Source: Actinostola sp. cb2023
Taxonomy: Eukaryota > Cnidaria > Anthozoa > Actiniaria > Actinostolidae
Length of the DNA stretch: 64,000 bases
Assembly: GCA_033675265.1 (NCBI GenBank)
Contig: JAUJYZ010000798.1
Coordinates: forward strand, 1 to 64,000
Direction of reading: 5' to 3'
Part shown: piece after piece, positions 1 to 64,000 of the stretch
How positions within the stretch are numbered: the stretch's first letter is position 1
Layout: the number at the start of each line of letters is the position of its first letter
Program-made: the position numbers and the translations under genes
The notes under the pieces: model-generated
What the model saw: the letters and a program-made list of their open reading frames with translations, nothing else
What the model was told of the DNA's origin: nothing
The model's database searches: none

Positions 1-430
1 TAGTTTCGAAATAAAAAGCTAAGCTAAGTTAAGCTTACTTTCTTTCTTTATTACTTATTCAGAGTAACTTAAGCTAAGTTAAGCTTATGAGTTATGTTCA
101 AGCAAAATAATTTCTAATTAAAAATTGTTCTTGAGGGAATAGACTATGTCGAAGTTTATATAGTCACCAAAAAACAAGGTACAATAGCTTTTTATAATTT
201 CATGTGCATAAATATCGTATAATCTATAAGCTTATTAGAAAATAACATATTATTTTCCCTGCTTACAATGTACATGTATCTACATGTAATTTACATGTAT
301 AAGCTTAAAACAATTAATTGTTTCAAGTTATTTAATATAAATGTTTGATTTGCATCAAGTAGAAAAAAACCTGCTCGCAGGATAGCATTGTATACATGTA
401 TAACTTAATATTTCAAAAATGTTTTCACAG
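1..430. other. AT-rich non-coding left edge
   Basis: I see no gene here. The stretch is AT-rich and carries several copies of the palindrome TACATGTA and its variants (about 268-300 and 393-400). The last 20 bases are a usable 3' splice site leading into the candidate exon at 431. Confidence 0.5.
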
Positions 431-545
431 TTTCATGTCAGATCTTCAGCTACCCTAGAAGACAAAGTCATACGACATCTCAGCCTACCATTATGTGTGG
501 TGTTGAAACTGAGGAATGAGATTGTTAAGCTACATGTATCAACAG
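431..545 (+). CDS. Candidate internal exon, function unknown
   Basis: A plausible coding exon. It is preceded by a splice acceptor (gttttcacag) and followed by a donor (CAACAG|gtacag), with one frame open across it. The frame gives about 38 residues with an alternation of charged and hydrophobic residues (for example IRHLSLPLCVVLKLRNEIV). I do not recognise the family. It lies on the same strand as the exons at 8976 and 12059 and could be an upstream exon of that gene. It ends in phase 1, which would run into a stop if joined directly to the 8976 exon, so at least one exon would have to lie between, or it belongs to another gene. Confidence 0.35.
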
Positions 546-3325
546 GTACAGTAACATGCATGTATATGTGCCTTTACATGTATGTTCTATCTATTGAAAG
601 AGTAATGAAGTCCTGCAAAATTAAGGTCTAAGGAGGCAAAAAATTCCCCTGTCTATAGCAATAATTATTGCCAATTTCTTTAACAACACAGATATGTAAA
701 GTTTTATAATACTATTACTGTGTTTAAATTGAGGTACCGGTAATCTCTCTAGTCTTTAATAGATGTTGATATAGTCCCATGTACCATCAAACCTTTGCAT
801 GAGGCTGGAGTTGAGCTTGCAATGATAGAGTTACGCTCGCTACGCTCGTGGTTCCACTTGAGTTTTGATCATTTTCTGACGTCATTTCTATGGTCGATAA
901 GAGTACAGACTATAGAAAAGTGACTTTGATTTGTTGTTTTTTTACAACAATGTTTACTCAGGAAAGCGGAAAAGGCTCCCAAAACAACAAATAAATTTCA
1001 AAGAAAATCTGATTCAATTGCGCACGCTGGTTCCGTGCGCGAGCAAAACGTCATTCTATGCGTCCGTCCTCTTATCGACAATGGCTGTTATCCAATCAGC
1101 GCGCGAGAAATTCATAGATTGTGGTAAAATCCATTTTTATCATTGTTTAACATCTACAGTATATGACCATCCATTGCCTAGATTAGCTTGCTAATGGCAA
1201 TTAGCATAAACCATCCAGTGGTCTATCGCAAATCCTGCAATCTGATTAGTTGGCTACTAGTGGTCTACAGTATCAGCTCATAGACCCCAAGTATTAAGGT
1301 AACAAACAAATTTGTCATCGTGTTTTGCTAATGTTTCAGAGGAGTTCCTCGGCAAATTATTGTCTGCATGTTGCTGGTTTCTGTCATTTTCTACTGTCAG
1401 ACCTACTGGATGGTTTATGCTAAAACAATTAGACTACATTTACTTGTTCTAGTTTTCTCTTAATTATAATGGATAGTTAACTCGGCACTACATGTATGCA
1501 CAGTCTAATAATAAGTTGTTTTAAAATTATCACGACTAAATTTATATCTAAGTTCAACTCAAGCCTTGGCCCCATACAAAGGTCCAATGCAAAGGCTTGG
1601 TTACTTTTTAAGTTGGTGCAGGGAATTGTACTAGTAACATGTAATTTGATGTACATGCTAATTACACATGCATGCTCTACTACATGTAAGTCACGCAACG
1701 AGTGACCAAACACTGTTTTCTGCACTATTTTCTGAAATAGTTCCCTAAAATCTAAGGATGTTTTTGATTGTATTTTTGCCGTTGACTGATCCGTTCTGAG
1801 CATGGAAATTCTGCTTTAAATTGTGCAAGTATTAAATACATGTAGGCTAAAACTACTTCTGTATGATGATACAATACGCTGAATTATTACATGTACATTA
1901 GGTTTCCTTTGTTTTATTACTGGGTTTGTAAAAAACTGCAGTTGGTTTTCATTCATTTGTGAAATCATTTTGCAAGGAATTCATACCAGTAGTAATTTTT
2001 TTTTGTCGACTAGCGTCGTATGGTTCTCACATTCGTTTCTAACCCTCCGCCACTGCTTCATTTCTAGTCTTGTCTGTTTGATACTGTTATCCATTATACT
2101 AGTTTTTCAATAATTTGTATTGTTATTCATTACGTTTGTACATGCAGTGAAAATGGATTAAATTAAACTAAATTAGTAGCTAGCATACTTGTATATATTT
2201 ACGTGCAATTTAGTTTGATTAAAACTGTTCAAGGTTTTGTTGTCGAGTGCCGGGCAATTTCCAAATTCTGCATGTTCTACTGAGTCACGCAACAAGTAAC
2301 CAAACACTGATTTGATCACTATATAAATATTATCTCAGATCTAAACAATATACAAATGTACATGTACCTACGATATGTTGACTCAGCACATTTCATCACT
2401 AGACTGATTCCATAAGTCGGTCTGTTCGCTCTTTGTCGATTCCGACTTTTGCTCACCAACCGACTTATAACACGTACATCTTGGTTCATTTGGATCGGCG
2501 TTAGAGATTTTGAAACAATTTTGACCAATCACAGAACAGTTCTTATTGCTCTAAACTACTTCCGTTGTGAACTCTTCAAAGATCCAAAAGATCATTCTGA
2601 AGCCATTTTGTGAGCCATGTTTAGTGAAAGAAAGGATTTCTTTAAATAATTTGGGGGAGAGGCAATTTAGAGGGCTCTATTCAATCGGAATATGCATTTG
2701 TTATTGTTCCTAGTGCTGCCATTCAAAGCATTTCTTGTGGGAAATCACTCGATAAACGGCCGACTGATCATGATGGCCCGTCGAAAAGTCGTGCTATAAA
2801 CACCGACTAATACTGCAACTCTAAGTTTGGTTTGGACTTTGTTTGCTGGACAGCTGGAGGGAAACAAACTGCTTTATTTTTGTCTTTCTTTGTGTCCTGT
2901 GATTTTCCACGTTAGAATGGCCTTGGTCGAAGCAGCATTTATCCGTGTCATTTTCCTCAAACATATTTGAAAAGCTTTTTTTTTCAAACATCCAGTCATT
3001 CTCTCTATTCACACATGGAGCCTCAGAATTTTGGGACGACAACAGACTTTTCGCTGAAATCTACATGTACGAGCATATTTCGGAAAAGCGTTCGGAAGGT
3101 GGATGCACAAGAGAAGGTGCCAAACTAGAACAAAAGAGCTGCATAATGAATCAACAACTTACAACTACTGAAACTGGTTGAAAAATGTTCTGATTTGAAG
3201 CCTACATTTTGTATATTTGGCGGTCTTAAAATGTTTCAATTAACTTGATTTTACAAGAACATATCAGCTACAATCTAAATTTGAGCATAATTTATCGATT
3301 GCATTTTTAATTATTACTTTTTACT
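546..3325. other. Non-coding stretch without recognised gene
   Basis: About 2.8 kb of AT-rich sequence. Short open frames near 1.5-1.8 kb and 2.8-3.2 kb lack splice sites or recognisable motifs and look incidental. A near-duplicate phrase (acgcaacgagtgaccaaacactg near 1692 and acgcaacaagtaaccaaacactg near 2287) shows an old repeat at two places. TACATGTA is frequent. Confidence 0.4.
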
Positions 3326-4256
3326 CTGGCCCTTCCGAAGGAAGCCCGAGTTATAAAATGGACTTTCTTGTTTTTATTATTATTTTTCTCATGGTCACGG
3401 AATGAAGAAAAAATGCGAAGAATGAAGAAAGAATGCGATGTATTTGATCGTATCGAGTTTCAAGATTTTTCAGCAGATAAGGGAAAACAAACCACACAGG
3501 ACTCAAGTAGACTTGAATCTTAGTTTTGAAAGCTTTTGTAGATCTTCAAGCTATTAAAGGTCAGGATTCTAGTTGATCGTTCGACGACTAGAAGTGGTAG
3601 AAGGACTAGAAGCTTGTGCTGGATCGAGAGAGAACAAGTCATCATGTTACTAAAAGCTCACGACCAGCGATGTAACTACATCTATTGACAGAAAGCTATA
3701 TGTACAGAAGTCATGCAAACAGTCGAGACTGAAAAGCAAATGAAATGAACTCAAAAACTATCATGACCTCGCTATGTCATGCTTGTTGCTAATTGTAATA
3801 GTACGTGTACAGTTATGTCCTTGAGTATTTATAATTAAACCGGCTCATGACCACCGATGTATAACTACCGGTACATCTATTGACAGAAAGCTATATGTAC
3901 AGAAGTCATGCAAACAGTCGAGCCAGTCGAGTTATTTTTTAGTAACTCATGATGGATGTTTATTTTATTCCACGTTTGAAAAATTCACAAGGAAAAGGAA
4001 TCGTAAAAATCGTACTTCAAAACTACATCAAAGCAAAGGCGAGAAAGGTCAATGTTCGAAAATCCGTGTTCTTTTCAGTACGATGACAGTTGTATGATCC
4101 TTGTCTGAGTCATACATTTATTACGCAATCTAATTTTAGAACCGCCACGTTAAGCGCTATTTAAAACAGAATTTCCACGCTCAAAACAGGTCAGTGAACG
4201 GCAAAAATACAATCGAAGTCAAAACATCCTTAGATTTTAGGGATCTATTACAGAAG

Positions 4257-5453
4257 AAGACGCTCAATGAGCGTATAGTCGGGCATTACGACAGTTGCGT
4301 GACGAGGGAGACTATATCGGTGAACATCGCCGATAAAGATCTCCGACTCTTCGACTCTGGTACGTATATCGTACGTATTTAAACGTACTTGAGGTCATTT
4401 GAGGTTGCATATTCATGGTCGCCAAAAACGTATAGAATAGTTTCCGAACGCCTATCGAACTAAATCCGAAAGTATGGCCGTGTTCACACTAGCACAAGTT
4501 AGATCGGTTCAGATCGGTCTAGACTGATCTAGACTGTTCACACTGGATTTAGATCGGTTCAGATCGATCTAAAAGTAGACCGGCTTTAGAGGTGGTCTAC
4601 TTTTAGTTCGAATTAAAGTAAACCGGTTTAGTGCTAGTGTGAACAGTACGATCTAAAACTAAGCCGATCTAGGACCAGTCTCTTCAAACATCGGTCTGTC
4701 TTTCCTTCTCCAAGTCGTCCTGACAAACAATTAGGGCGAAAAAAACAAACGCATCTCAAGTCAATGCTCTGTTTCGTGCTCGCCGCTTTCTCGTAGATTA
4801 ACCATAAATATTCTCTTCTCTACAGTTCCCTTCCTCTTCTATTAACAGAGCCAGCCTTCGTTGCTTTTTACTTTTTGAAAAACTTGAAATTAATACGCTT
4901 GTCGTTAAAAAGAAAGAGTTTAAAAATGTCGCATTTATTGCAAATCGATCGCTCAGTTGTCTGCATTTTGAAATGTCAACATCGTTACTATGGATACATG
5001 GTGTACGATGCCGCCGACTAGCAAAATATCGTCAAGAAATTTGCCAGTGTGAACAGCCAAACCGATCGCGATCGGTTCATCAGAGCGGTTCAGATCGGTT
5101 CAGGCCGATGCAAGTGTGAACGCAACCGATCTATATTTGATTCGATTCAAATCTAGATCGATCTGAACCGATCTCAGTGTGAACATGGCCTATGATTCGC
5201 TCAAACGGTCGCTCAAACGGTCGCTCAAACGTGTGAAATAGTTTCCAAGCGTCTATCGAACTTAATCCGAAGCATTGTTCGCTCAGGGCAGATACTGAGA
5301 TAACTGACACTGTTCTTGTTATCTATGCACACCAAAAAACATATATAAATATTCTTTTTCTTCAACCAACTGGCATTCATTTTCAGGTTCTTCCTCACGC
5401 AACTGACATTCTCCTTTTCATAATGCCCGAGTGAACGCTCATTGAGCGTCTTG
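4257..5453. mobile_element. Inverted-repeat element (AAGACGCTCAATGAGCGT ends)
   Basis: About 55 bp at 4257-4310 recur inverted at 5396-5453. Both arms contain the palindrome CGCTCA-TGAGCG, the block TCGGGCATTA and the block AGTTGCGTGA. The arms are related to the right end of the surrounding element, as if two such ends face each other. The enclosed 1.1 kb has no gene and hosts a further insertion at 4476-5190. Confidence 0.45.
4476..5190. mobile_element. MITE with GGCC(G/A)TGTTCACACT inverted ends
   Basis: The 715-bp element begins GGCCGTGTTCACACT and ends AGTGTGAACATGGCC. The subterminal regions are dense in AGATCGGTTCAG / CTGAACCGATCT motifs in both orientations, and TAT flanks both sides as a possible 3-bp target duplication. 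It has no coding capacity. The GGCC..TGTTCACAC ends resemble ISL2EU/Harbinger-type MITEs of aquatic invertebrates (inference from end motif only). A related fragment lies at 45874-45970. Confidence 0.6.
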
Positions 5454-6055
5454 TTTTAGTAAAACTAGAACGAATGGTGGACAACAAGAGCAAAGTAAAC
5501 ACCTCATCGTGTATGACTCGAGCTCACATTTTCCGATATCATTGCAAGCGATTTCTCTCAACTTTTCCAGAAAGGTAGTTCAATATCATTGCAACAATTC
5601 AAGTCTAAAATTGAGTTTTAATACGCCAGATTTACTTGGATTTCAGGTGATTGATTTAATTGCTTTATTTACGCTTGAAGTATTTACTCAAAAACTTGAA
5701 TCGAAGATATCTCAAAAATGCTGAACAGAATTTGTTTGTATTCACTAGAACTAGAGACAATTATGCACACTATGATCACACAAGCATTTTTCCCAAAATA
5801 ATCCTAGAATCAAATTGAGAATATGTAAAAAGAGGAATTCTCTCTCAGCATTGCCATAGTATTCCATAAAACATACTTCATTAGAAACTTTGATCTTTCT
5901 GTAACAAGGTTGTAATACTCAATTTACCAATAGATTGTTCACAAATGCACAATCATGTTTCAAACGCAAGAGGTATCACTACGGAAAAATCCAATCGAGT
6001 CACCTTAAGAAGCCCAAGTTCACGCTATTAGAGCGTCTAGTTTCATAATCATTTT

Positions 6056-6268
6056 GTAATAACAAGTACATACATGTACATGCACATAATCACATTCTAG
6101 AAACTGTCTGAAATCTAGTATAAATATAAGTCTGTTATCCTTGTAAGTTAGTTGGTTCTCGGTTATAATAGCAGAGATCTGTGATCATGCAGTTGTAAAC
6201 TTGTGTCTCAATAAATCCAAGTCCTATGGCGAGAGTATGTCAGTGAGAAGTCTTGGTTCCGTTACACT
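6056..6268 (+). repeat. Possible solo LTR
   Basis: The segment starts TGTAATAAC and ends GTTCCGTTACA. It contains a TATA-like tataaata about 60 bp in and a polyadenylation-like tcaataaatcc near 6210, the order expected in an LTR. I could not find a matching target duplication, so this is tentative. Confidence 0.25.
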
Positions 6269-7097
6269 ATGAAGACAATCAGAGGCTGTATATATTTTGC
6301 AAATAATAATTGTTTTTTTTTTTTTTTTTACTTTTTACATTATTGTATTATATAGCGTAATATCAGAGGCCCTAACTTTAAGCTATTGTTCATTTGTACT
6401 GAATTGGTATTTTTTATATCAATATTATTGCAATTGGGTGAATTAACATTACATAACATTTATTTTATAGTGGCAATTAAGGTACTGGAGGACTACGGGT
6501 GTCGGCAGACACTATAATGTATATAGCCTTCATCAGGCTCAAGAAAACTCCCTGCTGGCATAAGCTACCTTAATGAAAAGGAAATGATCTATTGATGTTA
6601 TCAAGTGAAAGGTCACAGGATTGTGACAATCAACAGAGAAAAATGGAAATATTTTATTTGCAACAAGCTTCTCATATATGAGAAAGTGCTTACAAAAACC
6701 AAGATGTACATGTAAGTAAAGAACATATTATTGTGTGTGTTGTGATTCAAAATGATTTTTGGTTCAAATTATTTTGAACTGGTTTAATTTATTTTGAACT
6801 GGTTCAAATTAAGGAGGGAGGGAGGGAGGAAGGAAGGAAGGAAGTACCTACAGTATGGTAAACATAAATTATTAAGCGACCTCTGGCTGTTGGCTGTATT
6901 GCAATGGAACTAATAGAAAGAATATTATTTATCTTTTATTTGCTATCGCATTGTGAAAGCAGTACATTGTACATGTATATATTTTGTTAAATGTTTTTCC
7001 ATCAGCCGCAATGCAACATTGATACCACTAAACATACTCTTTCCATTGCTGCCAGTAAATACTGAATAATCACATATTAATTGAGTGGGAAACAGTA
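6269..7097. other. Non-coding, purine microsatellite
   Basis: No gene seen. It includes a poly-T run near 6310 and a GGGA/GGAA purine microsatellite at about 6811-6844. Confidence 0.5.
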
Positions 7098-7998
7098 TAG
7101 CCTGCGTAGCCCGGCGCTGGGAAGAAAAGGTAGGGGAAGAGAGGGGGGGGGAGGGGAGGGGAGGGGAAGGGGGACTGGGGAGGAGGGGAAGGACGGGGAG
7201 TGGGGATTGGGGAGGAGAGGAGGTAGGGAGCGCCTGCCGCCATCCTATTGTTTGATCGTATTTCTACGTGCTCTCAGAGAACGTAGAATTCCCATTGGTT
7301 GAGAAGGAGAAGGTGTCGAGTGACGACGAGCAGTACTTAACAGACGTTGTAAATTTAGCTCTGGTACTATTGTAACAACAACAACATGACCACAAAGGAT
7401 TTATTAATTTATCGTAATAGTAGCGTCGTTACGTCTAACGGCTTCTTCTCTCTCCGGCTCGTGGAACAGTATTGATACTGGTTTATAGATGATATACTTT
7501 CTGGAAAGTATTCGATTGTATGCCTCTGCCGAATGTACCACGGACAAAAAGTGGTAATTGACGAAGCTACGGTTTACAAAGCACACGAGACTCAGTGCGC
7601 TGTTCAGAGACTTCAAAGACAGTCATCCCGATATCACTAAGGCCTTCGGCTAGTACAAGTTCCTTCTGTAGGAAGGTTTAAATGTATTTGTGTAAGATTG
7701 ATGCTTTGTTTATTTTCGTCTCGTCTCGAAGACGTTACATTGTAGCTTACTATTCGAGGTTATTCGATTTCAACTGATAACATAGCCATTGAATTATTTG
7801 ACAGCAAACGGAAGTTTGCCAGATTGGATGATTTTTGACAAGCACCATTGACATTTGACGAGAGGCGGATAACGCGCAAACAATAGGATGGCGGCAGGCG
7901 CTCCCTCTCTCCTCTCCTCCCCAGTCCCCTCCTTCCCCTCCCCTCCCCTCCCCCTCTCTTCCCCTCCTTTTTTCCTTTGCGCCGGGCTACGCAGGCTA
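7098..7998. mobile_element. MULE-type MITE, 9-bp target duplication
   Basis: The element starts TAGCCTGCGTAGCCCGGCG and ends with the inverse, CGCCGGGCTACGCAGGCTA. It is flanked by a perfect 9-bp duplication, GAAACAGTA (7089-7097 and 7999-8007). The inverted repeats extend about 200 bp inward as a G-rich strand on the left (7127-7235) and a C-rich strand on the right (7895-7980), meeting at GCGCCTGCCGCCATCCTATTG and its complement. Long inverted repeats with 9-bp duplications point to the Mutator superfamily (established for that group). No transposase is present. The unique centre (7330-7860) is not recognised and could be captured sequence. A second member is at 60756-61916. Confidence 0.8.
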
Positions 7999-8007
7999 GA
8001 AACAGTA

Positions 8008-8975
8008 CAATTCAGTTACTGTACCTCTATTTAGTCTCTGGTGGAGGAGAGGGGGCTATTCTTTTTTTGAAAGGGTACACGGTAGGGTATACAAGGAAAC
8101 CACACACTACATATATATTCTGAAGAGTGCCCAGTTGAGCTGGATAAAAAGACATACATGTATTGTAAAATAAAATAGAGGAAGTGGACTAAATTATTAT
8201 TATATTATTTACTGTATTATTATTATTATTATTATGAAATAGATGAAATACAGTAGAGTGATTACAATACACCAGTGAAATACGATAGATATTAGTCCAA
8301 TAAACATTAGTAGACTCTAATAATTATTATTCTGTTGTTTTTTTTTGTTTTCAGTTTAACAAATTGACATCACTTTTTTATGCGTCTGTCCTCTTATTGA
8401 CAATAAATTTTGTCAATACATTGTCAAAGTAGTGTGGATCCATCCACGAAGCGACAGCAAATAAGAAAAATTATTCAAACATGTTTACACACCATCTTGT
8501 ATTTCTCTTACAAATTTATTGACTATTTCGTGCAGTTCGTAGTCATTTACATGTAGTGTCGCAAAGCGAATGCTATCATTTCCTTTCTGTTCTGACTCAA
8601 CTTCCTCCAGAGACAAGCATAGTTTTTCAATTTCTTCAAGAAATTCAACTTGGAACGAAGGAAAATCGTCTATTGATGAAATTTTTCTCCATCGATCTTC
8701 AGCTTTGTATGTGCCATTTTGTTTTTAATCTTGTCTGTCCTCTTATTGAAAATTAACCAATCAGCGCGCGAGAAATGTGTAAGTTATTGTAAAATGACTA
8801 TTAGATACTACATGTAACTACGGTATTTTATTTCACGGGTTTATTGCAATCACTCTAATATTGTACTTGATACTGATTCTTCCAATCCAAGAGTAACAAA
8901 ATGGACTTTTACCCTTCTTAATTATACATGTACTGTACAGTATAACAACAACTTATTACATCTTTTATATTTTAG
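8008..8975. other. Non-coding, presumptive intron
   Basis: No gene seen. There is an ATT microsatellite near 8195-8235. The stretch ends in a polypyrimidine-rich acceptor (tcttttatattttag) at 8961-8975. Confidence 0.45.
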
Positions 8976-9053
8976 GAAATTGGAAATGATTATGTGAGAA
9001 AGAGACGAGAAAATACCAAAGCAAACAAAAACGAATTGTTGAAAATAGAACTG
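8976..9053 (+). CDS. Internal coding exon, charged coiled-coil-like
   Basis: A 78-nt, phase 0-0 exon bounded by a good acceptor (ttatattttag) and donor (CTG|gtaagaa). It encodes 26 residues, highly charged (YVRKRRENTKANKNELLKI core), of the kind seen in helical or coiled-coil tails. It joins in frame to the terminal exon at 12059, whose first codon is complete. I do not recognise the family. Both splice sites and the matching phase make a real exon likely. The function is unknown. Confidence 0.6.
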
Positions 9054-10289
9054 GTAAGAATTTAATTATGTTACTATAATCGAATGTCAAACAGGTTAGA
9101 ATGAGGATAAATGTTTAAAGTCCATATAACCCTAGCCTCCTAAAGCAGACGTGTGTCCAGGCTTCTGTTTTACTTCGCTGGACACTAGCGTCTACTCAGA
9201 TGAACCATACATCCCTTTCCGATTGTGTTACGCACAGCGATCAACTAACAGTGCAAGATAGTCGTGTTTTGGCATTAAGTTTTGTGTTTTAACGACGAAA
9301 TTAATGCTAATTTTGGCAGTCCCAAGCATAATAGTTTTATTTCTCAAAAATGCTACATTGAATTCTCAAAGTTGAGACTTTCTAAACTGAAAGAGCAAAG
9401 GTGAAGCTTTCCTGGGGCATGACGTTTTCCTCAAAGAATTAGGTACCAGATTCCGTTTTCGTACCTCAAACATTGCCTATATTTCAACGTTCCGTTCATG
9501 GCGCTCAGTACACCTTTTTAAAACCAAATTTGAAAAATAACTACAAAAGTAACACACAAATATATACTATGTCAGTAGAAAAGACCAAGAAACGTTTATT
9601 AAGTATGCTGAATGTCGTTGTTGTAGTGCTAGAGATGAACACACACCGACTGTTCCAAGTTGCCTTATAATTTAGCCGAAAATTTTCAGTCATCAGGCGG
9701 GTTTTTAAAAACTGCAAATTTCTCCTAAAATAAAAATCGCTGGAACTTTTTAGTATTTTTCCCTAAAATAGGTCATCGAAAGGAATGATATGGCGAAAGA
9801 AAATTAAATTCGATTTTTTTTAGTTGACCGGCAAATCTCGATTCGTACTGACATCCTCTCTTAAGCATCCAATATAATAATATAATATATAAGAACCAGT
9901 TCAACCTGACAAATTGAAGCAGGTTCTTACATGTATGTGAAAAATGACTAAAGCTCAGAACACACTGGTACAGTCGGTGCTGAATATGCAGAAATATTAT
10001 ATTTACTATACAGTTGGGTTGTCAATGTTTAGTGTGAATATTAGACCTTTCAGGGTCAATACATGTACATGTAGTTCACTAATTAAAGCAAATTGTAAGG
10101 AAATACACCATTGTATCAGGAACAATAATTGTAATGTGTAACAATAATTATTATTATTAATATAGTTTTTTTGCCCTGTAAATAAGATTCAACCTGTTAC
10201 AACCTATTCAGCCTGATTTCTCACTAGACACCCAATATATAAGAACCATTTCAGTCTGACTTGGAAAAATAGGGGTTCTTTTTATGCAG

Positions 10290-10745
10290 GTTTTTACTGT
10301 ACTGTCATGTATAACTGCATTGTACTAACTGTCATGTGTAGCTGTACTACCGTCATGTGTAACTACTACTGTCATGTGTAACTGTACTACTGTCATGTGT
10401 AGCTGTACTACTGTCATGTGTGTAACTGTAATACTGTCATGTGTAACTACTACTGTCATGTGTAACTACTACTGTCATGTGTACATGTAACTGTACTACT
10501 GTCATGTGTAGCTGTACTACTGTCATGTGTAACTACATTGTACTACTGTCATGTGTACATGTAACTGTACTACTGTCATGTGTAGCTGTACTACTGTCAT
10601 GTGTAGCTGTACTACGGTCATGTGTAGCTGTACTACTGTCATGTGTAGCTGTACTACTGTTATGTGTAACTACTACTGTCATGTGTAGCTGTACTACTAT
10701 CATACAATACAATACAATGCAATAACTTTTGTACTACTGTCATGT
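10290..10745. repeat. Minisatellite of TACTGTCATGTGTA units
   Basis: About 20 degenerate units of roughly 16-24 bp share the core CTACTGTCATGTGTA, with AACTGTA or GCTGTA linkers. The frame at 10477-10725 that reads through it (CTTVMC / AVLLSCV) is an artefact of the repeat. Two or three units recur inverted at about 11555-11600. Confidence 0.85.
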
Positions 10746-11064
10746 GTGGAAGTCGAAATATGTCAATATTCATCTGACACATACATTTGTCAAATTTTAG
10801 TGGTCAATTTTCTGAATTCAAATGATTTCATATAAAGTAAGTTATCCATTTTTTTATAACGTTTTTCATGCGTTGATAAAATGAATTTAAGACAGCATAC
10901 TGAAAAAATTGTTGTCCGCCATTATTGAAGTGTCAACTAATCGCCCTGCGAAATTAAGTCGGTCAGCTCTTCGTGTCTCTGCACAATTGTCTTTGCTATT
11001 GTTTTGCTTTGTATTGTTTTGTGTAGCTACATGTGCAGCTATGTGAAGATCTTGCCTCTGTATC

Positions 11065-11475
11065 CATGATGACGTCACTTACTCCAAATACTCAACACAA
11101 ATCAATTGATTGTTATAACTTAGAGGATAATATTGAAGATTTGCCAAGTGATTCGTCACTTTTTTTAGATTCTTCAGATATTCCTGTGTGCTGACTTCAC
11201 ATTCGCATAATATATTTGCCACCTTAGTTTATTTGGTTGAGTAAGTGACGTCACTTCCTGGCGACAACTGTTTAATGGCGGACGTGAAGTTAATGGCAAA
11301 TTTTCAAATTTGGATGTATTTCACTTAGACTACTCAGAAAACGTTTGCAAAATAATCATTTCATCTGTTCTCAATGCAAATGGAAACTTCTTTTTAGTAG
11401 AAGATGTTTGCGAGAAGGTGAAGGTTTTAAGTAATTCCATTCAAAGCCTCCTTGACAATGTGGACTTATAATACA
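11065..11475 (+). other. Two short coding-like frames, possible gene fragment
   Basis: One frame runs from an ATG at about 11068 to a TGA near 11190 and is acidic and serine-rich (LPSDSSLFLDSSDIP). A second, stop to stop without a good ATG, ends near 11472 (NGNFFLVEDVCEKVKVL core) and looks codon-like. Each is preceded by an inverted copy of GACGTCACTTACTC (near 11072 and 11243). I cannot name either. They may be pieces of one captured gene or decayed exons. Confidence 0.25.
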
Positions 11476-12058
11476 TGTACATGTACAATGTATATACAGT
11501 TTGAACAATGATTCTAGATCTTCCTGATGACAGTAGTAAAATGTTTATGACATTAATGCAGTCGCACATGACAGTAGTACAGTTACACATGACAGTTGTA
11601 AGATGTATTTGACAGTAGTGCAGTCTCATTGCAAAACATTATACGTGGTATGCACAGTGAAAGCACAATTAAAATTCTGCAAAATAGCCCCTCAACTTAC
11701 CTTTATAAAATTTTGGATTTTCCCACTCAAAAGAAAGACAGCAAGCCCAAGATTTATGTCTGATAAGAAAACTCATCAATATTCAATCAATCTGGCCATG
11801 TCGATTTCAATTTATTACAATTAAGAATAATAATGCTTAATTTAAACACGAAGGGTTAGTGTCCGGCATTAGGGACTGTCTGGAATTAGGACACACTGTA
11901 CGGTGAAATTGGTCCTGAAGTTGTGGTTATAGGACTTAAGTGATTACCCACACTAGCATTTTGAGATGAGATATATAGGAAGTATTTTGTCCTCCATGGT
12001 ATTGTTATTTTAATCTATTCAAATAGAAAAACATTAAAACCTTTCTCTCTGATTACAG

Positions 12059-12139
12059 CTTAACAAACCACAGGCAACAAGAACAATGGCTGAAGCAACT
12101 CAAACAAGAGCAGATGAAACTGCTGAAAAATGCATGTAA
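12059..12139 (+). CDS. Terminal coding exon with stop
   Basis: The acceptor gattacag is followed by 26 codons in phase 0 and a TAA at 12137. The peptide (QATRTMAEATQTRADETAEK core) is polar and helix-prone like the exon at 8976. A canonical AATAAA follows 18 nt after the stop, so this is probably the last exon of the plus-strand gene. The two exons give only the last 52 residues of the protein. No domain is recognisable. Confidence 0.6.
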   Translation, partial: LNKPQATRTMAEATQTRADETAEKCM

Positions 12140-12156
12140 AAAATAGCTTAGTGTGT

Positions 12157-12162
12157 AATAAA
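12157..12162 (+). terminator. Polyadenylation signal AATAAA
   Basis: Canonical hexamer 18 nt downstream of the stop codon of the terminal exon. It is followed by AT-rich sequence. The short 3' UTR is unusual but workable. Confidence 0.5.
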
Positions 12163-12921
12163 AGTAGGAATATACATATAATATTTTACAGTTTTAATTC
12201 TTATTTTATTGTTACATGTATACATGGAAATCAATATTACAATTATATTCATTTTTAGAACTAATTCCATGTGGCCTCAGCGGACAACCAATATTTGACG
12301 GGCGATTTTTCTTTGAAAATACAAAACTGAGCCAAAAGGAATGCATTTTTGAACTAGGTTTGGTAACCCTTTTCTATGCTGTAAAAATCAGCCGAAACTA
12401 TTTTTCACCCTGGAAGCGACTGGTCGGTTCTTACGTGCACAGCCTCTTAATTTCTGACAAATCCCTTAACACATTTCATTTTTGATTGGCTACAAACAAC
12501 AGCTAATTTCCATGTCACGTTTTCATTACGTCAAAACTGATCTATATACAGACAATATCTACAGATAATGTTGTTTGTAGGAGTGACGTCACACCGTACA
12601 GACAATAGCAAACAAGCAGTTCAACAATTTATCACGTAGTTGTATAATAACACGTGTAATCTCTATATAAATATCTTCTATATTCCTTGTAAATTATATT
12701 GTTCAAAGATGGCGTGAGTCATGCCGAAACGTTTAAATTCTGTCAATTGGACAGAAATAATATATTTTTAATATTATTAGTATTTATTTGTCTTATTTAT
12801 ACAGAAGGTATTTTAGCGTCATGTTTTAAAATTTGAAATTATAGCATCCAATATATCTTCTTATATGTTTGAAATAAACAATTTAACTTCCACAGGTGTT
12901 TGCAGTACCCATGTAACACGA
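12163..12921. other. Non-coding, retroelement-like 3' end
   Basis: No gene recognised. The segment 12706-12770 (caaagatggcg...gccgaaacg...attggacag) resembles the untranslated ends of Penelope/DIRS-type elements, by impression only. Confidence 0.3.
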
Positions 12922-13858
12922 ATTTACAAAGACTGATTTACAAACTATTTACAAACATTATCCCAATGATTTACAAACTATTTACAAACATTTCCCAGGG
13001 ATTTACAAACTATTTACAAACATGTTCCCAATGATTTACAAACTATTTACAAACATTATCCCAGTGATTTACAAACTATTTACAAACATTTCCCAGGGAT
13101 TGACAAACTATTTACAAACATTTCCCTGTGATTTACAAACTATTTACAAACATTTTTCTGTGATTTACAAACTATTTACAAACATTTTCATGTGAATTTA
13201 CAAACAATTTACAAACATTTACCTGTGATTTACAAACTATTTACAAACATTTTTCTGTGATCTACAAACTATTTACAAACATTTACCTGTGATTTACAAA
13301 CTATTTACAAACATTTCCCTGTGATTTACATACTATTTACAAACATTTCCCTGTGATTTACATACTATTTACAAACATTTCCCTGTGATCTACAAACTAT
13401 TTACAAACATTTTTCTGTGATTTACAAACTATTTACAAACATTTCCCTGTAATTTACAAACTATTTACAAACATTTCCCAGGGATTTACAAACTATTTAC
13501 AAACATTTCCCAGGGATTTACAAACTATTTACAAACATTTCCCAGGGATTTACAAACTATTTACAAACATTTCCCTGTGATTTACAAACTATTTACAAAC
13601 ATTTCCCAGGGATTTACAAACTATTTACAAACATTTCCCTGTGATTTACAAACTATTTACAAACTTTTCCCTGTGATTTACAAACTATTTACAAACATTT
13701 CCCAGGGATTTACAAACTATTTACAAACAATATCCCAGTGATTTACAAACTATTTACAAACATAATCACAGTGATTTACAAAGTATTTACAAACATAATC
13801 ACTGATTTACAAACTATTTACAAACGTAATCACAGTGATTTACAAACTATTTACAAAG
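12922..13858. repeat. 32-bp tandem array, about 29 units
   Basis: Units follow the pattern GATTTACAAACTATTTACAA then ACATTTCCC(A/T)G(G/T). Each unit holds two TTTACAAA cores about 13 bp apart, so there is a sub-period. The spacer varies (CCCAGG, CCTGTG, TTCTGTG, ATCCCAGTG), with the edges most divergent, as expected for a satellite array evolving by unequal exchange. No coding. Confidence 0.95.
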
Positions 13859-14211
13859 AGTCATGTCGATTTACATAGTATGTAAAACTACATTTAGTGT
13901 GTAAATACGATTTACAGTCTATTTCCAAACAATTTCCATATTATTTACATAGTATGGAAGAAGGTAGGATTTTCCAGTGATATCTAATGAGATACGAGAT
14001 ATCTAATGAGATACAAAGTGCGAAACATCGCTTATTTTCTACTAATATATCTGAAACATCAATTTTAGATTAGTATCGCATCCAGCAAGGTTAAAACAAT
14101 AATTTTCAGCACTATTTTGTGCTTAAACAGTTGTAGTTTAGCATGTTTAACATTTTGCATCTCATTAGATATTTGTATAAATGTATAATACAACGTTTCT
14201 GCAATTGAGTG
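13859..14211. other. Non-coding between two arrays
   Basis: No gene seen. It contains a local duplication of TATCTAATGAGATAC (about 13980-14012) and a third ATCTCATTAGATAT at 14159, an inverted copy. Confidence 0.45.
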
Positions 14212-14326
14212 TACATATTTTATACATACATATTTTATACATACATATTTTATACATACATATTTTATACATACATATTTTATACATACATATTTTATAC
14301 ATACATATTTTATACATACATATTTT
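14212..14326. repeat. 17-bp tandem array (TACATACATATTTTATA)
   Basis: Seven nearly identical 17-bp units. Simple AT-rich minisatellite. Confidence 0.95.
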
Positions 14327-14721
14327 ATTTAGTACCATTGATATATAATAATAATTACAAAGTTGATAGGAGAAATTGAACTGACATTTAGGTACAAGCC
14401 ATCTACAATAACCATACGGCTAACCTAGATAGATAGCTAAACTACTTTACAATTGTATGTGTTTACAGTTGGTAGATAAGACAAGATAATATTAAGGAAG
14501 TTATATGAAAAGCTACATATTATAAAGAATTATCGAATTCATGAATAATTAATGAGGGAATACAATAGAAATCATAAGCGTAGCAGACATCTGTAAATCG
14601 GCAAGAGATTCGTCCTCATTTGCATTCAACTTTAACTTGTATTTTCTCGGCCAAACTGTTTCCTATCATCAAAATTATAGTAAAACATCCACTTATACAT
14701 CGCATTGGATTCGATAAGTAA

Positions 14722-14822
14722 TATACAATATTCGCGTCCGATCTATATGGGATTTACAAACTCTCCCCTACGGCTCGAGCTTGTAAATCCCATATATACA
14801 GATCGGCCGCTCATATTGTATA
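14722..14822. repeat. Near-palindrome of about 100 bp
   Basis: The arms are ATACAATATTCGCG..CCGATCTATAT GGGATTTACAA and its inverse TTGTAAATCCC ATATATACAGATCGG..ATATTGTAT. The loop is about 22 bp and contains CTCGAG. It could form a long hairpin or be a small foldback element. The GATTTACAAA block matches the core of the 32-bp array 0.9 kb away. Confidence 0.75.
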
Positions 14823-15539
14823 TAGTACTTAAAGATAATAATAATAATAATTATTATTTTTATTATTATAAAGATATAAATAAGGAAATAAAGTATGAAT
14901 GCTAGAAAATGTAGAAATATTAAAGGAAATAATGAAATGAAATATGGATCAGAAAGTCATAGGTAGGTAAACTATAAATATCTAGATGAACTATTTGATA
15001 GAATTGAATATAATTAATACAGTAGTATTACTGAGATATAGCGGTTTTAAATCCTGATATGCTAATTTTGTGACGTATGAGGGAGCATTTGCTATAATTT
15101 ACTAAGTGATTTTCAAGTAGCGCTTCAGTTGAACTGAAATAATTAAAAACGATATGGAAGTATGCAATGAAAACTAAGGAAAGTTTCTGCAGATTTAAAA
15201 TGTCAGTAATTTGCTCTAGGTTTTTTTTGGATAATAAATGATGCCTTCTCATACATGTACGTCACTTTATTTGCATTTTGCATGCATGTCCAATACGGCT
15301 ACCGGATTCCGGTGGCCGAACCGTTTTACAAGTCGATCCGTTGGTCTGTTGGCCACAGGGAACCCATCTCGTACGTACAGCGCCTTGGCGGACCTCCCCT
15401 CCCCTCCCCTCTCACTAACCCACATGCTACCACAGGAATCCCATGATATATTTTTCTGTGAGATTCGTGCCTGGGCTAAATAGTCGGCGAGCGGTACTGT
15501 TCGTTCCGGTGGAGAATTTCCCATCAACCCACATGCTAC
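14823..15539. other. AT-rich non-coding, then GC-richer unique repeat edge
   Basis: 14823-15240 holds nothing I recognise besides ATT runs. 15240-15540 is GC-richer and has two copies of CCACATGCTACCACAGGAAT (near 15420 and 15527), apparently part of the repeat family that leads into the 112-bp array. The 152-residue minus-strand frame across it is repeat-derived. Confidence 0.4.
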
Positions 15540-16045
15540 CACAGGAATCGGTCGATCGTTAGCTGTGGCGTTTACATCGAAATAACCCACATCACAACAA
15601 ACCATGTAATATATGATATGTCGTTCTAAAAACATTCGGCCATCGTTCGCTCGATCCGTAGCTGTGGCGAAGATAGAGTAAATCCTTATGTTTACATCGA
15701 AATAATCCACATCACAACAAACCATCTAATATATGATATGTCGTTCTAAAAACATTCGGCCATCGTTCCCTCGATCGTTAGCTGTGGCGTAGATAGAGTA
15801 TGTTTACATCGAAATAATCCACATCACAACAAACCATCTAATATATGATAAGTCGTTCTAAAAACATTCGGCCATCGTTCGCTCGATCGTTAGCTGTGGC
15901 GAAGATAGAGTATGTTTACATCGAAATAATCCACATCACAACAAACCATCTAATATATGATAAGTCGTTCTAAAAACATTCGGCCATCGTTCGCTCGATC
16001 GTTAGCTGTGGCGAAGATAGAGTAAGTTTACATCGAAATATTAAA
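15540..16045. repeat. 112-bp tandem array
   Basis: About 4.5 units containing TTTACATCGAAATAATCCAC, then CATCTAATATATGATAAGTC, then ACATTCGGCCATCGTTC and CGATCGTTAGCTGTGGCG. The spacing is 112 bp in the later units (15789, 15901, 16013) and longer in the first two. No coding function. Confidence 0.9.
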
Positions 16046-17320
16046 TCCACATCACAACAAACTCATCCATCATTTAAATCATCTAATATATCCTATTCAA
16101 CTATTTCTGTACAAGCATATGCTTTTATGTGGCCCACAATTGTTGAGACATCAAAATAAAATCATTACCCATGAATATAATGATCTGTATATTTGCCCGG
16201 GGGAACTTGCCCGGGGGGAGGGTACTCCCTATATGCTATACGGGTATGTGCCGCGGGATAGGGTATGGTTTTTGAGCTCCTTAGGTCTGGAGCATTAGTC
16301 TGGAATAGGGTATGGAAAATCAAAATTTTAGGTCTGGGATAGGGTCAGGGTTTTGAGGTGTCCATGCCACACCCCTACCCAAAAATACCCTTACTCATTG
16401 TTTTAGTAGAATTACACAGGTGATTATTTAAAAAAAAAAAAGAAGTAAGCATTTTAAAGAAAATACATTTTAATTTCATATTTCAAAAGCTGGCAGCCAC
16501 TTTGTCAAAATGCTGTAGGTAACTATCGAGAAATAGTCTGAAGTTCTCGACCAATCAGTGAGCTTGATTTTCTATAATCACCTGTGTAATTCTACTAATA
16601 ACATTTAATAATAAAATGATAGACCTATATGCAAAATTAACACCAAAAATTGTCCAAAATTTGGCAATGGAACTGAGTCCAGTTTTGAATATTGCGTGAC
16701 ATCATGCATCTACATTACATTGTATCTGTGATCGTCAATAACAGTAAAGACAATGAAAATATGTACTGCATGTGATTTGCTAGCCTCTTGAGTCTCCCCA
16801 CTCAAGTGCAGTGATGCCTGCAGAGGAGGCTAGTGATTTGCCAACGAACATGTTTCTGTCATCTAATATAAAATATATATAAATAATGTTTATTTATATT
16901 ACTAGTGAACAAATTATTATGAAGGCTATCACCAGTGCAATACATATTTTCAGTTACGCGTGAAAACCGTAAAAACAGTATATCAAATTATGTAAGAGTG
17001 AGTATAGGTACATATAGAGTTTCGTGCGCTGTGATTGGTCGAGTGACCAGTGATCATGAGAAAAAATATATATACAATCACTGCTCGAGAGCAGAAGTAA
17101 AATGACCAACGCAAAAGTACCAATAAAACAGGGATTTTTATCCTGAATTTCGTATATTCAATTATTATACTAAAAAATAAAATTATTATTCACCTGCTCT
17201 GACAGTGATTATGGTGAATATCCTCGACTGCATCTGTGAATATTCACTGTGAGATAATCACTTTGCCTTCGGCGAATAATAATATTGTTAGATATAACTT
17301 TTCTATGAAATATAACCATT
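16046..17320. other. Non-coding with interspersed repeat
   Basis: Includes a GGGTACTCCC/TATACGGGTATGTGCCGC-type interspersed repeat at about 16196-16385 (GGGATAGGGTATGG blocks), a family I associate with cnidarian genomes. A local inverted pair, ACAGGTGATTAT..TATAATCACCTGTGTAATT, lies at 16417 and 16573. An inverted repeat around TGAATATTCAC lies at 17190-17250. No gene. Confidence 0.45.
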
Positions 17321-17838
17321 TATTACACATTAAGCATTGATATCAGTGTGATAAAGCCGTAAATAAAATCAATATCCTGTGAAGTGATATCATATCAATC
17401 ACTAGTGAAATAATATGATATCACTTCACAGGATAGAATTGCCCAATCAAATTCTTCGTTAGAGATTACACTGACCAATCACAATCCCTCTTATATAATT
17501 TGCACATGACGCGAGCGCGTTTGGATTCCCGCCTTTTTCCATCGAGCTGAGGACGAAGTGAAGCGGCTTCAAGTTCAATATTTGTACCTATTTCAAACGA
17601 TATTGATGGTTTTCTTGAAGAAAATGAGAGCAAAAACACTGCTTGGAAGACCAATGAAGAGGTAAACTTATTCGGATGATTTTAAGCGATAAAGAAGAGC
17701 AGAACTTCGAAGTAGTCGATGGATATATCAAGGAAATGTTGCTTTCGGTGAGCAAACAATGACTTTTACTAGTGATTTTAATAAAGTTGCTCTAAACCTT
17801 ATCAGTACTGTATATCAATGCTTAATGTGTAATAAAAA
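17321..17838. mobile_element. Inverted-repeat element carrying a gene fragment
   Basis: The ends are TTATTACACATTAAGCATTG (about 17319) and its inverse CAATGCTTAATGTGTAATAA (about 17817), with similarity continuing for about 37 bp. Inside are a perfect internal palindrome arm pair (ATCCTGTGAAGTGATATC at about 17371 and its inverse to 17434) and then the DUF3504-like fragment. A second hairpin (17847-17976) abuts the right end. It looks like a MITE or foldback that captured part of a host or Crypton gene. Confidence 0.5.
17551..17762 (+). pseudogene. DUF3504 / ZMYM-Crypton-like N-terminal fragment
   Basis: The frame from 17551 reads a segment around ISNDIDGFLEENESKNTAWK, then shifts by one base near 17668. 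It continues as MILSDKEEQNFEVV..GYIKEMLLS to a stop at 17760. This pattern (D-x-x-F-x-x-x-x-x-N-x-N-T-x-x-K-T, then L-x-x-Y/F-x-x-x-L-L-S) is typical of the region before the tyrosine-recombinase-like DUF3504 domain of ZMYM/KCTD1/Crypton-derived proteins, as I remember that family. The downstream catalytic part is absent. It is a fragment with a frameshift, so not functional as it stands. Confidence 0.45.
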
Positions 17839-17846
17839 AAATTAGG

Positions 17847-17976
17847 ACATGTTAAGATCATGATATTGTTTTTATTCACTCGATTTTAATGACAAATCAC
17901 TCACTCACTCGAAGACTCGCTCGTTCGTGATTTGTCATTAAAATCTTGTGAATAAAATATCATGATCTTAACATGT
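17847..17976. repeat. Long hairpin, about 55-bp arms
   Basis: ACATGTTAAGATCATGATAT at 17847, continuing through TTTTATTCAC and ATTTTAATGACAAATCAC, is repeated inverted from 17925 to 17976. The loop is CTCACTCACTCGAAGACTCG. It is a strong cruciform candidate. Confidence 0.85.
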
Positions 17977-18448
17977 AATAATCTCTATCAATTCAATGTT
18001 GAAGAAAACAAAACAAAATGACGGATGAAGAAAACAAGTTTCATGGAGTTTTTGAAGCTTTTTAAGTAGTTTTCTTGATATTTTGGGTTTTTAGTGACTT
18101 TTGATGTTTGTTCGTTAAATTCAAGGATAAATTCAGAGGTAAAAAATAGCAACAAAGATTCCAATTGCTTGACATATCTCAGCAAATATTGATAGCTATA
18201 GGTCTCTAAACACTGGGAATAAAACACCATTTATATACACAATGTTCACACAGATGAATACTTTAATAATACATGGATATACATGGACAGTATATACACA
18301 TGTTCATGTACACAATGGAGAGCTATAGGTTTTTAAACACTGGGAACCGAACAGTACCACATGTTCAACACAATCACTGTTAGAATTATAATTATATTTT
18401 TTCTGGACTCTTTTGAGTGATTATGGATAATATCAAATAATATAATTA
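17977..18448. other. Non-coding
   Basis: No gene recognised. A short duplication (AGCTATAGGTCTCTAAACACTGGGAA at 18192 and AGCTATAGGTTTTTAAACACTGGGAA at 18322) marks a 130-bp tandem repeat. Confidence 0.45.
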
Positions 18449-18629
18449 TCATACAATAAACATTTTCCTGAGGCTTTTGTTGGATGCATCTCTCCACTTT
18501 ACTGAAAGCCTTTCAAAACTGCCTGATGCTGGTAGTGGTAAGGCAACAACACTAAAATCTTCACTAAAATTTGCATAGAATGTTTTTCGATCATCGAGTT
18601 GGTCTGGTGAAATGGTGAGTTGTGGAAAG
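18449..18629 (-). CDS. Terminal exon of a decayed THAP-like gene
   Basis: Behind an acceptor (acacattgcag) one frame stays open for 60 codons to a TGA at 18449-18451. The peptide contains LTISPDQLDDRKTFYANF and FERLSVKWRDASNKSL and is clearly codon-like. In phase it accepts two bases from the donor at 18844 upstream, linking it to the THAP-like exon. I do not recognise this C-terminal segment. Because the upstream exon is broken, the gene is probably dead or mis-assembled, although this exon is itself intact. Confidence 0.5.
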
Positions 18630-18844
18630 CTGCAATGTGTATTTTTTTATAAATACAGCTACATGTAGTATACTAATAGTATCGTACGTGACTTCTTTGA
18701 AGGTAGAGCTCCAAAACGTGGCTTTTTCTTGGTCATTTTATCAGAATGGACTATAATTTAGTATAAAAGAGAGGGATAAAGAATTATTAGTTATTGGGTG
18801 CATGCATGATGCCTAGTGATGCCGGGTACAATGTTTAAGCTTAC

Positions 18845-19087
18845 TTACATATTTCAATGTCTTTGGGGTGAACATCTTTCTCACAAATGTAGACTCTGTC
18901 ATTCTTGATTCTTTAATTCCCGTGACTCTTTATCGAATTCTCTTTTCTCATGGTCTTTGTGATTTCCTTCAGCCATCACTCAGTGACGTTCTCTACATGT
19001 ACTTCATCATTTTTAATACGCGCGAATGGAACTTAGAAAGCTTCCATATTCCTATGTCACATCCACAGCACAATTATCTCCAGGCAT
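18845..19087 (-). pseudogene. Degenerate THAP zinc-finger exon
   Basis: Starts MPGDNCAV, the usual opening of cnidarian THAP proteins. It then passes through shifted frames with GIWKL, WLKEITKTMRK and finally NDRVYICEKDVHPKDIEIC before a donor (AA|gtaagc). The THAP pattern C-x2-4-C..W..C-x2-H is only partly kept: the second cysteine region is deleted and the final C-x-x-H is spoiled (ICEKDVH). Several stops lie inside. THAP domains bind DNA and are shared by host factors and P-element transposases. This copy is a pseudogene. Its presumed promoter contains CACGTG and AAGATGGCGGC near 19184-19216, next to the end of the LINE. Confidence 0.5.
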
Positions 19088-19219
19088 GATGATTACATAA
19101 ACGTGAAATTACAATAAAATCGACTAAAGATGAGTACAATTTCAATGATAAAAGGCTAAAATACTACGAGTTCCTACAAAACACGCCGCCATCTTGAAAC
19201 GGTATAAATGCCACGTGAC

Positions 19220-21510
19220 CATTGTGAAATTATCTCCAAACCACACCCCCAATACTTTCATTCGCACTACCCATTTTAACCCATATGGTTTATCCGTTCT
19301 ATTATTCCACGATCCTATCCACATTGCCTCTGATTTCCCTCTATTCAACCTCGCCCCCGTCCCACGCCCAAAAAACTCCACTATATCTAGATACTTACTA
19401 ATTGACACCCCATCCCGCAGCACCGCAGTCGTGTCATCAGCATACTGAGAAATATTAGTATGCTGACCACCCGACCCCGGCACCAAAAATCCACATATAC
19501 CCTTCTCGGCACGAACACTACACGCTAACACTTCTGCCATTAACACATACAACATAGGTGACAACGAACACCCCTGCCTAATCCCCTTCTCTAGCACAAT
19601 ACTCTCCGTCAACTCCCCATTACAAATCACTTTCGCTGTCGCACCCACATATAACACATTCATCCACTTTCTAAAATCCTCCCCAAAACCTAACCTCCCC
19701 AACACCCTATTCAAAAAACCCCTATCCACCCTATCAAACGCTTTCTCCTGATCCAAAGTCAAAATGACCCCTCCCTCCCCAGTATGATCAATATGATCTA
19801 GTACATCTCTCATCACATTCAAATTGTCAGTAATCGACCTCCCCATCACCCCACACGTCTGGTCTTCACACACAACCTCTGACATGACACTCCTCAAACG
19901 AACACTCAGAGCCTTAGAGACTATCTTATAATCCAAATTAAGAAGAGAGATCGGCCTCCAATTCTTGAGTTCTTTCCGATCTCCCTTCTTAAATGCTAAC
20001 CTCACAACACTCCGCACACATTCTTCAGGCAAACTCTCCACTTCGAAACTCTCGTTTGCCAGCTGACACACTACAGGTAGTAACAACTCACTAAAACATT
20101 TATAAAATTCCAACGATAGCCCATCATCTCCCGGTGTTTTCCCATTAGCCATTCCCATCACTGCATACTCTAACTCCTCCACTCTTACTCTCCCTTCGCA
20201 ATTGTTACACGACTCATCTGACAACACTGCTGACAATTTACTTAACAATACATCTTGTACCTCTACATCTACATCTTCCAACTTAAACAAATTCCTGTAA
20301 AACATTTCAATCACCTTCCTTTTTTCACTCTCATCACTCCATTCTGTTCCATTTCCATCCTTCAACACATCTATAAAATTCCCCTGACCATGCCCCCCAC
20401 ATAAGTTAAAAAAATATCTCGTCGGTCTTTCCCCCTCCTCAATCCATTGCGCACGACTCCTTACCTTCACACCTTCACTCTCTCTCATCACTACCGCTTT
20501 CAATTCCCCATTCAGTTCACTAATCCTCCCACCCACATCCTCCCCTAAAGCTAAGCCCCTTTTCAACCTTATAATCTCATTAGTTATCTTATCCCGTTTC
20601 TTCCTTCTCTCTCTCGCCTTTGCAACCGAATGTCGAATGACAAATTTCTTGACCCCTTTTTTAAACTTGACCCAAAATACCCCTACCCTCTCCCCCTTGT
20701 TTCGTTCTAAATATTGCCTTATCCACTTTCTCATACTCTTTACAAACTCACTATCCTCCAACAACCCATTATTAAATTTCCACAGCCCTTTGCTTTTACA
20801 ACCCACACTACGATTCAAAGACAACACAACACCATCATGATCCGATACTCCTAACACTTCTACAAAACAGCCAGTTACAACATCCACTAAATCCTTTGAC
20901 ACATAAAACCGATCTAACCTCGATCCTATTCCCTGACCCATCCATGTAAACGAAACAGTACGACCATGCACAGACACCCAAGCATCAGACAATTTAAAAT
21001 CCCTCAAAAACGTCTTCAATTCCTCGCCCCCAGCTCTATTTGTTCCTGTCGTCGCCGTTGTATCTCTACTCTCCAACACACAATTAAAATCCCCCCCATT
21101 ATACAGTACGAGTTTGCAAACACATAATCATGAAGCCCTTGAAAAAACAATTTACGATCGCTAACATTCACTGGCGCATACACACACAGAAAAGTATATC
21201 TTACATTCCCCCATTTGACTAACAAACTCAACACTCTCCCCTCAGTATCTCGACGAACGTCCAAAACATCTAAACTCACACGATCGCTCAACAAAATCCC
21301 TACACCCGCACTCCTCACCTCATCAAAACTCCAATAACATTTACCTTTCCATGCCTTTCCAAACCGCTCAGCTTTCCGTTGATTACAAACAAAAGACTCT
21401 TGTACAAACACAACATTCCACTTAGACAATACTGGACATTTTACATCTCGCCTCGCCACTGTTGCCACTCCCCGAACATTACAAGACAATAGGTTTAAAT
21501 TAGCCATCAT
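19220..21510 (-). pseudogene. LINE ORF2: endonuclease-reverse transcriptase, broken
   Basis: The APE-type endonuclease begins MMANLNLLSCNVRG at 21510, with QESF and Y-A-P-V motifs. It is interrupted within a run of seven G (about 21091-21097) immediately before the catalytic GGDFN block. The second frame (21079 on) carries SRLDRF and SDHDGV. The RT follows, with GKTPGDDGLSLEF, NWRPISLL, LDQEKAFDRV, GIRQGCSLSP and the catalytic QYADD. The protein ends shortly after the RT core, lacking the C-terminal part and its zinc knuckle. The last 20 or so codons to 19142 are host sequence read in frame. The copy is inactive. Confidence 0.85.
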
Positions 21511-21632
21511 GAAGTTAACAGAGACATTTACATACTACACTCATTAAAAATATTCAAGTTACGAAAAACCTAGCTAAATAGTTACTCGACTAAAACTTTT
21601 CAACAACTAAAGCAGCGCTTACCAATAAAAAA

Positions 21633-22837
21633 CTAACGTCTCTGCTTGACTACCGACTCAATCTCCTCCATGTCCCTCTTGAGCTTTGCCCTCGGGCTCG
21701 TCACTGGCGAAGCCGGCCGCTTTGCTGTACCCGACACCGCCTCCATATCTGACTCAATATCTGACTCCACCGACGACATGTTATCTTGTCCATCTCCCTC
21801 GCCTATCGCCGACTCTGAATCAGACCCTCCTGACAGCATGTTATCCGTCTCCGTATCATCTTTTGGTGGATGTTTCATCACCTTGATCATCTCTTCCACA
21901 ATTTCCGCCGGTCCCTTACTTTCCACCGTGTTTGTTGAGCTCTGTGGGGTGTACAGTTCCTGGGTTGCTCTTGTTCCCGACTCTGCGTCCTCCGTACAAC
22001 TACTCGTTTCTTTAATCGGTGTTTCCACTTCTGCCGTGCTCCATATCTGGCTCGGAGGAGCGAACACGAAGCCCAACGGCGAACTGAGTTGGCTTTGCTG
22101 CCTGCCTTGATGCGCTTCTGCGGTCGATTGCGAATCCACGACCTTACTTGGTGCCGTAAATTTAAACGCCGCCTTGCAGGACAGCTTGTGTGGCCCTCTT
22201 CCCCACATCGTTCACATCTCTCCACCATCGTACACTCCCTAGAAACGTGCCCCAAACCATGGCAGCGAAAGCACTGCGTGTTGGGGCAGTCTTTTGCAAA
22301 GTGGGATGCACTGCCACATTTGCGACACGTTTGTCGTTGTCCTCGGTAGTAGACCTTGACTTCACTGCCCATTACTTTAAGAAAGCTTGGGACCTCCTTG
22401 TTCACTGTCATTGTCACTGTTCTGACCCCACTCTCAATTTCTTTGAAGTCATGGCACAAATCCCTTCGCACATGGTAAACATGGCCGTACTCCGATAAGG
22501 CTGCTTGTAATTGTTGATTACTGACTTCGTATGGTAGATAATATATCTTCACATACCGCCTCCGTGCATCCACGCTTGACACCACCACAGGGTAACCATT
22601 AATCGTCAGCGTCCCCAAATCCAATATTTTCTCTACGTATTCTTGAGACTCGAACGTTACCACGATTGACCCGTCCCTGTCTACTTGTACGCACTTGATC
22701 GCCCCTTCTTCGCATGCGGCTTCACTGTACAGGAATCCAATCACGTCTGATGGCGAAACTTTTCTTGTGACGTCGTGTTCCAAAGCCAAGCGAACTGAGC
22801 ATGCTCTTCTACCACCAATATAGGAACTTGACTGCAT
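21633..22837 (-). pseudogene. LINE ORF1 protein, CCHC zinc knuckles, frameshifted
   Basis: ORF1 starts at 22837. Residues 1-170 form a basic RNA-binding-like region without a clear name. They are followed by three CCHC knuckles: CRKCGSASHFAKDC, CFRCHGLGHVSREC and CERCGEEGH. The third is broken by a one-base change near 22190, after which the other frame continues as a Ser/Thr/Glu-rich tail to 21633. ORF1 proteins of Tx1-type LINEs bind element RNA and chaperone target-primed reverse transcription. Only the frameshift separates this copy from a complete ORF1. Confidence 0.8.
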
Positions 22838-23012
22838 TTTCTTGATTTAACAGATACTACGCTCGATCGTTGACCTTTGCATAGCACCGACAGCAAGTTG
22901 TGATTATCCTTACGGCGTCCTACTTACGAATACAAAAGCACTCTCCAATGTGGGATGACTTGAGGTGTATATCCACACGCAGCCCAACCATTCCTTTTGA
23001 ATTTGCGTCTTC

Positions 23013-23703
23013 TTTTGATGGGCTTCCTGTGGTAGAGCGCGCGCGCATTTATATATTGGGTTCCCTGTGCATAGAAATGTATGATGTTGGGATCCCTGCG
23101 TGCGTTCTGCGGGATGCGCCCGCAGCAAATGTGTATACACCTATTTCAAAAATCGTTGTCACAGCCGAAGCAACAGTCAACACTCCAAGACTGCAAAGGA
23201 TTTCGGTAATTTTTCTCGTAATTAAGTTATTCAGTTGTGGTCATTGTAAATAGTTATCATGAATGTAGTTTTTCAACTCATTAACTGTTTGGAAGCGTGG
23301 CACATGAAAATGCTTGATGCCTGCTTTTGTTCGACGGGTTTAGTACCCTCAACAGCACGTTTGTAGTACTAGTATTTTCCGAAATATTCGGTTTAACACC
23401 TGCATGAGCAACCACTTTAGCTTGCCATAATAACATGTCACAAACGCATGCAACCAAAATATGCTCTGGATGAATGAATTACGAGAAAAATAACCGAAAT
23501 CCTTTGCAGTCTTGGAGTGTTGACTGTTGCTTCGGCTGCGACAACGATTTTTGAAATAGGTGTATATACATATGTTTCAATATACACATTGCTGCGGGCG
23601 CGTCCCGCAGGACGTACACAGGGATCCCAACATTATACCTTACTAAACACAGGAAGCCCAATATATAAATGCGTGCGCGCTCTACCACAGGAAACCCATA
23701 AAA
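23013..23703. mobile_element. Foldback element, about 210-bp inverted arms
   Basis: 23013-23222 and 23480-23703 are inverted copies (about 85% by eye). They share GGTAGAGCGCGCGCGCATTT, then GGGATCCCTGCGTGCG/CCCGCAGCAAATGTGTAT and TTGCAGTCTTGGAGTGTTGA. The 257-bp centre is unrelated. The arms begin with the GGGCTTCCTGTGG motif that recurs at other element ends in the window (25057, 37087, 42279). No ORF of interest. It is probably a non-autonomous foldback. Confidence 0.75.
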
Positions 23704-24356
23704 AGACACAAATATCATTTTATTGAATTATTAAATAGCCTCAAAAGCAATGGTTGGACTGCCTGTGGTATATCCTGCGCATGACAGTGACCTCAAAAGT
23801 ACCTTTACAAGAAAGTTCTGTAATTTTCTTGTGTTATTTGCTTAGATTTCGTGTAATACTATTTTAAATCAAGGAAAATTGGGATGGAGGTTTAGAAGCC
23901 ATTTACAGCATTCGCGGCGTCCGTGTTGCATCTGAGATATAGATCCTCGCCTACGGCTGTATCTGATCTTGGCTGACAAGATGGTGTACACATTTCTATA
24001 CTATTTTCATTACTGAAAAACTTCGTGAAATATTAACGGGTGCGAATCAGGAGTCTTATTTCCCGCGGGAGTGTTTGTTTAGATTACCCTGCATCGCCAC
24101 GTCCTTTTAGCCGCGTATTTAAGAACCAAAGTATTCAATTTCGGGGCATTTCGACACGATCTTCTACAAGGACGGTTAAAAGATTTTTCCGACCCTCCCA
24201 CCTCCCCTTCGGCGACGCCGTTACTCGATCTACTTACTTCCTGTACGTACGTCGCTTCGCGCTTCGCTCATTGCCTCGGTCCAATCTCATTCTCCCATAA
24301 CTTAATCGCACCGAGACAATGAGCGGAGATTTTAGTAGTGAAAATGGTATACTATT
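23704..24356. other. Non-coding, scraps of Ig exon
   Basis: No intact gene. 23955-24004 repeats about 45 bp of the Ig exon end at 24497-24757 (TATCTGATCTTGGCTGACAA). 24200-24330 contains GCGCTTCGCTCATTGCCTCG and its inverse-like partner ACCGAGACAATGAGCG. Confidence 0.5.
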
Positions 24357-24620
24357 AACTTACATTGTACAGTAACTTGTATACTGGTCATAGCATCACT
24401 TAGTATTCCATTATTAGCTGTACACTTGTATGTCCCTGTATCTGATCTCTTGGCTGACAAGATGGTGTACACATTTCTATACTATAATTAACTTACATTG
24501 TACAGTAACTTGTATACTGGTCATAGCATCACTTAGTATTCCATTACTAGCTGTACACTTGTATGTCCCTGTATCTGATCTGTTGACTGACAAGATGGTG
24601 TACATATTTCCTATATTGGG
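24357..24620. repeat. 133-bp tandem duplication of an Ig exon's donor end
   Basis: 24357-24489 repeats the 3' part of the Ig exon (24490-24620) with its splice donor: both copies start AACTTACATTGTACAGTAAC. The duplicated part lacks the exon's acceptor, so it is a partial exon downstream of the real donor. It parallels the 66-bp donor array of the previous exon. Confidence 0.8.
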
Positions 24621-24757
24621 TTGTGTAATGGTTCCTGGTGATTTGGTCCACGTGATGGTTGGTTCTGGATAACCATCTGCTGTACATGTCAGGCTGAGAG
24701 AGTCAGTCTCGTTGATTATCTGGTTTATATTAGAATGATGATCAATGGTTGGAGGAT
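24497..24757 (-). CDS. Receptor gene 2: I-set Ig exon
   Basis: A phase 1-1 exon with acceptor (cttttgtag... in minus orientation) and donor CAAT|gtaagt. It encodes one Ig domain: PPTIDHHS start, SLSLTC (B-strand Cys), ITWTK (C-strand Trp), and RSDTGTYKC (D-x-G-x-Y-x-C) with F-strand Cys. It is the last exon of gene 2 that I can find. Downstream there are only partial copies of its own end, then a foldback and a LINE. The protein may therefore be truncated, or later exons may be diverged or displaced. Cell-surface or secreted adhesion role inferred from domain content. Confidence 0.85.
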
Positions 24758-24759
24758 CT

Positions 24760-25052
24760 ACAAAGATGAATAAACATGTATGTAATAAATGTACATTATC
24801 TAACATAATGATGTAATGTATGTGTATTAACATAACTGTCAGGTTTAATTGATAAAATGAAACTTTAATTCGCTGCAATAATAATTGACCAAAATCAAAT
24901 GATCATGGCTGATTAGCATAATAGTTAATACTTTAATATTTCAAAATTTCACTGAGACAAGGCTCGACAGACCATTTAGGAGCTAATTACATGTACATAC
25001 TTACAGTATCCAAACGTTACAATAAACAGCCCAGCAACAATCGAAATTTTTA
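24760..25052 (-). other. Intron sequence of gene 2
   Basis: No gene or recognised repeat. Intron between the Ig exons at 24757 and 25797. Confidence 0.5.
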
Positions 25053-25726
25053 GTCGGGCTTCCTGTGGAAGACCCGACTCTAAAAATGAGAAGCGTTCTT
25101 TGTCGTCGTCGTCGTTGACCTCAAATCAGGGTTCTACGGCGCATGCGCCCTGTGCCGGCCGCTAAGATAATCACCGAAGGCTCTAACAACATGATTTATC
25201 AATACGAGACTGGTCGAGTCTGAATTCACAAACCTTGTTGGAGGAAGTATATGTCGTCTTGTTTTCAAAATAACCACAATAATTCATAGAGATATGGATT
25301 TATCAATCCAGTACTAGTACTGCAAAGGGTTTAGAGATCTTCAGAACTTAGAACGAAGTGAGTTGATACACGCAGCCGGCGGTGAAGAGAACAGTTGTAA
25401 GGTTTTCAGCCGACCGATAACCGTCGAGGTAAACCCATATTTACACTTCATCCAAACATAGTTTATGTATAAGGTATTTGTATGGATAGATTTATGGTAA
25501 CAAATAACCTATGTCATTGTCATTCATGATTCGCTGAGTTTGTGAAATCGCAGTACTGAAATTGCAAGGAAAGCATGTTCTATCGAGCTCGAATCATGCA
25601 CTGAACGACGAGCAACCAAAAACTGTTTTAATCGCACTGTAAGATAATTATCTATATTTAGTTCAAATATATAGCTGGTTACATTTCATTTAGAAGCCCA
25701 ACTTCACGCTAGAAGAGAGCGTCTAG
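25053..25726 (+). mobile_element. Short terminal-hairpin element, Helitron-like ends
   Basis: The left end is the hairpin GTCGGGCTTCC TGT GGAAGACCCGAC (25053-25079). The right end is GAAGCCCAACTTC, a hairpin (ACGCTAGAAGAGAGCGT) and CTAG before T at 25726. These match the ends of the element at 3326-6040. The 0.67-kb interior has no protein. It sits in an intron of receptor gene 2. Confidence 0.5.
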
Positions 25727-25796
25727 TTAACTTTGAAAAGGGCACGGGTTTTTTAACATTCATTATTACATTCTCATCATCAGGACTTTTACTTAC

Positions 25797-26066
25797 ATTT
25801 GACTGTCACATAAGCATGTTCTGTTTTTGTATATTTTTGTCCACCATAAACATTATTTGCTGTACAGATGTACTTGCCAGCATCAGACTTGTTTGCATTA
25901 GGGATTGTTAATGTATCATCAGATATCGTATGTCCAGTAAGTACATTATTCGCTCTAGACCAGGTCCTGGAAGGCTGTGGATTACCTGATGCCTGACATT
26001 TTAGTATGATGACATCACCTTGTGTGACTGTAGTGTTATCAGGTGAGGTGGTGATGTCTGGTGGAT
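25797..26066 (-). CDS. Receptor gene 2: I-set Ig exon
   Basis: A phase 1-1 exon (acceptor gtgcag, donor AAAT|gtaagt). It encodes PPDITTSPDNTTVTQGDVII, LKCQASG (B-strand Cys), RTWSR (C-strand Trp) and KSDAGKYICTANN (F-strand Cys). Closely similar to the gene 1 exon at 49773-50048, so it is the paralogous third domain. The T left by the upstream exon completes a Tyr codon, giving the YPPDI boundary typical of linked I-set domains. That supports the splice between this exon and the one at 35542, now separated by about 9.5 kb because of the array and the BEL insertion. Confidence 0.9.
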
Positions 26067-26539
26067 CTGCACACGGTTAAATTGATAGGATGAAGCAATA
26101 ATTTGTAACTTATTTATATGATCCATTTTTAAATTAGCAGCATTTACTCCAATCTGCAGATTGGTTCCCTGCAACACTGATTTAAAAACATTTAGTCACG
26201 AGATTCAAGCATGGCTGTAGGATTCGACAGGACAAAGATTGTCCATCAAACAATAAACAGACGCCGTTTTTGTTCGTAACTGTGTCCCGTTTTGGAGAAC
26301 TTTCGACTTGGCTGACAACATATGTTGCCATAGAAATACGTTTGATTGACGTCAACCAAGTTAATTCACTTCTGGCCCGCGACGTTCTATCGCCAACCTG
26401 CACGTGTAACTAAGAATGGCTGTAATTTGCTAATGGTCCGCATCCATAAGGCATTGCAAAATAATTCAGAGCGCTCTGATAGGTCGAGCAGCGTTCGTGA
26501 AACTCAACATAGCACGGAACGTTGCCATAACAACTTAAA
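26067..26539 (-). other. Intron of gene 2
   Basis: No gene recognised. The minus-strand frame at 26182-26403 lacks splice sites and motifs. Confidence 0.45.
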
Positions 26540-27235
26540 CCATGATAAGAAATTTTGTTTCTTCCACGTTATTTTATTTTTGGCAAGCTTTCGCACTATA
26601 AGTACATCTTCAGGGCTGAAGTATTGTGACAATAAATTCAAATAATAACTAAAGACTATATGCGCGCGCGAATTGCGTTGCTAGGAAAGGACCAATAAGA
26701 GAGTACAGAATCCTTCGTGTTTACACGAAACCTAAACGAACCTAACAGAAATAGAGCGCGCTGTAGAAAAAACTAAAGCGCGAGCAAAATAACCGAGGAC
26801 TACGTATGTACAATTTAAACCAATAAAAAGGACATAAGACATATTGATAAGTAAGTAACAAAATAAGAAAGAATAAAATAGAGAACTGCAAAAATGTCTT
26901 CGATTATTGGCTCATAACTAGGTGGGATTGTTCTACCGTTATCTCTATCAAATGTGACGTTATTGTTTTTAGCTATGAGGCAAGCCTCATTCCACTTTCT
27001 TTGATGCCATCTATGCTCATTAGCCAAGATCTTGGTGGCTTCCCATGCAACATTGTGGTCAGTCGTGTTACAATGTTCCGCTAAAGCAGAAGTCTCAACC
27101 TTGGCTAACCGGACACTGGCCTAATGTTCTTTCGTGCTGGTGGACAATGATCTTCCTGTCTCACCAATGTAGACCAGGTCACAGTCAGAACAAGTTGGTT
27201 TACATTGTACATACGTAGTCCAGAGGCGCTTTACA
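26540..27235 (-). pseudogene. Penelope-like element remnant, GIY-YIG endonuclease
   Basis: Reading leftwards from about 27230, the frame gives CDLVYIGETGRSL (the GIY-YIG signature with its downstream Arg), then after an in-frame stop LAEHCNTTDHNVAWE and HRWHQRKWNEACLI. This is the C-terminal endonuclease of Penelope-like retroelements, which nicks target DNA. The reverse transcriptase is absent. At 26578-26625 the phrase CAAGCTTTCGCACTATAAGT, then CATCTTCAGGGCTGAAG, resembles Penelope 3' ends. Dead fragment. Confidence 0.6.
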
Positions 27236-27239
27236 ATCT

Positions 27240-27366
27240 ATTAAACTATTATTATTATTATTAGTAGTAGTAGTATTAGTATTAGTATTATTAGTATTAT
27301 TGTGATGTACTTGGATATTGCAAGAAGAATTGAGAAGCTAGTGTCGAGAAGTATTCATAGTCCGTA
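27240..27366. other. ATT/AGT microsatellite before the 66-bp array
   Basis: Degenerate TTA/GTA triplet repeat at 27246-27302, then short unique sequence to the array. Confidence 0.7.
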
Positions 27367-28563
27367 GTAACCATGGCATAAGACCTACAAACCATAAAAC
27401 TAACCCATTCAGTATCATACTTACAATATACAGTCATGAACCACGGTATAAGACCTACAGACCATAAAATTATCCCATTCAGTATCATACTTACAATATA
27501 CAGTAACCACGGTATAAGACCTACAGACCATAAAACTAACCCATTCAGTGTCATACTTACAATATACAGTAACCACGGAATAAGACCTACAGACCATAAA
27601 ATTATCCCATTCAGTATCATACTTACAATATACAGTAACCACGGTATAAGACCTACAGACCATAAAATTATCCCATTCAGTATCATACTTACAATATACA
27701 GTAACCACGGTATAAGACCTACAGACCATAAAGCTAACCCATTCAGTGTCATACTTACAATATACAGTAACCACGGTATAAGACCTACAGACCATAAAGC
27801 TAACCCATTCAGTGTCATACTTACAATATACAGTAACCACGGTATAAGACCTACAGACCATAAAGCTAACCCATTCAGTGTCATATTTACAATATACAGT
27901 AACCACGGTATAAGACCTACAGACCATAAAACTAACCCATTCAGTATCATACTTACAATATACAGTAACCACGGAATAAGACCTACAGACCATAAAATTA
28001 TCCCATTCAGTATCATACTTACAATATACAGTAACCACGGTATAAGACCTACAGACCATAAAGCTAACCCATTCAGTGTCATACTTACAATATACAGTAA
28101 CCACGGTATAAGACCTACAGACCATAAAACTAACCCATTCAGTTTCATACTTACAATATACAGTAACCACGGTATAAGACCTACAGACCATAAAACTAAC
28201 CCATTCATTGTCATACTTACAATATACAGTAACCACGGTATAAGACCTACAGACTATAAAACTAACCCATTCAGTGTCATACTTACAATATACAGTAACC
28301 ACGGTATAAGACCTACAGACCATAAAACTAACCCATTGAGTATCATACTTACAATATACAGTAACCACGAAATAAGACCTACAGACTATAAAACTAACCC
28401 ATTCAGTATCATACTTACAATATACAGTAACCACGGTATAAGACCTACAGACTATAAAACTAACCCATTCAGTATCATACTTACAATATACAGTAACCAC
28501 GAAATAAGACCTACAGACCATAAAATTATCCCATTGAGTATCATACTTACAATATACAGTAAC
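27367..28563 (-). repeat. 66-bp splice-donor array of gene 2, part 1 (about 18 units)
   Basis: Each unit on the minus strand reads GGTTACTGTATATT|GTAAGT then ATGATACTGAATGGGTTAG and TTTTATGGTCTGTAGGTC, TTATACCGT. The vertical bar marks the splice donor of the adjacent Ig exon, which ends CGTATATT|GTAAGTATG. Nearly all units retain GTAAGT, with scattered substitutions at other positions. Since 66 = 3 x 22, three reading frames stay open along the whole array, producing spurious long frames. The array continues beyond the BEL insertion at 35141-35541. Confidence 0.95.
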
Positions 28564-28783
28564 TGTTCTGACTCTTAGTTGTAACCTGATAGCCAGCAGT
28601 TTAACCATGGAAGTATTCTCGTTAATTTCTCACTTTATTAAATTCGTTCCGAAAGGTAAAAAAAGAGTGCTCTCTACGAGCGAAGCAAACTAACTCGTCA
28701 AACGTGCCAAAAAGCACGAGTTTACAAAAAGTTGACAAATAGCGCGAATCGGCAACCTAAGGGGGGAGGGGAGAGACATCACA
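28564..28783 (-). repeat. BEL/Pao 3' LTR
   Basis: 220 bp, TG..CA, 3' LTR in element orientation. A purine stretch (GGCGAGGAG on the minus strand) precedes it and may be the polypurine tract. Confidence 0.9.
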
Positions 28784-28832
28784 CTCCTCGCCTGGTACAA
28801 TGTACCACTATATCAACTATAATATATAACTG

Positions 28833-31800
28833 TTACTGTCCAAGCTCGAGGTCTCTTCGCGTCTTTAGTAGGACGACCTCGGTTATGGGTCTTGTGTAGA
28901 CTCTCTGTGTTCCTTCTGTCGCTGTCATCAGCTCCACCTTGCGGACTTTGCCATCAGCAGCTTTAAACACTTGTGTAATCCGAGCCATTGGCCAACAATT
29001 TCTGGCGACTTCCTTGTCACGAAGGAGAACCAAGTCTCCCACTTGTAGGTTGGGGCTTTCGTAGTGCCACTTCTGTCTCTCTTGCAAGGTGTGGATATAT
29101 TCTCTCCTCCATCTTGCCCAGAACTGGTTAGCCAGTTGTTGTACTTGTCGCCATTGCTTGCTGTGGAGGTCCTTACTGTCAAAGTCACCGGGAGCAGCTT
29201 TCATCGTTCGCGGTTTTAGTGTTAGGATGGTGGATGGTGTAAGAACTTCTGGTGCCGTAGGGTCACAAGAAACAGGTACCAGGGGCCTTCCATTGACTAT
29301 GGCTGATATTTCTGCCATCAGTGTTGTTAGGACTTCATGAGTGATATATTTGGCTGCAACTGTAGTGAGCATGGAGTCAAGAATCCTTCTTACTACTCCA
29401 ATCATGCGTTCCCAGACACCACCCGCATGGGATGCGTGTGGAGGGTTGAAGACCCACTCACAGTTCTCTGTAGCTAAATAATCGTGAACTGCTTTGACCG
29501 CTTGACCTTTCTGCAGTTCGTTGAAGGCTCCCACGAAGTTAGATCCGCGATCAGAACGCAGCTGAATTGCCGGTCCTCGCGATCGTAAGGCTAAAAACCT
29601 CCTCATTGCGTTAATGAAGCAAGAGGTGTCCATGGACTCGATTACTTCTATATGGATGGCTCTAGTTGTTAGACAAGTAAATATCACTGCCCATCGTTTG
29701 CTGTGGGCTAAACCACCTCTTGTGCGTCTTGCAACCACTTCCCACGGTCCAAACACGTCCAGCCCCACATAAGTAAAGGGTGGTGATGGGGTCAAGCGTT
29801 CCGCCGGTAGGTCAGCCATCAGTTGTTGCTGTACTTGTCCTCTCAGCTTCTTGCACTTTACACACTTGTCTATGATGCTGTTTACGAGTCGTCTGACTCC
29901 GACGATCCAAAAGCCACTACTTCTAATTATGCCGAGGGTAAAGTGTCGTCCTTGGTGCTGTACCTTTGTGTGTAGATGCTTGACCAGTAGGATGGTGGCG
30001 TGATGAGAGCTTGGAAGGATAATTGGATGACACTCTTCATCAGTGAGGTCTGTGGCTTTGTCCAAGCGACCACCTACAACAGGAGGCCATCAGCACTGAT
30101 AGTAGGGTTGAGCTTCAGCAGGGTGCTGTTCCTTGGTAACTTCTTGCCCGTCGACAGACACTGCATCTCTTCCTTGTAGGATTCTTGTTGGATGTTTCTG
30201 AAGATTGTTATACTCGCCTTTTCCATAGTGCGTGCTTTCGAACTTGTCTTTTGTGTTTGAACGTTGGTGTCTTTGTGCCATAGCCTTGCAACCGTTATGA
30301 TCTTGGAGACCGCTCTCACTAATGATGGCCAGCCAGAGAACCTGGTGAATCTCCCCGTACCGAGGTCGGCTTGCTTCGACCCCACTTCTGTAGCTAAGAC
30401 TTGTACCTGTGGACGAACTTCAGGGTCATCATCTGGGATCTGCTGTACCATACTTTTTAGCTGTGTGTCCGCTTGTAGGTCGTGCATGTGGAGGAAATCT
30501 GGTCCACTGTGCCAGATTGTATTTGGAAGCCTGCCAGCTTCTATGGGTCTGGTTGCTACGTCAGCAGGGTTAAGGTTTGTGGATACGTAGCGCCATTAAT
30601 TGTTCTGGGGTTGACGACTTTCTTATCTGTTCGACACGGTTACTCACATAGACATAGAAACGACGGGTTTCGTTGCTTAAATAGCCAAGGACGACTCGGC
30701 TGTCTGTATAGTAGGTCACACTGTCAGGGCACACATCCAACTCCTCGGTGATCAGCAAGGTGATTTCTGTAGCTAGGACTGCTGCACATAATTCCAGACG
30801 AGGGGATGGTCGTTGCTCGGGTTGGGGCCAGCTTAGCCTTGCCAAGTATGAAGGAGACATCTACATGGCCGTTAGGCCACACGACTCTCAGATAAGAGAC
30901 TGCTGCAATAGAGTCACTGGACGCATCGCCAAATGTGTGGATCTCTTTTCGGGTTGCTGTTGTAAGGGCTTTGCTTGTGTAGGACCGTTGTACCTTGAGG
31001 TCTGTCAGGCCATCGAGAGAACTGCGCCATGCTTCCCAGGCTTTCTTGTACTCTTTTGGGAGTGGCTCATCCCAGTCTTGTGGTTTCAGGTTTGACGTCA
31101 TAGCTCGCAAAAATGCTTTACCTCTGATCACAACTGGTGCGACAAGACCCAGGTGGTCATACAGGCTGTTCACGACTGATAGCACTCCCCGCCGTGTGAA
31201 GGGCTTCTCTTCTACTTCTGTAGAAACTTTGAATGTGAAGTCGTCAGTCTTCAAGTCCCAAGACACACCAAGCGATCTCTGTACCGGAACTGCGTCCTTG
31301 CTTAGGTCCAGGTCGCGAAGATCAGACGCTTGGTCTTCACTTGGAAAGGTTTCCATGACTTCCTGGCGGTTCGACGCTATCTTGTGAAGGCGCAAGTTTG
31401 CTGTGGACAGCATGGATTGTGTTCGGTGTAGTAAATCAACAGCGTCTTCTACAGTAGGAACGGATTTGAGGGCATCATCAACGTAGAAGTTTCTATTCAC
31501 TAAATCTGCAGCGTCTGGACCAAAGTTAGCCTTCAGCTGTCTTTCTTAGACCGTAAGTGGCGACTGCGGGCGATGATGTGCTCCCGAATATGTGTACCTT
31601 CATCCTGTATTCTAGGATATCCTTCCCTGGGTTGTTGTCTTGGTACCATAGGAACTTTAGGTAATTCCTGTGGTTTTCTTGGACCGAGAACGAGTAAAAC
31701 ATCTGTTCCACGTCAGCCATGAAAGCTACGGGGCTCTCACGGAAGCGCAAGAGGATGCCAATCAGACTGTTTGTTAGATCTGGTCCAGGCAGGAGAAGGC

Positions 31801-32838
31801 TGTTTAATGACACTTCACCACATTCAGCAGCCGCTTCATAGACAATACGAACCTTGTTGGGTTTCTGGGGGTTATAAACCCCGAAGTGTGGCAAATACCA
31901 GCCAGGCTTGGTTGTAGCAACTTCATCAAGTGGGACGACTTCTGCATGGCCGTGGTCCAGAAGGCTTTGCATGAATGTGAAATAGTGTTTCTTCATTTCT
32001 GGTTGATTTGAGACGTCTTACCGCCAGTTCTCGACTGTTAGGGAGTTGCGTTATCTCTTCACGGAAGGGTAGAGGGGCTATCCAATTTCCGACGCTGTTC
32101 TTGGTCATTCCGTGCTCCATTATGCTGATGAATTTCCTGTCTTCAATAGAGGTTCCTAGCTTGTCGTCTTCCTTTGTTGTTGAAAAGATGTTTGTCCCAA
32201 GTCCGTCCATGAATTTTCCATTGACAAAGTTTTCCTTCTTTTGGCTGTTGTTACCTGCTACTGGACTGTTCTTCAGATGGAAGTGATTGGGACATGGTTG
32301 AAAGTGCGAGGGTCGACCGTTGAGTAAGATGTTTGTTGAACAGGTAGAGATATTGTCTGGCACATGCGTACTGTCTAGGCAAGCATTTCCAATGACCACC
32401 CACCCTAGATCAAGCCGTTGGGCCCATAGGGCGTTCCTTGGGCCATTACGTGACTCGCGGACCCTGTGAATGGCGGGTACATCTCGACCAATTAACAGGA
32501 GGACTTCGGTATCCGGCTGCGTCGAACTCTGGTATCTTGTTTGCAATGGAGCGGAGATGAGCGTATGCTTGGGCTACATCAGGTGTAGGTATCTCTTCCT
32601 TGCTGTCAGGTATAGCATCGCACTCTGTTATTGTCGGAAGGCTGTGGTTTGAGCTGCCGTTTAAAGACTCAAGAATCAGTCCATTAGCTCGTATTCCTTT
32701 GGTGTGGCTCACTCCAGTGCAAGTTTTCAGTGTGTATGCAGTTGCTTCTCCTTTACTGAACTCCCAGTGCGTTAAAAACCTTTGATCTTGTTTTCCGGGC
32801 GACTTGTGTGATAGACGTATGATGGACATATCTTGCAA
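28833..32838 (-). pseudogene. BEL/Pao pol, frameshifted
   Basis: Order from the right: protease-region remnant with YTLKTCTG, without the catalytic D-x-Q triplet I expected (apparently deleted near 32780). Then RT: KPNKVRIVYEAAAE, FMADVEQMF, and the catalytic FYVDDALKS at about 31480. Then RNase H-like YYTDSRVVLGYL. Finally the integrase, with H-x3-H..C-x2-C zinc finger, LDVFGPW, LRSDRGSNFVGA and GGVWERMIG carrying the D,D,E residues, and a C-terminal DUF5641-like VGDLVLLRDK. The integrase frame (30065-28833, 410 aa) is intact. Frame changes near 32500, 31990, 31510, 30850, 30480 and 30070 break the polyprotein. Confidence 0.9.
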
Positions 32839-34842
32839 CAGGATCGAGCACCTTTTCGGTTTTTACAGACTTCAGTGCATGTAGTCGTTACGTTGATCAG
32901 CTCTTGGTTTTGTTTGTCTGAGGCCTTTGGCTCCTCGCCATTCTTTTGCTGGGTAGCGTATGGTTCAGAGTGCAGGGCTGTGATATGATCTTCACTCTGA
33001 CACTCGTCACAGTGGATCGACTCCTCGCAATCCCTCGCAATGTGGCCACGTGTTGCAGCGCACCGGAAGCATACTCGTTCTCGTTTTAGTAGATTTCTTC
33101 TTTCTTCTAAGGGTTTCGCTCTGAAAACTCTGCATTTAGTGAGTGGGTGTGGTCGCCTATGGATGAAACACCATCTCTTTGGTTCCTCGGGTGCCGAAGA
33201 GGGATGTTCCACAGCAGAGGATGAGTCTGTCATGTCCGTTTTAATGGTCGTAACTCCTTGTCTTGTGGTGCGGGAGTTTTGCCTGTTGACGGCTCTCGTA
33301 GGACGCACGGTTTCCTCGTCGGCTGTTTCTAACGTTAAGAAGGGGTCGTTTCTTTCTTGAGCAATATCCTGAACAAACTCTGACAGTACAGCAAATGCAA
33401 AGGGAGGGTAGTCTACGGTGTTATTGACTTTGTAGCGGTAGGCGTGTCGCTGCCATCTTCTTTGGAGATCGTCAGGTAATTTCTCTACTATTGGTCTTAA
33501 ATACGTCGGTTCGTCTAGAATCCCGAGCCCTCCTCCGTTTTTGGCGCACTCCAACTCTAGTAGTAGATCTCCGAGTTCTTGCAGCTTTATGTTGTCTTTT
33601 CCTCCTATCTTTGGGAACACGTTGAGCTTGTTCAAATGGACATTCGTTATTACTGCGTCTGATCCAAATCTCTCGCACAGTTTTCTCCAAGTTTCTTTGA
33701 CTCATTCGTCGGGGTTTTCTATGTAGGCATTTCTAAGTCTTTGGACGAGTTTTTTCGACTCTCTCGTCGTGTACTCTGCCAATAGAGAGAGTTCTTCGCT
33801 AGCTGTTATGTTGATGTCTCGGATCATGCTCTTGAATGTCGCTTTCCAGGTCCTGAAATTTTCTGGCTGGTCGTCGAACTTCTCAACTTTGTTAGAAATA
33901 ACCTCCCGTCTTGCCATGAACTGGATATACGATTCCACAGTTGTTTTATCTGTAGTGGGTTGATTTATTTGTGCTCCGTTGCTAACGAGCAGCTCAGAAA
34001 TTTTGTGGTTGCTAGGGGGCACTTGAATGGCTTCCCGTGCCTCATGATGTGGTTGGGCGCAGAGATAATCAATGACTCTCTGTTTTGAATCTATTTCTGG
34101 TAGATTAGGTCCTTCTGAACTGGTATTTTCGTCTTTATAACCACACTCATCTTCAATGGCAGTAAGTCTGGCTTGAGCTATAGCCACTTCTTTCTTTGTC
34201 CAGTACTAGGCTCTGAAGCCGTATTTCTTCGTCTCTTTTCATCTTAGCTAACGTCTCTTGCTCTTCTCTCAACTTTTTTCCTTGTTCTTCCAACTTTTTT
34301 CTCGACTCATTTTCTATCTGAACTTTCTTTGTATGCATCTCTGCTTTCTTTAACGCTGCAGCGGCGTCGGCCTTCGCTTGGGCACGGATTGCAGAAGTTG
34401 ACGATGTTGAGGACGTGTGCGAAACGTACGAGCGGTTTGAACCTAATTCCTGCAAGAGATCATTTTTACACGCCATAGCATCGTTAATAGCTGTTGAAAC
34501 AAATTCTTTACGGTTTCTCATAAATCCGTCGATAATATCAGCATCTTCTTGGCATTCTTTGACATTTACTGAAGCTATAAACTCTACTAGCGATTGATGA
34601 GTGTTTTCAAAATCAACAAAGACAAAGCGTACGTCGTTGATGGCCGTACGAATTAGATCAACTGAGTCGGTTGTTTTCCTTAGAATCTCAATGGAAGTTT
34701 TCGTCTTATTCCATGCCACTTCTAACTTAGATCTACCTTCTTGTATAAGGTTTTCGATGACCTTCAGTGTTGGCTTCTTGTTTCTCTTTTCGTCGTGTTT
34801 GAATCCCTCAGTTTCGGCTTGCTGTGCGTCGGTGTCGCTCAT
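32772..34842 (-). pseudogene. BEL/Pao gag, frameshifted
   Basis: Starts MSDTDAQQAETEGF at 34842. A Lys/Glu-rich coiled-coil segment follows (about residues 140-220), then the DUF1759-like gag core (FRTWKATFKSMI, LRNAYIENPDE) in another frame. Last come the zinc knuckles (CFIHRRPHPLTKC and CFRCAATRGHIARDC, about 33120-33010). Gag forms the particle and binds genomic RNA. Frames shift near 34170 and 33690, and the segment ends at a stop at 32772, where the protease should begin. Confidence 0.85.
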
Positions 34843-34925
34843 CGCCGGTATTGAATTTGGCTTCGTTTACGACTTTTCTCCGCGTTGACGATGCTTGAAT
34901 TCGTAGTTTTGAGCTCTTTTTTTAC

Positions 34926-35140
34926 TGTTCTGACTCTTAGTTGTAACCTGATAGCCAGCAGTTTAACCATGGAAGTATTCTCGATAATTTCTCACTTTAT
35001 TCGTTACGAAAGGTAAAAAAAGAGTGCTCTCTACGAGCGAAGCAAACTAACTCGTCAAACGTGCCAAAAAGCACGAGTTTACAAAAAGTTGACAAATAGC
35101 GCGAATCGCCAACCTAAGGGGGGAGGGGAGAGACATCACA
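34926..35140 (-). repeat. BEL/Pao 5' LTR
   Basis: 215 bp, 5' LTR in element orientation. Compared with its partner it lacks 5 bp (near 35003) and differs at about three bases. Confidence 0.9.
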
Positions 35141-35541
35141 GTAACCACGGTATAAGACCTACAGACCATAAAACTAACCCATTCAGTATCATACTTACAA
35201 TATACAGTCATGAACCACGGTATAAGACCTACAGACTATAAAACTAACCCATTATATTCAGTATCATACTTACAATATACAGTCATGAACCACGGTATAA
35301 GACCTACAGTCTATAAAACTAACCCATTCAGTATCATACTTACAATATACAGTAACCTTGGTATAAGACCTACAGACCATAAAACTAACCCATTCAGTAT
35401 CATACTTACAATATACAGTAACCACGGTATAAGACCTACAGACCATAAAACTAACCCATTCAGTATCATACTTACAATATACAGTAACCTTGGTATAAGA
35501 CCTACAGACCATAAAACTAACCCATTCAGTATCATACTTAC
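35141..35541 (-). repeat. 66-bp splice-donor array of gene 2, part 2 (about 6 units)
   Basis: Directly continuous with the Ig exon ending at 35542: the exon's own donor is the first of the series. Two units carry a few extra bases (around 35210 and 35250). The exon's frame reads on through all units without a stop until the BEL boundary, giving units like CKYDTEWVSFMVCRSYT. Confidence 0.95.
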
Positions 35542-35817
35542 AATATACGAAAACCTCTGTTTGCGCAGTAACTGGATTCTGGTTTGGGTTGTTGACTGCC
35601 TGACACTCGTACGTCCCATTCTGATCTCTTTTAATGTTTGGTATACTTAGTGTAGCACTCCCTACTCCTTGAGTTATGGGAACCTTGGTAACACCTTGTA
35701 CTTGTACCCACGTGATATTTGGTGTTGGGGGACCAACCGCTGAACAGCTGATGCTCAAGCCCGAGTGCTCATTGATTGTTGTTGATGCATTTGGACGTAC
35801 TGTTAAAGTTGGGGTTT
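35542..35817 (-). CDS. Receptor gene 2: I-set Ig exon with donor array
   Basis: A phase 1-1 exon (acceptor ctttgtacag, donor TATATT|gtaagt). Domain: ETPTLTVRPN, LSISCSAVG (B Cys), ITWVQVQG (C Trp), RDQNGTYECQAV (F Cys). About 88% identical in protein to the gene 1 exon at 54435-54710. The exon end is immediately followed by the 66-bp array repeating its donor. Failure to use the first donor would extend the domain by 22 residues per unit without shifting frame. Confidence 0.92.
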
Positions 35818-35922
35818 CTGTACAAAGTATCAATTAAATTAGTAAGCGAAATAACATATTTATTTAGTTTAGTGATCGATACTGATGACTCTGGTTTTAT
35901 GAATACTTTAATATCAACAAAC

Positions 35923-36293
35923 CTGTAACGATAAGCTGTGTTTTATTTGTAATTGGGTCTCCACTATTTAATACCAGATTGCATCCATACATTCCATTAT
36001 CAGCTGTGGTTACACCAGTGATGACCAAAGTAGCTTTTGACGCTTTACTTACTCGTACTTTTAACCGAGGTGGACAAGTGCTTGCAACCGCCCATACCCG
36101 CGGTACATTCCCTGCGTATTGATCATATGCGATAGTCGTTCTAGTAGAATCATAAAAGTCCCATGTTGGTGATTGAAAACTCAACTCTGTGTTGATGTTA
36201 TCTACGTGGTAGTCCCACACAAACCTTGCAGTTTCTCCTTTTAATACGTACAGTTTATTGGAAGGGACTTGAGTGAATCGAGCTGCTGCATCT
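35923..36293 (-). CDS. Receptor gene 2: V-type Ig exon
   Basis: A phase 1-1 exon. It begins DAAARFTQVPSNKLYVLKGE and contains ETARFVWDYHVDNIN, STCPPRLKVRVS, TLVITGVTTADNGMYGC and QLIVTG. The B-strand position normally held by Cys is Phe (ARFVW). Cysteines occur in STCP and in the F strand (YGC), suggesting a non-standard disulfide. The first 95 bp of the exon are identical to the gene 1 V exon, while the middle is very different. The donor is GTTTGT, weaker than the others. Likely the membrane-distal ligand-binding domain. Confidence 0.9.
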
Positions 36294-36579
36294 ATACAGA
36301 AAAAGAGTATTTAAACAAGTTATTGATGTCGGTTGCCGTGACTTTGTTGATGAGCAGCTTTCTCTTGCTTTACTTTTACCAATATACAACCTACCCCTCA
36401 CTGTTGAGGATGTTGTGGTCAGGCAGGCGTTACACAGTCATTGAATATACATACATATAAATAAATAAAGCTTTCAGAGTGAGTTCGCCTCAGCTCGTTG
36501 CACGTTTTACCGGACGTAGATAATTTCATTATTTGCATAACAATAGAATCTGGAAGAATCTATTGTATTATTCGTCGTT
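36294..36579 (-). other. Intron of gene 2
   Basis: No gene or recognised repeat. This is the beginning of the intron between the signal exon (41890) and the V exon. Confidence 0.5.
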
Positions 36580-37470
36580 CTCAAAGAGTGCCGCAATCTC
36601 GTCCCCAGAGCCCACGTCAGCACCGAGAAACGAAAGGCTCTGGCTTCAACCGATTTTAGTCTGAAAATCTCGGACCGGAAGTTTAAACTGCGCATGTTCT
36701 AACAAAAGGGCGGGTATTAGCGATGGCTTTCACGATGCGTTGGATTACGGTTTGAAAATGATTGAAAAAGCTGACATCAGTTTAATATTCAAACAGTACG
36801 AAGTACTGAAATCCGTTGGTCTATCTAAGAGAAATGATAAATTTGACCATACTTCCGATTGGATACGGGGAAACTCATGGATCGCTGACTGATTCAGGAA
36901 TTCTGATTCAGTAACAAGTTCAAGTAGTTGGCTCGAGTGTTTGACTGCCATGTGTTTTAATACATCTATAACACCATGCCAGGACTCCATTATCCTTGTG
37001 ATATCACCATTGAATGCGTTAATCCTAGATCAAATGTCAAAACTTAGAGAATCTGGACTAAACGTTTGTGTTTTCCCTCTGTTTGTGTATTGGGCTTCCT
37101 GTGTCTTATTTGATCGGCCGTTGGGATATAGTCGTTGTATCAGGGCCGTGAATTCTCTTCTAGAATCCTGTCCTTTTGATATCTTGAATTTCTAAAACTG
37201 CTTTCACAATAAAGATTAATATCTACTTGAGTCCTGTGTGTCATTTTAACGTTTAGAACGGTTTTTAGCGAGTTTCGGGACACTGAGTGTAGCTCTCGGG
37301 AGCTGCGTATTTGAAACTCCGCCATTTTCTAACTAGTCAGTTTACTTCCGGTCCTTCTATTGTTTTGCCAAACCAATCAGAATGCTACAACAATCGGTTG
37401 CAGCCAGAGCCTCTCGTTTCTCGGTGCTGACCAAGAGGAACGTGGGCTCTGGGGACGAGATTGAGAGTAC
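36580..37470. mobile_element. Inverted-repeat element carrying helicase fragment
   Basis: The left arm 36590-36655 (CAATCTCGTCCCCAGAGCCC, ACCGAGAAACGAAAGGCTCT, GGCT.CAACCGATT) is repeated inverted at 37395-37466. An AGAGT pentamer beside each arm may be a target duplication. The unique interior has RecQ-like helicase sequence (36723-37085). It lies in the large first intron of gene 2. Confidence 0.6.
36723..37085 (+). pseudogene. RecQ-like helicase N-terminal fragment
   Basis: One frame reads ALDYGLKMIEKADISLIFKQ, then EVLKSVGLSKRND. After a one-base shift it reads LPIGYGET, a decayed Walker A (expected LPTGYGKS). The next frame (36941) reads DSIILVISPLNALILDQMSK, the helicase motif Ia region of RecQ proteins (SPL.AL..DQ). 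The region between Walker A and motif Ia is shortened. It is a dead fragment of an ATP-dependent DNA helicase gene, enclosed by the inverted repeats at 36590 and 37466. Confidence 0.6.
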
Positions 37471-37544
37471 CGCTACAAGAGCTTGATATAGTGACGGGGT
37501 ATTCTAAAATTGCTCCTATTGCTCGGTTTACTAGGCTTACAAAT

Positions 37545-38290
37545 CCCGACGATAGTCAATCGATAAAAATCGATATCGATACAAATCGATAAAAATCAAG
37601 TGATTGTTATCGATTTTTAACGGAAATCGGTAAAAATCGACAAAGAAAAAAAAGGTGATATCGATTTTTATCGATTTTTATCGATTTTTAACGGTTTGCT
37701 GTTTTCGCGCAAAGATAGTACAATGATATTTATTACAGATGCATAAACCAAACTAATATTGGCAAAGTACGTAGAAAAATGAATGCGGAAAACATCGTAG
37801 ACTGCAAAACAGCCCAATTATGCTACCGTTTTCGCGAAACTCTGTCGAGAAGAGTTCAAGTTCGATCGAGCCATTGGGGCCGCTAGAGACGTTGATTGAA
37901 CACGGGTGAGCCTCTGAATCCAGGAAGACACTGGCAAACAAATCCTGCAACTTTGTCTCTGCAAGTGGCACCATTTTTACAAGGGTTGGGAGAGCAAGCG
38001 CCCCACTCCCCTCTCGTCTCTTCGTCTTGCCTCATTTCCTCGCGGCCCTGTCAACCACTCGATCGAACTTCAACTCTTCTCGAAGGAGTTTTGGGAAGAA
38101 GTAGGGTCTGTTTTGCAGTCTAGATAAACCACGTGAAACGGTAAAAATCGATAAATCACGTCATTCGATAAAAATCGATAAAGAAAAAAAGTGTGATATC
38201 GATTTTTACCGATTGATCGATACAAATCGAAATCGATCAAAATCAGTATATCGAATTTTACCGATTTTTATAGATTGACTACTGTTAGGG
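37545..38290. mobile_element. ATCGAT-rich MITE, copy 1
   Basis: Starts CCCGACGATAGTCAATCGAT and ends TAGATTGACTACTG. Both subterminal regions (37556-37695 and 38140-38275) are packed with ATCGATAAAAATCGAT motifs in both orientations. The GC-richer centre has its own inverted pair (GAGAAGAGTTCAAGTTCGAT near 37848 and its inverse near 38060) and no recognisable gene. Related to the cleaner copy at 41081-41670. Confidence 0.7.
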
Positions 38291-38798
38291 GACCCCTTAG
38301 TCGGCGCGTAGGCAAGCACGACAGTCAGGATCGGTTCTTCTGGTTTATTACAAGTTGCCCATAAACTACAATGATAGTCACTCCGACGCTGCTTCTAGAT
38401 CAACTACATTGTAATTACTTATAAGTGAATTCCTTTTATAATGCTTAGCCAGACATGCCACAACAGGACGAGTGTTTTGGTTAACTCAATCAGGTTGGAC
38501 GACGCCTTTTCCAACGTGATTGGTTGAATGATAAAACATATGCCAATCTTACAAAATAGTGGCCAACACAAAGATATCGGCTAACGCATTACTCGAGGAA
38601 TGCCAAGGCTAAACTATCACGTGACATATCCCTTTTTGACATTGTTGGAAATGATACGTAGTTTTAAATATTACAAGTATTCAATAACTTTCCTAGGAGA
38701 AACGTGAACGTAAAAGTCGGCCTGAACTTGACGTATGTATTACACTATTTTGAACGTTCATTACTGAATCTGGAAGTGCAAGCTAAGCAAAATGTAGC
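38291..38798 (-). other. Intron of gene 2, unique
   Basis: No gene recognised. Confidence 0.45.
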
Positions 38799-39478
38799 AT
38801 ATCAAACTTATGTTATACAAAAGGTCATTGTTTCACATATGCAGATGAGGCGAGTCTTGTTTAGGCGAAAAACAGCATGATTTTGATACATTTTTGCTTT
38901 TTACTGCATTGTTAAAATACAAATCAAAAACCTACCAACGGAATATAAAAGACGAATATGTAAGGAATGAATAAGCTGGCAATTCAAGCACAAATAAAGA
39001 GATTTGAAGGTGGCATTTTCGGTTTCTTCAAAGTCAATCGAACTGAAATCTCTGAAGAGATATAGGAGAGCGTGACATACGCTGCACACAAAATCCCTCT
39101 GAATTCTTTGGGAATTGTGTCAATCAAAAACCTACCGCTGGATTCTAATGCTCTGTAATTGTACGCGCATTTTGATATAAAATACATGTATATTTAACTA
39201 TTAAGCGGTGGCAAAATGAAATCTAAAACTCTTTGTTTGGTAATTGTGAACATCATATTGGTGCTCTGTATCACGGTCTGTATGTAGAAGCTACATAGGC
39301 CGGCGAATTCGCAAATAAATTATGGATCGGAAAGGACGATTTTTGAAGGCAATTTCCAATATTTACACGCACGAGATCAATAAGTTAGTTCGAATTTGTG
39401 ATATATTTTCCCGTTGAGGAAACATATGCAGCTTTTCCATCCTCTCTTATATTTTAGCTACCTGATTTACACATTGTC
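38799..39478 (+). repeat. 680-bp dispersed repeat, inverted copy at 58401-59083
   Basis: Nearly identical in reverse orientation to 58401-59083, which is the centre of an inverted-repeat element. Here the element's terminal repeats are not visible, so this may be an internal piece or a differently ended relative. The small frames inside occur in both copies but carry no known motif. Confidence 0.85.
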
Positions 39479-39563
39479 TTGTAGAAATACGTTGTTTGAT
39501 GTTATAGCTGTCAAGCGAGCTTGTTTCTATTCAAAAAGTACACATTTCGCAAAGTGCATATTT

Positions 39564-39605
39564 TTTCGCAAAGTGCAGATTTCTGATTATCTGCACTTTG
39601 CGAAA
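39564..39605. repeat. Perfect hairpin, copy 1
   Basis: TTTCGCAAAGTGCAGAT, an 8-base loop, then its exact inverse. Repeated at 39949-39990 with one or two changes. Both are preceded by TTTCTATTCAAAAAGTACAC. Confidence 0.9.
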
Positions 39606-39948
39606 TAAACATTTGAACTATCATCTTTGGGCTCCCTGTGTTATTCAAAATGGCGCCAGAAGTAAACAAAGTTGAGAACGGCTAGGCGAGCAAGATACCG
39701 AAAGATAGCTTTATTTTCAGAGTTATTCAGCCTGTTAAGAGATGTAGCAACAGAATCACATAGGTATTACAACTTTTAAAATACATGTAATTGACCTCGA
39801 AAGACCGAGACCGATTAGAAATGTAAGCCTTACGAGTTACGTACGTAGAAAGGGAAAAGCACGCTACAAATTCCAGGTAAATATGTAGAAAACCTGCTTG
39901 ATATTATAGCTGTCACGCTATAGCTTGTTTCTATTCAAAAAGTACACA

Positions 39949-39990
39949 TTTCGCAAAGTGCAGATTTCTGATTAACTGCACTTTGCGAAA
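39949..39990. repeat. Hairpin, copy 2
   Basis: TTTCGCAAAGTGCAG, loop, inverse, followed by another half-copy at 40008-40030. Copies 1 and 2 lie in a 385-bp direct duplication beginning ATAGCTGTCA. Confidence 0.85.
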
Positions 39991-40030
39991 CGAAAATTTC
40001 GTCTCGTTTCGCAAAGTGCAGATTTCGCAA

Positions 40031-41072
40031 AATGCAGTAAGCCTGACTATTGCAATGACGATTACTATTTGGATGGGAGATCGCGATAGTAAATTAAATT
40101 AACCTATGATCGCCCCGATTACTGAACTATCAAATTTTTTTTTGAAATGTAATTGATCTTCATACCGAAGTAGTTTTTAAGTAGCGGTTCAGAATAACAA
40201 TAGGCCGATACGTCTGGTACGTTGGTGAACGCGGTAATCTTTAATTAAATTAAATCAATGCCTGCTATTGGACGAGAGGCCAAAAAGCGCGAAATTTGAA
40301 TTTGTTTTCATAATTATCATGCTCTTTCAAAGTATTTGACCGTATTTTGTTTATTGTTATGGCTTACCAGTACCTTTTGTTGGAACACACTCGAATTTTG
40401 CCAAAATCGTATGCGCCAAAGCTCTGAATAGGAGCAGAATATATATATTCGCGAACTTTGGGGCCGGAAAACATATCAATTATCGGCAGTGATGTCATTG
40501 AAGAAATGTCATATTTATTGTTTCCGTCACGTGCGCGTTCGTATTTTTGTTCGTAGGTCCTTTTTAGCACATACGATTTTGACTATATTTGGCCGGTAGA
40601 GAGCCTTATATGGCTCGGAATCCAGCCAACGTCAAATTATCGTGGTAAAATCGGTTCTATACGTCGTATTTTTGTCGATTTTTCGTGTTTCCAATCCAAT
40701 AGGAAAGCCGGATTTAATTGGATAATTGGCAAATTGTTGACAGATCGTTTATTTACTTTTGTATTTCGATTGCCTACCTCTTAGGCGAACTGTTACTTTT
40801 AAATGCTAATATAATTAATATCGGTGACCCGCACTTGGTTGTCTTGGTTTTCTACTCTAGAACTCAAAAACAATCTTTGTGCCAACATACAATTTTATAG
40901 ACATTTCATCGATCAAAAATTGCACGACCACATGACATTTATAATTAATAATACACATTTATGTACTGAGCAATCAGTAGAAGGCTAAATGTGCTTTATA
41001 TTGATATTGAAGCCTGAGTAAGTGTGTGACATGAAATGTAACGAGAACTTATTGAATATTGCAATTCAGTAC
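40031..41072 (-). other. Intron of gene 2, no gene seen
   Basis: About 1 kb without a recognised gene or repeat. Short frames at 40364-40570 and 40718-40900 have no motif support. Confidence 0.45.
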
Positions 41073-41080
41073 GTAAACTC

Positions 41081-41670
41081 CCGACGTAGTCAATCGATAA
41101 AAATCGATATCGATACAAATCGATAAAAATCAAGTGATTGTTATCGATTTTTAACGGAAATCGGTAGAAATCGATAAAGAAAAAAAGTGTGATATCGATT
41201 TTATTTGATTTTATCGATTTTTAACGGTTTGCTGTTTTCGCGTAATAATGTGTTGAATATCATCTGATTGACCCTGGAGTACAATTACCGAGACGCATAA
41301 ACCAAACTACTATTGACAACTGCAACTTCTTTTATTCTAAAATCAATATATATATTTTTATTGTTATTATCTTTTTATTTATTAACGATACTACCGACGT
41401 AACAAGATGTAGATGTAGATATGGGTGTTCAATGTAGCAAGTCACCTCAGATCGAGTCCTCACTAATAAACAAAACGATCCACAGAAGGAAAACGATAAA
41501 AACGATAAATCACGTCAATCGATAAAAATCGATATTAAAGAAAAAAAGTGTGATATCGATTTTTACCGATTGATCGATACAAATCGATATCAATCAATTC
41601 AAGGATATCGATTTTTACCGATTTATCGATTGGCAAATCGATATCGATTTTTATCGATTGACTACGTCGG
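41081..41670. mobile_element. ATCGAT-rich MITE, copy 2, 8-bp target duplication
   Basis: The perfect inverted ends CCGACGTAGTCAATCGATAA..TTATCGATTGACTACGTCGG are flanked by an 8-bp duplication GTAAACTC (41073-41080 and 41671-41678). The subterminal ATCGAT motif arrays match copy 1. The 8-bp duplication suggests the hAT superfamily. No coding sequence. Confidence 0.85.
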
Positions 41671-41889
41671 GTAAACTCCATAGCTCAAGTTCGTGGCCAT
41701 TCAGCAATTCTAATGCATTCACTATTCTAATACATCGCGTTCGATGTGTCTCATTCCCAATTACTGATCAGAAAATGTACTTATATATGATAATAATGAT
41801 ACTTTGCTGTCAAATATAATAAGCCAAATAAGTAAATAGTTAATGTGTTCAAAATGACGATGAAATGGACTATCGATTGTATAACTTAC

Positions 41890-41962
41890 CTACAGGCGGA
41901 AGTAACATGGATATACCAAGCAATCCAGCAACAGCGAGATACTGATAATAGCCACAAGACAT
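41890..41962 (-). CDS. Receptor gene 2: signal-peptide exon
   Basis: From the ATG at 41962 the exon encodes MSCGYYQYLAVAGLLGISM and a few more residues, ending PPV plus one base (G|gtaagt). A short N region, a 12-15 residue hydrophobic core and a small-residue end make a good secretory signal. The leftover G joins the AT of the V exon to give Asp. Upstream of the ATG, the sequence ACCACTACC is an acceptable initiation context. This fixes the start and direction of gene 2. Confidence 0.8.
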
Positions 41963-42256
41963 GGTAGTGGTTGTAGACGATAAATGGTTGCTATTACTGT
42001 TAACAACGACTAGATAATGTCAACTGATGAAGGCTGCAGGCTGATACCAAGCTGTTTATATCATGTACTGTAATTATATTCATATCTTATTGTTTATAGA
42101 ACTTCACCTCTGACATTGGAATATAATTAGTAACGAAACTCATGAATCAATCAATAAATGAAGAAAAGATTGGATGGATGGGTTAATATGAAGAATTAAG
42201 TCTGAAAGAGATATGAACACATCTTATCACTGTTTAGAAAACACACAAAACGCTTA
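41963..42256. other. Presumptive 5' region of receptor gene 2
   Basis: About 300 bp upstream of the start codon. No convincing TATA box. AT-rich. The promoter would lie here or slightly further right. Confidence 0.3.
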
Positions 42257-42886
42257 TACTCGGGCATTATAGAGCTTGGGCTTCCTGTGGTATCCTAGCT
42301 CGCAGTCGATCGTGTCAGGAGAGCGTTGCGTGACGCCAATAAATACGACTACGATATGGCTCTTTCTCGATATATCAACCACTCAATTATCTATATCTCT
42401 CTATCTGTATCTATATACCATCTATATATATCTCTATACACCACTGAAATTATATTTTTCAAGGCAGATCTACTGGGAGATCAAATCCTCGCTCTCTAAA
42501 ACAATGATTATTCAAGAATGTCCAGACCGACGTTGAGGAAAATCGGCTAAATAAAAGTGCTCGAAAATTATCCCCGCATTTCGTACATTGACCTTGCTCA
42601 GTCCGTAGCGTTGATGACGGCTTATTTGCTTTGATGAAGTTTTGAATTACGATTTTTACGATTTCTTTTCCTTTTGAATGCTTCAAACGTGGAATAAAAT
42701 AAACAACAATTATTATATATTTCTCAGAAATGTGTTTCATTTTATTGTCCGATTACCTTTTTATCAACGGTTTTTTTTCACGGCGTGACTGTAGTCATGC
42801 AGCAAGCACAGCGACCTTATCTCCCAAAACAAAATCTACTGGAAAATCAAATCCGTCGCTCTCTATAATATGTCACATCTAAAACA

Positions 42887-43168
42887 ATGATTCTTGATCA
42901 ACATGCACCTAAGCGATCACGTCATGTTACCCTACGCCCCCATGCTCCCTGGTTTGATGACGCTCTTAGGGAGGCCAAGACCACAAAGCGTCGCTTGGAA
43001 CGTAAATGGCGTTCCACTGGTCTAGAGATTCATCGTCAATTATATCGTGAACACTGTGACACCTATCATCGTATGCTTGATCTTGCTAAAACTTCTTACC
43101 ACAATAACAAGTAAAAAGCATAGAGACACTGTGTATGCGTTTTTAAGAAATAAATTATTATTATTATT
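42887..43168 (+). pseudogene. CR1/L2-like LINE ORF2 fragment
   Basis: Encodes LRPHAPWFDDALREAKTTKR, RLERKWRSTGLEIHRQLY and LDLAKTSYHNNK, the linker between endonuclease and reverse transcriptase in CR1/L2-type LINEs. It ends within 60 bp in an ATT microsatellite, so it is a heavily truncated copy. The flanking sequence AAACAATGATT..ATTCAAGAATGTCC is uninterrupted in the neighbouring duplicate at 42500, showing where the insertion took place. Confidence 0.65.
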
Positions 43169-43378
43169 CAAGAATGTCCAGACCGACGTTGTGGAAAATC
43201 GGCCAAATAAAAGTACTCGAAAATCATCCCCGAACTTCGTATTTTAACATCCAGACGATTCAGACTATGATCGGACGAAGCTTCTGTCTCTTTGCCTAAT
43301 TTCGGAATTTAATTATGCCTTCGATGTGTCCGAAAATCACTGATTCGGAACACTTTTAAACAACGACATATTTTATCG

Positions 43379-43625
43379 TATGGCTACCGTGCTTTTTCTA
43401 TCTGTGCGCCATCGTTATGGAATGCACTTCCATTGCAAATCAAATGCAGTTCTTCTTTAAATGTTTTTAAAAATAAACTTAAAACACATCTATTCCGTCA
43501 AGCTTTTCATTTCTAGGTTTCATTTTTCTTTTTTACACTTTTAATTAGTATCGTCAATGTAAAGCGCTTTAGAATATTTTAATAGTTAAGGCGCTATATA
43601 AATGTTATTTATTATTATATATTAT
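43379..43625 (+). pseudogene. LINE 3' end: ORF2 C-terminus plus tail
   Basis: 46 codons ending in TAG at 43514-43516, with YGYRAFSICAPSLWNALPLQ and LNVFKNKLKTHLFRQAF. This is the conserved C-terminus of many CR1/L2-like ORF2 proteins. It is followed by a 3' UTR with AAAGCGCTTTAG and AAGGCGCTATATAAATGTT then (ATT)n, typical of these LINEs. A second, diverged tail copy lies at 43738-43800. Confidence 0.7.
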
Positions 43626-44571
43626 TATTAATGCAGTATTTATTTATGACATTTTTTAGTGTATTTTTAGAATAGCTGACTCAGATAATATTTTATAAGT
43701 AAATTAATTTATAACTTAATTATTATTATTGTATATATTTGTAAAGCACTTTTGGTCTTTTTTAGGAAAGGACGCTATATAAAATTAATATTATTATTAT
43801 TGATTATTATTATAGTGTGGGCCTGTCGAGTCAATAATAATAATAATCTACTACGAAAAGCGTGTTTGTATGTGACATGAACATATTTCTTTCCTTCGAC
43901 TGAGTAATCTTGAAACTCGATACAAACAAATTAATACTCCTGAAACCCGATACGAACAAATACTTCGCATTTTGTGGCCTACGAAAAAAAAAAGAAATCC
44001 CATTTTATAACTCGGGCTTTCACCGGAAGTGCCCGAGTAATTAACGAATCACTTGTCACTGAGCAATAGACACGTACCAAATTAGGACTAAAGACTAATT
44101 AGTGGCAACATTAGATGATCGAAAGGCATTTGTACAGGAAGTGACTAGTATAATAAAACTCAATGCTATCCCATCTATTGTCTACAGTTTCTACTCAATG
44201 CTATCCCATCTATATAGTCTACAGTTTCTATACTCAATACTATCCCATCTATAGTCTACAGTTTCTACTCAATGCTATCCCATCTATAGTCTACAGTTTC
44301 TACTCAATGCTATCCCATCAGTTATAGTCTACAGTTTCTACTCAATGCTATCCCATCTATAGTCTACAGTTTCTACTCAATGCTATCCCATCTATAGTCT
44401 ACAGTTTCTACTCAATGCATCCCATCTATAGTCTACAGTTTCTACTCAATGCTATCCCATCTATAGTCTACAGTTTCTACTCAATGCTATCAGCCCATCT
44501 ATAGTCTACAGTTTCTACTCAATACTATCCCATCTATAGTCTACAGTTTCTACTCAATGCTATCCCATCTA

Positions 44572-45122
44572 TTCTTGGCTTTCACCTACGTCATCGAACA
44601 TTTTCCCAGGACTTATATAGAACAAAACCTTCATAGGCCGAAAGAGCAGCCAAAACCATATATCTCAGCAAAAGTTTTAGTTAAAAGACGTTTTAGATAT
44701 GAAGATATGAGCGATCGCTTATGCTCATAATTTAGTTAAAATGTATGGGTCCGCCATGTTGGTGTCGCATCGAGCGACACCAACATGGCGGCCAAATCAC
44801 GAAGACTGAAAATCATGTTTATTTGCAAATACTTCAAGTTTTCAATAGCTATATTCATCAAAATAAAGTTACCCATCATCTACTAAGTTAAAATCGTATT
44901 ATTTCAAACGAATTTTCCTATTTCTATGGCTTTTGAAAATGCGTGACTGTATTGCGTGACAGAATTTGACTCGCAATAAAACGAAAACCAAACATCTAAA
45001 TTACAAAATTATTTTGGTAAGAATTTTCTTATAACGATATAAACAACATATCCAACAAACAGTTTTGTGAGGTGAATAGTTTGGATTTTAGCTTTTTGAT
45101 GACGTCATGTGAAAGCCAAGAA
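44572..45122. mobile_element. TA-flanked MITE with TTCTTGGCTTTCAC ends
   Basis: A 551-bp element with inverted ends TTCTTGGCTTTCAC.TACGTCATC and GATGACGTCATGTGAAAGCCAAGAA, and TA on both sides. Removing it plus one TA restores a perfect 35-bp repeat unit, so the boundaries are exact. TA duplication suggests Tc1/mariner. It has no ORF and contains an 18-bp-arm perfect hairpin at 44751-44791. Confidence 0.9.
44751..44791. repeat. Perfect 18-bp-arm hairpin
   Basis: CCGCCATGTTGGTGTCGC, loop ATCGA, exact inverse. The arm contains GCCATGTTG, close to a YY1-type site, on both strands. Confidence 0.95.
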
Positions 45123-45385
45123 TAGTCTACAGTTTCTACTCAATACTATCCCATCTATAGTCTACAGTTTCTACTCAATGCTATCCCATCTATAGTCTAC
45201 AGTTTCTACTCAATGCTATCCCATCTATAGTCTACAGTTTCTACTCAATGCTATCCCATCTATAGTCTACAGTTTCTACTCAATGATATCCCATCTATAG
45301 TCTACAGTTTCTACTCAATGCTATCCCATCTATAGTCTACAGGTTATATTACTCAATGCTATCCCATCTATAGTCTACAGTTTCT

Positions 45386-46679
45386 ACTGGTGCTAATAAA
45401 ATATCCCTGGTGTTTGTGTCCTCACTTGTCAACTTTATTGTGTTGTCGCTCTTTTACATTTATTAACGTGTTTTACTTTCGATATTTTCATGGTTCAACA
45501 CTGACATACTTAATGTTTCTAGTGAATTGTGTTACTTTGTTTTCATACCAAAAGAATACGTCAAAACTCGAAGGTCAAACCATACAACACTGGGGTGAAG
45601 TTTCTCATTAGCATATTGTATGACTGAGTCAGCAAGAGAGCTGCTTCAGTTAGTAAAATTGCTCTTTCGTTTCTTTCTCTCGGTTTTCGTGGTGGATATC
45701 CTCTGGTTGACGAGGATTGATTATGATGACTTGGGGCTGTAGTTTGGTTCTTGTTGTGGTTCAGTATTGCTTCATGTAGTTTGGTTTGGTTTTCTCCTGT
45801 AGGTACGGTATGTTCTCATCATTGGAACTCATTACCTTGTTGAATAAGTTATTTGCTGTGTGATATAACGGGCCGTTCACACTTGGATCATTTTGGATCC
45901 GGATCCGAGATCGATCCGAGATCGATCCGAGATCGACCCGAGCTCCGTTTTCGAGAACGTTCACACTATAAACATGTATAAACGTACCACACACAAAAAA
46001 ACAGGTAGCCCAACCAAAACCGGGTGCCGAATTAAATTAAAAATCTAAGGGGTTGGGATCGAGCAGGGACATTAAAGGGCCACATTAAAGATAGCGGATT
46101 TAGTTCCACTTTGATTTCTCATGAAATCAATAAACGAATTATAGCTATTATTGAGACGTCAAAGCCGTAAATCCAAGAACCATTTTCAATTAATATTGCG
46201 TTTTATGCGTCAGAGAAATCTTCAACAGAAAATGTATTTTATGACACTCAATGACGGAAGTCTATTATGGGCGGTCAATAACAGAAATAGAGTTCTGGCG
46301 AGAACCAACCACAGGTTAGCTTTGCCTTCAGTAGAATGAGATGTGAATACAATAGTTACAAAATAAGAGAGAACAGGTTTTATCCAAGATGTGCTGACCT
46401 AGATTTCAGGCAAAGAAAAATAAACTTTCACATTCATTCTTATCAAACTTATTGCCATAACTGAACTAAAGATATTTAACAATTGACTACACTTTCTATA
46501 GTTTGTAGTAAGAACGATGATTTTCTGGATCAGCATAATACGACTGCTGCCTGTGTTGTTGGTATCGAGCTTCAGCTTGAGGCACATGGCGACCAGTAGT
46601 GGCACTTGCCAATATAGCAATCGAGTCATTCTGGACCTTCATTTCTTGTTTTCTTAGGTCAGTATTAAGACGTACTGTT
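45386..46679. other. Downstream of gene 1: probable 3' UTR and intergenic
   Basis: No gene that I can defend. 45760-45870 has overlapping open frames on the minus strand (one containing NNLFNKVMSSNDENIPYLQ) that might be UTR or a lost exon. 45874-45970 is a fragment of the GTTCACACT element family. Confidence 0.35.
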
Positions 46680-46846
46680 TACGTAAAGACGTACTGTTTA
46701 AGTCAGGAATACGTCTACAGGTTTTGATACTCAGTATGACGGTTACGTAACGTTCATTACTTATGGCTACGTGAAGACGTATTGTTTACGCTGGAATAAG
46801 TCTATACGTTTTGACACTCAGAATGACGGTTACGTAACGGTTGATA
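46680..46846 (-). repeat. Tandem duplication of the receptor tail end
   Basis: Sequence around the gene 1 stop codon (46786-46846) is repeated at 46685-46745, sharing GACGGTTACGTAACG and ACTCAG.ATGACGG. The downstream copy would read RNRHTEYQNL where the coding copy reads RNRHSECQNV. Confidence 0.7.
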
Positions 46847-47161
46847 CGTATTTGGTTCACTATTGCTGACGTCCATTTGTTTTGAACGAAGAGGTTCGTA
46901 CATTCCTGTTGGATCACCGTGTTGTGATGTTTTGGTCGCTGGGTCGAGCTGTTGATAATGACCAGGATCTTGATTGGTCTGTCTGTTGTCTGGATTTTCT
47001 GGTATTTCATACGGACATGACGTGTTTGGTGTGTGTGGCTGGACATGAGAAGGTTGAACAGATTCGGGAACAGATTCGTACTCAACACTTGGTTGGCTTG
47101 ATGGTGGTACATGTAATGCTACACTAGATGAAGGTGATGTTGCAGCCATCTCAACTACGTC
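46802..47161 (-). CDS. Receptor gene 1: cytoplasmic tail exon with ITIM-like motifs
   Basis: A phase 0 exon after acceptor gatttacag, ending in TAG at 46802-46804. 119 codons, Pro/Ser/Gln-rich and without a globular domain. Tyrosine motifs in order: VYHDVV (Tyr in the preceding exon), VEYESV, PYEIP, HYQQL, MYEPL, TYQPL. VYHDV with Ser at -2 and VEYESV fit the ITIM pattern [SIVL]-x-Y-x-x-[VLI]. The last three fit YxxL and are spaced about 15 residues apart. Such motifs recruit SH2 proteins when phosphorylated (established for vertebrate receptors and proposed for Hydractinia Alr). This makes gene 1 a candidate signalling receptor and not only an adhesion molecule. Confidence 0.88.
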   Translation of the reverse strand, partial: DVVEMAATSPSSSVALHVPPSSQPSVEYESVPESVQPSHVQPHTPNTSCPYEIPENPDNRQTNQDPGHYQQLDPATKTSQHGDPTGMYEPLRSKQMDVSNSEPNTYQPLRNRHSECQNV

Positions 47162-47301
47162 CTGTAAATCATTAACATCATTTTATTATTATGACTTTCT
47201 TGCGATCAACACTGGATTTTGTAAAGAAAACAAAAACAACGACTATAAATGTATGTTTTAGTTTAACCAATCAACTTACAGGTACATACAATGATACTCA
47301 C

Positions 47302-47329
47302 ATGATAAACTGAATCGGTACGAGTTTTC
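47302..47329 (-). CDS. Receptor gene 1: 28-nt juxtamembrane exon
   Basis: Acceptor ttttattag and donor CAT|gtgagt. Its first base completes an Arg codon from the transmembrane exon. It then encodes KTRTDSVYH and leaves phase 0 for the tail exon. The joined product places SVYHDV, an ITIM-consensus motif, across the junction. The phase match on both sides supports this very small exon. Confidence 0.75.
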
Positions 47330-47657
47330 CTAATAAAAGAGAATTAATAAAGTCTAAACAAAGGAAAGCCACATATTCAAAACAACATGTCGTGTGTAAC
47401 ATGGGCAGAGAGTTGTGTGTGATTACAATACAGTACTGACGCATGAGAGCGAGCAGCCATTTAATTTGTTAGCATGTTTTGTTATCAATAGATTATGTTA
47501 GCGATTCACGGCAAGAATAAGTGTCACGTGACTCATCTCCCTCGATGCACTTTTTTTGTATTAATATTATTATTTCTTGTTAACGCGTTTTGACGTCATC
47601 TATGCATCTGTTTTGACCAAAGTGATTCACGGCCAAGTTATTTAAAATCAAAGTTAC

Positions 47658-47772
47658 CTGGACTGTGACTTTGTTCCTTTCACGTTTTTCCAAATGTACA
47701 ACACCAGCTGCAGTATGTTGAATAGTAAAGACACTGCGAGGAAAGTAGCGCACACACCAACTACCGTAGCAC
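47658..47772 (-). CDS. Receptor gene 1: transmembrane exon
   Basis: A phase 1-2 exon (acceptor cctatcag, donor CCAG|gtaact). Encodes GATVVGVCATFLAVSLLFNI, then LQLVLYIW: about 24 hydrophobic residues, followed by KNVKGTK, a basic stop-transfer. This is a type I membrane segment after the FN3 domain and Thr-rich linker. One Cys and one Asn lie in the segment. No acidic or basic residue in the bilayer suggests signalling through the protein's own tail, not an adaptor. Confidence 0.9.
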
Positions 47773-48709
47773 CTGATAGGAACAGAACGGTACATCTATA
47801 TCTGGTTAATTATCTGTCGATGTGTTGGATTATCCCGCTAAACATGAGTGTCTTCTGCCATTTGTTCATTATTACAGATTTCTATCTGACTAATCAATGT
47901 GCTGTTTGTAGTTTTCAATGAATCGTAAAATCACAATGGTTTTCTAACAAATGTGTTCGCAATGATTCAGTGATATCAAAGCTCGTTCATTTTATAGAGA
48001 GCGATAAAAAGAGATCAACGACCACATGACCATAAATGGACAGTAGTTGAAGGATCATTTTAATTAAGAAATGAATTAATGAATATGTCAAGGACGTACA
48101 GTGCTCACATCAATACAATATTTAAAGTTATTACATTCAACTAATGCATGAAGCCTATGTACAGAAACATTTTGATTGAGTTTAATATTTCAAGTGTTTG
48201 TACTTACTATATCCCTTTTGATGGTCAGCTGACGTGTATAAAGAACAGTCTGTGTAACCTAGGTAACAAAACACGAAAACCACCAAACGCAACGTTATCA
48301 GATGCAGGTATGTTTGCCTTTACCTAAACGTGTGGAAGACTGGATTCGAGTCGATAACCGTGTCCAGTGACGTCATCTAATTTATGTAAACGTTAGAATG
48401 TCAACACTTGAGGCTTGACTTTGAATTTGACTATTTGTGCAAGAAATTATTACAAAGAAAGACAGACCGGTATTAGGACACTTATATTTGTAAATCTTGT
48501 CGATAGCTAGTAGTGAAACACCTTAGAATATACGAACATTATCGAAATAGTCGAGACAAAATCGCAGTATAGTTATCATTCGTACGCATCGCCAAAATCC
48601 ATGTTCAAACATCAACGCCAAACTGAAAGACAATATATGCGAAGGACTGAGTAGACTCCGTAGAAGAAGCGGGAAAGAAAAACAACTCAGTTATAGCAGC
48701 CCTTCGACT
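47773..48709 (-). other. Intron of gene 1
   Basis: No gene recognised between the transmembrane exon and the helicase fragment. Confidence 0.45.
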
Positions 48710-48940
48710 TTGGTAGTACAAGTACATGCAGTTTCTAAAGGGATACTCAGTTCGCTGCAGGCGTGGAGCCATTTCAAAGATAAGCGACTTTCCGTAGCCA
48801 GTCGGAAGGTTACATAGACATTCTTCCTGTTAATAAATTCATAAAGAGCTTTTTCTTGCTGTGAATACAGCCCTGTTATTCCAACCAAGAGACTTACGTT
48901 TCGAACGGCGGTTTGGAAATAACACACCCGCCATCTTGAA
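48710..48940 (-). pseudogene. RecQ-like helicase 5' fragment with promoter-like upstream
   Basis: From CAAGATGGCGGG (48929-48940) a short frame, MAGVLFPNRRSK, ends at a donor-like GTAAGT. It is followed within 40 bp by EKALYEFINRKNVYV, and after a one-base shift by LPTGYGKSLIFEMAP, an excellent Walker A of RecQ-type helicases. Upstream (minus-strand direction) are a CCAAT box (48974) and a full CRE, GTGACGTCAC (about 49009-49019). It looks like the copied promoter, first exon and start of the second exon of a helicase gene, now in an intron of gene 1. The rest is missing and the frame is broken. Confidence 0.6.
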
Positions 48941-49239
48941 AAACCCAACGAAGTTGTATAAATTATCGTGTGAGCCAATCAGAACACACTACCCGGAACC
49001 AGCGTAGTGTGACGTCACTGGACATGATTATCGACTTCGGAGTTCAGACGTCTCACTCGGGGAAATTTCTGATATTCAGGCTAGATTCGAATCGTGATCG
49101 CAAAGCATCTATGGATTGTCGAACCCAGTCTTCCACTCGTTTAGATTTCATTTATATTGATTTGTTGTTTCGTACTTCAAAGCATTACAGACATTGACCA
49201 AAGAAGTTCTTGTATAATTGAACAATTGTTTATTCTTAC

Positions 49240-49563
49240 CAAGAGTTGTAGTAGTGGGTGTAGTAGTAGTTTCAACAGGTATAATCACAGTCTTTGCTTT
49301 ACTATCATCTTGTAGGCTTTCTCCATCTTTATTCCATGCAGTAACAATGAAACTGTATTTATTTCCTGGATCAAGGTTTTTTACCGTGTATGTGAACAAT
49401 GTAGCAGTGACGTTTATCTTTGACAAGCTGCCATCCATTCCAATGACTTTCATGTGGATTGTGTATTTTATTATTTCACCTCCATTTTCGTCAGGTTTTG
49501 ACCAGGTCAACGTTACTGATGTCTGATGGATACGAACCTCAAGCTCAGGTAAAGATGGTGGAC
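49240..49563 (-). CDS. Receptor gene 1: FN3 exon with Thr-rich linker
   Basis: A phase 1-1 exon of 108 codons. FN3 features: PPSLPELEV, VTLTWSKPDENGGEIIKYTI (Trp of strand B, Gly-Gly turn) and LDPGNKYSFIVTAWNKDGES (Tyr corner and conserved Asn). After the domain comes VETTTTPTTTTLG, a probable O-glycosylated stalk leading to the membrane. The donor is CTTG|gtaaga. The stalk followed by the transmembrane exon indicates the membrane-proximal domain. Confidence 0.92.
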
Positions 49564-49772
49564 CTGATAAACAGATCAATGAGTATTCAGTTTGTTCAAA
49601 TTGACTACAAATCAGGACCATAATAAATCATTACACATGAAATATGCCTGTGTTAAACCAACTTGATACGATTTCGTTCGAGTAGCTCGATCATGTAGTT
49701 CCGTTATCTACATTGCACATTTTTAATATGGTAATAAATAATACTAATATATAATATTATTTTGTTACATAC
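49564..49772 (-). other. Short intron of gene 1
   Basis: 209-bp intron, acceptor gtttatcag and donor gtatgt. Confidence 0.85.
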
Positions 49773-50048
49773 ATTTGACTATCACATAAGCATGTGCTGT
49801 TTTTGTATATTTTTGTCCACCATAAACATTCTTTGCTGTACAGATGTACTTGCCAGCATCAGACTTGACTGCATTAGGGATTGTTAATGTACCATCAGAT
49901 ATCGTATGTCCAGGTTTTATAGGTACATTATTCGCTCTTGACCAGGAAATAGAGACAGGTGGATTACCTGATGCCTGACATGTTAGTATGATGACATCAC
50001 CTTGTGTGACTGTAGTGTTATCAGGTGAGGTGGTGATGTCTGGTGGAT
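49773..50048 (-). CDS. Receptor gene 1: I-set Ig exon
   Basis: A phase 1-1 exon (acceptor cattttag... in minus orientation, donor AAAT|gtatgt). PPDITTSPDNTTVTQGDVII, LTCQASG, SISWSR, KSDAGKYICTAKN. Paralogous to the gene 2 exon at 25797-26066, mostly differing around the C-C' region. Third Ig domain of gene 1. Confidence 0.92.
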
Positions 50049-50185
50049 CTAAATGTAAAATACAAGACTGAATATAACTTCGTCCACCAGTTTGTCAAGC
50101 GGGTAAGTTAATGAAGAGTAAAACGAAAGCAAGAAGCAAACGGTCAAGTGGGACTTTTAGCTACAGCTAGTGGCTATATTCAGTA

Positions 50186-50215
50186 ATGTATCATACTTAC
50201 AATATACAGTAACCA
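50186..50215 (-). repeat. 66-bp unit remnant left of the GGGATCCC element
   Basis: 30 bp of the 66-bp unit, including the donor GTAAGTATG (minus strand). It continues exactly at 54051 once the inserted element is removed. Confidence 0.9.
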
Positions 50216-50226
50216 CCCAGGTAAAA

Positions 50227-51260
50227 ATGAGAGGCGGGATCCCGCCAATCCCAGCCGGGATCCCACCCGGGATTGCCGGGATCCCACCTCTTTTGGCGGG
50301 ATCCCAGCTATCCCGGCCGGGATGACAAAAAGATCCCAACTGGGATCCCACCTCTGAGCCGGGATCCCACCCGGGATTGCCTGGATCCCACCTCTTTTGG
50401 CGGGATCCCAGCTATCCCGGCCGGGATGACAAAAAGATCCCAACTGGGATCCCACCTCTGAGCCGGGATCCCACCCGGGATTGCCGGGATCCCACCTCTT
50501 TTGGCGGGATCCCAGCTATCCCGGCCGGGATGACAAAAAGATCCCAACTGGGATCCCACCTCTGAGTTGGGACAGTAGTGAATATTGCCGGGATCCCACC
50601 TCTGAAGGCGGGATCCCACCTATCCCGGCCGGGATGACAAAAAGATCCCAACTGGGATCCCACCTCTGAGTTGGGACAGTAGTGAATATTGCCGGGATCC
50701 CACCTCTGAAGGCGGGATCCCACCTATCCCGGCCGGGATGACAAAAAGATCCCAACTGGGATCCCACCTCTGAGTTGGGACAGTAGTGAATATTGCCGGG
50801 ATCCCACCTCTGTTGGCGGGATCCCACCTATCTCGGGTGGGATGACATCAATATCCCAACTGGGATCCCACCTCTGGAGTTGGGACAGTAGTCAATATTG
50901 CCGGGATGCTAGATTGGGGGCGGGATCCCACCTATCCCGGCTGGGATGACATCAATATCCCAACTGGGATCCCCCACCTCTGGACTTTGGACAGTAGTCA
51001 ATATTGCCGGGATGCTAGATTGGGGGCGGGATCCCACCTATCCCGGCTGGGATGACATCAATATCCCAACTGGGATCCCACCTCTGGACTTTGGACAGTA
51101 GTCAATATTGCCGGGATGCTAGATTGGGGGCGGGATCCCACCTATCCCGGCTGGGATGACATCAATATCCCAACTCAGGGATCCCACCTCTGGATTTGGG
51201 ACAGCCATTATATCCCAGGTAGGATGTAAGATCCCACCTACATGTATCCCAGCTCAATCC
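50227..51260. repeat. Left GGGATCCC array, 104- to 116-bp units
   Basis: Seven to nine units. The first (from 50273) repeat every 104 bp with TATCCCGGCCGGGATGAC and AAAAGATCCCAACTGGGATC. Later ones change to CAGTAGTCAATATTGCCGGG and AGATTGGGGGCGGGATCC with about 116-bp spacing. Dense overlapping palindromes (GGGATCCC, CCCGGCCGGG). Open frames here are repeat artefacts. Confidence 0.9.
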
Positions 51261-53309
51261 CATCTCTGGAATTGGAAGCGTGAAAACTAAAAAGGGCATT
51301 AACAATTTGAAATTATAATGGGATGGATGTGTTAAAATTGATTACACAATAAATTATTACACTTGTATTTATTAGTGAAAATTATAAGTGACTACCATGA
51401 TTTTAGATAACCACGCTTTGATTCCCTGAGCACCTTTGTGAACTGTACAGAACATATGCAACAACAACAACATTTATTTAAATAATTTATTTGAGTCAAA
51501 AACTTGCATATATTGAGTCATTTACATGTGAGCCAGCTTGCACATAAAAATTACAATGAAATCATATTTCATGATGGAAGTTCAAATAAGATAAAATATT
51601 ATTGTTTAAAGATTCCAATTAACTCTTTCAGTTGACAAAAGAGTTATCAAATGCTTAGATAAAGCTTACCTTATTACCCTGATACACTACTGGATAACAA
51701 CCTGTGAAAAACCTGTGGATTTATTTATTAAAAAAACCCTGCTAAAGCAAAGTTTTGCCAAAATGAAAACATTATAAAATATTTTATGAAACATATATAT
51801 TACACTTATATGTAATATATAATATATATATATAATAAAAATCTTTGAAAAAGCATTTGCACAATAACCTGATAAAAATACAAGTCAATCCCCAGAAGAA
51901 CATGAGTACTATATGTCTATGAGTAAAATATAATTTGCCATCTCAAAATCAATCAATATCAAACTCAGAACACATTTTAACATAACTATATCAGTTTTAA
52001 TATCAAACTCAGAACACATTTTAACATAACTATATCAGTTTTAATACACTCTTTTGTGATGACCAAATCTCAAAAAGGCCAGTGTTTGAGAAAACTATGC
52101 ACTTGAACACCAACAAACTAAGATTTGGGAATTAATTTATTTAAAATAGATTAGTCAAACACCCTTCAGACATTCAGTCTACTCACTTTGCAGTTCGTTT
52201 TTCTGGATTTTTTCAATATTTTCTGCTATGTAACTTTGGACTTCTTATTCTTGGGAACACAGAAGATATTTTTACATAGATTTGCTCTTGGTATTTTTGG
52301 TTGATTTAGACGAAAGCTTTGATTTACCAAACACAAATTAACAGAACACTGCCATTTTGAACAGCACACATAATGGTCAGCAGTCATCGATCACATGACT
52401 AAAATACGGCTGTTGATTGGTCCGTGGCGGGCGCGCACGCGTTTGCAGATTGAGCGGGAAAAACGAAAACTTGCTTCAGTTTGCAGAGTTTGTAGGAGTT
52501 TGTCAAGAAACTTGGGGTTTTTATTCATTATCATGCTGGTAAGTAAAGATTGTTCAGCTATTTTTGAAGTAAATATTACAGGTAAAACAGCTTAGCAAGC
52601 TTCTACATGTCTTTCAGGCACATTGGAAGAGAAAAACTTGGATAAAACGACTTGTTATAAAACAAGCATGCAAAGACAGCTCTACTCTAGCAAATCTGTA
52701 AGTAAGCTAAAGCTTAAACCTTTTTTAAATAAGATAAAAAGTTCAGATAAATGCAGTTCACTGACTTACTTTAACACTTACACTCAGTTAGAGTTTGGAT
52801 TGATTCAGATTTCATATTTAATAGTTATTTACTCGCATATACTGCAGATTAAAGTGAGTGATTTAGGATTTAGGTAAGTTATTTGCCATTGCCAGATGCA
52901 TGACTGTTTAAAAATGTCTTGTTCACATCAAACTCTTTTAGACTATAGCTTTAATATGGCCTAATTGAATGACTGTTTTTATTGATTATTGTCTATTTAG
53001 TTTCAGGTATTAATTCTTCTTCAACAAGCTAATAAAGCTAATGAAAGATTTGGTTACCAGCATTGTTAGCCTGACAAAATGTGGTAGACAGAAAAGCTAA
53101 GTTCAACACTTTGATTAGTCAACAACTGCATAATGTAAAGCATAGATAAAATATTGATAATTACATGTATTACAAGAATGTTTGATGTTGGTAAGGTTGC
53201 ATTAAATGTCTCTACAGTCTGACAATGAAACAACATTTTTATCCATCGATCATGTTGCTATCAGATTTATTCCTTAATTATTTATTACATATTTACAAAT
53301 AATATTGGT

Positions 53310-54000
53310 GGTGGGATGGTGGTGGGAATATTCAGGTGGGATACTGGTTGGGATGCCTTGCATTGGGCACATGGTGGGATCCAAGGTGGGATACCTTGGG
53401 CCCATGGTGAATCCCGGCTGGTAATGGTGGGATCCCGGCTGGTAATGGTGGGATCCCGGCTGGTAATGGTGGGATCCCGGCTGGTAATGGTGCCGGGGAT
53501 CCCGGCTGGGATAGTGGGATCCTGGGATCCCGGCTGGGATATCTAATAATCCCGGCTGGGAGGATGGGCTCCTGGTTGGGATGGTGGGATCCCGGCTGGG
53601 ATGGTGGGATCCCGGCTGGGATGGTGGGATCCTGGGATCCCGGCTGGGATGTCTAATAATCCCGGCTGGGATGTCTAATAATCCCGGCTGGGATGGTGGG
53701 ATCCCGGCTGGGATGGTGGGATCCTGGGATCCCGGCTGGGATGTCTAATAATCCCGGCTGGGATGGTGGGATCCCGGCTGGGACGGTGGGATCCCGGCTG
53801 GGATGGTGGGATCCCGGCTGGGATGGTGGGATCCTGGGATCCCGGCTGGGATGTCTAATAATCCCGGCTGGGATGGTGGGATCCCGGCTGGGATGGTGGG
53901 ATCCCGGCTGGGATGGTGGGATCCCACCTGGGGTGGGATGTCTAATAATCCCAGCCGGGATCCCACCTTATCCCAGCTGGGATCCCATCTACAAAAAAGC
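53310..54000. repeat. Right GGGATCCC array, 20-bp units
   Basis: Units GGGATCCCGGCTGGGATGGT repeated many times, with ATGTCTAATAATCCCGGCTG variants. Same motif as the left array but a much shorter period. Confidence 0.9.
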
Positions 54001-54050
54001 CGGGATCCCGGCTGGGATTGGCGGGATCCCGCCTCTCATTTTTACCTGGG

Positions 54051-54434
54051 CACGGTATAAGACCTACAGACCATAAAACTAACCCATTCAGTATCGTACT
54101 TACAATATACAGTAACCACCGGTATAAGACCTACAGACCATAAAACTAACCCATTCAGTATCATACTTACAATATACAGTAACCACGGTATAAGACCTAC
54201 AGACCATAAAACTAACCCATTCAGTATCATACTTACAATATACAGTAACCTTGGTATAAGACCTACAGACCATAAAACTAACCCATTCAGTATCATACTT
54301 ACAATATACAGTAACCACGGTATAAGACCTACAGACCATAAAACTAACCCATTCAGTATCATACTTACAATATACAGTAACCTTGGTATAAGACCTACAG
54401 ACCATAAAACTAACCCATTCAGTATCATACTTAC
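54051..54434 (-). repeat. 66-bp splice-donor array of gene 1 (about 6 units)
   Basis: Immediately follows (minus strand) the Ig exon at 54435-54710, whose donor TATATT|GTAAGT is the first in the series. Units are nearly identical to those in gene 2, including an alternation between CCACGGTATAAG and CCTTGGTATAAG types seen in both genes. Confidence 0.95.
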
Positions 54435-54710
54435 AATATACGATAACCTTTGCTTGCGCAGTAACTGGATTCTGGTTTGGGTTGTTGACTGCCTGACACT
54501 TGTACGTCCCATTCTGATCTCTTTTAATGTTTGGTATACTTAGTGTAGCACTCCCTACTCCTTGAGTTATGGAAACCTTGGTAACACCTTGCACTTGTAC
54601 CCACGTGACATTTGGTGTTGGAGGACCAACCGCTGAACAGCTGATCCTCAAGTCTGAGTGTTCATTGAATGTTGTCGATGGATTTGGACGTACTGTGAAA
54701 GTCGGGGTTT
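54435..54710 (-). CDS. Receptor gene 1: I-set Ig exon with donor array
   Basis: A phase 1-1 exon (acceptor ttgtacag, donor TATATT|gtaagt). ETPTFTVRPNPSTT, LRISCSAVG (B Cys), VTWVQVQG (C Trp), RDQNGTYKCQAVNNPNQNP (F Cys). The last T with AT of the next exon gives the YPPDI boundary. The frame stays open through the array for another 100 or so codons. Second Ig domain of gene 1. Confidence 0.92.
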
Positions 54711-55069
54711 CTGTACAAAGTATAACAAAAGACTGGGAAGGAATTCATTGACAAACATATGCAATATAGTAACTAATAAATCATGTGTAGATTGAGTGTA
54801 TTTGGTAATCTTTGAACCATGGTTGTGGATATGAGTGACAACATCTTACTGCAACAAAATCTAGAACCTCAGCGGACGTAGGCGATTTGTGACGGAGCGA
54901 AGAACACAATAAAAAGAATCGCCATTCTACAGCCCGAGTAAAATTAAATCACATGTATAAATTAAAAGCAGAACCCTTTTAATTATAATATCCATGGAAT
55001 GTCGGACACGCAGTACCACTGAGTGCACGCTGATTACATAACGGATATTTCCATCTCTAGTATTTACTG
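54711..55069 (-). other. Intron of gene 1, before Ty3 element
   Basis: No gene. The first ~20 bp match the equivalent intron of gene 2. The start of the left LTR of the Ty3 element cannot be fixed and may lie in this stretch. Confidence 0.4.
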
Positions 55070-55141
55070 ACCCTCATTGATCAAATATTTCTTCCCAACA
55101 ACTCAGACCTGCTCACTAGTTAGAGAGATCTAAACGAAACA
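55070..55141 (+). repeat. Ty3 left LTR, recognisable 3' part
   Basis: Matches the end of the right LTR over about 70 bp. Ends AACA just before the primer-binding site TGGTGTCAGAAG. Confidence 0.7.
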
Positions 55142-55199
55142 TGGTGTCAGAAGAAAAGAGTGCAACGTCGTTGAGCTTTACTTCTAATTTTCCTGTACC

Positions 55200-56404
55200 G
55201 TCCCCGATGGTGTGTCGATCAAGGAGAGGGTAAACAACTGGGAGTTTTTCCGACAACAGTGGGAGGACTACGAAGTTGCTACAGGGTTAGAGAAACGAGA
55301 TCCAAAGATCAGATTACCCACGCTAAGAGATCGGTCATGGGAAGAGAATGTATGCAGACCTTCATGAATCTCAAGCTAACAGCCGACGAGAGAAAAGATG
55401 TCAAGACCTGCATTGAAGTAGTCGACGCACACTTCAAACTAAAACGTAATATAGTATACGAACGCGTTACATATTTAACCTGTGCTCACAAAACGCCGAA
55501 GAAACGGTAAATGAGTTCGTAGATCGCCTCAGAAAACTAGCATCGTCATGTCAGTTCGGGACTCTGACAGAAGAACTTCTACGCGACAAACTAGTGCTTG
55601 GAATCAAAGATGGATCAACAAAGCTACGTCTACTAATAGACGAAGGTCTCACGCTAAATATTTGCCGCTCAAGTGAAATCGCGAACATTCAACGTAAGTC
55701 CATGAAAATGTCGTCAAAAGAAGACGAAGAGGTACACGCCGTTCAAGGAAAGACGAACCGAATTAAGATAAACAAGACGCCCCTCAAAGGTAACAAGACA
55801 AGAGCGCGTGCTACGAAGGACAACGTACAAGCCGCGAGAAGTCAAAGCAGTTCAAAACGAAAGTGCTATCATTGTCGCAGACAACAAGATCACAAGCTTA
55901 AAGGCCCTGGCAAACGGATTCAACATTGTATTCAACATTCGTTCGAATTTGTTGAACGCTGTTGAATGGAAGTTGAATGTATGTTGAACGCGGGGTGGCA
56001 AACGGGTTTCAACAATACTTTCAACAACGTTTCGCAAGAGGTATTTTTATTGTTTAATTTAATTAATGCGCAAGACGCCATTCAACGTTTTCGAGAACAA
56101 AAGAAATGTTGAATCGATGTTGAAGCAAAGTTTAAACTCTTTTAAACTTCGATTCAACACGTTTCAACACTTTCAACATTGTTGAAAGCGGGTGGCAAAC
56201 CGTTTCAACATCGCTATTCAACAAAATCGAACGCATGTTGAATGCAATGTTGAAACCGTTTGCCAGGGCCTTAAGGATTGCCCGGCCTTCGGCCAAACTT
56301 GCAATTCTTGTGGGAAGAAGAATCACTTCGCTTCTGTTTGTTTAACTATAAAACAAAACACGCGTGAACGCGTTAACGCGGTCGCGCGCGAGAGAAGACA
56401 ATAA
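55200..56404 (+). pseudogene. Ty3 gag, frameshifted and split by a MITE
   Basis: Segments: NWEFFRQQWEDYEVATGLEK region, LADERKDVKT-type core, then after a frame change near 55485 FVDRLRKLASSCQFGTLTEE and LVLGIKDGSTKLRLL. A basic region follows, then zinc knuckles CYHCRRQQDHKL//KDC and CNSCGKKNHFASVC. The first knuckle is divided by the MITE at 55902-56270. Gag coats element RNA. Frame changes near 55320 and 55485 plus the insertion make it non-functional. Confidence 0.8.
55902..56270. mobile_element. TTAA-flanked MITE inside gag zinc knuckle
   Basis: Ends AGGCCCTGGCAAACGG(A)TTCAACATT and inverse, with TTAA on both sides (55898-55901, 56271-56274). Interior filled with GTTGAA/TTCAAC hexamers in both orientations. 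TTAA duplication suggests piggyBac or Kolobok. Removal restores HKLKDC in the knuckle. Confidence 0.85.
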
Positions 56405-56489
56405 CACATCTGATCGCGCGAGAGAAGACAATAACACATCTGATGAAGAACCGGTATATATTCCATATCGAAGAAGTATCGTCAGTTAA

Positions 56490-56945
56490 AGCCCAAGGAA
56501 AACAGTTGTTCGCAAGTCTGAACTTTCAAAACGACATAGAACGTTTTAGAACACAACTAGAATGGCAACTGGACACGGCAGTGACGTGCAACTGATGTGA
56601 TGAGCTACGACGACTTATCTAGAATAACACAGGCCGGAAACCCGCCATTACAAAGCTCTAAAGTGAAACTTCGCTTGTTTGATGGGGTAAAGTCTTGCTT
56701 CCATAACCCAAACCGCCCCCAAACAATAAAAAAAATCTATTGTTACTGCATCGTTCTATTGTTTTATATTAATGAGGTCCTTTTGAGGTATCCCATTTAG
56801 CCTCCACCGTTTGATGGATCGTTGATGAAGCCCATCGGAGCTGCATCGTTGACAGTAGAGAACCACAACAACCAAACCACACCGGTCCTCGAAAATATTG
56901 TATTTCAAGTCATAAAGACCAACAACAAACCCCTGCTGTCTGCTG
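56490..56945 (+). pseudogene. Ty3 protease remnant
   Basis: QLFASLNFQNDIERF, then WQLDTAVTCN with the catalytic D-T, where the usual Gly of D-T/S-G is Ala. After a frame change come VMSYDDLSRITQAGNPPL and VKLRLFDG, and beyond a 123-bp insertion GSLMKPIGAASLTVENHNNQ and NNKPLLSAE. The missing Gly, a stop and the insertion mean no activity. Confidence 0.7.
56686..56808. mobile_element. 123-bp insertion with 9-bp target duplication
   Basis: GTTTGATGG occurs on both sides (56677-56685 and 56809-56817), and the protease frame resumes after it. Ends GGTAAAG / CCTCCACC are weakly inverted. Possibly a tiny MULE-type derivative. Confidence 0.6.
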
Positions 56946-56946
56946 A

Positions 56947-57140
56947 AATGGAATGTCCTTCAATGTCTGCTATCTTTGCTTTGACTTCCTTGTGAAGGGT
57001 CACTGGGACGCGTCGTTGAGAGTGTTGGACTGGTGTACACTCAGCATCCACAACGAATTTCGCATCACCAATATGTCCTAAGCCTTCAAATACGACTTTG
57101 TACGTTCTTATAATTTCTTCGCTACACGTTCGACTCAAAA
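56947..57140 (-). pseudogene. Inverted piece of Ty3 pol
   Basis: On the minus strand: EEIIRTYKVVFEGLGHIGDA, VDAECTPVQHSQRRVPVTLH and KEVKAKIADIE. This is the segment that normally lies between protease and RT core in Ty3 polyproteins (V-F-x-G-L-G..P-V-x-H-x-x-R-R-V-P). All neighbouring Ty3 segments are on the plus strand, so this one has been inverted in place, directly after LLSAE. Confidence 0.75.
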
Positions 57141-57274
57141 CAACAAATCGGTACTGCCCCTTAATATCAACTCGTCACCGGACCCCACAACTCATGCTGA
57201 AATTCCAATCAAATTCCACCACGAGCTCTTCACCACGGAATAAAATTAAAGAAACAATCCACAGTGGTGAGTAG

Positions 57275-57943
57275 GTGAATTTCACCGATTTATTGCGCGC
57301 GGAGGGTCCCCATACCGTAGAAAATGAACACGGCGTGCTCATCGCTAAACGCGTACAACCCGTGCGCAACATTGGCTCATTCGATACCTGGCTAACCGCC
57401 TGGTTTAAGTTCGAGGAGCTTTCAATGGTGAGCTACAAGTACAACTACACTGACTTGGCCAAATATCGCTCTGTAATCCACTCCGCCAGCAGAAAGTTTC
57501 GCTGGTCAGCGGTCTACGCTAACGACATCCGTTTCCGGTCCAAACTTGCATCCGGTGAAATTGCCAGTTTTGGAGCAATAGACCACACACTGTACACAAC
57601 CACACTCGACGCTGCCGCGCTACGACCGGACGCAAAACAGTGTTTTCGCTGTAAAGCCTATGACCACAAAGCGCGTGACTGTCCCTTTCGATCGCAAGCC
57701 TCGGTTGCGAAGACACCGGAAACAACGCCTAGCGCGACTGAAGCCTGGAAACGAGACCAATGGACACACGATGGTAAAGAGGGGTGCAACCTCTACCAGT
57801 GCAAGGCCTGCAATATGGGCGCACAATGCCGACGGGCGCATGTGTGTAAAACCTGCAGGGGAAGTCACCCCCTGGCAGATTGTCCAAAATCTACCTGGTC
57901 CCCGGTTCCCGTTCGACGTAGTTTCCCTCCCAGTCGTGTTTAG
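57275..57943 (+). CDS. DIRS-like gag ORF with CCHC and CCCH-type fingers
   Basis: A 222-residue frame. The middle has FDTWLTAWFKFEELSMVSYK and RKFRWSAVYANDIRF. A zinc knuckle follows, CFRCKAYDHKARDC, then C-x-x-C-x5-C-x5-H-x-C-x2-C-x4-H-x4-C (CKACNMGAQCRRAHVCKTC and HPLADC). This finger arrangement before a DIRS-type RT is characteristic of the gag-like protein of cnidarian DIRS/Ngaro elements, as I know them. The C-terminus runs 22 nt into the MITE and is therefore artificial. Confidence 0.7.
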   Translation: MNFTDLLRAEGPHTVENEHGVLIAKRVQPVRNIGSFDTWLTAWFKFEELSMVSYKYNYTDLAKYRSVIHSASRKFRWSAVYANDIRFRSKLASGEIASFGAIDHTLYTTTLDAAALRPDAKQCFRCKAYDHKARDCPFRSQASVAKTPETTPSATEAWKRDQWTHDGKEGCNLYQCKACNMGAQCRRAHVCKTCRGSHPLADCPKSTWSPVPVRRSFPPSRV

Positions 57944-59330
57944 TGTCGTCACGCAACGCTCTCTTTCCTTACACACGGCTACTTGCCCAAGCACTACATT
58001 CCGTTTCACAGAATTAGCCAATCAGAGCTTGTTGCCCGAAAACAGGCCAAGGTTCGCGCCATACCGAACATACCAAAGACCAGTGACAAACAAGATGGCG
58101 TCCATTGACGCAGCGTTTTGCCTTGCAGCGAAATAATTTCATATCAAAGAGTTTAACTGCATGGGCAATACACTAAACCAATACACTAAACACGGCTGCC
58201 CATATCAAACTTATGTCCTGCATCGTTGAACATTTGCTCCTGTTGGGATCCAGTATCACGCGGACAACGTTTTTTGTTAATGCTTTGTTTACTAATGCAC
58301 GTGAGGCCCGATTGATCCAGCAATTTGTTCACTATGACGCTAAATAAAGCAGATTCGTACGTGACTGGTTTATCATTTCTGAATTCATATTTTTCCTTTG
58401 ACAATGTGTAAATGAGGTAGCTAAAATATAAGAGAGGATGGAAAAGCTGCATATGTTTCCTCAACGGGAAAATATATCACAAATTCGAACTAACTTATTG
58501 ATCTCGTGCGTGTAAATATTGGAAATTGCCTTCAAAAAACGTCCTTTCCGAGCCATAATTTATTTGCGAATTCGCCGGCCCATGTAGCTTCTACATACAG
58601 ACCGAGATACAGAGCACCAATATGATGTTCACAATTACCAAACAAAGAGTTTTAGATTTCATTTTGCCACCGCTTAATTAAGTTTAATATACATGTATTT
58701 TATATCAAAATGCGCGTACAATTACAGAGCATTAGAATCCGGCGGTAGGTTTTTGATTAACACAATTCCCAAAGAATTCAGAGGGATTTTGTGTGCAGCG
58801 TATGTCACGCTCTCCTATATCTCTTCAGAGATTTCAGTTCGATTGACTTTGAAGAAACGGAAAATGCCACCTTCAAACCTCTTTATTTGTGCTTGAATTG
58901 CCAGCTTATTCATTCCTTACATATTCGTCTTTTATATTCCGTTGGTAGGTTTTTGATTTGTATTTTAACAATGCAGTAAAAAGCAAAAATGTATCAAAAT
59001 CATGCTGTTTTTCGCCTAAACAAGACTCGCCTCATCTGCATATGTGAAACAATGACCTTTTGTATAACATAAGTTTGATATGCAGGAAGACTAGTAAATC
59101 GTGTATGTGAATTCATTTCCTAACTTTGCAAAGTTCTTACGTAAATAAACAACGAAACATGAGCCTGGGAGTGTCGAGTCGTTGACAACCAGTGAACATG
59201 AATAACGAATAACTTTATATGATTGGCTAAACACTTACAATTGGAACGGAATGTAGCGCTTGGGTAAGCAGCCGTGTGTAAGGGGAGAGAGCGTTGCGTG
59301 ACGACACTAAACACGGCTGCGAGGGAGACT
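57922..59330. mobile_element. 1.4-kb inverted-repeat element in the DIRS element
   Basis: About 90-bp inverted ends: TTTCCCTCCCAGTCGTGTTT, AGTGTCGTCACGCAACGCTC, ACACGGCT.CTTGCCCAAGC and inverse. Flanked by a 12-bp direct repeat CGTTCGACGTAG (57910-57921, 59331-59342), of which 8-9 bp are probably the target duplication. The centre contains the 680-bp repeat also found inverted at 38799-39478. No transposase. An 8-bp duplication would fit hAT or similar. Confidence 0.75.
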
Positions 59331-59384
59331 ACGTTCGACGTAGTCAAGTGAAGGTAAGCACTAGTTCATCACCCAGACCAGCCG

Positions 59385-59790
59385 TTGGTCAAGTCTCTCC
59401 TCCATGAAATCCAACACGGTGTGGCGCTTGACTACCAGGGACCTACTCTACCACACTGCCACCCAAACCATCAGTCTACAATTGAATTTAGCCTTCCTGT
59501 CGTGCAGGAACTAAACTGCGAACGAGGCCTACTTCACAAGGTAGGACCTTTTATGTCACCTCCGTCCCCTCGTTTTGTGGGATCGCCATTGGGTTCCATC
59601 CCGAAGAGGCACTCGAACCCGCAACGTTACCGCATAATTCACGACTTATCGTGGCCTCCGGGCCAATCAATCAACGATCACATTTCCTCGGAACATTTCC
59701 CCTGCAACTACGACACACTCGACCAAGCCATCAACCTCATCAAACGCGCGGGCCATGCAGCCTTGATGGCGAAATTTGACATATTTTGGT
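59385..59790 (+). pseudogene. DIRS-type reverse transcriptase, N-terminal part
   Basis: VKSLLHEIQHGVALDYQGP, VGPFMSPPSPRFVGSPLGSI, PKRHSNPQRYRIIHDLSWPP, GQSINDHIS, and AGHAALMAKFDI where the first catalytic Asp block begins (DIRS consensus A-x-K-x-D-I/L-K-S-A-F). The frame leaves the family after FDI, so the catalytic core (palm) is missing. Clearly distinct from the Ty3 RT nearby. Confidence 0.8.
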
Positions 59791-60001
59791 CCGACCTGCC
59801 GACTAGCCACTCCTCGGATTCACGTGGTCGATTTTCATACAAGGCGAGTTACACACAGGCTATACTTAATTATTCGGGAGGAATTTGTTTATTGAAATGG
59901 CAATAGTTTTGTATTTGTTTATTAACAGAAAACAATATTCAATGACGCATTAAAAGAATGCCAAGATAAAGGTAAATCAAATTCCGTGATACCCATCGAA
60001 C

Positions 60002-60073
60002 TACCTGATGGCATAGTGGTAAGTAAAGGATTAGCAATGGAGTGTTCCGGGTTCGAATCCCCGCCGTATCGAG
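60002..60073 (+). ncRNA. tRNA-like sequence, possible SINE head
   Basis: TGGCATAGTGGTAAG fits an internal A box and GGGTTCGAATCCCCG a B box with its T-loop, about 45 bp apart, as in a tRNA. The acceptor and anticodon stems do not fold convincingly, so I prefer a tRNA-derived SINE or tRNA relic over a functional tRNA. Confidence 0.45.
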
Positions 60074-60394
60074 TTTAAGAAATTATTAATGTGTTTTTAC
60101 AGCAGATAAAAATCATGCATTCCCAGTTTTTTAAGACAAATAACATGTTACTTGTGTCTAAGTTTAATTTGAAATAGTATTTCCTGTCAGAAACTTAAGT
60201 TATTGATTTATATGATATTTCTATTCCAAGGACTTGAACTGATATTTCCAGTCCCAGGACTTGAAATAATATTTCAAAGTACTCTAGAGCGGACTTGAAA
60301 TCATTCCAAAGTACTCAAGAGCGGACTTTCCGGGCCGATCCAGTTCCATCATATGACCAAATTGAGGGCAACTGGTTGGCTGTTCACCTCATGA

Positions 60395-62030
60395 ATAATT
60401 AATGAGTTTTTGAAGAAAAAGGAATATTAATTCAAGAAAGAATCAAAGCCAACTGACTGGACAAGCAGTATGATGGTTGTGGCAAAACCTAACAAACTCA
60501 GAATCTGCCTCGATCCTAAAGATCTCAACAAGGCGCTGAAAAGACTGACCTAAGTACCTGATGCCTACGCTCGACGAGATCCTACCAAAGCTTAACAACG
60601 CTAATGTGTTTACTACTATAAACGCCAAAGACGGATTCAACCAGATAGCGCTCAACGAAGAAAGCCGCAGCAAAATCACTACCTTCTGGACACCATTTGG
60701 GCGATACAGATACCTCAGAATGCCATTTGGTGTCAACACAGCTCCAGAAGAGTTTTAGCCTGCGTGGCCGGCTCTGGGGGAGGGGAGATGGGTTAGGAGG
60801 GGGATTGGGGGAGGGGTGGGGGAAGGGGAAGGAGAGGAGGAGAGGGGGATTGGGAAGGAGAGGGGGGAGGGAGAGCCTGCCCGCAAGGTCGGGTATTTTA
60901 GATAACCGCCTACTTTTAAACAAAGCTAGATCGAATTTCACCAACCAATCATATTGCGCCGGAAATAAGAGAGATTACAAATCACCAACCAATCAGGAAG
61001 CACCCGAGGTCAAGGGGGCAAGTTCAGCTGTCAAATTCACGCACACTACGAAGCTTTGCGATGTCTATACAATGTCCAGAACCCCACAAAAATAGTAAAT
61101 GCTGGACAAAAATCCAAACTAAAACGCAACGAATTTTCTTTGGGGTCGGTAAAAGTCAAGAAGTAATAATTTACACTTTATTTGAATTTAAATAAAGGTG
61201 TCTATCTATCTATCTAAGCTAACTTACGTTCAAGGATTTTATTTTAAAAACAGTTTGATCACTACTTACATTTGAATTAACGTTGATTTGTTCGCTTCCA
61301 AACGCGTTTTATTTGGCGGAATCTATAGATTCGAAAACCACGATACACGCCAAACGGTTGTGAAGACAACTTGAACTTGAACAATTCAGTTGATGTCTTC
61401 CGCCGTTCATTTTGTTCACTTGGTCTTGGCCTGAATGCTTGACAAAGGTGAAATCACTAACACCACAACGACACCACAACACAGCCCTTTGTTTCTTCGT
61501 TTTTAACTGACGCTAGTAAAAGCTTGAAAAATCCAACTTTTTCCGAACCTGTGGGAGTACTAAGCACATCTTTTCCCGATAAAAGGTCTCTTATGACTTG
61601 CTCTTGCTCAGGTTTAAAAAATCGAACTTCTCTAATAAATTATTCTCTTGACTACACTACAACTTGATATGCTTTGGCTTCGCTTGGTCTGGGATGTGTT
61701 AGAATCTAACTGTCAATCACGCGTCACTTCGGTCATTTTCGACCAATAGGAATTTACGGCCACCGGCGGCCGTAATTATCTAAAATACCCGGCCTTGCGG
61801 GCAGGCCCTCATTCCTTCCCTCTTCCCCAATCCCCCTTCTCCTCCTCTTGCTCTCCCCAATCCCCTCCCCTCCTCCTCCCCAATCCCCTCCTCTCCAGGG
61901 CCAGCTACGCAGGCTAGAAGAGTTTGAATGCAAGCTGCAGGAGAAAGTGGCCGACCTACCAGGAGTCAAAGTTCTTCGAGATGACATTCTCGTCATCGGT
62001 TATGCATGGAACAACGCAGGAGGAAGCTGA
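60395..62030 (+). pseudogene. Ty3 reverse transcriptase, split by a MITE
   Basis: TDWTSSMMVVAKPNKLRICL, DPKDLNKALKR, then MPTLDEILPKLNNANVFTTI and NAKDGFNQIALNEESRSKIT (catalytic Asp). Next TPFGRYRYLRMPFGVNTAPE ends at 60755. The MULE-type MITE follows. RT resumes at 61926 with ECKLQEKVADLPGVKVLRDD, where the second catalytic block appears as LRDD in place of Y-x-D-D, and ends after VIGYA. A frame change near 60550 and the insertion disrupt it. Confidence 0.85.
60756..61916. mobile_element. MULE-type MITE, 9-bp duplication, in RT gene
   Basis: TAGCCTGCGT..ACGCAGGCTA ends, G-rich left arm (60770-60890) and C-rich right arm (61790-61905), perfect 9-bp duplication GAAGAGTTT (60747-60755, 61917-61925). 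Same family as 7098-7998, but the unique centre differs. It contains a TCTA microsatellite at 61199-61218. No transposase. Confidence 0.88.
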
Positions 62031-62079
62031 GGTAGAGGTCAGCCAGGTACGTAAAATGAACCACATCAGCAGCCCTTAT

Positions 62080-62760
62080 AGAGTTCCTCAAAGAACAGTT
62101 CAGCCGCCATGGGATACCAGACATCCTCATCAGTGTCAGACAACGGTCCCCAGAATATGAGCTGGGAGTTCACAGAGTTCTCCAAGCAGTGGGAGTTCAA
62201 GCACGTCACATCGTCACCCTACCACTCAGGATCGAATGGCAAAGCCGAAGCAGCAGTGAAGGTTGTGAAGAATCTCTTCAAGAAAGCAATCACAGATGAG
62301 AAGGACCTCTGGTTAGCTCTCTTAGACTACCGAAACACACCGACGGAAGGAATCAAGTCCAGCCCATGTCAAAGACTCATGTCAAGAAGAACGAGGACAC
62401 TTGTACCGGTATCAACTAACCTACTATATCCAGAAGTTGCTGAAGAAGTACAAGAAAGACTACAGCTCAGGAGACAGAAAGCCAAGAGTAACTATGACAA
62501 GAATGCTAAGATATACTACCCGACCTGGACATAGGTCAAGAAGTCAGAGTGGATGGACAACGAAAGAAAACCTGGCAATTGGAGAAGTGCCTGTAGAGAC
62601 TGTCTGACAGGTCCTACACTGTACAGACCAATGGATGGAGAGACTATTCGCAGGAACAGAGAAGACATCAGACCAAAGCTAGATGCAGACAAGACCACCA
62701 GCACAGCAGCAAGTCTGATTCCCGAGACCGAAGCAAAGTCTACCAGTTGGTGAAGCTACA
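62080..62760 (+). pseudogene. Ty3 integrase, C-terminal half
   Basis: After a deletion that removed RNase H, the zinc finger and the first catalytic Asp, the sequence reads SVSDNGPQNMSWEF (second Asp, D-N-G-P-Q), then VTSSPYHSGSNGKAEAAVKV with the catalytic Glu, LLDYRNTPTEGIKSSP and LQLRRQKAKSNYDKNAK. A frame change near 62530 leads into the C-terminal chromatin-binding-like tail. Non-functional. Confidence 0.85.
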
Positions 62761-62832
62761 TGTAGCACCACAAAACCTCAGACGCCTGCTCCAAGTATGG
62801 CCAGGATCGGAGAACAAGCACAAGGTCAATCA

Positions 62833-63143
62833 AGCCTCCAGCTAGGTTTAATGACGATTTAAAAGACAAGCTGATTTTAATATGTTATCGATTATGAACA
62901 CTGTTAGAGACAATAAGATGAGTATTTTCACTCAGTTACCATAATTCAAGTAGAGTCAATTATGTACACGTTATGAGTATTGTTACAGTTTATTTAGCTT
63001 ATACAATTAGCCAACTTCCGGTACAATCACTTCCGTTATGCAAATTAGAAAGCACATGTATAAGCGAAGGACCAACAGTTGATCAAACATGTCTTCCTAA
63101 CAACTCAGACGTGCTCACTAGTTAGAGAGATCTAAAGGAAACA
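62833..63143 (+). repeat. Ty3 right LTR (start approximate)
   Basis: Ends GGAAACA at 63143 and shares its last 70 bp with the left LTR. The left boundary is uncertain because the partner LTR is too diverged upstream. Confidence 0.55.
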
Positions 63144-63409
63144 CTACTGAAGGACAACTTTTAATCCGTTTAATCTTGATATAGCTTTTTGAAAGCATGC
63201 ATGGTTTTACACTATCTATCTCTTTTGATTTCATATAATTGTTCAAAGTCATGATTGATGGTACGTATATATGTAGAAGTGACATTTTGTTTAATTTTTG
63301 CCTTTCAAAGTTATCCTTTGTATTGAGCAAAATACTGTCAACATCATCGTAGAATATGGCATCAGGCCACGATCCAAACAATCAGTTGTTGTCCATATTA
63401 TCAACATAC
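63144..63409 (-). other. Intron of gene 1 next to V exon
   Basis: No gene or recognised repeat. The donor of the V exon (G|gtatgt) is at its right edge. Confidence 0.5.
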
Positions 63410-63784
63410 CTGTAACAATAAGCTGTACTGTACTTATAATTGGTGGTCCCCCTTTGTCTAATTTCAGACTGCATCCATATACACCATTATCAGCCGTGGT
63501 TACACCAGTGATGACCAAAGTAGCTGTAGACTGTTTACTTACTCGTACTGTAGGACTACGTAACCGAAGTGGACAAGTGTTTGTATCAATCCTCCACTTC
63601 CGGCTATCAAATGCGTCTTCAAAACCGATTCTCTTAGCATTAGGGTCATAAAAGCTCCATGATGGTGATTCTGAATCAAGCTCATTGATGTTATCTACGT
63701 GGTAGTCCCACACAAACCTTGCAGTTTCTCCTTTTAATACGTACAGTTTATTGGAAGGGACTTGAGTGAATCGAGCTGCTGCAT
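63410..63784 (-). CDS. Receptor gene 1: V-type Ig exon
   Basis: A phase 1-1 exon (acceptor ttcactgtag, donor ACAG|gtatgt). DAAARFTQVPSNKLYVLKGE, ETARFVWDYHVDNIN, SPSWSFYDPNAKRIGF, NTCPLRLRSPTVRVS, TLVITGVTTADNGVYGC, QLIVTG. No Cys in the B strand (ARFVW), one in NTCP and one in the F strand, as in gene 2. It needs a G from an upstream signal exon that would lie beyond 64000 or was not recognised. Membrane-distal domain, presumably ligand binding. Confidence 0.9.
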
Positions 63785-64000
63785 CTACAGTGAAAAAGAA
63801 GAAAATATCAGATCTGTGTGACATGGTATAGCGCTCGTAACGTTTTGATCAGTAAATTGGGCTCCTTCTCAGTATATCACTGTCCTGATCAGGGTCGTAG
63901 CAAGGATTTTTTGTCTGGGGGTAGGGGGGGTAGGGGGTAGGGGAGGGGGCAACTCAGGCTCGTAGCTAATCGTAGCTGACATTTTGAGAAGAAGATTCCT
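63785..64000 (-). other. Intron of gene 1, right edge
   Basis: Non-coding, with a G-rich run (GGGGGTAGGGGGGTAGGGG) at about 63917-63950, able to form a quadruplex. Confidence 0.5.

Follow-up and report, generated by a model that had tools for sequence, protein, structure and literature searches.

What does a row of near-identical splice donors behind an exon do: lengthen the protein, recruit the splicing machinery along the intron, or simply record the growth of a repeat? The question is raised by the minus strand of the window analyzed here, the first 64,000 nucleotides of contig C371 of the sea anemone Actinostola sp. cb2023, where an immunoglobulin (Ig)-type gene (gene 2) and its paralogue (gene 1) each carry an array of donors at the end of exon 2. 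The reading that we prefer, with a probability of about 0.65, is that the array is an intronic minisatellite that was born by tandem duplication across the junction of exon 2 and intron 2 and that is for the most part neutral, influencing splicing weakly if at all.

Structure of the donor arrays

The donor array of gene 2 is real and unusual. The exons and arrays of the two genes are as follows.

35923..36310, minus strand: gene 2 exon 1 (V-set-like) and upstream open frame, donor 35922; Pfam V-set 5.6e-05, below the curated cut-off
35542..35817, minus strand: gene 2 exon 2, an I-set-like Ig exon of 276 nt with phase 1-1; the frame 35833-35273 matches Pfam Ig_3 (8.8e-13); AG 35819-35818, GT 35541
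35141..35541, minus strand: gene 2 array, proximal part, six donors (35541, 35475, 35409, 35343, 35273, 35198), the first four in phase
27367..28563, minus strand: gene 2 array, distal part, 18 donors, none in phase with exon 2
25790..26067, minus strand: gene 2 exon 3 (Ig), its 3' end placed approximately; 85% identity to gene 1 exon 3, acceptor seen
54435..54710, minus strand: gene 1 (paralogue) exon 2 (Ig)
54051..54434, minus strand: gene 1 donor array, six donors, five in phase
50185..50215, minus strand: gene 1 remnant unit with the seventh donor (50200)
49768..50048, minus strand: gene 1 exon 3 (Ig); Pfam Ig_3 4.6e-20, acceptor

The initial annotation had described about 24 donor units in tandem from the end of the Ig exon, and the count bears this out. 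Gene 2 has 24 donors of the form GTAA(G/A)TATG, each preceded by TATATT; the first coincides with the donor of Ig exon 2, and together they fall into a block of 6 (35541-35198) and a block of 18 (28550-27424) with a BEL-like element between them; the first TATATT-GTAAGTATG of the array is exon 2's own end. The spacing is mostly 66 bp, with 70 bp (twice) and 75 bp also found. A perfect GTAAGTATG is present in 23 of the 24, the sole variant being GTAAATATG at 27890. With up to two mismatches allowed, the window contains TATATTGTAAGTATG 32 times where shuffles predict 0.44, and Tandem Repeats Finder recovers both blocks. The paralogous array of gene 1, which the initial annotation had overlooked, follows the Ig exon at 54710-54435 on the same strand and consists of six donors, an element flanked by terminal inverted repeats (TIRs) and the seventh donor at 50200.

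Each unit combines a copy of the exon end, a donor complementary to U1 and about 50 nt of intron. Pairing of the array donors with U1 spans positions +1 to +8 with a duplex energy of -8.0 kcal/mol, jointly the strongest among the five exon donors compared, and the variant donor of gene 2 reaches -1.8 kcal/mol. No RNA family was found at the gathering threshold in 27000-36400. Elsewhere in the window, two arrays that share one 35-bp unit lie about 550 bp apart (44158-44572 and 45122-45388), and an open frame at 47182-46805, which may belong to gene 1, resembles a cytoplasmic tail with the motifs YQQL, YEPL, and YQPL, which we take to be reminiscent of ITAM-like tails.

Insertions within the arrays

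Both arrays of the window carry transposon insertions.

28564..35140, minus strand: BEL-like LTR element inside one gene 2 unit, in gene-sense orientation; LTRs at about 35140-34924 and 28783-28564; AATAAA at 35001 and 28639
50216..54050, minus strand: element in the gene 1 array, flanked by TIRs and dense in tandem GGGATCCC repeats; 2-bp target duplication

The LTRs of the BEL-like element are 96.4% identical, its target duplication is the 5-bp GTTAC, and its domains include DUF5641 (4.2e-29) along with integrase matches under the Pfam cut-off. DUF5641 and a 5-bp target duplication are presumably marks of BEL, and together with the LTRs they uphold the earlier call of a BEL insertion in the array, an assignment to BEL/Pao. 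Once the element and the GTTAC duplication are removed, donors 35198 and 28550 stand exactly 66 bp apart; removal of the TIR element and its 2-bp duplication from gene 1 leaves 66 bp to donor 50200. The sense-oriented AATAAA of the LTR at 35001 lies 197 nt beyond the sixth donor of gene 2.

Distribution in the genome

The genome searched comprises 424,152,321 bases in 1594 contigs. A 31-base piece of the unit had 669 matches at up to two mismatches, and its reversed control had 0. By protein search of the genome, at least 21 close copies of exon 2 (85 to 100% identity) were found, in addition to a 57% relative on C1331 and a pseudogene on C1079; the 21 are a lower bound because 150 of 1246 first-look candidates were scored. 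An array is present in 16 of these 21 close copies, one of which (C1494_101) is without the 5' part of exon 2, and it starts at the exon-2 donor in all 16. The number of donors ranges from 2 to at least 229, and the largest array (C1278) has 229 perfect TATATT-GTAAGTATG sites across 16.7 kb, lengths that assume correct assembly. Exon 3 was located in ten of the genes; there, the array makes up 0.80 to 1.00 of intron 2 in seven, including C1278_160 with poorly aligning units and a share of 1.00, and 0.08 to 0.17 in three, to which both window genes belong.

Four copies (C991_95, C699, C1154_119, and C991_44) showed no units and no further TATATTGTAA within the approximately 1.5 kb seen past the donor. 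They keep the donor, as GTAAGTATG in the first three and GTAAGTACA in C991_44, and then continue into a different intron. C809, which has GTGAGT, about 18 nt of unit-like sequence, and a lone TATATTGTAA about 1.4 kb further on, was counted neither as an array nor as clean array-less. The array-less C699 encodes P0001, which NCBI lists for Actinostola sp. cb2023; this protein equals the exon-2 translation in 91 of 91 residues and leaves the exon at VIVY, which is the donor of the array family. According to the excerpted text of PMC10803348, gene prediction in Actinostola sp. used homology and de novo methods, so that transcripts are not necessarily the basis of the P0001 model.

Units without any Ig exon had been named in the initial annotation as evidence that would speak against a role for the array. 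Three arrays have no detected exon 2: C238, with three units and none of exons 1 to 3 found; C592 (418-424 kb), with exon 1 upstream; and C1379, which is only perhaps exon-less because it lies near the contig end and exon 2 may lie beyond. Such units were found nowhere else. Viral and prokaryote contigs, a set that may omit records of the genome studied here, gave 0 exact matches to a 25-base piece of the unit.

Reading frame and coding potential

The initial annotation had held that every later donor adds a multiple of 66 nt with phase unchanged and that the exon frame runs through the array without a stop. Both statements fail in gene 2. With the spacings of 70 and 75 bp, the donors extend the exon by 0, 66, 132, 198, 268, and 343 nt (the last two leaving a remainder of 1 on division by three) and then by 6991 nt and more, and the exon 2 frame reaches a stop at 35270-35272, after the fourth unit. 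Only the first four donors are in phase, so that the frame is preserved at 3 of the 23 donors after the first, and all 18 donors past the BEL-like element are out of phase even with the element subtracted. A 3' splice site that had been suggested within the unit would yield a frame-breaking microexon of 26 nt. The proposed graded exon extender is anatomically possible for the first units, but the array evolves without coding constraint and in gene 2 the frame is soon lost.

We consider it unlikely that donors beyond the first are used at functional levels, adding 22, 44, 66, or more residues after the Ig domain with two cysteines per unit, in the way that IFI6 uses its downstream repeats. Such an extender could draw on the strong U1 pairing of the donors and on the two or more open donors that 13 of the 16 array genes have in frame (counting the first, 4 in gene 2, 5 in gene 1, and 1 to 9 across all 16), and the IFI6 case is a precedent. 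Unit lengths that break the frame are also less frequent in units 1 to 3 than later (3/36 against 71/420, p = 0.24). The same arrays nevertheless have a stop in the first unit in 3 of 16 genes (C885, C1260_176, and C1278_160) and lose the frame internally in 8 of 12 exon-linked cases, at donor 2 to 10, the remaining four having 3 to 8 donors. Furthermore, four paralogues are without units, and no protein of the unit type scored at E <= 0.001 among 2131 candidates.

No coding constraint was seen in stops, substitutions, or indels. The 230 distinct gene-position-base events in about 469 units of 13 arrays comprised 57 synonymous, 160 nonsynonymous, and 13 stop changes, with expected fractions of.197,.742, and.061 (synonymous, p = 0.056; stop, p = 1.0); stops therefore arise at the expected rate, which again argues against the extender. 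Among indels, 23 of 279 are divisible by three, a count that includes the poorly aligned C1278_160. The purifying selection on frame that marks a protein-coding repeat, with few stops and with indels in threes, is thus absent. Substitution rates at codon positions 1, 2, and 3 are 0.0155, 0.0212, and 0.0241, and position 3 falls to 0.0127 without unit position 11; it is the fastest of the three with that position and the slowest without it, which counts against our preferred reading. The consensus unit is open in two of three frames on the gene strand and in one on the opposite strand, which is weak evidence because a given frame was free of stops in 778 of 5000 shuffled units. A coding role of the whole array is rejected on account of the loss of frame, the stops at the expected rate, and the indels that do not come in threes.

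Conservation of the donor

The initial annotation had named a lack of constraint on GTAAGT relative to other unit positions among the signs that would speak against a role. Variation is indeed lower at the donors of exon-linked arrays, but the difference is weak when independent events are counted, and we regard donor constraint, as read from these comparisons, as suggestive at best. These tests, like the substitution and unit-length tests above, exclude the pseudogene on C1079 and the poorly aligning C1278_160 (17.7% mismatch once aligned). Inside the 23 window units no donor constraint is visible, 30 of the 66 six-base windows being equally conserved. Pooling of 13 arrays puts the donor window first of 66 in conservation; once every gene counts equally, the donor windows of 6, 8, and 9 bases rank 3, 10, and 8 of 66. 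Base-matched permutations, with the first unit of each array dropped, yielded p = 0.027 for rates and p = 0.13 for events.

In 15 exon-linked arrays, also with the first unit dropped, donor bases +1 to +8 differ in 13 of 3135 cases (0.41%) against 1.46% elsewhere without position 11 and 1.85% with it. The ratio of donor to rest is about 0.28 (base-matched permutation, p = 0.018 by rate), and by events the figures are 13 of 173 and 8 of 88, with a permutation p of 0.17. The donor window varies more than the windows that begin at 65, 66, and 56, and it ranks 12 of 66 once the two giant arrays are removed. The three exon-less arrays pooled have 29 donor changes in 1088 (2.67%) against 2.72% elsewhere, a ratio of about 0.98. 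The contrast between exon-linked and exon-less arrays has a Fisher p of 2.5e-4 on the assumption of independent units, which the units are not, and another test of it gave p = 0.15. C1379 supplies 19 of the 29 exon-less changes in the form of two spread variants, one in 15 units and one in 4, that lie at +7 and +8, outside GTAAGT; without it, p = 0.26. No donor variant has spread in the exon-linked arrays.

These observations bear on a platform for U1 binding or decoy donors, in which U1 would be drawn to intron 2 by its numerous 5' splice sites and would prevent premature polyadenylation or stabilize the choice of donor, also in the face of the sense LTR poly(A) signal at 35001. Such a role is conceivable because U1 silences proximal poly(A) sites, an effect that the excerpted literature treats as established, and it would fit the AATAAA positions at 35001 and 28639, the lower donor variation of the 15 exon-linked arrays compared with the three exon-less arrays pooled, and the confinement of spread variants to C1379. 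We nonetheless hold it to be improbable: the contrast hinges on an array whose exon 2 may lie past the contig end, the signal is weak by events and falls to the ranks of 12 (giants removed) and 10 (equal gene weight) of 66, and four paralogues have no visible array. That selection keeps the tandem donors functional in exon-linked arrays, with intron 2 as a tract that attracts U1 to as many as hundreds of sites, is likewise a long shot. If this were true, the tract would tune donor choice and shield the long intron and the poly(A) signals inserted in it, and donor-dead units would be barred from spreading in exon-linked arrays and free to spread in detached ones.

Probable origin of the array and possible exchange between paralogues

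Our preferred explanation, the minisatellite born at the junction of exon 2 and intron 2, draws on where the arrays begin and on what their units resemble. An origin by junction duplication is indicated because every one of the 16 exon-linked arrays begins at the exon-2 donor and unit ends resemble the exon end: the last 24 exon bases match two unit variants at 17 and 15 positions in gene 1 and at 16 and 16 in gene 2. The array peptide TVVTVYC is the exon-2 end of the relatives P0002 to P0005, and the exons 2 of the window end in VFVY and VIVY, unlike the TVVTVYC of the common unit. Since VTVYCKY also terminates the more distant Ig sequences P0006 and P0009, the VTVYC-type motif is not peculiar to this family. 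In P0002, a relative on a JGI contig, EVGTEVGTEVG stands right after the same donor position and is perhaps a separate short repeat at a homologous place. A further reason for a junction origin is that gene 2 has duplicated another Ig-exon end together with its donor:

24354..24615, minus strand: 133-bp unit in two copies, donors 24496 and 24363

This separate duplication adds 133 nt, which is not a multiple of three, and has an in-frame stop.

The junction duplication would have arisen in an expanding family of sea anemone Ig-type genes, after which the array would have grown and shrunk between 2 and at least 229 donors until it took up nearly the entire intron 2 in many genes. Splicing would take place mostly at the first donor or the first few donors; donors 2 to 4 in gene 2 or 2 to 5 in gene 1 could occasionally extend the exon in frame by 22 residues per unit, and donors further on would be silent or yield frameshifted transcripts. 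Use of the first donor is suggested because the array-less C699 is annotated (P0001) with that donor, and the array is probably largely neutral because coding constraint is absent and both window arrays carry insertions. Two further observations count against this explanation, namely the lower donor variation in exon-linked arrays and an identity between the two window arrays. Over their first 229 bp, genes 1 and 2 have no array difference at all, against 17 differences at the 276 sites of exon 2 (Fisher p = 5e-5). The simplest account would be concerted exchange between arrays, with selection as an alternative.

Exons and arrays also appear, from their sequences, to have exchanged partners, because C1494_101 has a unit-type exon end and the exon 2 of C1154_55 groups with array-less copies (node support, 0.69 to 0.91) yet is joined to an array. 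The copies of exon 1 (C371, C1260, C1278, and C592) form two classes about 14 to 21% apart that do not track the distances of exon 2 and exon 3, as if exons had reassorted among paralogues. It is very improbable that the arrays serve as homology tracts promoting the exchange of Ig exons between paralogues, as the two cases just named and the lack of correlation between distances measured on exon 2 and on exon 3 (Mantel r = -0.29 for 10 paralogues) would allow, because exon 1 is equally uncorrelated with exon 2 (9 paralogues; r = 0.12, p = 0.31), with no such array between them in the window genes, and with exon 3 (8 paralogues; r = 0.13, p = 0.24), while the exons have few informative sites; exon shuffling specific to the array is therefore unsupported.

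Comparison with known systems

Human IFI6 (6-16, G1P3), reportedly described by Turri, Cuin, and Porter in 1995, is said to have an array of 26 copies of a 12-nt unit close to where exon 2 ends. An array that starts at the exon's own donor is the defining trait of that case, and it is what was found in 16 of the 21 close copies; a good 5' splice site in every unit, the other mark of the IFI6 type, is seen in the 23 of 24 perfect donors of gene 2 and in the U1 duplex energies. As far as the excerpted account of the IFI6 minisatellite goes, two downstream repeat units serve as donors (PMC4526556), so that an extender mode is feasible, and in both systems the repeat units each supply a splice donor. 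In contrast to IFI6, the Actinostola unit is 66 nt long, reaches at least 229 copies, and recurs behind most of the close exon copies, and its use of later donors is putative.

Tandem duplication models of intron gain, in the excerpted text of PMC4974935, include AGGT duplication, the potato RdRp gene, and 24-bp units in fission yeasts; there, too, short intragenic tandem duplications multiply or create splice signals, whereas the Actinostola array enlarges an existing intron and multiplies its donor. The intronic variable-number tandem repeats (VNTRs) of ABCA7 and TERT intron 6 are of variable length and linked to splicing, but their excerpted descriptions, which are the basis of this comparison, are without donor-built arrays from an exon edge. 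A literature search for donor arrays gave nothing closer than IFI6; PMC12771815 and a prawn lectin paper (PMC7536079), in the parts excerpted, describe other things. The Actinostola array is thus of the donor-minisatellite kind already known from IFI6, and it extends far beyond the single gene 2 locus.

Implications

The Ig and fibronectin domains suggest that these genes encode cell-surface receptors, and for this reason even modest isoform variation could matter. A single genome holds at least 16 related introns after the same exon, with 2 to at least 229 near-identical 5' splice sites about 66 nt apart. Four paralogues that have nearly the same donor and in which no units were seen complete a natural dosage series, which addresses how the spliceosome chooses among equal donors and whether an array of donors affects polyadenylation.
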